Assembly (NCBI GenBank): GCA_944325505.1
Contig: CALVAJ010000015.1
Coordinates: 1 to 46,936, forward strand
From: an uncultured Bacteroidales bacterium
GTDB lineage: Bacteria; Bacteroidota; Bacteroidia; Bacteroidales; UBA932
Direction of reading: 5' to 3'
Length of the DNA stretch: 46,936 nt
Under the pieces are notes generated by a model, which saw only the letters and a program-made list of their open reading frames with translations, had not been told where the DNA came from and made no database searches. The translations under genes were made by a program, and so were the position numbers. Of this stretch, positions 1-46,936 are shown piece by piece. The first letter of the stretch is position 1, and each line of letters begins with the position of its first letter.

Positions 1-75
1 AGTCGGTACATTTCATTCTGATATACCCGGTACATTTGATAGTGATATGGGCGGTACATTTAAAGTGCTGCAATC
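1..75. mobile_element. Probable terminal repeats of an IS21-type insertion sequence (element lies left of window)
   Basis: Three copies of the 10-mer CGGTACATTT start at 4, 29 and 53, about 24-25 bp apart, and the first two are each followed by a related TGATAT-containing spacer. Multiple direct repeats with this spacing are characteristic of the ends of IS21-family elements, whose transposase binds each repeat. No istA or istB coding sequence is visible, so the body would lie outside the window. The exact end was not determined and is probably between 65 and 80. A non-transposon iterated protein-binding site is the alternative. Confidence 0.45.
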
Positions 76-103
76 AACTATTTTCAAGAAACGGCAAAAA
101 CAG

Positions 104-138
104 CGAGGGCGACTCAAAAGCCATTTGAGTCACCCTCG
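104..138 (-). terminator. Hairpin terminator downstream of ppiD
   Basis: A 15-bp stem (104-118 with 124-138, one mismatch) closes a 5-nt loop. Read on the minus strand it is followed by CTGTTTTTG, an imperfect U-tract. It lies 64 bp beyond the ppiD stop codon and would end the leftward envelope operon. It may also shield that operon from transcription coming out of the adjacent insertion-sequence end. Confidence 0.6.
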
Positions 139-201
139 TATCATAGCCAAGGATGTCAGAAGTGTACTCAAACCAGCGAGGTCCACTCCGGAGAGATTAT
201 C

Positions 202-2295
202 CTAATAGAACCTTGCGCGGTTATCTTTAACATCGGCATCCTGCATCATTACAGGAACCAGCATCTGAAGACCGTACTGCGCCATCTGGGCATCACGTGC
301 CTTTGCATCATCTTCGGTAAAGAAAGCTCCGGTATCATGAGCCGTTACCTTATATACATAGACACCTATGTTTCCTGCCAACGGTGCGGAAATCTTGCCT
401 GGCTCAGCTACTGAAACGGCTCCGATGAACTTAGGGTCGAGTCCCTGGGAAGCCATTGAAGCGAAGGTTATACCGTCCTTCGTGCTGACAGTGGTTTCAA
501 GCGCGGATGCGATAGCCTCCATGCTGCCGAGACCCTTGATTTTCTCAGCCACCTCTGCTGCAACCTTTTCACCGCGTTTTTCGGCATAGAGAACAGACCT
601 GATGCCTGAAGCCACATCCGAAACCTTTGCATAGCCTTCCTTATGAACTCCGGTAACAGCTACGACAAAGAAATAATTATTGTTTACGGTTATGATATTG
701 GATACCTTACCAGGTCTCTTCTGCTCGAAAGCCCATCTTGTAACCTCTTTAGTATCATCTATGGCTCCGAGTCTTTCCGTGCTCTCAAGCATCCTGTTTA
801 CCGGATGGGCATACAGGCCTTCTGCTTCAGCGGCTTTACGGAAATTCTCGTATTTCCCTTCGGAATTGGTCGCTACGGCATTTGCTTTTGCATAGTAGGT
901 ATTGAATGTTTCCTTGCTTGCCAGTGCCTCCCTTTCAAGGATTGCGACCTGTTTTTTCAGGACAGGCTCCGTTCTCTTCGTGACCTCTACGATATGCTTT
1001 CCGTACTGTGTATCGAGAGTAAAGACGGTATTGAGCTTTGCCGTCATCACGCTTTCAAAGCCCGGTATCATGTAAGTCTGGGTCATCCATCCTATATCAC
1101 CCCTTTCAGGAGCGGCCGTATTCTGATCTGCGGAATAGAGGGCCGCTACATTGGCGAAACTCTCTTTTCCTCTCTTCAATACATTGACAAGGCTGTCTGC
1201 CAGTGATTCCTGCTCGCCCTGCAGAAGGATATGCCTTACATACACTGAATCAGGAATCATCTCTGTATCCATTACCCTTGCTACATAGAAAGTATTGTCC
1301 TTGGTGAAGACCTTGGATGCCCCTTTCCCGTCATTGAAGACGAAATCGTTGATCTCCGAAGAAATGGTATTGAGTTCGCCTCTCTTGTAATAATAGTTTG
1401 AAAGCTGCCTGTCGGAGTTCTTGAGAAGGAAGTTCTTCATATTGTCCGTCGTAGCGAACTCGTCATAGACATCGGTGACAAGCTTATTGGCTGCAGCAAT
1501 ATCTTCATCGGAAGGTTTTACCTCGACTACTATATATTCTATATCCCTGTTTGCCTGCTGCCTGTAGAATTTTTTGTGAGAATTATAGTAATCCTTTATC
1601 TCGCTGTCGGATACCGTTATGGTGGAATCCGTCTGGAATCCGTAAGGTACCATTACAAACTCTACGTCAGTAGTGTTGTTGTTCTCCTCCACTTCGCGTG
1701 AGAGCATCAGCGGATTGGTATAGTCGCTCTGAGTGAACAGAGAACCGTATTTTGCGTAATACTGCTGCGTATAAATGGTATTCTGAAGATAGTCCCAGTA
1801 TGCCTTGAGCGAGCCGCTCTGGTCATTCCCTGTCTGCTGGACGAACTGTATGAACTGATCCCTGGAGAAGTTCCCGGACTCGTCCATGAACGCAGGATTC
1901 TGTGATATCATAGGGGATACCATGTCTCCTGTAGTGAGGGCAAGCATTTCGGCATCGCTTACGGTAATGCCTGCCGCCTTGGCATTCTTCAGGAACAGGA
2001 ATTTGTTTATAAGCTCCTGCCATGCCTGGTTTCTGATTGATATCTGCTGCTGTTCCGTGCTGACAGATGATCCTGTCATCATCTCATTGATTGAAGTATA
2101 GTACTCCACATCTTTCTGGAACTCGTTATATGAAACTTTTTTACCGTTAATCTCGCCGACATCGTACTTGGACGACATTGTGGATGAGACTGACTGGAGA
2201 GTGCTCGGGTCTATTATGAATGACAGCAGGGCCAACGCTATGACCACTGTAATGAAAACACCGAGCTTAACGCGAATTTTTTCAAGAACCGCCAT
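202..2295 (-). CDS. ppiD: PpiD/SurA-type membrane-anchored peptidyl-prolyl isomerase
   Basis: A 697-residue periplasmic folding factor, anchored in the inner membrane, that should assist outer-membrane and exported proteins. The N-terminus (MAVLEKIRVKLG) is cationic and is followed by one membrane segment at about residues 12-28 with no cleavage site. A SurA_N-type helical chaperone region follows to about 170. A parvulin rotamase domain lies at about 345-440, with the signature SVYVRHILLQ and a later G-D-I-G-W-M motif. A second, degenerate rotamase-like segment is near 530. The length is normal for Bacteroidota PpiD. It lies 77 bp behind lptC on the same strand, so it could be read from that operon. 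A TATCTTCG element at 2343-2350 resembles a -7 box without a matching -33. Confidence 0.9.
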   Translation of the reverse strand: MAVLEKIRVKLGVFITVVIALALLSFIIDPSTLQSVSSTMSSKYDVGEINGKKVSYNEFQKDVEYYTSINEMMTGSSVSTEQQQISIRNQAWQELINKFLFLKNAKAAGITVSDAEMLALTTGDMVSPMISQNPAFMDESGNFSRDQFIQFVQQTGNDQSGSLKAYWDYLQNTIYTQQYYAKYGSLFTQSDYTNPLMLSREVEENNNTTDVEFVMVPYGFQTDSTITVSDSEIKDYYNSHKKFYRQQANRDIEYIVVEVKPSDEDIAAANKLVTDVYDEFATTDNMKNFLLKNSDRQLSNYYYKRGELNTISSEINDFVFNDGKGASKVFTKDNTFYVARVMDTEMIPDSVYVRHILLQGEQESLADSLVNVLKRGKESFANVAALYSADQNTAAPERGDIGWMTQTYMIPGFESVMTAKLNTVFTLDTQYGKHIVEVTKRTEPVLKKQVAILEREALASKETFNTYYAKANAVATNSEGKYENFRKAAEAEGLYAHPVNRMLESTERLGAIDDTKEVTRWAFEQKRPGKVSNIITVNNNYFFVVAVTGVHKEGYAKVSDVASGIRSVLYAEKRGEKVAAEVAEKIKGLGSMEAIASALETTVSTKDGITFASMASQGLDPKFIGAVSVAEPGKISAPLAGNIGVYVYKVTAHDTGAFFTEDDAKARDAQMAQYGLQMLVPVMMQDADVKDNRARFY

Positions 2296-2372
2296 TTTTA
2301 TTATTGTTTTTAAATTATTATCAATTATTTTATTGCGGGCTGCGAAGATAGCAATTTTCCTTCAAATCATCA

Positions 2373-3002
2373 CTATTTTTTAGGAAACGGACCTATAAAA
2401 TTGGCAGAATCCACTGCAACCTTGGTACTGTCCTGCTTCACATATCCGAAACTGTCGAAAGGATTGAATATCGTAGAATTTCTTGCCCTCTGATCTGATT
2501 CCATACCATATCCCTGCATAAAACCTTTAGGAGAATACATCCTGACATAACAGTCGGTATATATCCTTTCATTCTTCCTGTCCCAGTAAAGAGTGTCTGT
2601 CTCCATCCTTTCACGGTTTATAACATTCTTTACCACTACATTTCCGAAGGCAGCCCAAGTCTCGAGCCCCCCTTTTTCAAATTTCTCATGTCTGGCGTTG
2701 TCCGACGTTATTTCCGTCTCCAGAAGTCCCTCTTCATTGTATCCGAAAACGGCAAAGCCTTCCGGGAAAAGTTCATATGAAACGGTATCGTTTTCATACC
2801 GCTCCATCAGATCCGCCTCCATCCTCATCTGCAGAAGTCCGTTTTCCGACTGGACGACAAACATGTCCCTGACAGACTGGACAGGAATCTCGTCAAGATT
2901 GATATCGTCAGACTGCTGCAGTTTTCCTTTACACGAATAAACGATGAAAGCAACCGCAGAAGCGGTTGCAATCATCTTGAAAATATGTACGATATTATTC
3001 AA
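2373..3002 (-). CDS. lptC: LptC, LPS-transport lipoprotein-like protein
   Basis: A 209-residue homologue of LptC, the periplasmic bridge that takes lipopolysaccharide from LptB2FG and passes it to LptA. The central region, about residues 60-190, has the beta-jellyroll repeats of the family. The N-terminus ends in V-Y-S-C, with Cys24 as a likely lipidation site, so the Bacteroidota form appears to be a lipoprotein rather than transmembrane. The best start is TTG at 3002, directly abutting the TAA of the TPR gene. It supplies a basic residue (Lys9) ahead of the hydrophobic stretch. The first internal ATG, at 2975, would leave a signal peptide without positive charge. The tight coupling suggests co-translation with the upstream gene. 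Confidence 0.82.
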   Translation of the reverse strand: MNNIVHIFKMIATASAVAFIVYSCKGKLQQSDDINLDEIPVQSVRDMFVVQSENGLLQMRMEADLMERYENDTVSYELFPEGFAVFGYNEEGLLETEITSDNARHEKFEKGGLETWAAFGNVVVKNVINRERMETDTLYWDRKNERIYTDCYVRMYSPKGFMQGYGMESDQRARNSTIFNPFDSFGYVKQDSTKVAVDSANFIGPFPKK

Positions 3003-4316
3003 TTAGTCCTGTGTTCTGACTGTTGTGACAGCTCTCATGCCTCCGCATGATACGGTGTAGGAATCACCTTTGTTGTAGTTGTACATGAAAGCCTCTGCTG
3101 TCTGAGGATAATACTGGCTGTACTGTGCTATGAGTTTGTTTGCCTCTTCGGCAAGGGTAGGATCGGCATTCTTTGCTTTTACAAGATAGTCTACCGCTAC
3201 CCAGTACGGAGCCCTCTTCTCTATTTCATTTCCAGGGCATACCTGGGATCCCCATATCGAACCTATGAGCATATAGCTTTTTCCTGCAATGGCGGAATCG
3301 AGTTCCGCAGCTTTCATGGCGCATTCAAAAGCCTTTGCATTGGAGTTGTTCTTGTAGCAGAATGTAGCAAGTTCAAAATAGTATTCGGCATCCTGCGCAG
3401 CATCGGTATCTTCAGCGGCTATGGCCTCCTCCATATATTTCACTGCATTGTCAAGGTCTCCCTTTCCTGCATAGAGCTTGTACACGAAATATGCAGACGA
3501 TGATGAAGGATCGAGTTCATGCATCTTGTTCGCCGCATTGAAAAACAGGTCATTGTCGGTACATCCTTCAGTTGATCCCATAAGTTTTACAATGTTGGTA
3601 ACAAGCGCTATATCATCAGGATTCTCATCAAAACGAGGCTGGAACAGAGCAATGAGATTGTCGCAGCTTGCAACATTGCTTGTCGCAAGAAGATTCTCTA
3701 TGTCTGTCCTTATCTTGTCATTGGTTTCGTTTGCAGGCATCCTGTCCATATATGACATTGCCACTCCGAAATCACCGAGAACATCCTCTGAAGTGAGTAC
3801 TCCGCTCTCATACAGACTGCAGGCTGCATTGAACAGGAAAAGGAAGAACTGCGGCCTTGACTTCTCCCTGTTTACAGAGATTATCGATTTGAGTCCGTTA
3901 TAAATGGACATAGGGTCATCCTGCATGTAGTTTATCATATCGAGACCCTTGTTGTTGAGAGCCGTTTCGGCATACTTAGGGAAATTTTCAGCCCTGAGAT
4001 CGTGTATGGTCATCAGAGTGTCAACAAGAGCATCCTTATACACTGAATTGTTCCTGTTCTTGGATATGAGCTGCCTCATGAGGGTGGTTCCGTCGATCAG
4101 CATTGTCTGGTTGGCTGAAGGAGGACACAGTTTGAATGCCTTTCTCCAGTTAGGAAGGGCATCGTCATAATTTTTCTGTTTGTAATACTCCTTGTAATAG
4201 GAAAGGTATTTGATACACTCAGCACTGTCCGCTCCATACTTTCCCTGTCCGAAGAGTGAAACGCTGCCGATGGTCATCATCACAGCTGTTAAAAACAATA
4301 GAGTTACCTTTTTCAT
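3003..4316 (-). CDS. Exported tetratricopeptide-repeat protein
   Basis: A 437-residue protein with an N-terminal signal peptide (hydrophobic core VTLLFLTAVMMTIGSVSLF, cleavage near S-L-F-G-Q). The mature protein is mainly helical and has TPR-like repeats, for example around residues 35-75 and 250-360 (A-Y-F-V-Y-K-L-Y-A-G-K-G-D-L-D-N-A-V-K-Y pattern). It lies between an outer-membrane protein gene and lptC with 0-18 bp gaps, so it probably acts in the periplasm in envelope assembly as a scaffold. No enzymatic motif is visible. The exact function is unknown. Confidence 0.8.
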   Translation of the reverse strand: MKKVTLLFLTAVMMTIGSVSLFGQGKYGADSAECIKYLSYYKEYYKQKNYDDALPNWRKAFKLCPPSANQTMLIDGTTLMRQLISKNRNNSVYKDALVDTLMTIHDLRAENFPKYAETALNNKGLDMINYMQDDPMSIYNGLKSIISVNREKSRPQFFLFLFNAACSLYESGVLTSEDVLGDFGVAMSYMDRMPANETNDKIRTDIENLLATSNVASCDNLIALFQPRFDENPDDIALVTNIVKLMGSTEGCTDNDLFFNAANKMHELDPSSSSAYFVYKLYAGKGDLDNAVKYMEEAIAAEDTDAAQDAEYYFELATFCYKNNSNAKAFECAMKAAELDSAIAGKSYMLIGSIWGSQVCPGNEIEKRAPYWVAVDYLVKAKNADPTLAEEANKLIAQYSQYYPQTAEAFMYNYNKGDSYTVSCGGMRAVTTVRTQD

Positions 4317-4334
4317 CTTATATTCAATTTAGCG

Positions 4335-5642
4335 TTATTCGTATTTCGGCTTGTTGAACCACAGGTCATGTATGTTGAACCCTATGACAAACATGGCGTA
4401 ACGTTCACGTACCATACCGTGTTTCAATGATCCTTTCTGCCCGACATCCACTCCCAGGGTTATACCGTTGTACCATCTGAACACCGGCAAGGTCACTCCG
4501 AACGTGACACCTATGGAATTCACCTTGTTTCCGTCGAGAGCATAATAGGATTCGTCATAATAGGCTCCTGCCCTGTATGCCATCCTTTTCCTGTAATACC
4601 TGATATCGTTCCTGTTAGGGACTATTTCAAATCCCGCCCTTACGGAATTGGTGGCCACATTCGTAAACCTGACATCGGAATCCACTGCAAATCCTGCCGT
4701 ACCGGCCATTCCGGACCTGTTCCAGCCTGATCTCAGATAATTGAGTTCCACACTCCATCTGTCACCCTTCCTGAAAGAGAGGCCGACTCCGAGCTCGTCT
4801 GCAATATTTACGCCTGAATTGTTCGAATAGCTGTAACTGAGGGTATCGGATACGGAACCGAGAGTCTCGTAATTTTCAGAACTCCCGCGTATTCCGGACC
4901 TGAACCTGTATGTGGCACCGAACACCATGGACATATCCTCTCCTATTCTCTGCTCGTACTGCACGCCGAGCTTTGCCGTTGTAGACCTTATAAGAAGGTT
5001 GCTCACTCCCTGCGCACTGTTATAAGATGCATCAGTGAAGTTCTGGTTAAAAAGCTTGTCGAGAGTTCCGAAATAATATATGACTTCCGCACCGACTGAA
5101 AACCTGTTCCAGAAAGTGGCGGCACCTCCCGCAAACAACTGATACACACTTCCGTTTCCTGAGGCGCTGTATGATATAAGGTTGGTATTGCCTATCACCT
5201 GGGGATCCGTGACTTTTGTAGAAAAGCCATAACCGAGATCGCTGAACGGGGTTATTCCTACCATGAAGGCCGAAGACCTGTAGACAGGGAAACTGATAAT
5301 GAAATCATACATGTTGAATGTATTGTTTCCCGATTTCATATTTCCCTGTCTGAAAAGGGTATTCTTCTGGGAAAGTCCTATATCGGCCATGAACGACAGT
5401 GAATCCCTGGCTGTAATCGATGCAGGGTTCAGATAGTTTATGAATCTCTTGTTCCTTGTAGCTATACCTACCCCGCCCATACTGCTGTTAAAGGCAGTAC
5501 CTTCCCTGCGGAGCTCTCCTATTCCGAAAATCGAATACGGAGTATAGGCACCGTATGCCCCGTCCTGAGCATACATGGAAACAGGAAATATAATCAAAAA
5601 ACACAGCAAAAGTGTTTTAGTGAGCACTCTTAACATATTCAT
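4335..5642 (-). CDS. Outer-membrane beta-barrel protein of unknown function
   Basis: A 435-residue protein with a signal peptide cleaved near S-M-Y-A-Q (about residue 26). The mature part is rich in alternating aromatic, polar and glycine residues typical of transmembrane beta strands (GVGLSFR, WSVELNYLR, GITLGVDVG). Its architecture resembles the FadL/PorV-like barrels of Bacteroidota; the substrate cannot be inferred. The start is ATG at 5642 or 5636. Both overlap the 3' end of coaX, by 26 or 20 bp, indicating translational coupling. It is followed after 18 bp by the exported TPR protein, a likely functional partner. Confidence 0.75.
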   Translation of the reverse strand: MNMLRVLTKTLLLCFLIIFPVSMYAQDGAYGAYTPYSIFGIGELRREGTAFNSSMGGVGIATRNKRFINYLNPASITARDSLSFMADIGLSQKNTLFRQGNMKSGNNTFNMYDFIISFPVYRSSAFMVGITPFSDLGYGFSTKVTDPQVIGNTNLISYSASGNGSVYQLFAGGAATFWNRFSVGAEVIYYFGTLDKLFNQNFTDASYNSAQGVSNLLIRSTTAKLGVQYEQRIGEDMSMVFGATYRFRSGIRGSSENYETLGSVSDTLSYSYSNNSGVNIADELGVGLSFRKGDRWSVELNYLRSGWNRSGMAGTAGFAVDSDVRFTNVATNSVRAGFEIVPNRNDIRYYRKRMAYRAGAYYDESYYALDGNKVNSIGVTFGVTLPVFRWYNGITLGVDVGQKGSLKHGMVRERYAMFVIGFNIHDLWFNKPKYE

Positions 5643-6342
5643 CAGCTATCAGAGCTAATCCCATCAATACTAAGTTACAAACTACAAAGATGGAGTTTTT
5701 CATCCTTTTTGCAAAATAAATTGCGTCTCCACCTGTAAAAACTACTATATTTTCCTTAAATCTGTCAATATATCCCTGTATTTCAAACAATAATCCTGAT
5801 ATTACGCCTGATTCCACCGATGTCTGCAAAGATGTTCCGATACAGGGAAAGGATTCCGGGGTATCGAAAAGAGGCAATAATCCGGAATACCTGTTTACAG
5901 CCTTGAACCTGGTCCTGCATCCGGGGGAAACGTTTCCCCCGGAGTATCTTCCGTCAGGTTCAAGAAAATCAACTGTCATTATGGTACCGAAATCGAACAG
6001 AGTACATCCTTTTCCTTTGAAAAGATACCTTGAAGCCACTATTGACGCGACCCTGTCCGGGGAAATATAGGGAAATATGCCGCGCGATACAGCCTCTTCC
6101 GTATGGTTCCTGTCCATAAGTACAAGTCTGGAACACCTTTCAGCGAACAGCCGGACATATCCTGACGGTATATCTCTTACCGTTGAAATGACCATTATTT
6201 CAGGCCTGTCCTTTTCCGTAAGGCTTTCTATGAACTCGGATATCTTCTCTCCCTGATACCGGAATGTCTTTCCTATGGTAGTCCCGTCGGACCATGCGGC
6301 CTTAAGTGCCGTACTTCCTATATCTATGACAAGATTTGACAT
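5617..6342 (-). CDS. coaX: Type III pantothenate kinase
   Basis: A 241-residue cytosolic ASKHA-fold enzyme for the first step of coenzyme A synthesis, phosphorylating pantothenate with ATP. The N-terminal phosphate loop reads V-I-D-I-G-S-T-A-L-K, and the second signature D-F-G-T-I-M-T-V-D lies near residue 117, followed by G-G-N-V-S-P-G near 134. The length fits the family. It starts 12 bp after the mfd stop and its 3' end overlaps the outer-membrane protein gene, so it sits mid-operon. Such mixing of a metabolic gene with envelope genes is common in Bacteroidales. Confidence 0.92.
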   Translation of the reverse strand: MSNLVIDIGSTALKAAWSDGTTIGKTFRYQGEKISEFIESLTEKDRPEIMVISTVRDIPSGYVRLFAERCSRLVLMDRNHTEEAVSRGIFPYISPDRVASIVASRYLFKGKGCTLFDFGTIMTVDFLEPDGRYSGGNVSPGCRTRFKAVNRYSGLLPLFDTPESFPCIGTSLQTSVESGVISGLLFEIQGYIDRFKENIVVFTGGDAIYFAKRMKNSIFVVCNLVLMGLALIADEYVKSAH

Positions 6343-6354
6343 TTTTCTTTAGAG

Positions 6355-9300
6355 TCAGTTGTTTTTCCCGAGCCTGCAAAGCATCGAATATGCCTTTTTA
6401 AGATCAGGTATATTCCTGCAGAATATCCTGAGCCTGTCATCAGACTGCTTGAGTTCAAATATAGTATTGTTTTCATTTATATTGTCAAGTATACCGGCGA
6501 ATTTCTTCGAACGGTAATACTGCGACATGGGATTCGAAATAAAAAAGGCTATCATTACGCCGTTTTTTATTATGACCTTTTCAAAACCGAGGTTTCCTGC
6601 AAGATTCCTTATTCTGACTATATCGAACAGTCTGTCAAGTTCTTCCGGAATCTTTCCGAACCTGTCTTCAAGCCTTGATTTCATAGAATCGAGGACCTTT
6701 TCATCCCGTATGGAATCGAGTTCCTTATATATCCTTATCTTCTCGGCGGTCACATTTATGTATCCGTCAGGTATAAGCGCAGTCTGATCGGTTTCTATCG
6801 TGCAGTCAGGAACCATCGAAGATGACACGTCATTTACAGGACCGATGCCGGATTCCACTCCAAGCTCTTCCATTGCTTCCGCAAGTATCTTCTGGTATGT
6901 CTCCAGACCCATGTCGGATATGAAACCGCTCTGTTCGGCGCCGAGAAGGTTTCCTGCCCCCCTTATGTCGAGATCCTGCATGGCGATATTGAATCCGCTT
7001 CCGAGATCTGAAAATGCCTCTATGGCCTTCAATCTGCGTTTTGCGTCATCGGTAATGGAAACCAAAGGCGGTACTATGAGATAGCAGAACGCCTTCTTGT
7101 TGGATCTTCCCACACGTCCTCTGAGCTGGTGCAGGTCGCTGAGCCCTATGTTCTGTGCCTGGTTGATGATGATTGTGTTGGCATTCGGGATATCCAGACC
7201 GTTTTCTATGATTGTAGTGCAAAGAAGCATGTCATAATCCCCGGCCATGAATTCGAGAATCTTGTTTTCGAGTACCTTGGATTCCATCTGCCCGTGCGCT
7301 ATGCATATGCGCATGTCCGGTACAAGCCTGTGCAGTATGTCATAGATAGACTGGAGTTCTTCTACTCTGTTGTGTACGAAAAACACCTGTCCGCCCCTGT
7401 CAAGTTCATAGTTGACAATATTCCTTATCTCGTCTGAATCGAACAGCATTATTTCGGTCTGGACGGGTATCCTGTTGGGCGGTGGAGTATTTATTATGGA
7501 AAGGTCCCTTGCTCCGAGAAGGGAAAACTGGAGTGTCCTCGGAATAGGAGTAGCGGTAAGCGTCAGGGTATCTACGGAAAGCTTCATCTGCCGTAGTTTT
7601 TCTTTCGCACTCACCCCGAACTTCTGTTCCTCATCTATTATAAGCAAACCAAGATCTTTGAATACGAAGCCTTTGCCCAAAAGCTTGTGTGTACCTATCA
7701 CTATATCGAGAGTACCGTTCTCAAGACGCTCCTGTATATCTGAAATTTCTTTCGCGGTCCTTAACCGGCTCACAAAATCTATATTGCACGGAAAATCCTT
7801 CAGCCTGCTTTTGAAAGTATTGTAATGCTGAAGGGAAAGTATCGTAGTAGGTACCAGTACAGCCACCTGCTTGCTGTCGGCAACAGCCTTGAATGCAGCC
7901 CTTACCGCCACTTCTGTCTTTCCGAATCCTACATCGCCGCATACCAGTCTGTCCATCGGACACGTATCTTCCATATCAGCCTTTACGGCCTTTACGGCCT
8001 TTTCCTGATCGGGAGTATCTTCATACATAAAAGAAGATTCAAGTTCCTGCTGCATATAGGTATCCGGAGAAAAAGCGAAGCCTTTTGCGCTCTTCCTCTT
8101 TGCATAAAGCTGTATCAGGTCTTTTGCTATGTCCTTGACCTTTGCCTTGGTGCTGTTTTTAAGATTCTGCCAGGTCTTGGATCCGATTTTGTTTATTTTC
8201 GGAGGTTCGCCTTCCTTAGACCTGTACCGGGAAATCTTATGGAGGGAATGGACGGAAACAAAGACCACGTCATTGTCCTTATAGGTTATTTTCACCACCT
8301 CATGGACCCTTCCCTTATCGTCCTTCATTCTCACGAGTCCTCCGAATATTCCCACCCCGTGATCTATATGCACCACATAATCTCCTATATTGAAGGAAGT
8401 CAGATCATTTATAGTAAGCTGTTCGCTTTTCTCGACTGTTCTTCTGACAGACACCCTGTGATATCTGTCGAATATTTCATGATCGGTATAGCAGCATACC
8501 TTGTCATCGTTATCTATGAACCCGTTATGTATGTTCCTGTCAGGACAGAATTTCGGAAGAATGCCGTTATTCCTTGAAAGTATGGATCTGAGTCTGTCCA
8601 GCTGTGATTCTTTCTCCCCGTACACATATACCTTGTATCCTGATTCAAGCTTTGTCCTGATATCTTCGGTCAGAAGGTCGAAATTCTTGTTGAATGAAGG
8701 CTGGGGGGAAATGCTGAACTTTACAGGATCTGCATCCCGTACTGAAAGGGGGATTTCGAGATATACTTTCTTCAGACCTTCAAAGCTTCCGAAGAAAGGC
8801 TCGTCCCTGTACATGTCGGAAGAATCGAGCCATACTACAGTATCAGGGGGAAGAAGAGAAGAAAGGTATTCTCCGTCCTGTCCGGTATTTTCCTCTGCGG
8901 CAAGGTCCGGATATATGTCAATGGACCTGACTTTCTCTTTCGACAGCTGGGTATTGCAGTCGAATATATTGATACCTTCTATCTCGTCACCGAAAAAGGA
9001 GATGCGGTAAGGGTTGTTGAAAGAATAAGAGAATATATCTATTATACCTCCCCTTACGGCGAACTGCCCAGGAGCAGAAACAAAATCCACCTTTTCGAAA
9101 TTCTCTTCAAGAAGTATCCCGGTTATGCTTTCATGGCTTATTTCCTGACCTGTCTCCAGCCTGAGAAGGGATCCTGATATCCTTTCGCTGCGCGGTATCT
9201 TCTCTTCAAGGGCGGCAGGATATGTAACCACGACAAGAAGATCTTCTCCTTCATATCCGCTTATCCCGCTCAATGAAGAAGTCCTCTGGACACTGACCGT

Positions 9301-9561
9301 AGACTTGTAGTTGCTCCTTTCGAGGCTTTTTCCGGTATCAGGAAGAAAAAACACCCGGTCGCCTTCTATTAATGTATAAAGATCGGATACGCAATATTCC
9401 GCACTCTCCCTGGAAGGCATCACTATTACGTGCAGCCCTTTCTTTGCAACCGATGAAAAGACAAACCACCTTGCTGACAGAAAAAGTCCGCTGCAATATA
9501 TTTCAGATGAAGACGACAGTCTGGAAGAAAGTTCTTCGCTCGATTTCCTACTTATCAACAT
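6355..9561 (-). CDS. mfd: Transcription-repair coupling factor
   Basis: A 1068-residue ATP-driven translocase that removes RNA polymerase stalled at DNA lesions and recruits nucleotide-excision repair. It has an N-terminal UvrB-homology region (about 1-330), an RNA-polymerase-interaction (CarD-like) domain beginning with G-D-Y-V-V-H-I-D-H-G-V-G near 395, a RecG-like helicase core with Walker A G-D-V-G-F-G-K-T near 545 and a DEEQ box near 640, and a C-terminal TRCF domain. It is a little shorter than the usual 1100-1150 residues. The start codon overlaps one of the TTATCAACA boxes of the divergent gap. It is the first gene of the leftward block. Confidence 0.96.
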   Translation of the reverse strand: MLISRKSSEELSSRLSSSSEIYCSGLFLSARWFVFSSVAKKGLHVIVMPSRESAEYCVSDLYTLIEGDRVFFLPDTGKSLERSNYKSTVSVQRTSSLSGISGYEGEDLLVVVTYPAALEEKIPRSERISGSLLRLETGQEISHESITGILLEENFEKVDFVSAPGQFAVRGGIIDIFSYSFNNPYRISFFGDEIEGINIFDCNTQLSKEKVRSIDIYPDLAAEENTGQDGEYLSSLLPPDTVVWLDSSDMYRDEPFFGSFEGLKKVYLEIPLSVRDADPVKFSISPQPSFNKNFDLLTEDIRTKLESGYKVYVYGEKESQLDRLRSILSRNNGILPKFCPDRNIHNGFIDNDDKVCCYTDHEIFDRYHRVSVRRTVEKSEQLTINDLTSFNIGDYVVHIDHGVGIFGGLVRMKDDKGRVHEVVKITYKDNDVVFVSVHSLHKISRYRSKEGEPPKINKIGSKTWQNLKNSTKAKVKDIAKDLIQLYAKRKSAKGFAFSPDTYMQQELESSFMYEDTPDQEKAVKAVKADMEDTCPMDRLVCGDVGFGKTEVAVRAAFKAVADSKQVAVLVPTTILSLQHYNTFKSRLKDFPCNIDFVSRLRTAKEISDIQERLENGTLDIVIGTHKLLGKGFVFKDLGLLIIDEEQKFGVSAKEKLRQMKLSVDTLTLTATPIPRTLQFSLLGARDLSIINTPPPNRIPVQTEIMLFDSDEIRNIVNYELDRGGQVFFVHNRVEELQSIYDILHRLVPDMRICIAHGQMESKVLENKILEFMAGDYDMLLCTTIIENGLDIPNANTIIINQAQNIGLSDLHQLRGRVGRSNKKAFCYLIVPPLVSITDDAKRRLKAIEAFSDLGSGFNIAMQDLDIRGAGNLLGAEQSGFISDMGLETYQKILAEAMEELGVESGIGPVNDVSSSMVPDCTIETDQTALIPDGYINVTAEKIRIYKELDSIRDEKVLDSMKSRLEDRFGKIPEELDRLFDIVRIRNLAGNLGFEKVIIKNGVMIAFFISNPMSQYYRSKKFAGILDNINENNTIFELKQSDDRLRIFCRNIPDLKKAYSMLCRLGKNN

Positions 9562-9849
9562 TTATGCTGGTTTTTCTGTTGAAAACATGTTGAAAACACT
9601 GTTGATACTTTTTTAAAACTAATTTTGATTTACCCGTTTTAAAATCATAAGCAGCAAAAAAGCATGATATCAAAATTTATTTATCACTTTTTTATAAAAT
9701 GGGCAATATTATATTTATCAACATTTCTATTGAAAGACAAATGAATGTCAGTCCGGTAGTTAGATAAAGTTTTCAACATTTCAACACCTGTATCAATAAC
9801 AACTATAATCAAAAATAAAATCTATATTTGTATATAATTTTCAATTCAG
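9552..9849. other. AT-rich divergent intergenic region with seven DnaA-box-like 9-mers; candidate replication origin
   Basis: Between divergent mfd and ruvB, GC is about 24% by hand count. TTATCAACA occurs at 9552-9560 and 9715-9723, TTTTCAACA at 9770-9778 and ATTTCAACA at 9778-9786. On the other strand, TTTTCAACA lies at 9577-9585 and 9588-9596, as part of a perfect tandem repeat of TGTTGAAAACA, and GTATCAACA at 9600-9608. All share the core TCAACA. TTATCAACA differs by one base from the DnaA box TTATCCACA. AT-rich runs at 9607-9720 and 9790-9845 could serve for unwinding. Origin function is inferred from sequence; an ordinary regulatory region is the alternative. Confidence 0.45.
9823..9830 (+). 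promoter_or_regulatory. -7 element of the ruvB promoter
   Basis: TATATTTG matches the Bacteroidota -7 consensus TAnnTTTG and lies 19 bp ahead of the ruvB ATG. No TTG is present at the ideal -33 position, so only the -7 half is well supported. Confidence 0.5.
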
Positions 9850-10875
9850 ATGACAAACGGCAGTTTCGATCCGCACGGGTCAAGTGACGGCAAAGATAAA
9901 GAATTAGACGGAATAATAAGGCCGCAGGACCTCAAAGAATTCACCGGACAGGATAAAATCATTTCAAACCTCAAAGTGTTCGTCAAAGCGGCGAAAATGA
10001 GGGGTGAATCCCTTGACCATGTACTTTTCCACGGTCCTCCAGGACTTGGAAAGACTACTCTTGCACATATTATAGCGAATGAACTCGGAGTAGGAATGAA
10101 GGTAACGTCCGGACCGATTCTCGACAAGCCTGGCGACCTTGCAGGTCTTCTCACCTCTCTTGACGAGGGGGACGTTCTGTTCATCGATGAAATACACAGG
10201 CTTTCTCCGGTGGTGGAGGAATATCTCTATTCGGCGATGGAGGATTTTGTCATCGATATCATGATAGACAAAGGTCCCGGGGCGAGGTCTGTCAGGATTT
10301 CTCTGAATCCTTTTACCCTTGTAGGGGCGACCACAAGGAGCGGACTGCTTACGTCTCCGCTGAGGGCGAGGTTCGGAATAACATGCGCACTTGAATATTA
10401 CGATACTTCAGACCTCGAACATATAGTCAAAAGAAGCGCGTCGATTCTCAATATCGGCATAGATGATGATGCCGCTTATGAGATTGCCCTCAGAAGCCGC
10501 GGCACTCCGCGTATAGCCAATTCGCTTTTAAGGAGGGTAAGGGATTTTGCCCAGGTCGTAGGCAGCGGCACCGTTGATCTCAAGATAGCAAAGTATGCGC
10601 TCGATGCGCTGAACATCGACAAGAGAGGACTTGATTCCGTAGACAACAAGATACTGAGGACAATCATAACCAAATTCAACGGAGGTCCCGTAGGTGCCAA
10701 CACGATAGCCACGGCCGTAGGTGAGGATCAGGGGACCCTTGAGGAAGTTTATGAGCCGTTCCTTATAAAGGAAGGGTTCATAATAAGGACACCGCGGGGC
10801 AGGGAGGCTACCGAGCTTGCATACAGACATCTCGGGTATGACAAGGGGCTTCCGCAGGAGAACCTTCTGTTCTGA
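9850..10875 (+). CDS. ruvB: Holliday-junction branch-migration ATPase
   Basis: A 341-residue AAA+ motor that, as hexamers loaded by RuvA, drives branch migration in recombinational repair. Walker A is G-P-P-G-L-G-K-T near residue 62, Walker B L-F-I-D-E-I-H near 110, sensor G-A-T-T-R-S near 156, and the arginine-finger region P-L-R-A-R-F-G near 170. A C-terminal winged helix ends the protein. The length is typical. The cognate ruvA is about 9 kb away on the opposite strand, so the pair is not an operon here. The signal-peptide protein gene starts 19 bp downstream. Confidence 0.97.
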
Positions 10876-10894
10876 CCTGACCGTATTGAAGCCT

Positions 10895-12181
10895 ATGAAG
10901 CATTCGATATACATATCCGTATTTTCTTTAATTCTTTTTTTATTGCCGGCATACAGGTCTGCCGCCTGTACGGCAGCTGTTATTTCCGGAAATGCCACAC
11001 CTGACGGGCGTCCTCTGCTATGGAAACACAGGGATACCGGGATACTTGACAACAGGCTCGAGTTTTTCCGTGGGGACAGGTATTGCTTTACAGGACTTGT
11101 AAATTCCGGCGGGAATATTGCCCCTGGTGCCTCTTCTTCCGACAGGGAAGTGTGGATAGGTGCAAATACGGCCGGATTTGCCATTATGAACACCGCTTCG
11201 TACAATATAAAGGATGATACTTTGCCCCGGTCACTTATGGACAGGGAAGGGATACTTATATTCAGGGCCCTCGGAATATGCGGAAACATATCGGACTTCG
11301 AGCATTTTCTCGATACGCTCCGCAGGCCTTTCGGGGTTGAGGCCAATTTCGGCGTTATAGATTCCGACGGAGGCGCGGCAATGTATGAGGTAAACAACCG
11401 CTCATATAGGAAATACGATGTCAATGATCCTTTCGTGGCACCTGAAGGCTATATGGTGTTCACTAATTTTTCCTTTTCCGGAAGAAAGGATGATATCATG
11501 GGGTATGAGCGTTATCTTACCGCATCGGCAATATTCAGGGAAGCTGATGAAAGGAATTCGGATTTTACTCCTGAATTCCTGTTCGATTCCCTTTCAAGAT
11601 CTTTCAGGAATGAGTTTCTCGGTATTGACTATACTGTAGATTATGAAAGGATGGTCGGGGAAGGGATGTGCAACGGAATAGTTCCGGACAGTGATTTCAT
11701 ACCGCGGAGAAGTACTTCCGCATCTGTTGCGGTAAAAGGCGTTACTTCCGGAGAGGACCCTTTCCATACTGTTATATGGACTGTACTGGGGTATCCACCA
11801 TGCGGAGTGGCCATACCTGTGCCTTTGGCTGATGAGGACCATATACCGTATTATATGAAAAGTCCTTTACCGTCAGGAAAGGCGGAGATGTGCAGCCTTT
11901 CACTTTATATCAAGAACAGGTATGTGTTCAGGTTTGATATAAGCAATGGAGCCGGCTATCTGGATATAGGACAGCTGCTGAGCGGAGAGGATGGAAGGCC
12001 TCCGGTTCTGTCCTGCTGCAGAAATGCTGAAGAAGAAATAAGGAAAGTCTTCAACGGACTTTATGAAGAGTATCTTGCCGGGAACATTTCCCGTGAGCTC
12101 TACCTTGACAGATATGATGCTCTGTCCCGTGGTTTTCTTGATACATATATTAACAATATAAGCTGTTTCTTGCCCGAGTAG
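10895..12181 (+). CDS. Exported Ntn-hydrolase (C45/C69-like, acyl-CoA:6-APA acyltransferase or amidase fold)
   Basis: A 428-residue precursor. I chose ATG 10895 over an in-frame ATG at 10817, inside ruvB, because it begins a clean signal peptide (M-K-H-S-I-Y, hydrophobic core, then Y-R-S-A-A). Cleavage before Cys25 would expose an N-terminal cysteine in C-T-A-A-V-I-S-G, followed by the conserved P-D-G-R-P-L-L-W-K-H-R-D-T segment. That arrangement is typical of N-terminal-nucleophile amidases of the carcinine-hydrolase / isopenicillin-N acyltransferase type. The substrate is unknown; an acylated amino acid, peptide or bile-acid-like amide is possible. It follows ruvB closely, and frdA has its own promoter. 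Confidence 0.75.
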   Translation: MKHSIYISVFSLILFLLPAYRSAACTAAVISGNATPDGRPLLWKHRDTGILDNRLEFFRGDRYCFTGLVNSGGNIAPGASSSDREVWIGANTAGFAIMNTASYNIKDDTLPRSLMDREGILIFRALGICGNISDFEHFLDTLRRPFGVEANFGVIDSDGGAAMYEVNNRSYRKYDVNDPFVAPEGYMVFTNFSFSGRKDDIMGYERYLTASAIFREADERNSDFTPEFLFDSLSRSFRNEFLGIDYTVDYERMVGEGMCNGIVPDSDFIPRRSTSASVAVKGVTSGEDPFHTVIWTVLGYPPCGVAIPVPLADEDHIPYYMKSPLPSGKAEMCSLSLYIKNRYVFRFDISNGAGYLDIGQLLSGEDGRPPVLSCCRNAEEEIRKVFNGLYEEYLAGNISRELYLDRYDALSRGFLDTYINNISCFLPE

Positions 12182-12192
12182 CTAACTTTTAA

Positions 12193-12223
12193 TTGCTCAT
12201 TTGCTTAAAAATCATTAAACTTG
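12193..12223 (+). promoter_or_regulatory. Bacteroides-type promoter of frdAB
   Basis: TTG at 12193-12195, a 20-bp spacer, then TAAACTTG (7 of 8 to TAnnTTTG) at 12216-12223. The frdA ATG follows at 12251. The spacing is exactly as expected, which implies frdAB is transcribed independently of the preceding gene. Confidence 0.6.
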
Positions 12224-12250
12224 CGCAGAAATTTCATTAAACATCATAAA

Positions 12251-14197
12251 ATGGCCGAAAAATTAATTTCTAAGATTCCTGAGGGTCCTTTGTCTGAGAA
12301 ATGGACAAAGCATAAATCTCAGATCCGTGTTGTCAATCCGGGCAACAAGAGGAAACTCGAAATCATTGTCGTCGGAACCGGACTCGGCGGTGCGTCTGCA
12401 GCTGCTACGCTGGGTCAGCTCGGTTATAATGTAAAGGTGTTCTGCATAAGCGATTCTCCTCGCCGTGCGCATTCCATCGCGGCTCAGGGCGGTATCAATG
12501 CTGCAAAGAACTATCAGAATGACAATGACTCTGTCTATCGTCTTTTCTACGAGACCATCAAAGGAGGCGACTACCGCAGCCGTGAAGCCAATGTCTATCG
12601 TCTTGCCGAAGTGAGCGGCAACATCATCGACCAGTGTGTAGCTCAGGGAGTTCCTTTTGCAAGGGAATATGGCGGACTTCTTTCCAACAGGTCTTTCGGC
12701 GGCGCTCAGGTGAGCCGTACTTTCTATGCCAGAGGCCAGACCGGACAGCAGCTTCTTCTCGGGGCCTACGCTGCCATGAACCGTCAGATAGCCCTCGGTA
12801 CAGTCAAGAGCTATCCGCGTCATGAGATGCTCGATGTAGTGCTCATCAACGGTGAGGCTAAAGGTATCATAGCAAGGAATCTTGTTACAGGAGAAATTGA
12901 AAGGTTCGGCGCACATGCTGTAGTAATTGCTACAGGAGGCTATGGAAATACCTATTTCCTTTCTACCAATGCCATGAACAGCAACGGTTCTGCGGCTTGG
13001 CAGTGCTATAAGAAAGGTGCCTATTTTGCAAATCCTTGCTTCGCACAGATCCACCCTACATGTATTCCGGTACACGGCGACCAGCAGTCGAAGCTGACCC
13101 TTATGTCAGAGTCTCTGCGTAACGACGGGCGTATCTGGGTGCCTAAGAAGAAGGAAGATGTGGAAAAACTCCGCAAGAAACAGATAAAGCCTTCGCAGAT
13201 AGCTGAGGAAGACAGAGACTACTATCTCGAGCGCCGCTACCCTGCATTCGGTAATCTCGTACCTCGTGACGTGGCTTCACGTGCTGCAAAGGAGAGATGC
13301 GATGCCGGTTTCGGAGTCAATGAGACAGGCCTTGCGGTATTCCTTGATTTTGCTACGTCCATCGAAAGACTCGGCGTAGACAAGATCCGCGAAAGATACG
13401 GCAACCTCTTCCAGATGTATCAGAAAATTACTGATACTGACCCTTATAAGGAGCCTATGATGATCTATCCTGCTATCCATTATACGATGGGAGGTCTTTG
13501 GGTGGACTATAATCTCCAGACTACCATACCTGGTCTTTATGCCATAGGTGAGGCAAACTTCAGTGACCATGGCGGAAACCGTCTCGGAGCATCGGCTCTG
13601 ATGCAGGGTCTTGCAGACGGTTATTTCATACTTCCTTATACTATCGGAGACTATCTTGCAACGCAGTTCAAGAATCCTAAGACCGACACTAACGCTCCTG
13701 AATTCGAAGAGGCAGAGAAAGCCGTCAAGGCCAAGATCGAAAAGCTTCTTTCCGTCAAAGGCAAGCATACCGTCGACGAGATTCACAAGAAACTCGGACA
13801 TATCATGTGGGAATATGTCGGTATGGCCCGTAATGAAGCCGGTCTTAAGAAGGCTATCGAACTGATTCAGGAACTTCGCAAGGAATTCTGGTCCGACGTC
13901 TATGTCGCAGGTGACAAGGATAACTTCAACCAGGAGCTCGAAAAGGCTCTCAGGCTTGCAGATTTCCTTGAAATAGGTGAGCTTATGGCACGCGACGCCC
14001 TCCATCGCCGCGAGTCCTGCGGAGGTCACTTCCGTGAGGAAATGCAGACTGAGGACGGAGAGACCAAGAGGGATGACGAGAACTTCATGTATGTCGGTGC
14101 ATGGGAATACAAGGGTGACAATGTCGAGCCTGAACTCCACAAGGAGCCTCTTGTATACGAGAATATCAAGATAGCTACCAGAAACTATAAAGACTAA
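12251..14197 (+). CDS. frdA: Fumarate reductase / succinate dehydrogenase flavoprotein subunit
   Basis: A 648-residue flavoprotein that interconverts fumarate and succinate. In anaerobic Bacteroidales it works mainly as a fumarate reductase. ATG 12251 ([13 protein letters not shown]) fits the family N-terminus better than an in-frame ATG 30 bp upstream. FAD binding begins [20 protein letters not shown] near residue 74 contains the histidine for covalent flavin. The substrate-site arginines and [10 protein letters not shown] near 413 are present. The length matches the Bacteroidota/epsilon-type enzyme. frdB follows after 5 bp. No cytochrome b gene precedes it. Confidence 0.95.
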
Positions 14198-14202
14198 TTG
14201 AA

Positions 14203-14982
14203 ATGGATTTAACTTTGAAAGTATGGCGTCAGAAAAACGCCAAGACAAAAGGACGTTTTGAGACCTACAAGGTCAAGAATATATCTCCTGACAGTTCCTT
14301 TCTTGAGATGCTCGACATCCTTAACGAGCAGCTCATCCATGAAGGGATGGATCCGGTAGCTGTTGAGAGAGGTTGCCAGAGTAGCGGCCCTGTCTCTTTC
14401 GACCACGACTGCCGTGAAGGTATCTGCGGTGCCTGCTCACTGTATATTAACGGTAGGGCACACGGACCTGATGATGAAGTTACTACATGCCAGCTCCACA
14501 TGCGTAAATTCAAAGACGGTGATACTATTACCATCGAGCCGTGGAGAAGCAATGTCTTCCCTGTGATAAAGGACCTTGTCGTTGACCGCAAGGCTTTTGA
14601 TAAAATCCAGCAGGCAGGCGGTTTCATTTCCGTGAATACAGGCGGAGTTCCTGACGGAAACGTAATCCCTATCTCGCATGAGACTGCTGAGGAGAGCATG
14701 GACGGTGCAGCCTGCATCGGGTGCGGTGCATGCGTGGCCACCTGCAAGAACGGTTCTGCAATGCTTTTCGTTGCTGCAAGGGTAAGTTCACTCGCACTTC
14801 TTCCACAGGGTAGGGTAGAGGCAGCCAAGAGAGCCAAGGCGATGATCGCCAAGATGGACGAACTCGGATTCGGTGCCTGCACCAATACCCGCGCCTGTGA
14901 AATGGAATGCCCTAAGCATGTGACTATCTCGCATATAGCACGTCTTAACAGGGAGTTCCTGAAGGCCAAGTTCAAAGACTAG
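14203..14982 (+). CDS. frdB: Fumarate reductase / succinate dehydrogenase iron-sulfur subunit
   Basis: A 259-residue electron-transfer subunit linking the flavoprotein to the membrane quinone site. The [2Fe-2S] motif C-R-E-G-I-C-G-A-C lies near residue 70. The [4Fe-4S] motif [11 protein letters not shown] lies near 171. The third cluster motif [12 protein letters not shown] is near 226. All cluster cysteines look intact. It is translated right after frdA and ends before a strong terminator. The expected membrane anchor (FrdC-like cytochrome b) must be encoded elsewhere. Confidence 0.95.
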
Positions 14983-14999
14983 TTTACGCTTTTAATATC

Positions 15000-15035
15000 G
15001 AGAAGCCGGTTCGTAAAACCGGCTTCTCTTTTTTT
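15000..15035 (+). terminator. Rho-independent terminator of frdAB
   Basis: A perfect 12-bp stem (GAGAAGCCGGTT with its complement at 15017-15028) closes a 5-nt loop and is followed by seven T residues. It sits 17 bp after the frdB stop. It points in the direction of frdAB and faces the convergent hflX end. Confidence 0.92.
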
Positions 15036-15100
15036 ACATTAGGTCTGCTTCTTGATTTTCTTTTCCCTCTTGATACCCAGATAGGGATTAATCTTTGATT

Positions 15101-16288
15101 CTACCACAGGAAGTTATCGAACGGATAGCGTCCTGCATGGATTTCTGCTACCATCTTGTACAAGTCTGAGCGCAGTTTGTCTATTCCGATCCTGTTCTTT
15201 GCGGAGATGAAGATGCAAGGCGTGTTCTCCTTTGCTATCCAGCTGTTCTTGAACTCGTCGAGAGTATAATTTACGGGCTTTTTAGGCTCTAAAGAGAACT
15301 CGTCATACTCCTCATATCTATAAGCATCTATTTTGTTGAATACGACGAAAATAGGCTTGTTTATGGCGTTTATGTCGCGAAGTGTCTCTTCAACTACTCT
15401 GATGTGTTCTTCAAAGTTGGGGTGCGATATGTCCACCACGTGCATGAGTATGTCTGCTTCACGTACTTCATCAAGGGTGCTTTTGAATGCTTCTACAAGC
15501 TGCGTAGGGAGTTTCCTTATGAACCCTACAGTATCGCTCAGCAGGAAAGGCACGTTCTCGATTACTACCTTCCTTACAGTGGTATCAAGGGTAGCAAAGA
15601 GCTTGTTTTCTGCGAAAACATCGCTTTTCGCAAGCAGGTTCATCAATGTGCTTTTTCCTACATTGGTATAGCCTACAAGCGATATCCTGACCAGTGAGCC
15701 TCTGTTTCCTCTCTGTGAGGCCATCTGCTTGTCTATTTTTTTCAGCTGTTCCTTCAGCCTGGCTATCTTGTCCTGTATGATACGGCGGTCGGTTTCTATC
15801 TGGGTCTCACCCGGACCTCTCATTCCGATACCTCCCTTCTGCCTTTCAAGGTGTGTCCACATTCTGGTCAGTCGCGGCAGAAGGTACTGGTACTGTGCCA
15901 GTTCTACTTGTGTTTTTGCATAGGCTGTCTTGGCTCTCTGGGCAAATATGTCAAGAATCAGGTTCGTCCTGTCGAGAATCCTGCAGGAAAGTTCCCTTTC
16001 AAGATTTCTTAGCTGGGTAGGGGAGAGTTCATCGTCAAATATGACGACATCAGTTTCATTTTCAGCTATATATGACTTTATTTCTTCAAGTTTTCCGCTT
16101 CTGATATATGTTCTTGAATCCGGCCTGTCTACTTTTTGTATGAACCTTTTTTTCCCTTCCGCGCCTGCGGTTTCGGCAAGGAATTCGAGTTCATCCAGAT
16201 ATTCGAGGACCTGTCTTTCATCGTCTCCCTGTTTTATAACTCCTACAAAGACGGCCTTTTCAATATATCTTTCTTTGATTTCTATCAT
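15101..16288 (-). CDS. hflX: Ribosome-associated GTPase HflX
   Basis: A 395-residue GTPase that binds the 50S subunit and splits stalled or hibernating ribosomes, typically under stress. It has an HflX N-terminal domain, a coiled helical linker containing the signature G-G-I-G-M-R-G-P-G-E-T-Q-I-E, and a G domain with G1 G-Y-T-N-V-G-K-S-T near residue 203, G3 D-T-V-G-F and G4 N-K-I-D. I chose ATG 16288 (M-I-E-I-K-E-R-Y) because an upstream in-frame ATG at 16351 lies in the terminator hairpin of tonB. Confidence 0.93.
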   Translation of the reverse strand: MIEIKERYIEKAVFVGVIKQGDDERQVLEYLDELEFLAETAGAEGKKRFIQKVDRPDSRTYIRSGKLEEIKSYIAENETDVVIFDDELSPTQLRNLERELSCRILDRTNLILDIFAQRAKTAYAKTQVELAQYQYLLPRLTRMWTHLERQKGGIGMRGPGETQIETDRRIIQDKIARLKEQLKKIDKQMASQRGNRGSLVRISLVGYTNVGKSTLMNLLAKSDVFAENKLFATLDTTVRKVVIENVPFLLSDTVGFIRKLPTQLVEAFKSTLDEVREADILMHVVDISHPNFEEHIRVVEETLRDINAINKPIFVVFNKIDAYRYEEYDEFSLEPKKPVNYTLDEFKNSWIAKENTPCIFISAKNRIGIDKLRSDLYKMVAEIHAGRYPFDNFLW

Positions 16289-16335
16289 ATTCTGTATATG
16301 AAGATTTTCTATACTATAAGCACATTTAACCAATA

Positions 16336-16368
16336 AAAAAGGTCCAGCCATATAGGTCGGACCTTTTT
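16336..16368 (-). terminator. Symmetrical terminator between tonB and hflX
   Basis: AAAAAGGTCC pairs with GGACCTTTTT in a 10-bp stem around a 13-nt loop. Read leftward it ends tonB 20 bp after its stop. Because the stem is A/T-flanked on both sides it could act in either direction. Confidence 0.75.
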
Positions 16369-16387
16369 AAGAGTCTCTTTTCAATGT

Positions 16388-17083
16388 TTATCTCAACTGG
16401 AAGATAACAGGGAAGGTATATGTTACCTTTACTGCACGGTCCCTCTGTTTTCCAGGAGTCCATTTAGGCGACATTGAAACTACCCTGACAGCTTCCTTGT
16501 CAAGTGAAGGGTCGACGCCACGGAGTACCTTGATATTGCTTACTGTTCCGTCCGTGTTTACGGTGAACTGGAGGGTTACACGTCCTGAAACACCGTTTTC
16601 TTTTGCTATTTCAGGATATACGAGCCTTTCATTTACCCATTTTGAAAATGCGTTGGCATCGCCTCCCATGAATGAAGGTTTCTCTTCCACAAACTGGAAA
16701 GGAATAGCTTCTTCTTCTACAACTTCCTCTTCTACAGTCTCGACATAGTCCATAATCTCTACACCCATGCTTGCATCGTCCTCAAGATTCATGAACAGGT
16801 TATCGTCTACCTGAATTTCGTCATCGACGATATCGATCTGGTCTGACAGGATAGGAATTTTCGGGGCAGCGGTTGGAGGAGGTGGAGGTGTTTCCTGTGT
16901 GATAGGAATCATTTCCTCTGCTTCAACTACTTCAGCAGTCTCTTCGAAAACGGATACCTGCTTGTCAGTCGTACTCCACTCGAACGCGAACCATACGACA
17001 CCGAGAGAGATTATCAGACCAATCTCGGTGAATAGCAGCTTCTTGTTCTCAAGATTGGCTTTAGGTGACTTTTTGATTTCCAT
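16388..17083 (-). CDS. tonB: TonB family energy transducer
   Basis: A 231-residue inner-membrane protein that passes proton-motive-force energy from ExbBD to outer-membrane TonB-dependent receptors. A basic N-terminus precedes one membrane segment (about 15-35). A proline run (T-P-P-P-P-P-T-A-A-P) and an acidic glutamate/aspartate-rich periplasmic spacer follow. The TonB C-terminal domain covers about 150-231, with V-Y-P-E-I-A-K-E-N-G-V-S-G-R-V and a final P-V-I-F-Q-L. No exbB or exbD is adjacent. Bacteroidales normally carry several tonB paralogues, so the receptor partner cannot be assigned. Confidence 0.9.
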   Translation of the reverse strand: MEIKKSPKANLENKKLLFTEIGLIISLGVVWFAFEWSTTDKQVSVFEETAEVVEAEEMIPITQETPPPPPTAAPKIPILSDQIDIVDDEIQVDDNLFMNLEDDASMGVEIMDYVETVEEEVVEEEAIPFQFVEEKPSFMGGDANAFSKWVNERLVYPEIAKENGVSGRVTLQFTVNTDGTVSNIKVLRGVDPSLDKEAVRVVSMSPKWTPGKQRDRAVKVTYTFPVIFQLR

Positions 17084-17164
17084 ATTACAATGTATTTATT
17101 TCCGGTTTAGCGGCGTAAAGTTAAAAAATATATTTTTTATTTCATAATTTTTTCTTTGAAGTTT

Positions 17165-17172
17165 TATCTTTG
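17165..17172 (+). promoter_or_regulatory. -7 element of the ybeY-mnmG promoter
   Basis: TATCTTTG is a perfect TAnnTTTG match, 14 bp ahead of the ybeY ATG. The -33 position reads TCA rather than TTG. Confidence 0.55.
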
Positions 17173-17186
17173 CGAAAAAATATTTT

Positions 17187-17606
17187 ATGATACTCTATTA
17201 TTATGAGGATTTAGATTTTATCTTTAAAGGCAAGACACTTAATAACAGGTGGCTGCGGCTTGTTGCCGAGAGCGAGATAAAGCGTGCGGGTGACATATCT
17301 ATAATCTTCTGTTCGGACAATTATATTCTGGATATAAACCAGAGATATCTCCAGCACGATTATTTTACCGATATCATTACTTTCGACTATTGTGAAGGTG
17401 ACAGATTGTCCGGAGATCTCTTTATAAGTATCGACAGTGTCAGGGAAAATGCCCGTGAGTATGGAACTGAGTTCAAGGATGAGCTGAACAGGGTCATTGT
17501 CCACGGCCTTCTTCATCTTATAGGATATGATGACCATACCGCAGAGGAAAAGGAAGTGATGAGAAAGAAGGAGGATTATTATCTTTCATTAAGGGAGTTG
17601 CTCTGA
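17187..17606 (+). CDS. ybeY: Endoribonuclease YbeY (16S rRNA maturation)
   Basis: A 139-residue single-strand-specific metal-dependent RNase involved in 16S rRNA 3'-end maturation and ribosome quality control. The zinc-binding signature [12 protein letters not shown] lies near residues 105-117, with all three histidines present. The length is typical. Its TGA overlaps the mnmG ATG by one base, so the two are translationally coupled. Confidence 0.95.
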
Positions 17607-19732
17607 TGGAAAAATTCTATGACGTAATAGTTATCGGCGGCGGACATGCCGGCTGCGAGGCTGCTATGGCTGCAGCTAACATGGGATCTTCCGTGCTGCT
17701 GATTACTATGGATATGAACAAATTTGCGCAGATGTCCTGTAATCCTGCAGTGGGTGGTATTGCTAAAGGCCAGATTATCAGGGAAGTGGATGCTTTAGGA
17801 GGATACACTGGAATAGTAACGGACGCTTCGACGCTCCAGTTCAGGATGCTGAACAGGTCAAAAGGCCCTGCAATGTGGAGTCCCCGTGCCCAATGCGATA
17901 AACTGCAGTTTTGTATTAACTGGAGAAAAATCCTTGAAACTAATTGTAAATTAGATATTTACCAAGATACAGTAACTGATTTTGCCTTTTCTGGTTCGCG
18001 TATTGCGGGCTGCAGTACGACTACCGGAGCAAAATTCAATTTTCACGCAGTTATCCTTACCGCCGGAACCTTCCTTGACGGCAGGCTTTTCATCGGGAGG
18101 AACCGGTTCGAAGGGGGAAGGATAGGGGAGCTTTCTTCATACGGGCTTACGGGCCAGCTGAAGGAGATGGGTATAAGGACTGCAAGGATGAAAACAGGCA
18201 CTCCTCCGAGAATTGATATTTCATCTGTAGATGTTACAAGGCTTGTCAGACAGGAAGGGGACAGTGAGCCCGAAAAATTCTCCTATCTTCCCTTTCTTTC
18301 TACAGTGCAGAACGGCACTCCGCAGATGCCGTGTTTTATTGTACATACTAATTCCAAAGTACATGATATACTAAGGAGCGGTTTTGCTGACTCTCCTTTG
18401 TTTTCAGGTGCAATCAAGGGTATCGGCCCAAGATATTGTCCGAGTATCGAAGATAAATTGAGGACATTTGCCGACAAGGATTCACATCAGCTTTTCCTGG
18501 AGCCTGAGGGAAGGACGACAGGGGAATATTACCTTCAGGGTTTTTCTTCATCTCTTCCTTTGGAAGTACAGATAGAGGCTTTGCATTCAATCGAGGGACT
18601 TGAGAATGTCAGGATTTTCCGCCCTGCGTACGCTGTAGAGTATGATTATTTCGATCCTGTCCAGCTTAAGCCTACTCTTGAACTCAAGACAATAGAAAAC
18701 CTGTATTTGGCAGGTCAGGTCAATGGTACTACCGGTTATGAAGAAGCTGCGGCGCAAGGTATCATGGCAGGTATTAATGCTCATTTGAAAGTTCACGGGA
18801 AAGATCCGTTCATACTGAAGCGTGACCAGGCGTATATAGGTGTTCTGATTGATGACCTTATTACAAAAGGTGTAGACGAGCCGTACAGGATGTTTACTTC
18901 AAGGGCGGAATACAGGATACTGTTACGTCAGGACAACGCTGACAGAAGACTTACCGGCCTGTCATATAATATAGGACTTGCTGACAGATTCAGGTATGAC
19001 TATACCATGTCCAAGTATGATGCTGTAGACAGGTATACTGAATACTTCGAAGAAAATTTAATAAAACCGGATAAGGTCAATCCTTACCTTGATGATATAG
19101 GTTCTGCAAAAATCGATTCCAGAAAAAGGTATTCTGACCTGATAGTCAGGCCGGGAGTAAAGCTTGATAGATTGATGGATTTTGTTCCACGTGGAACAAA
19201 ATTATCCAATGGAAGGGATTTTCATGATGAAATGCTGAACGGAATTCCGACTCCGGAAGATTGTTACAGTGATTTTGATTATGAAAAAGCTTTGACGGAT
19301 CTTGGAAGAGGGGAGGGTGTGAAAGAAGATGATAAGTCTCTTTATAAAGATAATTGCCGTTCCTATACGAATGCTTTGGAAGTATTAAGATGGAACTGCG
19401 GTTATCCTCTTGTGGCGAGCGGCCGCGATAAAGAAGGTAACCTTATCGTGAAAATAGGATATAATATTAAAAAGGAAATCGTAGAGTCTGTAGAGATTGC
19501 CATAAAGTATAAAGGATATATAGACAGGGAGCAGAAGATAGCTGATAAGATTATGAGACTCGAAAATCTGGTTATTCCTGAAGGCTTTGATTTCGATAAG
19601 GTGGAGAGTCTGTCTATAGAATGCAGACAAAAGCTTAAGAAGTATGCTCCGAAGACGATAGCCCAGGCTTCGAGGATATCAGGTGTATCGCCTGCTGATA
19701 TTTCCGTTCTTTTGGTTTATTTCGGTAGATAG
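17606..19732 (+). CDS. mnmG: tRNA uridine-5-carboxymethylaminomethyl modification enzyme MnmG with extra C-terminal segment
   Basis: A 708-residue FAD enzyme that works with MnmE to modify the wobble uridine of several tRNAs. The FAD motif [11 protein letters not shown] begins at residue 10. The family signatures around [19 protein letters not shown] and [11 protein letters not shown] are intact, and the C-terminal helical domain ends [13 protein letters not shown]. The usual length is about 620-630. The excess sits at about residues 525-605, between R-P-G-V-K-L and [10 protein letters not shown]. This segment contains V-P-R-G, encoded by a parS palindrome. It looks uninterrupted and functional. 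Confidence 0.94.
19179..19202. promoter_or_regulatory. parS-type centromere site inside mnmG
   Basis: The core TGTTCCACGTGGAACA at 19183-19198 is a perfect 16-bp palindrome matching the widely conserved chromosomal parS consensus (TGTTNCACGTGNAACA). It is the expected binding and CTP-loading site for ParB. Flanking bases extend the perfect symmetry to 24 bp. It is read in frame as F-V-P-R-G-T-K in MnmG. parA and parB are not in the window. Confidence 0.85.
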
Positions 19733-19809
19733 TACAGCTGAGTTTTAAACGGTTCCGTCAGATTTAAAATCTACAGGAAATCGTTTTATGTTCTTCAGAA
19801 AAGATAATG

Positions 19810-19851
19810 TAATAAATAAAGGTGTTCCACGTGGAACACCTTTATTTATTA
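19810..19851. promoter_or_regulatory. parS-type site within a 42-bp perfect palindrome, probably also a bidirectional terminator
   Basis: The same 16-bp core (TGTTCCACGTGGAACA, 19823-19838) is embedded in a perfect palindrome of 42 bp. The outer arms are AATAAATAAAGG and its complement. It lies between the convergent mnmG and ruvA genes. As RNA it would form a GC-containing hairpin followed by a U-rich tail in both directions, so one element could serve as centromere and shared transcription terminator. The dual use is inference; the palindrome is directly visible. Confidence 0.85.
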
Positions 19852-19869
19852 TTTATATTAAAAAATACT

Positions 19870-20457
19870 TTACAGCCTTTTCAAGGCAAGCTTGATAATC
19901 ATTTCAAGGGATGTGTCCGGCTGCTCTTTCAGTACGGCAGATACGGCCTTGTTTACATTTGCCTTGGTAAATCCGAGAAGTACAAGGGCTGTAGTCGCCT
20001 CTTGTACTATGCTGCTGTCGGTATGGCTGAAAATGGCCGGAGTGTCTGCTCCGGCGCCTTTTACTACTTTGTCCTTGAGTTCCAGAATAAGTCTTTGGGC
20101 GCTTTTCAGTCCTATTCCTTTAATGCTTTTTATCCTGTTGATGTCTTCGGATATTATTGCATTTCTTATTTCATCGGATGTAAGGGATGACAGCATCATC
20201 CGGGCTGTCGCTGCGCCTATTCCTGATACTCCTATGAGAAGTCTGAAAAGTTCGCGCTCGTCTTTTGTCCCGAATCCGTAGAAAAGTTCTTCATCTTCCC
20301 GGAGATAATGATGTATATATACGGTAACTTCCCTTTTGTTCTCCAGCTGCGAGAATGTCTGTAACGAAATAAGGAGTTTATATCCTATTCCATGGCACTC
20401 GACTACTGCATCTGTCGGGGTAAGGTCTTCAAGGGTTCCTTTTATATATTCTATCAT
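19870..20457 (-). CDS. ruvA: Holliday-junction DNA-binding subunit RuvA
   Basis: A 195-residue protein that forms the tetramer holding the four-way junction and loading RuvB. It has an N-terminal OB-fold (M-I-E-Y-I-K-G-T-L), two helix-hairpin-helix motifs (L-I-G-V-S-G-I-G-A-A-T-A and I-K-G-I-G-L-K-S-A-Q-R near residues 70 and 110), a flexible linker, and a C-terminal RuvB-contacting three-helix domain from about 148. The length is normal. It stands alone, facing mnmG, with a TATTTTTG -7-like element at 20491-20498. Confidence 0.95.
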   Translation of the reverse strand: MIEYIKGTLEDLTPTDAVVECHGIGYKLLISLQTFSQLENKREVTVYIHHYLREDEELFYGFGTKDERELFRLLIGVSGIGAATARMMLSSLTSDEIRNAIISEDINRIKSIKGIGLKSAQRLILELKDKVVKGAGADTPAIFSHTDSSIVQEATTALVLLGFTKANVNKAVSAVLKEQPDTSLEMIIKLALKRL

Positions 20458-20563
20458 TTCTTAAATGTATTGGTTTTGTTTTTACTGCAGCAAAAATAAT
20501 AATTTTATTTTGCCGCATCTTTATATCGCTCAAAATCATATTATATGGTATTGAATCTTTTTC

Positions 20564-20571
20564 TAAATTTG
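20564..20571 (+). promoter_or_regulatory. -7 element of the suf promoter
   Basis: TAAATTTG matches TAnnTTTG and lies 22 bp ahead of the sufS ATG. No clear TTG occurs at -33. Confidence 0.5.
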
Positions 20572-20593
20572 CGGTTCGTAAAAATCGTCTGAA

Positions 20594-21820
20594 ATGACTG
20601 TCGAACAACTTAGAGAAAATTTCCCTGCCCTTGATAGAAAAGTCTACGGAAAGGATCTTGTCTATCTGGACAACGCCGCTACGGTCCAGCGTCCCCGCAG
20701 TGTTATGGATGAATGGGAACGCATGACCATGGAAAGCAATGCCAACATCCACCGTGCCGTGCATCTTCTTTCCGATGAAGCTACCAGGTCGTACGAGCAG
20801 GCGAGGGAAGCGGTAAGGGAACATATCAATGCAGGTTCGAGGGAAGAAGTTGTATTTACTTCAGGAGTTACCGCAGCCATAAATCTTGTGGCGTTTTCTT
20901 TTGGAGAAGCATTTGTCAAAGCAGGCGACGAAGTGGTTGTTACAGAGTGTGAACATCATTCGAATATTGTCCCGTGGCAGATGATGTGCCTGAGAAAGGG
21001 AGCTGTACTGAAAGTCCTGCCGGTCGATGACAGGGGAGAGCTTGCCATGGAAATGCTTCCAGGCCTGCTTACTGACAAGACGAAAATCGTTGCCGTCACC
21101 CATATTTCAAATGTTCTCGGAATAGTTAATCCTGTAAAGGATATTATAGACATCTGCCATTCCGTAGGGATACCGGTGCTTGTGGACGGGGCTCAGGGAA
21201 TTGTCCATTCGGAAGTGGATGTCCAGTGGCTTGACTGTGATTTCTATGCTTTTTCCGGCCATAAGATATATGCTGCAACAGGAACAGGCGTCCTTTACGG
21301 CAAGAGAAAATGGCTGGACAGGATGCCTCCATATATGGGAGGCGGGGAGATGGTCGGGACAGTGAAGTTTTCAGGCACTACCTATGCTCCGCTTCCTCTT
21401 AAATTCGAGGCAGGGACACAGAATTTTGCCGGTATTTCTACTCTGTCGCCGGCCCTTGCGCTCGCCTCTGGAATCAGTAAGGATCCATGCCTGAAAGAAA
21501 ATGAACGGAAAGTAAGGGATTATGTTTTGGATGCTTTGTGTTCGGACAAAAGGATAAAGCTGTACGGCTGTCCGCATAACAGGGAAAAGAAGATACCTCT
21601 TTTTTCTTTCTCGGTCGAAGGAGCCCATCATGAGGATCTGGCGCTTATCCTGGACAAGATGGGGATAGCCACAAGGTCCGGTCAGATGTGCGCCGAACCT
21701 CTTATGGACAGGTTCGGGGTGACCGGTATGCTCAGGGCTTCCTTTGCGCCGTATAATACCATGCATGAAGCCGAATATTTTATAAAATGCCTTGACAGGG
21801 CAATAGGAATGTTGCTGTAA
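20594..21820 (+). CDS. sufS: Cysteine desulfurase, SufS type
   Basis: A 408-residue PLP enzyme that releases sulfur from cysteine as a persulfide for Fe-S cluster assembly. The N-terminus carries Y-L-D-N-A-A-T-V-Q-R-P. The PLP lysine is Lys224 in F-S-G-H-K-I-Y. The active-site cysteine is Cys366 in R-S-G-Q-M-C-A-E-P, where many SufS proteins have His before the Cys. The length is standard. sufE follows after 14 bp, consistent with SufE as the sulfur acceptor. sufB, sufC and sufD are absent here. Confidence 0.95.
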   Translation: MTVEQLRENFPALDRKVYGKDLVYLDNAATVQRPRSVMDEWERMTMESNANIHRAVHLLSDEATRSYEQAREAVREHINAGSREEVVFTSGVTAAINLVAFSFGEAFVKAGDEVVVTECEHHSNIVPWQMMCLRKGAVLKVLPVDDRGELAMEMLPGLLTDKTKIVAVTHISNVLGIVNPVKDIIDICHSVGIPVLVDGAQGIVHSEVDVQWLDCDFYAFSGHKIYAATGTGVLYGKRKWLDRMPPYMGGGEMVGTVKFSGTTYAPLPLKFEAGTQNFAGISTLSPALALASGISKDPCLKENERKVRDYVLDALCSDKRIKLYGCPHNREKKIPLFSFSVEGAHHEDLALILDKMGIATRSGQMCAEPLMDRFGVTGMLRASFAPYNTMHEAEYFIKCLDRAIGMLL

Positions 21821-21834
21821 AATAGCTGTGATAT

Positions 21835-22263
21835 ATGGAAAAGACGTTGCAAGATGTTGAAAATGAAGTAATTGATGAATTTTCAATGTTCGATGAATGG
21901 CTGGACAAATATGAATATCTCATCGAACTGGGAAAATCGCTTGATGAATATCCAGAATCTTCAAAAACAGATAATCATCTTATAAAAGGTTGTCAGTCAA
22001 GAGTTTGGCTGGACTATAAAACAGAAGACGGAAAAATCTTCTTTACGGCTGACAGTGATGCCATCATAACCAAAGGTATCATTTCTCTTCTTATAAAGAT
22101 TTACTCCGGCAGGACACCTGAAGAGATATTGTCTTCCGATTTCTCTGTCGTAGACAAGATAGGGCTGAAAGAAAACCTGTCACCGACAAGGGCGAACGGC
22201 CTGGTTTCAATGATCGCGAAAATCAAGGAAGTCGCTGCCCTGAACACTGGAATTAAAAAATAA
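21835..22263 (+). CDS. sufE: Sulfur acceptor protein SufE
   Basis: A 142-residue protein that takes the persulfide from SufS and passes it to the SufBCD scaffold. The active cysteine is Cys53 in L-I-K-G-C-Q-S-R-V-W-L. The length and flanking motifs match the family. It lies between sufS and a DUF59 gene with gaps of 14 and 7 bp, so the three are co-transcribed. Confidence 0.95.
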   Translation: MEKTLQDVENEVIDEFSMFDEWLDKYEYLIELGKSLDEYPESSKTDNHLIKGCQSRVWLDYKTEDGKIFFTADSDAIITKGIISLLIKIYSGRTPEEILSSDFSVVDKIGLKENLSPTRANGLVSMIAKIKEVAALNTGIKK

Positions 22264-22270
22264 CAATGAT

Positions 22271-22573
22271 ATGGCGTTGGAAAGAGATATAATAATGGCT
22301 CTCAGGCAGGTCTATGACCCTGAGATACCGGTGAACATCTATGATCTGGGTCTGATATACGAGCTGAAAGTGGATGAAGGGCATAATGTCTACATACAGA
22401 TGACCCTTACGGCTCCCAACTGCCCTATGGCGGACTATGTGGTCGATGCGGTCAAGGCAGCAGTCGAGGATGTCCCTGGGGTAGTAAGCGCGAAGATAGA
22501 GCTTGTCTTCGAACCGGTATGGGACAAGAGCCGTATGTCCGAGGAGGCTCTGGTCGAACTGGGACTCGACTGA
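22271..22573 (+). CDS. sufT: SufT / MIP18-family (DUF59) Fe-S assembly factor
   Basis: A 100-residue DUF59 protein. The family motif V-Y-D-P-E-I-P-V-N-I-Y-D-L-G-L-I-Y lies at about residues 15-31, and the conserved cysteine in T-A-P-N-C-P-M near 59. SufT-type proteins assist maturation of Fe-S clusters on client proteins. Its place directly after sufSE supports that role over PaaD-like ring-oxidation functions. Confidence 0.88.
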   Translation: MALERDIIMALRQVYDPEIPVNIYDLGLIYELKVDEGHNVYIQMTLTAPNCPMADYVVDAVKAAVEDVPGVVSAKIELVFEPVWDKSRMSEEALVELGLD

Positions 22574-22614
22574 TATGCAGTAATTCCGGACTGAGGTCTT
22601 GATGCAGGTATGTA

Positions 22615-23100
22615 ATGGAAGTGTATTTTTCACTCGGATCGAATCTCGGAGACCGCGAGTCCAATATCCATAAGGCGCTGGAGCTTATGGACGGGGCTTT
22701 CGGAGTGCACTATGATGCACTTTCCTCCCTGCTTGAAACTGAACCGTGGGGATTTGATTCGGATGACCTTTTTTTGAACTGTGCCGTAAGGTATATTCTG
22801 GACCTGCCTTGTCAGGAGATCCTGTCGAAGTGCAAGATGGTTGAAATCATGATGGGGAGAAGTGTGCATTGTCCTGAATTCAGCCCCGGCGGGAAGAGAA
22901 TATACCGGTCGAGAATTATGGATATTGATATTTTGTTCTACGGGGAACACAGGATAGATACTGGCAGTCTGAAAGTTCCGCATCCTCTGATGAGCCAGAG
23001 GGATTTCGTGATGGTCCCTTTGGAGGAAATAGTTTCGGACAGAATCAGGAAGGCATTTCCCGATATTTTTACAAAATATTCCTATTTTTGCAGGCTGTAA
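22615..23100 (+). CDS. folK: 6-hydroxymethyl-7,8-dihydropterin pyrophosphokinase
   Basis: A 161-residue folate-synthesis enzyme that transfers pyrophosphate from ATP to the pterin. The N-terminal signature Y-F-S-L-G-S-N-L-G-D-R-E is followed by E-T-E-P-W-G, R-I-M-D-I-D-I-L-F-Y and V-P-H-P-L-M, all diagnostic for HPPK. It stands alone, without FolB or FolP fusions, 41 bp after sufT and 37 bp before glyS. The -7-like element for glyS lies inside its final codons. Confidence 0.93.
   Translation: MEVYFSLGSNLGDRESNIHKALELMDGAFGVHYDALSSLLETEPWGFDSDDLFLNCAVRYILDLPCQEILSKCKMVEIMMGRSVHCPEFSPGGKRIYRSRIMDIDILFYGEHRIDTGSLKVPHPLMSQRDFVMVPLEEIVSDRIRKAFPDIFTKYSYFCRL
23083..23090 (+). promoter_or_regulatory. 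-7 element of the glyS promoter, inside folK
   Basis: TATTTTTG matches TAnnTTTG, 47 bp ahead of the glyS ATG and within the last codons of folK. A -33 TTG is not evident. Confidence 0.4.
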
Positions 23101-23137
23101 GTTTTTGAATAAAATAATTGGATAAAAAGATATTTTT

Positions 23138-24679
23138 ATGACACAGGATGAACTTTTCAAGACTCTGGTTGCACACTGCAAGGAGTACGGTTTCATTTTC
23201 CCTTCAAGCGAGATCTATGACGGACTTGCCGCCGTATATGATTACGGCCAGATGGGCGTAGAACTGAAGAACAATATAAAGAGATACTGGTGGGAGGCCA
23301 TGGTAAGGCTTCATGAGAATATAGTCGGAATTGACTCTTGCATCTTCATGCATCCTAAGATCTGGGAGGCTTCAGGCCATGTAGGGGCGTTCAACGATCC
23401 TCTTATAGACAACAAGGACTCAAAGAAGAGATACCGTGCAGACGTGCTGATCGAGGACTATATCGCCAAGCTGGAGGAAAAGATAAAGAAAGAGGTGGAG
23501 AAGGCCCGCAAAAAGTTCGGTGATGCATTCGATGAGGCCAAGTTCATGGAGACGAACCCGAATGTCCTCCGCAACAAAGCAAAAATCGACGAGGTGCGCA
23601 AGAGGATGGCAGATGCCCTCAATGCCAATGACCTCAACGAGCTCCGCCAGATCATTCTGGACTGCGAGATAGTATGTCCTATCTCAGGGACGAAGAACTG
23701 GACAGAGGTGCGTCAGTTCAACCTCATGTTCAGTACGCAGCTCGGAAACACTTCCGACGACACGAATGTCATCTATCTCCGTCCGGAAACCGCCCAGGGT
23801 ATTTTCGTCAATTATCTGAATGTACAGAAGACAGGACGTATGAAGATACCTTTCGGTATCGCCCAGATAGGAAAGGCTTTCAGAAACGAGATCGTGGCCC
23901 GTCAGTTCATCTTCAGGATGAGGGAATTCGAGCAGATGGAGATGCAGTTCTTCATCAAGCCGGGGACTGAGCTCGACTGGTTCAAGACATGGAAACAGAA
24001 CCGTCTTGCATGGCACGAGGCTCTCGGAATGGGAGAAGGCAACTACCGTTTCCACGACCATGAGAAACTTGCCCACTATGCAAATGCCGCTACGGATATC
24101 GAGTTCAACTTCCCGTTCGGCTTCAAGGAGCTGGAGGGAATCCACTCAAGGACTGACTTCGACCTCGGAAACCATCAGAAGTTCTCCGGCAAGAAGATAC
24201 AGTATTTCGACCCTGAAAGCGGGGAAAGCTATACACCGTATGTCATCGAGACTTCCATCGGTGTGGACAGAATGGTGCTTGCAGTACTTTCCAACTCATA
24301 TCACGAGGAGACTCTCGAAAACGGCGAAAGCAGGGTAGTGCTCAGCATCCCGGCTCCTCTCGCACCGGTGAAGGTGGCAGTACTTCCTCTTATCAAGAAA
24401 GACGGTCTTCCTGAGCTTGCGCAGACTATCATGGATGATCTCAAGTATGACTTCAACTGCCAGTATGACGAGAAAGACAGTATAGGAAAGAGATACCGCC
24501 GGCAGGATGCAATCGGTACACCGTTCTGTGTGACTGTTGACCATGATTCGCTCGTTGACCGGTGCGTGACTGTCCGCGACCGTGACACCATGACCCAGGA
24601 AAGGGTGAAAATCGAGGACCTGCACAGCATCATAGGAAAGAAAGTCAATATGAGCAACCTGCTCAGGAAACTTAAGTAA
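23138..24679 (+). CDS. glyS: Glycyl-tRNA synthetase, single-chain (alpha2) type
   Basis: A 513-residue class II synthetase that charges tRNA-Gly. This is the eukaryote/archaeal-like homodimeric type, also found in Bacteroidota, and not the alpha2-beta2 GlyQS. It starts at ATG 23138 with a catalytic core (Y-D-Y-G-Q-M-G-V-E-L-K-N-N). Motif 2 is F-R-N-E-I-V-A-R-Q-F-I-F-R near residue 250, followed by E-F-E-Q-M-E-M-Q-F-F. Motif 3 is I-G-V-D-R-M near 374. The C-terminal anticodon-binding domain covers about 400-513. Its stop overlaps the next ATG (TAATG). Confidence 0.96.
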   Translation: MTQDELFKTLVAHCKEYGFIFPSSEIYDGLAAVYDYGQMGVELKNNIKRYWWEAMVRLHENIVGIDSCIFMHPKIWEASGHVGAFNDPLIDNKDSKKRYRADVLIEDYIAKLEEKIKKEVEKARKKFGDAFDEAKFMETNPNVLRNKAKIDEVRKRMADALNANDLNELRQIILDCEIVCPISGTKNWTEVRQFNLMFSTQLGNTSDDTNVIYLRPETAQGIFVNYLNVQKTGRMKIPFGIAQIGKAFRNEIVARQFIFRMREFEQMEMQFFIKPGTELDWFKTWKQNRLAWHEALGMGEGNYRFHDHEKLAHYANAATDIEFNFPFGFKELEGIHSRTDFDLGNHQKFSGKKIQYFDPESGESYTPYVIETSIGVDRMVLAVLSNSYHEETLENGESRVVLSIPAPLAPVKVAVLPLIKKDGLPELAQTIMDDLKYDFNCQYDEKDSIGKRYRRQDAIGTPFCVTVDHDSLVDRCVTVRDRDTMTQERVKIEDLHSIIGKKVNMSNLLRKLK

Positions 24680-24885
24680 TGATGAATAAAAGTGTTCTGA
24701 CGATTGTCAGGCTGGCGTTTTTTTCGCTGATGCTGGTGGCTCTGGTGGTACTCATGATTCTGAATATCGTAGAGAACGGCATCAGGACCGGGACAGACAA
24801 GATATTTCTGGCCATGTTCATAGTCCTTATACTATGGGCAGGGGCCAGAATATTCGGTCTGATCAACAGCTTGAGAAACAGTTAG
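24679..24885 (+). CDS. Small two-helix membrane protein of unknown function
   Basis: A 68-residue protein with two hydrophobic segments at about residues 8-28 and 40-60, separated by a short polar loop (N-G-I-R-T-G-T-D-K). The start overlaps the glyS stop by one base, so it is probably translated with glyS. I do not recognise a family. The overlap and the clean membrane topology support a real gene. Confidence 0.65.
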   Translation: MMNKSVLTIVRLAFFSLMLVALVVLMILNIVENGIRTGTDKIFLAMFIVLILWAGARIFGLINSLRNS

Positions 24886-24898
24886 CTGCAGCGGATGA

Positions 24899-25012
24899 AA
24901 GCGGACGCGATATGCACTGCATTATCTCGGGAGCATAGAGCCGGCTGAGGATATTGTACAGGAATGCTATCGGTCTGTGATAATGACCGGAGCGGCGAGT
25001 GGGGGCCGCTGA
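24899..25012 (+). pseudogene. Decayed fragment of an ECF sigma factor
   Basis: The forward frame from 24899 to the TGA at 25010-25012 reads through R-Y-A-L-H-Y-L-G-S-I-E-P-A-E-D-I-V-Q-E-C-Y. This closely resembles region 2.1-2.2 of Bacteroidota ECF sigma factors (typically A-L-x-Y-L-G ... A-E-D-I-V-Q-E-x-F). No start codon, upstream region 1 or downstream region 4 is present, and a stop codon lies immediately upstream. The fragment is therefore non-functional or a chance match. It overlaps a possible GTG start of the next gene. Confidence 0.5.
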
Positions 25013-25025
25013 AAAACTTGAAAAT

Positions 25026-25592
25026 ATGATCACCGAGAAAGAAAAAAGGGAGAAAGGGGAGTGGTATGATGCAAACAACGACCCCGCCCTGCTGAAAGAG
25101 ATGTCAGACTGCCAGAGCAGACTGTATGAATACAATATGCTCCGTCCGGACCGGATCCGGGAAAAAACCGTGGCCTTGCGCGGAATTCTCGGGAAAATGG
25201 GGGAGAGATGCACCGTACAGCCGTCTTTCAGGTGCGACTACGGCTACAACATATTTCTCGGTGACGATGTATTCATAAATTATGATACGGTGATTCTCGA
25301 CGGAGCTCCGGTTACTGTCGGGAACCATGTCTTCATAGGTCCGCAGTGCGGTTTCTATACAGCCATACATCCTTTTTCTGTCTCCGAAAGAAATCTCGGT
25401 CTGGAACGGGCTCTTCCCATCACTATACATGATAATGTCTGGATAGGCGGCAAAGTATGCATCCTTCCGGGAGTCACCGTAGGTGAAGGGGCTGTTATCG
25501 GGGCGGGCAGCGTCGTGACCAGGGATGTCCCTCCGTACTCAGTCGTTGCAGGCAATCCCGCCAGAGTCATAAAGACCCTCGAAAAGCAGTGA
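25026..25592 (+). CDS. Maltose/galactoside O-acetyltransferase-like hexapeptide acyltransferase
   Basis: A 188-residue left-handed beta-helix acetyltransferase, acetyl-CoA dependent. It starts at ATG 25026 (M-I-T-E-K-E-K), which matches the usual Mat/LacA N-terminus. A GTG 27 bp upstream is possible but lies in the sigma-factor remnant. The Mac domain (K-G-E-W-Y-D-A-N-N-D-P) is followed by hexapeptide repeats. The catalytic His is in A-I-H-P near residue 115, and the C-terminal G-N-P-A-R-V-I is conserved. The natural acceptor is unknown; sugar detoxification or cell-surface acetylation is plausible. Confidence 0.88.
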   Translation: MITEKEKREKGEWYDANNDPALLKEMSDCQSRLYEYNMLRPDRIREKTVALRGILGKMGERCTVQPSFRCDYGYNIFLGDDVFINYDTVILDGAPVTVGNHVFIGPQCGFYTAIHPFSVSERNLGLERALPITIHDNVWIGGKVCILPGVTVGEGAVIGAGSVVTRDVPPYSVVAGNPARVIKTLEKQ

Positions 25593-25603
25593 TGATATCA
25601 TTA

Positions 25604-25622
25604 ATTATGAAAACTTCATAAT
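25604..25622. repeat. Small dyad in the acetyltransferase/alkyltransferase gap
   Basis: ATTATGAA and TTCATAAT form an 8-bp perfect dyad around AAC, 12 bp after the acetyltransferase stop. It could be a weak hairpin or an operator. No T-run follows. Confidence 0.3.
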
Positions 25623-25759
25623 GATTTATAGGGCCCTTTAATGGAATCTATGTAGAAAAGCAATAAAAATCAGACGATTGCGGTGAAAAATCCGTATATT
25701 TACAGAAGACCGGGCGATCATACCGGTTTCGTATATACAGATTTTCTAATATTGGCACT

Positions 25760-26383
25760 ATGGATCCCGACCTGCAGTATCTGTTTGATCTTGACTGGAT
25801 AATCACCCGTATAAACGGGAAAATATCTTCTGTGGCCCTCGACTGGAAGCCGCTTGCCGCCCTCGCTTCAAAAGTTTCATTCTGGCCTACTTCGCGGATT
25901 TCCGATATTGAAAGTACAAAAATCAGTACCCGGGAACTCCTGAAGATTTCTTCGGAAGCGCTCTGGAGCGACCTGTTTCCGGTAGGTACACCGTTCCAGA
26001 AAAAGGTCTGGGAGAATCTGTTCTATCTTACGCACCGCAGGCCGGAAGAATCTCCAGACGAGAGGTCTGCGGAGCCTGGAAATGCCGTCAGGCTGGTAAG
26101 CTATACCGACTTTGCAGCCATGTGCGGCAGCCGTCCGGGGGTGAGGGCTGTGGCGCATGCGGTCGGACTGAATCCGATTCCGGTCATAATCCCGTGCCAT
26201 CTTATAGTACCGAAAGAAGCGACGGACAGTATCTCCCGCACAGAAAAAGAAGCAGAGACCACCCTTTTCGGAAAAGACGGTCTCTGCCTTGATACCTCGC
26301 TTGATTTCGGACAGTTCAGCCTTCTTGGGGGAAAGCCCCTCAAACGCGACCTCATCCGCCTTACTTTTTCAGATAGTATGTGA
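25760..26383 (+). CDS. ogt: Methylated-DNA--protein-cysteine methyltransferase homologue with variant active site
   Basis: A 207-residue protein. The winged-helix DNA-binding part (G-T-P-F-Q-K-K-V-W-E near residue 77, Y-T-D-F-A-A-M-C-G-S-R near 115) and N-P-I-P-V-I-I-P-C-H are characteristic of O6-alkylguanine-DNA alkyltransferases, which transfer the alkyl group irreversibly to the active Cys (here Cys146). The usual P-C-H-R reads P-C-H-L, losing the arginine, and a polar insertion rich in Glu/Asp/Arg lies between the two halves (about 92-110). Activity therefore needs testing. The 3' end overlaps the convergent SIMPL gene by 23 bp. Confidence 0.8.
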   Translation: MDPDLQYLFDLDWIITRINGKISSVALDWKPLAALASKVSFWPTSRISDIESTKISTRELLKISSEALWSDLFPVGTPFQKKVWENLFYLTHRRPEESPDERSAEPGNAVRLVSYTDFAAMCGSRPGVRAVAHAVGLNPIPVIIPCHLIVPKEATDSISRTEKEAETTLFGKDGLCLDTSLDFGQFSLLGGKPLKRDLIRLTFSDSM

Positions 26384-27068
26384 CAGAGGTCACTACGCGC
26401 ACCTTCTTGATTTCAGGGGTGTTGCTGTCGCGGTTCTCGATGGTGAAAGTGCCCTGGTTGGCTGTCTTGATCTTGCCGAGCCTGCTGCCTGAATCCTTTG
26501 CGAATTTCTCGCCTACTTCACGGGCGTTCTTCGTAGCCTCTTCGATCATTCCCGGCTTTATCTCATTCAGTCCTTCGAACTTGAATTCCACAGGGTTGCT
26601 CCAGGTGTTTTCAGACCCGACCACTATACCTTTCTTCAGCAGGTCCGTCTGCTTTTTCATCAGTGCGAGGACGGTATCCACGTTGCCCGTGCAGACAGTG
26701 ACGACATTGGTCGACAGATAGCGGTAGGTGCGGTCGTTGTTGCCGTATTCCTGTGCATATTTATCCGATATTACCGGGACGGCCACTGTGATCTCGGATT
26801 CGGCTATACCTCCGTCCGTCAGGAACTTCCTGATAGTGGCGGTGTTCCTGTTTATTTCAGAATATACAGAGTTGATGTCGTTTCCCACCACTTTGAATAC
26901 CAGAGGCCAGATGACCTTGTCTGCAGGCACCTCTTTTTCACACAGACCTTTTACGGTCACTATCCTGTCGAAAGACCTGAAGTCCTTCACCGCCTTCGGG
27001 AGCATGGCTCCCAGAAAGATCAGGCCGATCATAATGAACAGACCTGACAAAAGTTTTCCTTTATCCAT
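26361..27068 (-). CDS. SIMPL-domain (DUF541) exported protein
   Basis: A 235-residue protein with an N-terminal signal or anchor segment (M-D-K-G-K-L-L-S-G, hydrophobic at about 8-25) and a SIMPL/DUF541 domain, with a kinase-interaction-like BON-type fold. An I-V-T-V-K-G motif starts the domain. I chose ATG 27068; longer in-frame versions reach into the tolC region and would lack a signal sequence. It lies 82 bp behind the efflux outer-membrane gene on the same strand. The function of bacterial SIMPL proteins is poorly known; oxidative-stress and envelope roles have been proposed for relatives. Confidence 0.82.
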   Translation of the reverse strand: MDKGKLLSGLFIMIGLIFLGAMLPKAVKDFRSFDRIVTVKGLCEKEVPADKVIWPLVFKVVGNDINSVYSEINRNTATIRKFLTDGGIAESEITVAVPVISDKYAQEYGNNDRTYRYLSTNVVTVCTGNVDTVLALMKKQTDLLKKGIVVGSENTWSNPVEFKFEGLNEIKPGMIEEATKNAREVGEKFAKDSGSRLGKIKTANQGTFTIENRDSNTPEIKKVRVVTSVTYYLKK

Positions 27069-27150
27069 AATGACAACAATTAAATGTCTAAATGTCGGAC
27101 TAATATAAATATTTTCCATCAGATTTCCGGCTTTATGCCCGGAGCTCCTG

Positions 27151-28563
27151 TCATTCCCCTGTCCTGTCCAGATATGCCTGCAGGGCGGTACGGTAGGCAA
27201 TGCATTGGTCGATGTACTCGTTGGAGCATTCCTGCAGCTGGCTCTGCGCCTGGAGAAGATCTGAAAGCGGTGACATCCCGGCTCTGTAATAAGACTCCAG
27301 CTGGTATACGCTTGACTGTGCTGTTTCAACGCTTTCACGGGCCACCAGAAGCTGTTCCCAGGAAGCCGTAAGGTCCAGCCACAGCTGCCGTACCTGCAGG
27401 ATGAGCTGGGCGTTCAGGAAGTCCTTTTCATTCTCAGCCTTCTGTATCTGGTAGTCGTATCTCTGCATTTTTCTGGCTGTCTTCCCCCAGTCGGAAAGCG
27501 GAATCTGTATCGAGGCGAATACCGCGCCGTTCATCTGCCCTTTGTCTATGATGTTCCCGTACCCGTAAGACGCGCCCACGCCGATCTGCGGCAGGGTTTC
27601 CCCGACGGTCATCTTCTTTTCCAGCTGCTTCGACCTGACCGAGAGATCCAGCAGCCTGCTCTCCGCCTGCCTGGCGGCAGCTTCCTCTTCCGGCATGTAA
27701 TAGGCATCGGGGGCAGACAGGTCGGTCAGCCTGTCCGAAAGCAGTATGTCATCTATATAAGGCACGGAATCGTTCCGTATGGTGCTGTATGGATTGTACT
27801 CGAGACCTATGGAATTGAACAGGTTCATCTTTGCGAGGCGGATTCCGTTCCTGACCCGGATTTTACCTGAACGTATCTCGTTTTTCTTCAATTTTACCTG
27901 GAGCAGGTCATTTTCTGTAGCCAGCCCGGCCTGTACGGCTGCATTGACATCCCTGTACAGAGTATCTACAAGCCCCTGCATCTGGTCCAGAGTCTTCATT
28001 TTTTCCTCCAAAGACACGACTTGCCAGTAGCCTTTCTCCACATCTTCGGATGTGGTCCGCAGCTGGATTTCATGTTGGAGCTGTGCAGCCTCCTTCCCCA
28101 GGGCGGCGAGCTTGTTGCCGTTGATGATCCTTCCTCCTGCGAATATGGGCTGCATGGCCGTCACCGTTGCCGTTATCCCTTTTTTGAGGGTGGAATACTG
28201 TGTATTGAAGCCGTACTGGGCTGCAAAGCCCTCAAGCATAGAGTTGAGGTTGTTGGAGAAGTCATTGTCCCCCATTATGTCCGTCAGCCCGATCTCAAGT
28301 ATCGGATCAAATGCGTAGAAAGCCAGGGCATTTACCGAGACTTTGGGAAAATATTCGGCTACAGCCTCTCTTTTCCGGGCCTGCGCCGACAGTATCTCCA
28401 GCTGCGAGTTGAGGATATACGGGTTATGCTCCAGAGCCATTTCCTGGCATTGCTCCAGAGAGACTTCCATCTTCTCCTGTGCGGCGGCCAGCGGACCGTA
28501 TGCAGCCTCCGGGACCATTGCCATGGCCAGCAGACAGACCTTCATATAGTTATTTTTCATCAT
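27151..28563 (-). CDS. TolC-family outer-membrane efflux protein
   Basis: A 470-residue outer-membrane channel component of a tripartite RND pump. It has a signal peptide (M-K-V-C-L-L-A-M-A-M) cleaved near A-A-A-Q. Two OEP repeats follow, each with long amphipathic helices, ending near G-M-S-P-L-S-D-L-L-Q-A-Q. The start ATG at 28563 (or 28560) overlaps the RND stop by 14 (or 11) bp, so translation is coupled. No lipobox cysteine is evident. Confidence 0.9.
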   Translation of the reverse strand: MMKNNYMKVCLLAMAMVPEAAYGPLAAAQEKMEVSLEQCQEMALEHNPYILNSQLEILSAQARKREAVAEYFPKVSVNALAFYAFDPILEIGLTDIMGDNDFSNNLNSMLEGFAAQYGFNTQYSTLKKGITATVTAMQPIFAGGRIINGNKLAALGKEAAQLQHEIQLRTTSEDVEKGYWQVVSLEEKMKTLDQMQGLVDTLYRDVNAAVQAGLATENDLLQVKLKKNEIRSGKIRVRNGIRLAKMNLFNSIGLEYNPYSTIRNDSVPYIDDILLSDRLTDLSAPDAYYMPEEEAAARQAESRLLDLSVRSKQLEKKMTVGETLPQIGVGASYGYGNIIDKGQMNGAVFASIQIPLSDWGKTARKMQRYDYQIQKAENEKDFLNAQLILQVRQLWLDLTASWEQLLVARESVETAQSSVYQLESYYRAGMSPLSDLLQAQSQLQECSNEYIDQCIAYRTALQAYLDRTGE

Positions 28564-31500
28564 CGTTCACCTCCACGGTTTTAGCGTTCTTGAAAACCTG
28601 CCAGTATGAAACAGGCATTATCAGGACGATCAGGACAATCGAAAGCATTGTACCGAAACATATTACCACTCCCATAGGCATCCAGAGGGCATCTCCGCTG
28701 ATGATCATCGGGAGTACGCCCAGGGCTGTCGTGCAGGAAGTAAGGAAAATAGGCCTCATCCTCCGTTTCCCGGCCTCGATTGAAGCCTCTTTTACATTCC
28801 ATCCCTTTTCGAACCTCAGATATTCCGCATACTCGAACATAAGTATGCCGTTCCTGACTATGATACCCATCAGGCTTATGAGGCCGAGGACGGAAGTCAG
28901 ACCGAAATCCAGCTTGAAGAGCCACAGCCCGAGGAAAGCCCCGAAGAAGCACAGTGTGCTCAGAATCATGGTAAGGGTCGCTATGGACACTTTCTTGAAA
29001 TGCACCAGCAGGAAGAAGAAAAGTATGGCAACGGCGCACAGGAATGTGGTGGCTATTTCAGGTCCCACCTCGCTGTTCATGGAGGACAGCCCTCCGTATG
29101 ATACTTCTACTCCTTCAGGCAGAATCGGCTTGATTTCGTGCTCGACATACCTTTTTATATCTTTCATCACCTCAGGCTGGCTGTGGCCGAATTTCAGGTC
29201 TGCCCCTACCGTTATGGCCTCCTCTCCGCTGATCCTTGCATGGGTGTCGGGTCCCCAGTCAGGCTCTATGTCAGCCACCTGCCTCAAAGGGACAGACACT
29301 CCCGGCATCCTTGTCGGGACTATCTGGTTGCCTACGGCATCATAGCCCATGTCACTTCCGGTAGTCTGGCTGTACAGCATGACAGGAATCTTCGTGTCAC
29401 CCTCCCATACGGAACCGACAGGAAGCCCGTCGAAAATCCCGGCAAGCGACATCGACAGCATGCTGCGGTTCCCTCCAAGCCTGGCGGCCTCGTCGGAATC
29501 CAGGTCCACATCCACGAATGAGGCCATCCCTTCACAGTCGCTGTGTATCCACTGCAGCTTGTCGTCCATTGTGTAAAAGAAATGCTTTATGGAGTCCGCT
29601 ATAGGTTGCAGAGTGTAGAAATCCCCTCCTTTCACCGTTACTTCGACCGGTGCCGCGACGGCCTGGTAATCCATCTGCTTGAACCTTATCGTTGCATCCG
29701 GGAACCAGTGCTGGTACTTTTCACCGTAGTCCATCAGGACGGCTTCCGTCGCTTTGGTGGATTCGGTATTTACTATGAACTGTGCGAAATCGGGAGAAGG
29801 GGTCTGCGGCGCGTATGTGGCGTGGAACCTCGGAGAACTGTTCCCCACAAAAGCCGTAACAGACTTGATTCTCTTGTCTTTCAGTAAGATATGTTGCAGA
29901 GAATCGCTCACGGCCGTTGTCCTGTCCAGTCCCGACCCGCTTTCCAGGTAAATCTCCACCACGAAACTTTCCCTTGCCGCCTTAGGCATCATCTGTATGT
30001 TGATATGGAAGAACATAAGGGCTCCCAGCCCGATAGCCAGCACTCCCGAGGCAATGGTTATCTTCGGATGGCGGAAGCAGGCAGCCTCCATCACCTCGTA
30101 GCCTTTCTGCATACCGTTGAAGAAACGGGCCTGCCCTCTGGCGAACCACCCTTTGCTTTCAGCCTTCGGACTCTTTATGAACCGTACTTCCAGAGAAGGG
30201 ACAACGAACATCGCGTATGCCAGTGATGCACACAGGGCTATCGCTATCACCCACGGGAATGTCGTTACGAAATCACCCAGATAGCCTGATATGATACCTT
30301 TGGCTGGGAAAGTCATTATGCTTATGGCCATGGTCGCCGTAAACATCGGGAAGAGAAGTTCCTTCATGCTGGAGCTTGCAGCCTCTATCCTGGACATCCC
30401 GCGTCCGAGTTTGTCCATGTAGCCGTCCATCGTTATGATGGAGTCATCGACGATCATTCCCAGCACCACTATCAGTGCGGCAAGCGATACGGTGTTGAGG
30501 TCAATCCCTGCAATGAACATCACCGCCAGTGCCACCGCAGTACATACCGGCACCCCGGAACTTGCGATCAGCGCCGATTTGATAGGGAAGAGCATGAGCA
30601 TCACCAGAATGACCACAAGCATCGATATTACCAGGTCTCTGAGGAATGACAGCACTGACATTCCTACTACTTTCGGCTGGTCGGTAATCTTGCTGAGGGT
30701 CACACTGTCCGGCAACCCTTTCTGGAATTCGTCAAGGACTTTGTCCACCTCACGCCCGAATGCTACGATGTCGTTGTCCGGACGCATTTCCACAGAGAGG
30801 ATAATGGCAGTGTGCCCGTTATAATCTACTGTCGAAGAAGGTTCCTTGTATCTCCTTTCGACTGTGGCTATATCCTTCAGCCTGACTATATTGCCGGCAG
30901 GATCGGAATATACTATCCTTTCCGCTATCTCTTTTTCGGAAGCCACCGTGTTGGACACATGAATGTGCGAGGTGACATATTCGGTGTCGAAATCCCCGCT
31001 TGCGGCCTGCATCCCTGAACTCTGGTAGTCGAGCATCAGCATTGCAGGACTGATCCCGTATGCCGAAAGCCGGTCCATATCTACATGGACGGCTATCTCC
31101 TCGTCCTGCGTTCCGATGATACGGACGTTGGCCATGTCAGGGATCCTCCTGAGAAGGGTGCTCAGATTCTCCGCATACTCTTTCATTTCCCCGTACCCTT
31201 TGTCGGAGGACTCGAGGGCTATAAGCAGCGAAGACACGGCACTGAAATCATCCATCACCGCCACTGCCATCACCCCCGGAGGGAGAGTCTGCTTCGTGGC
31301 TTCGAGTTTCAGCTTTATTTTCGACCAGACTTCGTTTTTCGTGCTGGCCGGTGTCGTCAGGTCAGTGTATATATAGCACATCCCGTCTTTCGAATAGGAC
31401 TTGGTGTTGTCCCTGTTTATCTCGGAAAAAGAGAAGAGTGCGTCCTCCAGGGGCCTTGTCAGCTGGTCTTCTACTTCAGCCGCGTCGGCACCGGGATATA

Positions 31501-31663
31501 CGCCGACTATAAGTCCGTTCTTAATCTCGAAAGTCGGGAACTCGTCCTTGTTCATATAGGAAAGGCCTATGATGCCCAATGCTACAAGGACCCCGACCAC
31601 GAAGTAGACTATCTTCTTGTGGGCGATGACACCTTTTACTATATCTGAAGTTCTGCTGCTCAT
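28550..31663 (-). CDS. RND-family efflux transporter (AcrB/MdtB-like inner-membrane pump)
   Basis: A 1037-residue proton-driven exporter. It has twelve predicted membrane segments in the AcrB order: TM1 near residues 15-33, TM2-6 at about 330-480, TM7 near 530 and TM8-12 at about 870-1020. Two large periplasmic porter domains lie between them. TM4 carries the conserved V-L-G-M-I-V-D-D-S-I motif with the proton-relay aspartates. The length is standard. The sequence resembles the heavy-metal/multidrug-type MMPL-adjacent RNDs of Bacteroidota. Substrates cannot be inferred. It is transcribed in the tetR-MFP-RND-TolC operon but separated from the MFP gene by a 227-bp gap with repeats. Confidence 0.94.
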   Translation of the reverse strand: MSSRTSDIVKGVIAHKKIVYFVVGVLVALGIIGLSYMNKDEFPTFEIKNGLIVGVYPGADAAEVEDQLTRPLEDALFSFSEINRDNTKSYSKDGMCYIYTDLTTPASTKNEVWSKIKLKLEATKQTLPPGVMAVAVMDDFSAVSSLLIALESSDKGYGEMKEYAENLSTLLRRIPDMANVRIIGTQDEEIAVHVDMDRLSAYGISPAMLMLDYQSSGMQAASGDFDTEYVTSHIHVSNTVASEKEIAERIVYSDPAGNIVRLKDIATVERRYKEPSSTVDYNGHTAIILSVEMRPDNDIVAFGREVDKVLDEFQKGLPDSVTLSKITDQPKVVGMSVLSFLRDLVISMLVVILVMLMLFPIKSALIASSGVPVCTAVALAVMFIAGIDLNTVSLAALIVVLGMIVDDSIITMDGYMDKLGRGMSRIEAASSSMKELLFPMFTATMAISIMTFPAKGIISGYLGDFVTTFPWVIAIALCASLAYAMFVVPSLEVRFIKSPKAESKGWFARGQARFFNGMQKGYEVMEAACFRHPKITIASGVLAIGLGALMFFHINIQMMPKAARESFVVEIYLESGSGLDRTTAVSDSLQHILLKDKRIKSVTAFVGNSSPRFHATYAPQTPSPDFAQFIVNTESTKATEAVLMDYGEKYQHWFPDATIRFKQMDYQAVAAPVEVTVKGGDFYTLQPIADSIKHFFYTMDDKLQWIHSDCEGMASFVDVDLDSDEAARLGGNRSMLSMSLAGIFDGLPVGSVWEGDTKIPVMLYSQTTGSDMGYDAVGNQIVPTRMPGVSVPLRQVADIEPDWGPDTHARISGEEAITVGADLKFGHSQPEVMKDIKRYVEHEIKPILPEGVEVSYGGLSSMNSEVGPEIATTFLCAVAILFFFLLVHFKKVSIATLTMILSTLCFFGAFLGLWLFKLDFGLTSVLGLISLMGIIVRNGILMFEYAEYLRFEKGWNVKEASIEAGKRRMRPIFLTSCTTALGVLPMIISGDALWMPMGVVICFGTMLSIVLIVLIMPVSYWQVFKNAKTVEVNDDEK

Positions 31664-31674
31664 GGTGTTACATT

Positions 31675-31763
31675 AATGTCAGTCCGACGGATTTATTTAA
31701 TTATATATTATTCTAATATTCAATATTTTACATTTAATAACCGGAATCTGTCGGACTGATATT
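31675..31763. repeat. 17-bp inverted repeat upstream of the RND gene
   Basis: Arms at 31675-31691 and 31747-31763 match at 15 of 17 positions when one is complemented (core TCAGTCCGAC / GTCGGACTGA perfect) and are separated by 55 bp of AT-rich DNA. The inner arm ends 12 bp ahead of the RND start. It may act as an attenuator, an operator pair or the ends of a small relic element. Confidence 0.6.
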
Positions 31764-31806
31764 AAGATTTCTTCGAAATCCGGTTATCTTCAACCCCGGC
31801 CGCTGA

Positions 31807-31869
31807 TGCGACAACCCCTTATTAAGGGGTGTCACCCCCAACCGCCCCCTCTCCGGGGGCCCTGTCGCA
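31807..31869. repeat. Three-stem palindromic (REP-like) unit
   Basis: An outer stem TGCGACA/TGTCGCA (31807-31813 with 31863-31869) encloses two hairpins: ACCCCTTA/TAAGGGGT (31814-31821 with 31823-31830) and GCCCCC/GGGGGC (31844-31849 with 31855-31860). This cloverleaf-like arrangement is typical of dispersed intergenic repeats. It lies just 22 bp beyond the MFP stop, inside the efflux operon. A second copy was not seen in this window. Confidence 0.65.
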
Positions 31870-31890
31870 GACCGCCGTCCTGCTCCAATA

Positions 31891-32928
31891 TTAAATTACC
31901 TTGACTTTCATTCCGCCGCTTACTTTCTGGGTGCCTTCTGTGATGACCCTGTCTCCTTCCTCAAGCCCTGAATCCACCACTATCCCTTTCCCGGAGAAGC
32001 CTCCTGCGGTGATATATCTTTTTTCTACCGTATTTTCCGGAGTCACTGTCCAGACATATCTTCCCGTACCGTCTGTCCTGACTACGGATGCCGGGATCAC
32101 GATGCTGCTGCCTTCCTGTGTCCTGTCATATACCTTGCAGACCATTCCTGGCATCAGTCCTTTTACAGGCACGGAAGGGGAGAGCGTGCATTCATAGCTG
32201 TGCGAGAGTCTGGAAGCTGAAATGCCTTTTGATTTTACCGTAGCCTGAAAGCCCCGGCCTCCCATAGCCGGAACCTCGACAGAGAACCTGTCACCTGGGG
32301 AGATCGACCCTATTTCCTTTTCCGGTACGGAAAAACCGATTTCTACAGAAGAAATGTCCATAAGCCGGACCAGAGGCTCTATGGCGTTCATTTCTACGCC
32401 CTGTTCGGCGAACACTTCCCCTATCACCCCGTCAAACGGAGCCTTGACCGTACAGTCGTCCAGAGCTTTCTGCGCCGCCTGGGCCGAAGCCCTGGCCCTG
32501 TCCAGCTGCGTCCGGACCTCTACCATCTTCACATCCGCCACGCTTCCGCTCTCGTGCACCTGAGACAGCCTCCTGTACCCGTCCTCCGCCTGTGCCAGGA
32601 GAGCGTCTGCCATCTGCTTTGCACTGATGACATTCTGGGACTCTATTACGGCTATCGTATCGCCTTTCCTTACTATATCCCCTACATCTGCCCTGAGTTC
32701 CTTAAGCGTTCCGGAATAGCTGCAGGACAGCACCGCCGTTTTCGAAGCTTCTACTGTTCCTACGTAGTTCCTGCCTGACAGCCCTTCTGTCGGCTGCAGA
32801 GTCAATGTTTTTACAGGTATGGCCTCTGTCTGTCCGCTTTTTCCCCCTCCGGAGGAACATCCTGCAGTGATGGCGGCAGCTGCGGCGAGCATGGCTGCCG
32901 GCAAGAGAAATACTGGTTTCCTATTCAT
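31891..32928 (-). CDS. RND periplasmic adaptor (membrane fusion protein) lipoprotein
   Basis: A 345-residue adaptor linking the RND pump to TolC. It has a signal peptide with lipobox I-T-A-G-C (Cys24), so it is anchored to the inner membrane by lipid. A biotinyl-lipoyl-like motif L-R-A-D-V-G-D-I-V-R-K-G-D-T near residue 75 is followed by an alpha-hairpin (about 95-155), a second lipoyl half (F-D-G-V-I-G-E-V-F-A), and beta-barrel and membrane-proximal domains. It starts 12 bp after the TetR gene. Confidence 0.92.
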   Translation of the reverse strand: MNRKPVFLLPAAMLAAAAAITAGCSSGGGKSGQTEAIPVKTLTLQPTEGLSGRNYVGTVEASKTAVLSCSYSGTLKELRADVGDIVRKGDTIAVIESQNVISAKQMADALLAQAEDGYRRLSQVHESGSVADVKMVEVRTQLDRARASAQAAQKALDDCTVKAPFDGVIGEVFAEQGVEMNAIEPLVRLMDISSVEIGFSVPEKEIGSISPGDRFSVEVPAMGGRGFQATVKSKGISASRLSHSYECTLSPSVPVKGLMPGMVCKVYDRTQEGSSIVIPASVVRTDGTGRYVWTVTPENTVEKRYITAGGFSGKGIVVDSGLEEGDRVITEGTQKVSGGMKVKVI

Positions 32929-32940
32929 AGCCTTTGTGTT

Positions 32941-33540
32941 TTATTCTTGTCTGAAATTGTTAGTCATCAGGATATCGATTATCGCATCGTATGTGCTGCG
33001 CAGGGCTTCCTGGTCTTCATAGTTCTTGAACTGTATCTCCAGCCCTTTGAGAATCACCAGCATCGTGTTCCCGAAAGCGTCCGGTTTGACCGCCTCAGAA
33101 AGGATGCCTGTTTGGTGCCCGTTGTTGCACGCTTTTACGAAATATCCGTATTCCCAGTCATCGAAGATTTTCCTGGCCTCTTCCATCGCCTCTTTCACTT
33201 CTCCGCTGCGGTCCATATAAAGGGACATGATGTGCCGGTAGAATACCCTGGCATATCTTATGGCGTCTGTCCTGGCTTTCAGGTATGCCGTTATCTGGCT
33301 TTTCTGCTCCGGATATTTGCCGACAATCTCCGACATGTGCCGTATGACATCCTCCATTTCCTGGCGGAGGACAGCCTTGAATATGTCTATCTTGCTGTCG
33401 AAGTGATAGTAAATGGATGCCTTCGCCTTGTGGGAAGCCGCCGCGATTTCGTCCATTGTGGTTTTTTCATAACCGTATTGCTCGAACAGTGAGGCTGCCG
33501 CCGAAAGGATGGAATCCCTTATTTTTCCTTTGTCCTTCAT
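32941..33540 (-). CDS. TetR/AcrR-family regulator of the efflux operon
   Basis: A 199-residue repressor-type regulator. The N-terminal helix-turn-helix is typical (A-A-S-L-F-E-Q-Y-G-Y-E-K-T-T-M-D-E-I-A, then I-Y-Y-H-F-D-S-K). The C-terminal ligand-binding domain is variable. ATG 33540 (M-K-D-K-G-K-I) is the proper start; a longer frame reads through upstream regulatory DNA. It is first in the tetR-MFP-RND-TolC operon, so it probably autorepresses the operon until a pump substrate binds it. Confidence 0.9.
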   Translation of the reverse strand: MKDKGKIRDSILSAAASLFEQYGYEKTTMDEIAAASHKAKASIYYHFDSKIDIFKAVLRQEMEDVIRHMSEIVGKYPEQKSQITAYLKARTDAIRYARVFYRHIMSLYMDRSGEVKEAMEEARKIFDDWEYGYFVKACNNGHQTGILSEAVKPDAFGNTMLVILKGLEIQFKNYEDQEALRSTYDAIIDILMTNNFRQE

Positions 33541-33748
33541 TTTTTCGATTTTTCGACCAAACCGGTTTTTCAGTACAATTTTTATGCCTTGCCGCTTTCT
33601 CCGGCAAGCGGCAGGAGAATTGTTCCAAATATTTTTCCGAATTTGACAATTAATCATTAAATTTAACCCAGTATCGCGTATCCGGTACAGGATTACAGGA
33701 CTGGAGACAGTCCTCGGGCTTATTAATAATATTAAAACTTTTAATGAC
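33541..33748. promoter_or_regulatory. Divergent regulatory region between tetR operon and AGE-family gene
   Basis: This 208-bp region holds a perfect palindrome AAACCGGTTT at 33559-33568, 19 bp upstream of the tetR ATG and well placed for autorepression. It also has a hairpin CTTGCCG/CGGCAAG at 33588-33608 and a 7-bp hairpin AGGACTG/CAGTCCT with GAGA loop at 33697-33714. I found no perfect -33/-7 pair on either strand. Operator assignment is inference. Confidence 0.4.
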
Positions 33749-34699
33749 ATGGAAAGGACCGATGCCTTCACAAAAGAGACCAGGAGAATGTTAGAGGAGG
33801 AGATACTCAAATTCCCGGTCGAGAAAATGCAAGACACTATGGAGGTGATGTTAAATGCAAGGATTCTTTGGACCTATGCGGCAGGATACAGGGTTCTGAA
33901 AAAGGAAGAGTATCTGTTGACCGCCACCAGGACAAAGGATTTTTTTGTGGAGCATTTCCTCGACCATAAATATGGAGGCGTGTTCTGGTCACTGAATCCG
34001 GACGGCACCAGGCTTGATACCGGAAAGAGGTTCCGGGCTATGGGTGCGGCTATCTACGGGCTTAGCGAATATGTGGTCGCTACCGGAGATGAAAGCGTGC
34101 TCTCATACGCCAGAAACCTGTTCGAGACCACTGAAAAAGAAGGCTTTGACCAGGAAAGCGGGCTATACAGGGATATGAAGTCCAGAGACTGGGGTCAGGC
34201 CGAGCCGCAGCTGAAAGATGAAACGTTCTGTACACATCTGAATATTCTGGAAGGATATACAAACCTCTATAAAGTATGGAAAGACGAGAGGCTCCGCTCA
34301 AGGATCATCACCCTTCTGACCATCATGGCGGACAAGGTTCTTGCAGGACCGTGCGATGAGGAAGGCCACGGCTGCCGCAACATCGTCGAGGCTTCATGGC
34401 AGATGCTTAAGGCGGCATTCGCCGTACGCGACATCTATGTCATAAACAAGGTCCGTCCTGTCGTCAAGGATCTCCTTGCCAAAGCTGCAGATGGAGACAG
34501 CGGAAGCAAGCTCTGCGAGAAGACCGAGAAAGTGGTCGCTGACCTCTGGGCCTGGAAATATCTCAATGACGGCGAGGCGGCTGACAGGGCCCTTGCCTGC
34601 TGGGATACCATCAAAGGCACTTCGCTGGAAGGCAAATGCGGGAACGGGATTTTCCGTCTGGGGCGCCTTTGCGTGGAGGTTTCAGACATGTTTATGTAG
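33749..34699 (+). CDS. Reduced AGE-superfamily (N-acylglucosamine/cellobiose 2-epimerase-like) protein, probably catalytically altered
   Basis: A 316-residue (alpha/alpha)6-barrel protein; the family norm is about 390-410. Clear family segments are Y-G-G-V-F-W-S-L-N-P-D-G, K-R-F-R-A-M-G-A-A-I-Y-G-L-S-E-Y and T-H-L-N-I-L-E-G-Y-T-N-L-Y, including His163. Where active enzymes have G-H-D-I-E-A-S-W, this protein reads C-R-N-I-V-E-A-S-W, placing Asn211 at the catalytic His. The C-terminal part with the second essential histidine is missing. The coding frame is intact. It may bind sugars or be a non-catalytic paralogue. pepP-like genes follow. Confidence 0.72.
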   Translation: MERTDAFTKETRRMLEEEILKFPVEKMQDTMEVMLNARILWTYAAGYRVLKKEEYLLTATRTKDFFVEHFLDHKYGGVFWSLNPDGTRLDTGKRFRAMGAAIYGLSEYVVATGDESVLSYARNLFETTEKEGFDQESGLYRDMKSRDWGQAEPQLKDETFCTHLNILEGYTNLYKVWKDERLRSRIITLLTIMADKVLAGPCDEEGHGCRNIVEASWQMLKAAFAVRDIYVINKVRPVVKDLLAKAADGDSGSKLCEKTEKVVADLWAWKYLNDGEAADRALACWDTIKGTSLEGKCGNGIFRLGRLCVEVSDMFM

Positions 34700-34721
34700 C
34701 GGAATAATTTAAATCTACAAT

Positions 34722-36167
34722 ATGTTCAGTAAGGAAGTTTACATCAGAAGAAGGGCGGAACTGGTCAGGAGACTGTCCGCACAGATGCCGGAAGGAAAGG
34801 CAGGCGTGGTGATGTTTGTCGGCAATGCGGAGGCTCCGCAGAACTACAGGGGCAATGACTATAAATTCAGGCAGGAAAGCACTTTCCTGTATTACTGGGG
34901 AATAGACGAGCCCGGGTTTGCAGCTTTGCTTGACCTTGATTCGGGAGATGAAGCCGTCTATGGCGATGATGTGGAGATAGACGATATCATCTGGATGGGG
35001 CCCCAGCCGTCAGTGGAATCGAAGGCTGCTGCCGTTGGGGTCGGGAAGTCCGCTCCGGCTGCGGAATTCGACAGGGCCGTCGCCGCCGCCCGCTCTCTCG
35101 GACGCGTAGTGCACTTCCTTCCTGCATCAAGATATTACAATGTGCTCAGGACTGCATCCCTTACCGGATGCAGCCCTGATTCAGTACGTAAAGTCGCCTC
35201 TGTCGCCGATGAGCAGGTGCATGCTTCTCTGGAGCTGGTCAACTCTGTCATTTCCATGCGCCTTATCAAGGAAGAGTGCGAGATAGAGGAGATCGACAAG
35301 GCTTGCGAGATCGGCTGGCTGATGCACTCCGAGGCCCGCCGCAGCTGCAAGCCCGGAGTCTGCGAGCAGGATATTGTAGGCAGGATGGAAGGCGTGACCA
35401 TATCCAAAGGTTGGGGCGTTTCCTTCACTACCATTCTTTCACAGCACGGGGAGACCCTGCACAACCACAGGCATGACGGTATCATCACTCCGGGGAAACT
35501 CCTTCTGATAGACGCGGGAGCAGAGAGCAACACCCATTACGCTTCAGACTTCACACGGACTGTCCCTTGCGGAGGAAAGTTCACCCCGAAGCAGCGTGAC
35601 ATATATGATATAGTCGTCGCCTGCAACGACCTTGCATACGACCTTGCAAAGCCTGGAGTGACATACCGGGACGTGCATCTGGCCGTTGCGGCAAGGATGC
35701 TCGAGGGCTTGAAGTCGCTCGACCTTGTCCGCGGAGATGTGGACGACATGGTGGCGGAAGGAGTCGCAGGCATGTTCATGCCGCATGGTCTGGGGCACAA
35801 TATGGGTATAGACGTGCATGATATGGAAGACCTCGGAGAAGACCTTGTAGGCTATGACCCTGACCAGAAGCGTTCTTCGCAGCTGGGACTGGGTTCTCTC
35901 CGGATGGCACGCCGGCTCAGGCCGGGTCATGTCATTACGGACGAACCGGGAATCTACTTCGTGCCTGCTCTGATAGCCAAATGGAAATCTGAAGGACAAG
36001 GCAAGGATTTCATTAACTATCAGAAACTTGAAGCTGAGTATCTGGATTTCGGCGGCATCCGTCTTGAGGATGACCTGCTGATAACTGCAGACGGATGTCG
36101 CAGGCTCGGCCCTCACAGGCTTCCTATCTACGCCGACGAAGTGGAGTCCGTAATGTCCGGCGAATAA
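34722..36167 (+). CDS. pepP: Xaa-Pro aminopeptidase (M24B, aminopeptidase P)
   Basis: A 481-residue dinuclear metallopeptidase that removes an N-terminal residue ahead of proline. The AMP_N domain covers about 1-140 (Y-R-G-N-D-Y-K-F-R-Q-E-S-T-F-L-Y-Y). The pita-bread catalytic domain carries the metal ligands D-A-G-A-E-S-N and A-S-D-F-T-R-T, H-G-L-G-H-N-M-G, D-E-P-G-I-Y and R-L-E-D-D. It starts at ATG 34722, 22 bp after the AGE-family gene. It is one of two M24 enzymes in the window and is smaller than the one at 44251. Confidence 0.94.
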   Translation: MFSKEVYIRRRAELVRRLSAQMPEGKAGVVMFVGNAEAPQNYRGNDYKFRQESTFLYYWGIDEPGFAALLDLDSGDEAVYGDDVEIDDIIWMGPQPSVESKAAAVGVGKSAPAAEFDRAVAAARSLGRVVHFLPASRYYNVLRTASLTGCSPDSVRKVASVADEQVHASLELVNSVISMRLIKEECEIEEIDKACEIGWLMHSEARRSCKPGVCEQDIVGRMEGVTISKGWGVSFTTILSQHGETLHNHRHDGIITPGKLLLIDAGAESNTHYASDFTRTVPCGGKFTPKQRDIYDIVVACNDLAYDLAKPGVTYRDVHLAVAARMLEGLKSLDLVRGDVDDMVAEGVAGMFMPHGLGHNMGIDVHDMEDLGEDLVGYDPDQKRSSQLGLGSLRMARRLRPGHVITDEPGIYFVPALIAKWKSEGQGKDFINYQKLEAEYLDFGGIRLEDDLLITADGCRRLGPHRLPIYADEVESVMSGE

Positions 36168-36180
36168 TCAGGTATTGCAA

Positions 36181-36672
36181 ATGGAAGTCTTGATAGCGAT
36201 ATTGGCAGTGCTTGCCGGGGTGATAGGAATCCTCGGCAGCATATTGCCTGCCCTTCCGGGACCGCCTCTTGCATGGGTCGGAATGCTGCTCCTTTATCTT
36301 TGGGGAGGAACAGACGGAGCAGGGGAGCACATGTCCCTGACCATTCTTCTGGTGATGCTCGGAGTCACAGTAGCCGTCTGTGTAATCGATTATATAGTAC
36401 CTCTGTATTTCACAAAGCTTACCGGTGGGACGAAAGCTGCGGAACGCGGGGCGATGGCCGGGCTCATATTCGGGCTTTTTGTAGTGCCGCCTGTCGGGAT
36501 GATTCTCGGCTCTTTCCTCGGTGCGTTCCTGGCCGAACTCTATTACGCCCGCAAATCCACCGGAGCTGCCCTGAAATCGGCCTTCGGCTCTTTTCTCGGA
36601 TTCCTTGCAGGCACCGGCCTCAAGCTCATCGCCTGCGGGGTGATGATGTACTATATCATCGTCTATATCTGA
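36181..36672 (+). CDS. DUF456 family membrane protein
   Basis: A 163-residue inner-membrane protein with about four hydrophobic segments and the DUF456 signatures P-A-L-P-G-P-P-L-A-W and K-L-T-G-G-T-K-A-A-E-R-G-A-M-A-G. It starts at ATG 36181 (M-E-V-L-I); a TTG two codons upstream is less likely. It sits 13 bp behind the aminopeptidase. Function unknown. Confidence 0.85.
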   Translation: MEVLIAILAVLAGVIGILGSILPALPGPPLAWVGMLLLYLWGGTDGAGEHMSLTILLVMLGVTVAVCVIDYIVPLYFTKLTGGTKAAERGAMAGLIFGLFVVPPVGMILGSFLGAFLAELYYARKSTGAALKSAFGSFLGFLAGTGLKLIACGVMMYYIIVYI

Positions 36673-36710
36673 TGCACAGAGAGGAGACTTTTCCGGTTTT
36701 TAAAGGAGCC

Positions 36711-37073
36711 TTATATCCCCAGCATTGCCGCCGGAGAAATGTTGAGTATCTTGCACAGTTCTCGGGCTGTCTTCAGTGTCGGTTCTGCCCGTCCTGTAAT
36801 ATAGTCGCTTATCCGTGAGGGACTTACTCCTATCCTGCCGGCAAGTTCCTTCTGGGTGATTCCCTGCTCATGGATAGCATCGTCTATGAGTTCTGAAACG
36901 GAAGGCTTTTCAATAGGGAAGTGCTCTTTTTCATACTCTATCACCAGATCCGACAGCATGGTAAGTTCCACTGCATTCCTGTCGTCTGCCGGAGTATATC
37001 CATCTACAACAGGGAGCAGTTCTTCTATCCGGTTCAAAGCAAATTCATATTGCTGTTCTGTTATGTTACCCAT
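36711..37073 (-). CDS. higA: HigA-type antitoxin, XRE helix-turn-helix
   Basis: A 120-residue antitoxin and transcriptional autorepressor. The N-terminal half is acidic and may bind the toxin. An XRE helix-turn-helix lies at about residues 70-115 (T-Q-K-E-L-A-G-R-I-G-V-S-P-S-R-I-S-D-Y). It follows its toxin gene by 10 bp, the toxin-first order typical of higBA. It converges with the DUF456 gene, 38 bp away. Confidence 0.9.
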   Translation of the reverse strand: MGNITEQQYEFALNRIEELLPVVDGYTPADDRNAVELTMLSDLVIEYEKEHFPIEKPSVSELIDDAIHEQGITQKELAGRIGVSPSRISDYITGRAEPTLKTARELCKILNISPAAMLGI

Positions 37074-37083
37074 AATTCTGCCT

Positions 37084-37383
37084 TTAAATGTTTTTGCAAT
37101 CTATCTTGTCGTATTCTGAGTGGTTTCCCACCCATCGGATGAACAGATACCCTATCGTGAATTTTACCACTACCACCAGTCTGTACCGGTTTCCTTTGAT
37201 ATTGAATACATAATGCTGGTTCCCTACATAATCGGCAGAAGGAAAATCCACTCTGATATCGGAAAAGTTTTTCCATTCGGCCTCCTCGGTTATTCCGTAC
37301 CATCTTTCCAGAGCCGTCTTTGAATCTTCATTCCCGGGAGATTCGTAAAACTCCTTCAATTTCCTGTGCGACACGATTCTCAT
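37084..37383 (-). CDS. higB: HigB-type mRNA interferase toxin
   Basis: A 99-residue toxin of the HigB family (RelE fold), which cleaves mRNA on the ribosome. Signature segments are M-R-I-V-S-H-R-K-L, A-D-Y-V-G-N-Q-H-Y-V-F-N-I-K-G-N-R-Y-R and W-V-G-N-H-S-E-Y-D-K-I-D. It precedes higA and has its own promoter. Confidence 0.9.
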   Translation of the reverse strand: MRIVSHRKLKEFYESPGNEDSKTALERWYGITEEAEWKNFSDIRVDFPSADYVGNQHYVFNIKGNRYRLVVVVKFTIGYLFIRWVGNHSEYDKIDCKNI

Positions 37384-37399
37384 TTTCCTTTCGTTTCGG

Positions 37400-37430
37400 C
37401 AAAGATATGTTCAATTATTGGATTTCGCAA
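37400..37430 (-). promoter_or_regulatory. Promoter of higBA
   Basis: On the minus strand, TTG (37428-37430), a 20-bp spacer, then TATCTTTG (37400-37407), a perfect TAnnTTTG. The -7 element ends 16 bp upstream of the higB ATG, giving a very short leader that fits autorepression by HigA. Confidence 0.75.
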
Positions 37431-37488
37431 TTTTTATGCGTGATAATTTTGAATTTCAAAAAGCACTAGGCTCTACATATAAAAAGAT

Positions 37489-37520
37489 AGAGCGTCCGCG
37501 ATTCACATCGTAGACGCTCT
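37489..37520. other. Long hairpin with tetraloop in the higB/cyclophilin gap
   Basis: AGAGCGTC (37489-37496) pairs perfectly with GACGCTCT (37513-37520). Inside, CGAT/ATCG pair around TCAC, giving an almost continuous 14-bp stem. Read leftward it is followed by ATCTTTTTATA, so it may be the terminator of the cyclophilin gene. Read rightward it precedes a 20-codon open frame. Its role is uncertain. Confidence 0.55.
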
Positions 37521-37545
37521 GCAATTCTAACCTAAAACTTAACCT

Positions 37546-37608
37546 ATGAAAAAACTATTCGTCAGAAAATATTGCAACTCTTGTGCCAAAATCCTCCGCG
37601 TATACTGA
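37546..37608 (+). CDS. Possible 20-residue peptide downstream of a hairpin
   Basis: ATG at 37546 opens a 20-codon frame encoding M-K-K-L-F-V-R-K-Y-C, then N-S-C-A-K-I-L-R-V-Y and TGA. It is basic and has a C-x2-C pair. It lies 25 bp after the hairpin at 37489-37520, opposite the cyclophilin terminator region. It may be a leader peptide, a small regulatory peptide or chance. The basic composition and position after a hairpin are the only support. Confidence 0.25.
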   Translation: MKKLFVRKYCNSCAKILRVY

Positions 37609-37618
37609 AAAATATGCG

Positions 37619-38326
37619 TCAGATGGTAGGATTTTCATCGCATCCTTTCCATGGACGGCCTGCAGCCTCAAGAGCTGCCAGCGTAGAGCGGTCAGGCCGG
37701 ATGGATATGATATGGATGTCTTTTACGGGCTTGTCCCTTCCGTCGGTCTGTACGGCGGCAATCTTATCTATAACGTCAAACCCTGAAACGGTTTCCCCGA
37801 AAACAGTGTACTGGCCGTCAAGCTGTGCGCATGTATTGGCATCCTGTACGATGTAGAACTGTGATCCGGAAGACTCTTTTTTCGGATTTGCGGCATCTCC
37901 GCGCCGGGCGGCCGCAAGGGCTCCTTTCTTGTGCGTGAACTGCGGGAGAATCTCTGCCGGAATCGTGTATCCCGGACCGCCTGTGCCGTATCTTGCTGAC
38001 TGTGAAGGATCCTTTGTGAGAGGATCTCCGGTCTGGATCATGAAGCCGTTGATGACTCTGTGGAAAAGAAGTCCGTCGAAGTATCCTTCGGAAGCAAGTT
38101 TGATGAAATTGTCCCTGTGGAGAGGGGTCTGTTTGTAGAGTTTCACCTTGATGGTACCCATGTCCGTCTTGATGTCGAGGACAGGCTCTTCGGAAAGTGA
38201 TGATGCGTCAAATGCCATTGTCTTTTCTTCTTTGTCCTGTTTCTGTTTCTGCCTGGAATTGCCGCAGGACGGGACCATTGCGATGATTCCCAGGGCGCAC
38301 ATGAGTTTAAGGAATGTTTTTTTCAT
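37619..38326 (-). CDS. Lipoprotein cyclophilin (peptidyl-prolyl cis-trans isomerase)
   Basis: A 235-residue exported cyclophilin. The signal peptide has the lipobox M-V-P-S-C (Cys21), so it is probably membrane-anchored in the envelope. The catalytic domain has F-H-R-V-I-N-G-F-M-I-Q-T-G-D-P, G-P-G-Y-T-I-P-A-E, S-G-S-Q-F-Y-I and V-F-G. The R in F-H-R and the Q-T-G motif are intact. It should assist proline isomerisation of exported proteins. It is a single gene between higBA and the flippase. Confidence 0.93.
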   Translation of the reverse strand: MKKTFLKLMCALGIIAMVPSCGNSRQKQKQDKEEKTMAFDASSLSEEPVLDIKTDMGTIKVKLYKQTPLHRDNFIKLASEGYFDGLLFHRVINGFMIQTGDPLTKDPSQSARYGTGGPGYTIPAEILPQFTHKKGALAAARRGDAANPKKESSGSQFYIVQDANTCAQLDGQYTVFGETVSGFDVIDKIAAVQTDGRDKPVKDIHIISIRPDRSTLAALEAAGRPWKGCDENPTI

Positions 38327-38461
38327 TATATAAAACTGAATTTTATTTGATTTAAGTATATGTTCCGGTTCTGGAAAACCGGCTAATAGATGCTCAAACA
38401 GTCAGATTAGTTGCATAAATCCTGTCAGAATTCCGGACAGTTTCTTAATTTTGCGCCCGTT

Positions 38462-40000
38462 ATGGCAAATCCGTTGAAACAGCTGGCGGGAGATACCGCC
38501 ATTTACGGGCTCAGTACGATACTTGCCCGCATCATCAATTTTCTGTTCGTCCCGTTCTACACCAGGCTTCTGACGACGGAAAGTTACGGGGTCGTTACCG
38601 AGTTCATGGCCTATATTGCTGTTCTGCAGGTAATCCTGGTGCTCGGTCTAGAGACGGGATGTTTCCGGTTTGCAAACAAGGAAGGAACGGATCCCGATGC
38701 GGTCTATTCCAATGCGCTCGTCGCCGTTTTCGGAGTCAGCGGGGCGTTTCTGGCTGCAATGATTGCATTCGCCGGTCCGATAGCCGGAGCCCTCGGCTAC
38801 GCCGGATATGAGAACTGTATAGTATATGTGGGCGGAATCCTGTTTCTCGACAGCATTACTGCAATCCTGTTCGCAAAACTCCGGCAGGAGCGCAAGGCTC
38901 TGAAGTTTGCGGTTCTGAAAACTGTAAAGATCCTTACGGAAACCGCCTCCAACCTGGTTCTGTTCTTCTGGTTTCCTGCATATTGTCTTAAAGTTGCCGG
39001 GGAACTCGGCAAGGAAGTCTCCTGCCTGACATCAGGAGACGTGTGGATGCTGAATCTGGTTTCTGCCACACCGGATTTCAGCTATGTTATTTTCGCCATT
39101 CTTGTGAGCTGCGTGGTCTGCGCACTGCTTTTTCTGCCTGCCTTCCTGCGTTTTACCTATACGTTCGACGGGAAACTGCTGCGCCGGATGCTGGCTTATT
39201 CTCTCCCTTTGATGGTGGCAGGTCTTCCGGGAGTGGCCAACGATTTTCTGGACCGTTACCTGTTCCGCTATTTCGATACCGGGGCGGATAACTGGAGATC
39301 CAGTCTGGGGATTTACCAGGCGGCGGTGAAGCTATCGGTAATAATGTCGCTGTTTATCCAGATGTTCCGGTTCGCGGCGGAGCCGTTCTTTTTCCAGCGG
39401 GCCAGGGACAAGGATATGAAGGTCCTGTATGCCAAGGTCATGGAATATTTCGTGGCTTTCTGCGGACTGATATTCCTCGGGGTGATACTTTATATAGATG
39501 TAATCTCACTGATTCTCGGCCGTGATTTCAGGGTCGGTATAGGGATTGTCCCCGTAATGCTGCTTTCCTATATGCTCCTGGGGATGCTTTTCAACGTATC
39601 CATGTGGTACAAGCTTTCCGGCAAGACAGGCTATGCCATCTATATTACCCTTGCCGGACTGGCGGTGACCGCCGCGGCCAATATCATTTTCATGCCTTCC
39701 TATTCCTACTGGGCATCGGCATTCGGCCATCTGGCAAGCTATGCGGTGATGCTGGCAGTCTGCACTGCGCTCGGGCGCAGATACTATCCCATACCATACA
39801 AATGGGGCAGGATTTTCTGCTTTTTCGTCCTTATGGGAATAGTGTATGGAGCGGCCCTGCTTCTGGACCGGTCGTTTTTCGGGAGCGTACAGATATCGGA
39901 AGGAGGACCCTGGGGCCTTCTTGCCACCAAGCTCCTCCTTCATACGGTCCTTATCATTTTCTATGCGGCCTCATCGTGGGTGCTGCTGCGCCGCAGATGA
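38462..40000 (+). CDS. Polysaccharide flippase (Wzx/MATE-like oligosaccharide transporter)
   Basis: A 512-residue integral membrane protein with about 12-14 hydrophobic segments, beginning M-A-N-P-L-K-Q-L-A-G-D-T-A-I-Y-G and including the N-terminal F-Y-T-R-L-L-T motif of lipid-linked-oligosaccharide flippases. It would translocate an undecaprenyl-linked or LPS-type glycan unit. I chose ATG 38462; an in-frame start at 38411 lies in the upstream non-coding region. A TAATTTTG -7-like element is at 38446-38453. No glycosyltransferases are adjacent, so the glycan is unknown. It converges with the next gene, 8 bp apart. Confidence 0.9.
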   Translation: MANPLKQLAGDTAIYGLSTILARIINFLFVPFYTRLLTTESYGVVTEFMAYIAVLQVILVLGLETGCFRFANKEGTDPDAVYSNALVAVFGVSGAFLAAMIAFAGPIAGALGYAGYENCIVYVGGILFLDSITAILFAKLRQERKALKFAVLKTVKILTETASNLVLFFWFPAYCLKVAGELGKEVSCLTSGDVWMLNLVSATPDFSYVIFAILVSCVVCALLFLPAFLRFTYTFDGKLLRRMLAYSLPLMVAGLPGVANDFLDRYLFRYFDTGADNWRSSLGIYQAAVKLSVIMSLFIQMFRFAAEPFFFQRARDKDMKVLYAKVMEYFVAFCGLIFLGVILYIDVISLILGRDFRVGIGIVPVMLLSYMLLGMLFNVSMWYKLSGKTGYAIYITLAGLAVTAAANIIFMPSYSYWASAFGHLASYAVMLAVCTALGRRYYPIPYKWGRIFCFFVLMGIVYGAALLLDRSFFGSVQISEGGPWGLLATKLLLHTVLIIFYAASSWVLLRRR

Positions 40001-40008
40001 GGACTGTC

Positions 40009-41919
40009 CTATTCTGTCAGCTCTTTAAGTGTTGAAACCATCAGCCCGTGGTCGCGGAAGTCGTTCCGGAGACTGTAGCTTCCGTCTTTATCCACGAGCA
40101 CATAGGAAGGGATTCCGTCTATCCTGAACTTTTCACACAGATATTTCCACTGCTCCGCTCCGATCCTGTAGTGGAGACCGCGTATGTCAGGGATCATGCT
40201 CTTGTATTTGACGATCGGGGATGTTTCGTTGGCAATATATATCCATACAATGTCATCGCTCTTGAGTTCGGTGTCCTTCAGCGGCTCGTTGGCACTCAGG
40301 GCTGCACGGCAAGGGGCGCACCAGGTGTTCCAGAAGTCCACCAGAATGACTTTCCCCTTATGCGGGGCGATGATGGCATCGAAAAGGTTTTCAACGCTTA
40401 CATCAGGAGTTTCCCGGATGAGAGCTTTTCCTTCAAGGGCAGCGAGAGTAGCCAGGGTGTTTGCCTGCATTGCCTCCAGCGCTTCCGCAAAGAAAGGCTC
40501 TGACGAGCTGTCCCTGAATTGCTTCAGTTCTGCTTCTGTAAGCTCGCCGTTTTCCGCTTTCCCGGCAAGAGGGACGGCTTCTGTCAGGTCATGGATGAAC
40601 CCTTTACCGTATTTTTCCGTTATTGTCTGTCCAAGTCCGGTATCTGTCACGGCACTTATGAAGTCCGACATGTTTCTTCCCATCAGAAGTTTCGGATCAT
40701 TGACATCGAACAGTCCGCAGAGGGCGGCATAGTTTTCAGGCCGCATCTTGTTCAGACCTGGGACTTCGATGCTGTAATCCCAGTTTCTGGTGGCCATCAT
40801 GTAATTGTGTTTCCTCAGGAAGTCTCCCTGCCCGAATGCCGAGACGGTTTCCTGTTTAAGCGATGTCTGCCAATATTCTTTCATCATCGGAGACAGTCCG
40901 CTGGCGGAAATGCTGTCGGTCAGTGCCCTGTACCGTGAAATCACATGGTCGGTGTACTCGTCGGCATTCATCCTGTAGTCGGCGAAACTGCCGGAGTAGA
41001 GGTTCATTCCATAATACTTGTCGTTCTGCTCGGCTTCGAATGTATTTGTAAGGTTCATATATTCTCCGGAAGCATATATCCTCCGTCCGAATGCCGGTAC
41101 TTCCGCAATGTCACGGACCCGCGTCGCTTTCAGGAGCCATCCGCTCATCCTCATGTCGAAATATATGTCAGAAGAGTCTCCCGGGGCAAGCCAGACATCG
41201 CCTCCGATGCCTCCGCCGCTCCCTATGCTTAAATATATATGTCCGAAAGCGGGTCCGTACTGACTGAAACCGAACGAAGCCGTAGCGGTTTCCGGATCTA
41301 TGGCGGCTGTATAGGATTGCTGGCCGTTAAGCAGGGTAGTGACATACATTTCTATTTCAGAGCCGAGCTCTTTCCTCCAGTTCAGCAGATGGACGGTGAC
41401 ATGCGTGTCCCCGGTTTTGAATATCGGTTCAGGGAGGCTGCCGGCTGCGGCGGGTTTCAGCAGCGCGGACGGTACTCCTTTTGGGGTATCATATTCCGTC
41501 TTGCCGGTCAGGTCCACGTCATAAAGCTTGAAACAGTCCGGGCAGTCGGATTCGATGAAGTCGAATGATTTTACGTTTCCCGGAAGAGGATCGAAGAAAA
41601 GGCTGAATGTTGCCTGTCCTGAATCAGGCATCCAGAAAAGCGAATCTGCCTGTATGCCTTCGGTCCCTCTCATAGGGTATTTCTTTCCCTTTGCCAGGAT
41701 GTATGAATCCGATGCGATTTTGATCCAGTAGTGAGGCCTGAATCTGGCATCGATGGTAAGTACGGTGGACGAATCGGTTATCTCCACCCGGGAGATATAG
41801 ACTGTAGTCGTATTCGCCGTCCCGACCAGCGGGTTTTCAACGACCCTTTCTTTCGGGGCGCAGGAGGCAACAATCGCGGCTATGGCCAGAGTCGCCGCCA
41901 AGGTCAGTTTTGTGTTCAT
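40009..41919 (-). CDS. TlpA-like thioredoxin-fold lipoprotein
   Basis: A 636-residue exported protein. The lipobox I-V-A-S-C (Cys20) indicates surface or periplasmic lipid anchoring. The first about 500 residues are a large beta-rich/helical region without a recognised enzyme motif. The C-terminal about 130 residues are a TlpA/ResA-type thioredoxin domain with active-site W-C-A-P-C (Cys534, Cys537) after V-D-F-W-N-T. A role in periplasmic disulfide reduction or stress signalling is plausible. A strong promoter lies upstream at 41943-41973. Confidence 0.85.
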   Translation of the reverse strand: MNTKLTLAATLAIAAIVASCAPKERVVENPLVGTANTTTVYISRVEITDSSTVLTIDARFRPHYWIKIASDSYILAKGKKYPMRGTEGIQADSLFWMPDSGQATFSLFFDPLPGNVKSFDFIESDCPDCFKLYDVDLTGKTEYDTPKGVPSALLKPAAAGSLPEPIFKTGDTHVTVHLLNWRKELGSEIEMYVTTLLNGQQSYTAAIDPETATASFGFSQYGPAFGHIYLSIGSGGGIGGDVWLAPGDSSDIYFDMRMSGWLLKATRVRDIAEVPAFGRRIYASGEYMNLTNTFEAEQNDKYYGMNLYSGSFADYRMNADEYTDHVISRYRALTDSISASGLSPMMKEYWQTSLKQETVSAFGQGDFLRKHNYMMATRNWDYSIEVPGLNKMRPENYAALCGLFDVNDPKLLMGRNMSDFISAVTDTGLGQTITEKYGKGFIHDLTEAVPLAGKAENGELTEAELKQFRDSSSEPFFAEALEAMQANTLATLAALEGKALIRETPDVSVENLFDAIIAPHKGKVILVDFWNTWCAPCRAALSANEPLKDTELKSDDIVWIYIANETSPIVKYKSMIPDIRGLHYRIGAEQWKYLCEKFRIDGIPSYVLVDKDGSYSLRNDFRDHGLMVSTLKELTE

Positions 41920-41942
41920 GATGTTTTGGTTGTTTGGTCTTT

Positions 41943-41973
41943 CAAATATATCAAATAATCCCCTTTATGACAA
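41943..41973 (-). promoter_or_regulatory. Promoter of the TlpA-like gene
   Basis: On the minus strand, TTG (41971-41973), exactly 20 bp, then TATATTTG (41943-41950), an ideal -33/-7 pair. The start codon follows 23 bp beyond the -7 element. The promoter sits directly downstream of the second PspC gene, whose stop codon is at 41978. Confidence 0.75.
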
Positions 41974-41977
41974 AAAG

Positions 41978-43063
41978 TTACATCAGGGTCCCGATAATCA
42001 GCAGCCTTCTTATGATCCATACGGCGAATACCAGCAGGGAAACTATCCAAATGATGAAGATGATGGTCCCGGGACGCCAGCGCGGGGCTTTGAGGTTGAA
42101 GGTCAACAGCACACCGTTGTATATCATCCATACGGCAAGCAGGCCGACAACGGCGATGCACAGCCACCAGAATTCCTCCCGAAGCACGAACTGGGACAGG
42201 AAAATACGTTCATCATCATAGTATCCGAGGCTGCCGAGGTCGGCTTCCTTTTCGATAAGATTGCGGATAAGGTCATATGTCGTGCATCCTATCAGAGAGC
42301 CTATCCCGACAGTGATAAGGAAGATACCCATGACAATGCCGATGATTCTCCCTGCAGTGTGCAGTGCCGGAGATGTCCTGATTTCTTCTGCCGTCTCTTT
42401 TAGCGGGAGGCTGTCGAATTTCCGCTTGAACTGCCTCAGGTCTAAAGGCTCGCCTCTCATTCTGCATTTCTCCTCGACTGTCTTTGCGGCAGGGATGATG
42501 ATCCACAGGACCATGTATCCGAGCATGCAGAATATGAAAGATGTTATCAGTGCACCTTCGAAATTATAGTATTTGCCCAGGTTGACGAATATTCCGACAA
42601 GGAAAACGATGCCGCAGAAAATGAGTCTTGTAAATACGGCATCCGTATGGAAGTATGCGGCCGTTCCGCTGCATACCCCGCCGAGGACCCTGTGGTCTAT
42701 ATCTCTGTACAGACGCTTCGGCCCTTGGGGACAGGCGGTATCCGTTCCGGTTCCCGTGCTGTCCGCACTTCCGCTGCCCTGCATTCCGGACTCCGCCTTT
42801 TCCTCATCGGCAAGCTCTGAAGGGCTGCCTATCCTGTGGATTACGGCGTCTACCAGGGCGTAGCTTACTACGCTGTCTTTTCCGCCGTTTTCAATAAACA
42901 GCTCGGCGATTCGCTGTTCGATGTCGCTCATGATTTCAGAAGCATAGCAGTTTTCACAGTAAGTGTTCCGTATATCTTCTATATATCCGTTAAGCCGTTC
43001 GTATGCATCGCGTTCCAATATGAAAGAATAACCTCCGATGCTTACTTTTTCTGTCTGTTTCAT
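41978..43063 (-). CDS. PspC-domain envelope protein, large
   Basis: A 361-residue membrane protein. I chose ATG 43063 (M-K-Q-T-E-K-V-S-I-G-G-Y-S-F); longer versions overlap padR. An N-terminal about 85-residue region with I-E-Q-R-I-A-E-L-F is paralogous to that in the smaller PspC protein at 43475. A PspC core (R-L-Y-R-D-I-D-H-R-V-L-G-G-V-C-S-G) near residue 118 is followed by several membrane segments. PspC proteins sense or relieve envelope stress. It lies 22 bp behind padR in one transcription unit. Confidence 0.88.
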   Translation of the reverse strand: MKQTEKVSIGGYSFILERDAYERLNGYIEDIRNTYCENCYASEIMSDIEQRIAELFIENGGKDSVVSYALVDAVIHRIGSPSELADEEKAESGMQGSGSADSTGTGTDTACPQGPKRLYRDIDHRVLGGVCSGTAAYFHTDAVFTRLIFCGIVFLVGIFVNLGKYYNFEGALITSFIFCMLGYMVLWIIIPAAKTVEEKCRMRGEPLDLRQFKRKFDSLPLKETAEEIRTSPALHTAGRIIGIVMGIFLITVGIGSLIGCTTYDLIRNLIEKEADLGSLGYYDDERIFLSQFVLREEFWWLCIAVVGLLAVWMIYNGVLLTFNLKAPRWRPGTIIFIIWIVSLLVFAVWIIRRLLIIGTLM

Positions 43064-43085
43064 GGTTTGGATAGATGTTGGGTAG

Positions 43086-43460
43086 TTACTGGTTGTTTTC
43101 TGCTGCTGCAATCTGCATCTGTGCTCCGGACCGGATCGAGTCTATCGACCTTACGAGTTCCTGCCAGGTCGAGTCCAGTTCCTCGAGCTGCTGCTTTCCC
43201 TTGTCCGTGATCATGTAGTATTTGCGTGGAGGACCCTGTGGGGACTCTTCCCATCTGTAGCTGAGCAGGCCGAGGTTCTTCAGCCGGATAAGCAGAGGGT
43301 AGAGCGTTCCTTCTACTACTATGATATCCACATCCTTGAGTTTCTGTATTATGGACGAGGCGTACTCGTCTCCGGAGCGCAGTACAAGCAGTATGCTGTA
43401 TTCCAATACGCCACGCCGCATCTGGGTGCGGCTGTTCTCTACTATTGTATTTGTTTCCAT
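43086..43460 (-). CDS. PadR-family transcriptional regulator
   Basis: A 124-residue winged-helix regulator (R-R-G-V-L-E-Y-S-I-L, V-V-E-G-T-L-Y-P-L-L-I-R-L-K, then P-R-K-Y-Y-M-I-T-D-K-G). ATG 43460 is preferred over an in-frame GTG at 43469. It is sandwiched between two PspC genes, 14 and 22 bp away, and probably controls them, perhaps in response to envelope stress or a small molecule. Confidence 0.9.
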   Translation of the reverse strand: METNTIVENSRTQMRRGVLEYSILLVLRSGDEYASSIIQKLKDVDIIVVEGTLYPLLIRLKNLGLLSYRWEESPQGPPRKYYMITDKGKQQLEELDSTWQELVRSIDSIRSGAQMQIAAAENNQ

Positions 43461-43474
43461 ATATGACACTCCAT

Positions 43475-44044
43475 TTACCTTCTTTTCGATTCAGAAAACC
43501 TTCTGATATTTTCCGCAGTGGCAGGGATTCCTCTCATCTCGCATTTTTCCGCTGCAGTCCGTGCCGCAGGAGCTATGATCAACAGCACGATGTATATCCA
43601 GAATCCGGCAGTGCCGCATAAAAGGGCTACGACAAACAGGATGCGGACCAGAACCACATCGATGTTGAAGTAGAGAGAAAGTCCGGAGCAGACGCCTCCC
43701 AGCATATTGTTGTCCGTGTCCCTGTACAGTCTTCTCGGAGAGCGGACTTCAGGCTGCGGCTCCGGTTCCGAATAGCTTCCGGAAACATTGTCCGCCTGCC
43801 AGTCCGGCATGCCGAGCTGTGAAATCACGCTGCGGACAATTTCTATATCCACGACTTCCCGTCCTCTGAGTTTCTCTCTGAACAGGTCGGCAATTCTCAT
43901 CTCAAGCTCGTCCATGACTTCGGACCTTCCTGATACTCCTACACCTGCTTTGAAACTGTCCAGATATGATGCGAGTGCGTTATATGCATCTTCGTCCATA
44001 ATAAAACTGCGGCCGCCTATGGCTACATTTACTGTCTTTTTCAT
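43475..44044 (-). CDS. PspC-domain envelope protein, small
   Basis: A 189-residue protein, first gene of the leftward PspC-PadR-PspC unit. It has an N-terminal regulatory-like region (M-K-K-T-V-N-V-A-I-G-G-R-S-F, D-E-L-E-M-R-I-A-D-L-F) paralogous to the larger PspC protein, a PspC signature R-L-Y-R-D-T-D-N-N-M-L-G-G-V-C-S-G near 105, and two membrane segments near 130-160. Confidence 0.9.
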   Translation of the reverse strand: MKKTVNVAIGGRSFIMDEDAYNALASYLDSFKAGVGVSGRSEVMDELEMRIADLFREKLRGREVVDIEIVRSVISQLGMPDWQADNVSGSYSEPEPQPEVRSPRRLYRDTDNNMLGGVCSGLSLYFNIDVVLVRILFVVALLCGTAGFWIYIVLLIIAPAARTAAEKCEMRGIPATAENIRRFSESKRR

Positions 44045-44214
44045 TGTATTATAATTAAAGGTTTATAAAATCAAAGTATTTTTCAAATCCATATATTTGA
44101 CTGCTATAGTTCTATGATGCTGCAAATATATGTCAATTTTTAATACCTTGTGTCGCAAAGTACTGAAAATTTGATTCAACCGGTAGTTTTAGCGTCGGAT
44201 AACGGAAACATCGC

Positions 44215-44222
44215 TATATTTG
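44215..44222 (+). promoter_or_regulatory. -7 element upstream of the second aminopeptidase gene
   Basis: TATATTTG is a perfect -7 match, 28 bp ahead of the ATG at 44251. A TTG at the -33 position is not evident. Confidence 0.45.
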
Positions 44223-44250
44223 CTAACGTATTGTCTTAATTTATATTGTC

Positions 44251-46083
44251 ATGGCTGATATACATTCGGCACGGGTTGATGCCATCCGTCGGATGATGGC
44301 GGAGAACGGCTGGGACGCCGTAGTCATTTCGGGTTCGGACCCCCACGGAAGCGAATATCCTGCTCCGAGGTGGAAACAGGTGGAGTGGATATCCGGTTTT
44401 ACCGGCGAGGCGGGGGATATGGTGATTACGCAGGATCATGCGGGGCTCTGGACTGATTCGAGATATTTCATACAGGCCGAAGCCCAGCTGGAGGGCAGCG
44501 GGATAGAACTTCACAAGACGCGTGTTCCCGGTGCAGTTTCCCTTGCAGACTGGGTGGCGGCACATGCCGATGTAGTGGCGGTGGACGGCAGGAGCCAGAG
44601 TATCGGGTATGTGAACGAAATCAGGGAGGCCCTTTTCAGGGCGCATTTCGATCCGGACAGGAAACCGGACTACAGTATTGTCGACGTGCCGGACATGCTT
44701 GACCGCATCTGGGAAGACAGGCCGGGGTTTCCGGTGACGCCGGTAATTACTCTGGACGAGCGGGAAGTAGGGGAGTCAAGACTTGGCAAGATATTGCGGC
44801 TCAGGAAATTCCTTATGGCGGAGGGTAAGGACGCCATCCTCATTTCTGCGCTTGATGAGATCGCCTGGACCCTGAATGTCCGTGGCAGCGATATAGAGTA
44901 CAATCCGCTGGTCATTTCCTTTCTCCTTGTGACCCAGGATGACGTTGTCTGGTATGTGGAAAAGGGCAGTGAAGACGCTCCGGATGCTGATACTGTGGAC
45001 AGCTTTGCAGAATTGAGGGCTGACGGAGTGGAAATAAAGCCGTATGACGGTTTGTCTGCGGATGTCGCGGGATGGGATGAGCTTTTCTGCGTGTTCGTGG
45101 ATGGCAAGACACTGAACTACAGTACATATATGATGCTGGCGGGCATGCTTGACGAATCCGGGGTATATGTCGGTGATTCTCCGGTTCCTCTTTACAAGGC
45201 GGTAAAGAATGCCGTGGAAACAGAAAGCCTGAGGGACGCATATCTGGAGGACGGGGCTGCTGTGGAGAGGTTCCTGTATTGGCTTGAAAACAGCGTGGCG
45301 GACGGCAGGACGGTGACTGAATGGGAAGCGTCCCGGATGCTCACGGACTTCAGGGCGCAGATTCCGGGCTATCGCGGAAACAGTTTCGAGAATATATCTG
45401 CATATGGTCCGAATGCCGCGCTGCCTCACTACAGCACTCCCCGGTCCGGTTCTGCCGTCATTGAGCCTCATGGCCTGTACCTTACCGACTCGGGAGGACA
45501 GTATGTTTTCGGTACCACCGATATTACCCGTACCGTCCCGATGGGGGAATGCACTCCACTGGAAAAGGAAGACTATACTCTGGTCCTTAAAGGCATGATA
45601 GCCCTGGCAATGGCGGTTTTCCCCGAGGGGACGGCCGGATGCCAGATAGATGTGCTGGCCAGAAATGCCCTGTGGCGCAGCAAGCGCAACTTCGGGCACG
45701 GTACCGGACATGGTGTGGGCTTTTATCTCTGCGTGCATGAAGGACCGCAGGATATCCGCCAGAATTTCAACACACAGCCTCTCCTTCCGGGGATGGTAAC
45801 TTCAGACGAGCCCGGCATATACCGGGAGGGAATGCACGGGGTGCGGCACGAGAACATCCTCCTGTGCCGGAAGGCAGGAAACAATGAGTTCGGACGGTGG
45901 CTCGAATTCGAAACGCTTACCTGCTGTCATATCGATACTACTGTCGTTGTACCCGGACTGCTGACATCAGAAGAACGGTCTTGGCTGAACGCATACAATG
46001 CCTCCGTGTACGAAAGACTTTCAGCCAGACTTCCATCCAATGTGGCCGCCTGGCTGAAGGAAAAGACCTCTCCGCTGAAATGA
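44251..46083 (+). CDS. Aminopeptidase P, long M24B type
   Basis: A 610-residue three-domain aminopeptidase P: two N-terminal creatinase-like AMP_N domains (about 1-310) and a C-terminal M24 pita-bread domain. Metal-site motifs are L-T-D-S-G-G-Q-Y, T-T-D-I-T-R-T, F-G-H-G-T-G-H-G-V-G, D-E-P-G-I-Y and R-H-E-N-I, ending in an M24_C extension. It resembles eukaryotic-type long aminopeptidase P. It converges with the trpB-like gene, 7 bp away. It probably cleaves X-Pro peptides. Confidence 0.94.
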   Translation: MADIHSARVDAIRRMMAENGWDAVVISGSDPHGSEYPAPRWKQVEWISGFTGEAGDMVITQDHAGLWTDSRYFIQAEAQLEGSGIELHKTRVPGAVSLADWVAAHADVVAVDGRSQSIGYVNEIREALFRAHFDPDRKPDYSIVDVPDMLDRIWEDRPGFPVTPVITLDEREVGESRLGKILRLRKFLMAEGKDAILISALDEIAWTLNVRGSDIEYNPLVISFLLVTQDDVVWYVEKGSEDAPDADTVDSFAELRADGVEIKPYDGLSADVAGWDELFCVFVDGKTLNYSTYMMLAGMLDESGVYVGDSPVPLYKAVKNAVETESLRDAYLEDGAAVERFLYWLENSVADGRTVTEWEASRMLTDFRAQIPGYRGNSFENISAYGPNAALPHYSTPRSGSAVIEPHGLYLTDSGGQYVFGTTDITRTVPMGECTPLEKEDYTLVLKGMIALAMAVFPEGTAGCQIDVLARNALWRSKRNFGHGTGHGVGFYLCVHEGPQDIRQNFNTQPLLPGMVTSDEPGIYREGMHGVRHENILLCRKAGNNEFGRWLEFETLTCCHIDTTVVVPGLLTSEERSWLNAYNASVYERLSARLPSNVAAWLKEKTSPLK

Positions 46084-46090
46084 CGGCAGG

Positions 46091-46936
46091 TCAGATATTT
46101 CCGGCCAGGAACTGATCGTATGCCGACATGTCTACGAGTCCGTGTCCCGAGAGGTTGAAAAGAAGCACTTTGCTTGCTCCGGCCTCTTTGCATTTGATGG
46201 CTTCGTTGATAGTCGCGGCTATGGCGTGGCATGATTCCGGAGCCGGGATTATCCCCTCGCAGCGGGCGAACAGGCATCCGGCGGAAAACGAGTCGTGCTG
46301 TTTTATATCCACAGCCTCCATATATCCGTCTTTCAACAGTTGCGAGACTATGACCCCTGCCCCGTGATACCTGAGACCTCCGGCGTGGATGTTGGCCGGG
46401 GTGAAGTCATGTCCGAGGGTGAACATCGGCATAAGGGGCGTATATCCTGCTTCGTCCCCGAAATCATATCCGAATCTGCCGTGGGTAAGTTTCGGGCAGG
46501 ATTCCGGTTCCGCCGCCACGAACCGTGTCTTCCGTTCTCCCGAGAAGACATGTCTCATGAACGGGAAAGATATCCCTCCGAAATTCGACCCTCCGCCGAA
46601 ACAGGCTATGACCACATCCGGATACTCTCCCGCCAGTTCCATCTGTTTTTCTGCCTCCAGTCCGATTACTGTCTGATGCAGCGTGACATGGCTCATGACG
46701 GATCCCAGTGTGTATTTGCATCCGGGTGTCATTCTTGCCAGTTCAATGGCTTCCGAAATGGCTGTTCCCAAAGAGCCCTGATGGTTGGGGGTTCTGGTGA
46801 TTATGTCTTTGCCGGCTCTGGTAGACATGGACGGGGAAGGAGTCACCTGTGCTCCGAACACCTGCATCATGCTGCGCCTGTAAGGCTTCTGTTCATAGCT
46901 GATTTTGACTTGGTAGACAGCGGCTTCCAGTCCGAA
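46091..46936 (-). CDS. trpB: TrpB2-type tryptophan synthase beta subunit, 5' part cut off by window edge
   Basis: The last 281 residues and stop of a TrpB-like protein. The frame is open to the window end, reading F-G-L-E-A-A-V-Y-Q-V-K-I-S-Y-E-Q-K-P-Y-R-R-S before M-M-Q-V-F-G-A. G-G-G-S-N-F-G-G (PLP phosphate-binding) and G-L-D-Y-H-G-type segments (here G-L-R-Y-H-G-A-G) identify it. The PLP-lysine region lies outside. The second methionine pair is not a start. S-Y-E-Q-K-P-Y-R-R-S is characteristic of the TrpB2 lineage, which often acts without TrpA. No trpA is visible. Confidence 0.88.
   Translation of the reverse strand, partial: FGLEAAVYQVKISYEQKPYRRSMMQVFGAQVTPSPSMSTRAGKDIITRTPNHQGSLGTAISEAIELARMTPGCKYTLGSVMSHVTLHQTVIGLEAEKQMELAGEYPDVVIACFGGGSNFGGISFPFMRHVFSGERKTRFVAAEPESCPKLTHGRFGYDFGDEAGYTPLMPMFTLGHDFTPANIHAGGLRYHGAGVIVSQLLKDGYMEAVDIKQHDSFSAGCLFARCEGIIPAPESCHAIAATINEAIKCKEAGASKVLLFNLSGHGLVDMSAYDQFLAGNI

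Follow-up and report, generated by a model that had tools for sequence, protein, structure and literature searches.

We report that a perfect 42-bp palindrome in the gap between the convergent genes mnmG and ruvA of an uncultured Bacteroidales bacterium probably unites a parS site with a bidirectional intrinsic terminator that would serve both genes, an arrangement that recurs among members of the genus. The interpretation is supported by sequence evolution, from which we infer function: the letters of the parS core are nearly fixed among relatives, the flanks retain their pairing, and the arms have the polarity and the T-rich tails of a terminator. The palindrome was studied in the window, i.e. 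the whole stretch of DNA that was analysed (contig CALVAJ010000015.1, 46,936 nucleotides). Judging from its named neighbours, the window appears to belong to the Candidatus Cryptobacteroides group: MAGs of that group supply the closest named loci, with Ca. C. avicola (95% RuvA identity) first among them.

The 42-bp element, the mnmG-ruvA gap and parS in the genome

The palindrome at 19810-19851, which the first-pass annotation had described as perfect, proved to be so: its arms (19810-19830 and 19831-19851, 21 nucleotides each) are 100% complementary with no spacer between them. No longer spacer-less inverted repeat was listed for the window, and the perfect ones that follow it in length have 24 bp. 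The features of the locus are (coordinates, strand, description):

17606..19732, + strand: mnmG (gidA), convergent with ruvA (TIGR00136, 794 bits, cut-off 525)
19183..19198, unstranded: second exact parS copy, inside mnmG, where it encodes VPRGT; the sole other exact copy in the genome (parS match, genome search)
19798..19822, - strand: arm and T-rich tail of the candidate terminator for ruvA, reading CCTTTATTTATTACATTATCTTTTC (terminator call, folding)
19810..19851, unstranded: palindrome in which the parS core is flanked by arms of 13 bp, A-rich on the left and T-rich on the right; the proposed parS-terminator fusion (inverted-repeat, terminator and folding analyses)
19823..19838, unstranded: parS core TGTTCCACGTGGAACA, the gap copy, which would also be the G+C-richer head of an RNA hairpin on either strand (parS match, genus comparison)
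19839..19862, + strand: right arm and T-rich tail (CCTTTATTTATTATTTATATTAAA) of the candidate terminator for mnmG (terminator call, folding)
19870..20457, - strand: ruvA (TIGR00084, 202 bits, cut-off 85)

Both mnmG and ruvA are confirmed members of their families, and they converge on a gap of 137 bp. The element had been placed exactly between the two genes; it does lie in the convergent gap but is off-centre, starting 77 bp past the mnmG stop and ending 18 bp before the ruvA stop. A terminator-like site was called at the element on both strands (10 such sites in 5 kb vs 3.9 expected), and folding gave -27.1 kcal/mol on the + strand (z -8.7) and -25.1 kcal/mol on the - strand (z -9.6); none of 200 shuffles folded as well. 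With respect to the hairpin with U-rich tails that had been proposed for both strands, six T in eight do follow the G+C-richer stem on each strand, but the run is interrupted by A and the T-rich stretch is mostly the palindrome's own arm (CCTTTATTTATTA). The element has a predicted stable hairpin and a U-rich tract on both strands and is positioned after two converging genes, the features by which a bidirectional terminator is recognised.

The window holds an ordinary two-way terminator at 15000-15028, with a 12-bp stem and a T-rich tail, between the convergent genes at 14203-14982 and 15101-16351; of the window's other convergent gaps this one, with 118 bp, is the most similar in length. There are six such other junctions according to rough gene calls, and five of them have no such hairpin. 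A perfect 24-bp palindrome, TCCGGGGGAAACGTTTCCCCCGGA, is present at 5920-5943, and scanning the window for Rfam families and tRNAs gave no hits.

The chromosomal parS consensus of Livny et al. 2007 is reportedly TGTTTCACGTGAAACA, and the 16-bp core differs from this form at two symmetric positions. Two matches with at most three mismatches to the consensus were found vs 0.20 expected, and 3 of 100 shuffles also gave two. The exact 16-mer is present in two copies, 640 bp apart, and nowhere else in the genome (2.36 Mb, 54 contigs, 92% complete). A parA-parB pair is located on another contig (G000:C10; L027). Its ParB scores 180 bits against TIGR00180 (cut-off 58), with Spo0J as the best solved relative and Spo0J/ParB proteins as the nearest ones, and the ParA neighbour of parB matches ParA/MinD-type models, none of those listed reaching its curated cut-off. 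Three marks of a chromosomal parS are found here: a match to the 16-bp palindrome, few and clustered copies, and a ParB/Spo0J-family gene beside ParA. The parS core that had been read inside the palindrome, TGTTCCACGTGGAACA at 19823-19838, is supported at the level of sequence evolution, with letters that are nearly invariant in relatives. The Livny et al. 2007 consensus is cited in the available part of PMC10197239.

An imperfect parS-like site with two mismatches at 22934-22949, 3.1 kb from the gap copy, is at the chance level given by a reversed-pattern control. The GC skew of the window is below zero in every 2-kb bin of the first 10 kb and above zero between 10 and 26 kb, which may hint at a nearby replication origin in a genome that is divided into 54 contigs.

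Flank pairing in the genus and occurrence outside it

RuvA matches were obtained in 126 of 151 genus genomes. With five of these left out (partial matches or contig edges), 120 stretches together with L007 and the window gave 122 loci, 115 of which have convergent mnmG and ruvA; the remaining seven were left out since mnmG was missing (six) or not convergent (one). We added 75 of 80 named loci, the other five being without mnmG, and removal of exact duplicates over approximately 210 bp reduced the 190 loci to 164 distinct ones, near-duplicates being kept. A parS-like site, defined as having at most two mismatches to TGTTYCACGTGRAACA, is present in the gap in 111 of the 164 loci and inside mnmG in 160.

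The copy inside mnmG has the same reading phase in 160/160 loci and encodes VPRGT in 135/160, i.e. a centromere-like site is written into a conserved enzyme, and its distance to the mnmG stop is approximately 282 to 576 bp across most relatives. In the window MnmG has 708 amino acids, and the TIGR00136 match is split in two stretches, as if there were extra residues after the VPRGT site.

Complementarity was scored at positions 9-16 on each side of the centre, and the right flanks were permuted among species (1000 permutations). The 111 gap copies, unselected for stems, have 487 complementary pairs vs a permutation mean of 307 and a maximum of 352; the 160 mnmG copies, an internal control that is not clean due to an excess of long stems (see below), have 478 vs a mean of 458 and a maximum of 498. 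When the relatives were thinned to <85, <75 and <70% identity, z was 11.7, 6.3 and 4.4 for the gap copies and 1.5, 1.5 and 1.3 for the mnmG copies. Stems of at least 12 pairs with a matching centre number 35 in the gap vs a permutation mean of 2.8 and a maximum of 9. Pairing outside the core is strongly preserved in the convergent gap and, by pair count, not inside mnmG. Were this a general property of parS, an extended palindrome would be expected equally at both places, whereas the pair count differs between them.

We refer to gap copies with at least 12 continuous pairs, the four-base loop being ignored, as extended. This class comprises 39 of the 111 gap copies (35 if the loop must match too) and includes all five loci of the window's own clade; within it pairing up to position 12 is true by definition, the unselected statement being the permutation on all 111 copies. 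The long stem is absent in 72 of the 111, so parS can do without the fusion. When mapped on a MnmG and RuvA tree made with FastTree, the extended state requires at least 18 changes, at least 12 of which are forced by starred branches, the stars being less trustworthy where long branches are present; the trait appears to have changed repeatedly within the genus.

Outside the genus, the exact core 16-mer was detected in 83 of 295 genomes of the order (own genome included), and of 35 loci with exact parS that were examined in other families, 29 of them taken from the capped list of this order search, 33 have an mnmG match alongside, within 2.2-3 kb. Searches of the phylum (395 genomes each) gave the terminator-polarity pattern in nine genomes and the opposite polarity in four, one of the latter being the window's own mnmG copy; the former pattern misses the window's own gap site, where the arm begins with GG, and is a partial probe only. 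Thirteen loci from these searches were read, and in the 12 that are not the window's, stems of at least 12 pairs are present in 2 of 22 sites, neither with both tails. The nearest case among these (L265) has an 11-pair stem and a T-rich right flank directly after mnmG. Our data suggest that the location of parS by mnmG is widespread in the order, and the terminator fusion looks genus-specific in the samples examined. Sites of parS adjoin mnmG, upstream or downstream, across many of the order's families and also elsewhere in the phylum (L001-L006, L230-L258, L259-L271), and some of these genomes have two or three close copies.

Terminator polarity, the parS core and competing readings

The longer palindrome might be a feature of the DNA, such as stronger or oriented binding of ParB or cruciform extrusion, and unrelated to transcription, a reading that we consider unlikely. 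It agrees with the perfect palindromy of the stem and with the low number of G-T pairs in extended stems, and also with the long stems in mnmG, where 12 of 160 copies have at least 12 pairs vs a permutation mean of 2.4 and a maximum of 7. After thinning the numbers are 8 (<85%, maximum 8), 4 (<75%, maximum 5) and 2 (<70%, maximum 3). These 12 copies include the window's own (12 pairs, 19179-19202) and those of two species next to it (L030, 16 pairs, and L152, 18 pairs), all three from the window's clade and lacking T-rich tails on both strands, and several of the 12 are near relatives. Several or many have T to the left of the core, the reverse of a terminator, and both T-rich tails are found in 1 of the 12. 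Such stems in mnmG could be due to coding constraint, shared ancestry or a weak preference for symmetry at the DNA level. The mnmG flanks overall, however, are without pairing excess, though the same ParB should read them.

Three further observations argue against a feature of the DNA alone. First, the extension in the gap has the polarity of a terminator: the added left arm of the extended copies contains 256 A and 57 T, with A exceeding T in 37 of 39. Both strands carry T-rich tails in 33/39 extended copies, 14/72 other gap copies and 6/160 mnmG copies, the two tails of a palindrome not being independent. Second, extension goes with the absence of a separate terminator. By a simple and crude finder, a separate hairpin with a T-rich tail is present in gaps of at least 35 bp in 3/33 extended loci, 16/42 loci with plain parS and 6/18 loci without parS (3/33 vs 22/60 for the others, p=0.004), and in shorter gaps in 0/6, 7/30 and 8/35, respectively. 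Third, outside the genus stems of at least 12 pairs occur in 5 of 46 exact sites, and such a stem together with both T-rich tails in 1 of 46. Most of the non-extended loci have no terminator that the crude finder recognises, so mnmG and ruvA may there tolerate read-through or use Rho. The bidirectional terminator of the first-pass annotation is supported at the level of sequence evolution, by the flank pairing that is kept, the polarity and the T-rich tails on both strands.

ParB at the core could alternatively act as a roadblock or switch, such that termination depends on ParB. The overlap of two sites makes interference possible, and ParB represses genes by the intergenic parS3/parS4 in Pseudomonas aeruginosa according to the available part of PMC5521831. 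In vitro, however, RNA polymerase traverses ParB-DNA complexes and clusters freely and with little effect (available part of PMC10681803, which also cites reports of lowered expression around parS), and this speaks against ParB-dependent termination as well as against a strong need for shielding. The T-rich tails and the paired flanks point to an RNA hairpin that is independent of protein, and we regard a ParB-regulated terminator as improbable.

The chances are also poor, in our view somewhat below slight, that the element is a bidirectional terminator only, the parS-like core being a leftover or coincidence with no ParB function at the gap copy. The second parS in mnmG could suffice, and a gap copy within two mismatches is missing in 53 of the 164 loci. 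A core of this kind should drift like the flanks, yet all 39 extended copies agree at half-site positions 2-7 of the core, and 35 of them retain the exact 14-mer; the position of exact parS beside mnmG in other families (33/35, see above) likewise counts against a leftover. The extended flanks use several pair types at positions 9-11 and 14-16 (position 9: GC 28, TA 6, AT 5; position 14: AT 17, GC 10, TA 7, others). Between sister pairs, changes on the left are compensated in 33/36 extended vs 7/121 non-extended cases, which is partly forced as the extended group is defined by pairing. The core appears to be held by its letters and the flanks by pairing, as expected of two overlapping functions. 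In eight extended copies (L039, L040, L061, L172, L174, L176, L181 and L205) the outermost parS pair is swapped (AGTTCCACGTGGAACT) with the palindrome kept, so ParB may be largely indifferent to position 8.

It is very improbable that the symmetry around a functional parS arose by chance because the gap is AT-rich: AT-rich flanks do favour A-T pairing, permuted flanks pairing at 25-44% per position over positions 9-16, but the permutation keeps this bias and is far exceeded (35 long stems vs at most 9), the pair count survives thinning of the relatives, and in the window alone 13 further matched pairs outside the core would have to arise by chance. For the genus as a whole, chance symmetry is refuted by the permutation and the thinned permutation.

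On the reading that we favour, a parS fused to a two-way terminator, the evolution of complementary A-rich and T-rich arms around the 16-bp chromosomal parS palindrome would have turned it into the head of an intrinsic (Rho-independent) terminator that works in both directions and serves mnmG and ruvA. In the DNA duplex, the conserved core would be where the ParB clamp, encoded on another contig, is loaded. In a transcript of either strand, the core and its A-rich and U-rich arms would fold into a hairpin of 19-20 bp, with a U-rich tract after or overlapping it, and hairpin and tract would release RNA polymerase. ParB would read the duplex and RNA polymerase the RNA. The fusion might save space where the gap is small, or might shield the ParB loading site from transcription; keeping RNA polymerase from crossing that site from both sides would then be of benefit. 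A more specific proposal, which we put forward tentatively as possible though doubtful, is a transcription-insulated centromere: selection in Cryptobacteroides would repeatedly have enclosed the parS of the gap within a two-way terminator of its own, such that neither the ParB loading site nor, perhaps, any condensin acting there is crossed by transcription from either flanking gene, with the mnmG parS as a transcribed back-up.

Relation to known systems

The fusion would combine two known elements, and the combination itself seems to be new, to the limited extent that no description of a parS doubling as a terminator was found in the available parts of the open-licence literature. If the reading is true, one short sequence is under two independent codes, one fixing the letters that a DNA-binding clamp reads and the other the pairing of an RNA hairpin. 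As the fusion appears repeatedly within a single genus, beside related species that are without it, nature would have provided a test of whether chromosome segregation is affected when a ParB loading site is transcribed through. It would also be a warning for annotators, since a parS can hide in a predicted terminator, and the reverse.

The element resembles the chromosomal parS of ParABS systems in its 16-bp palindrome, its few clustered copies and the Spo0J/ParB-family ParB in the genome. It differs in that the core is nested in a longer stem, conserved in its pairing and putatively shared with a terminator, and in that parA-parB is on another contig. Where genes converge, bidirectional intrinsic terminators consist of a hairpin with A-rich 5' and T-rich 3' flanks that is readable on both strands. 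The element shares with these the A-rich 5'/T-rich 3' hairpin in a convergent gap, a local example being that at 15000-15028, whereas its hairpin head is a fixed, putatively protein-binding sequence and not a run of G+C pairs that are free to vary. An overlap of chromosomal parS with a transcription signal has precedents in the available parts of the respective papers, namely a putative parS over the -10 box of gidB in Mycobacterium bovis BCG (PMC2346475) and parS3/parS4 of P. aeruginosa (PMC5521831); the signal concerns initiation in those cases, and here it would be a terminator.
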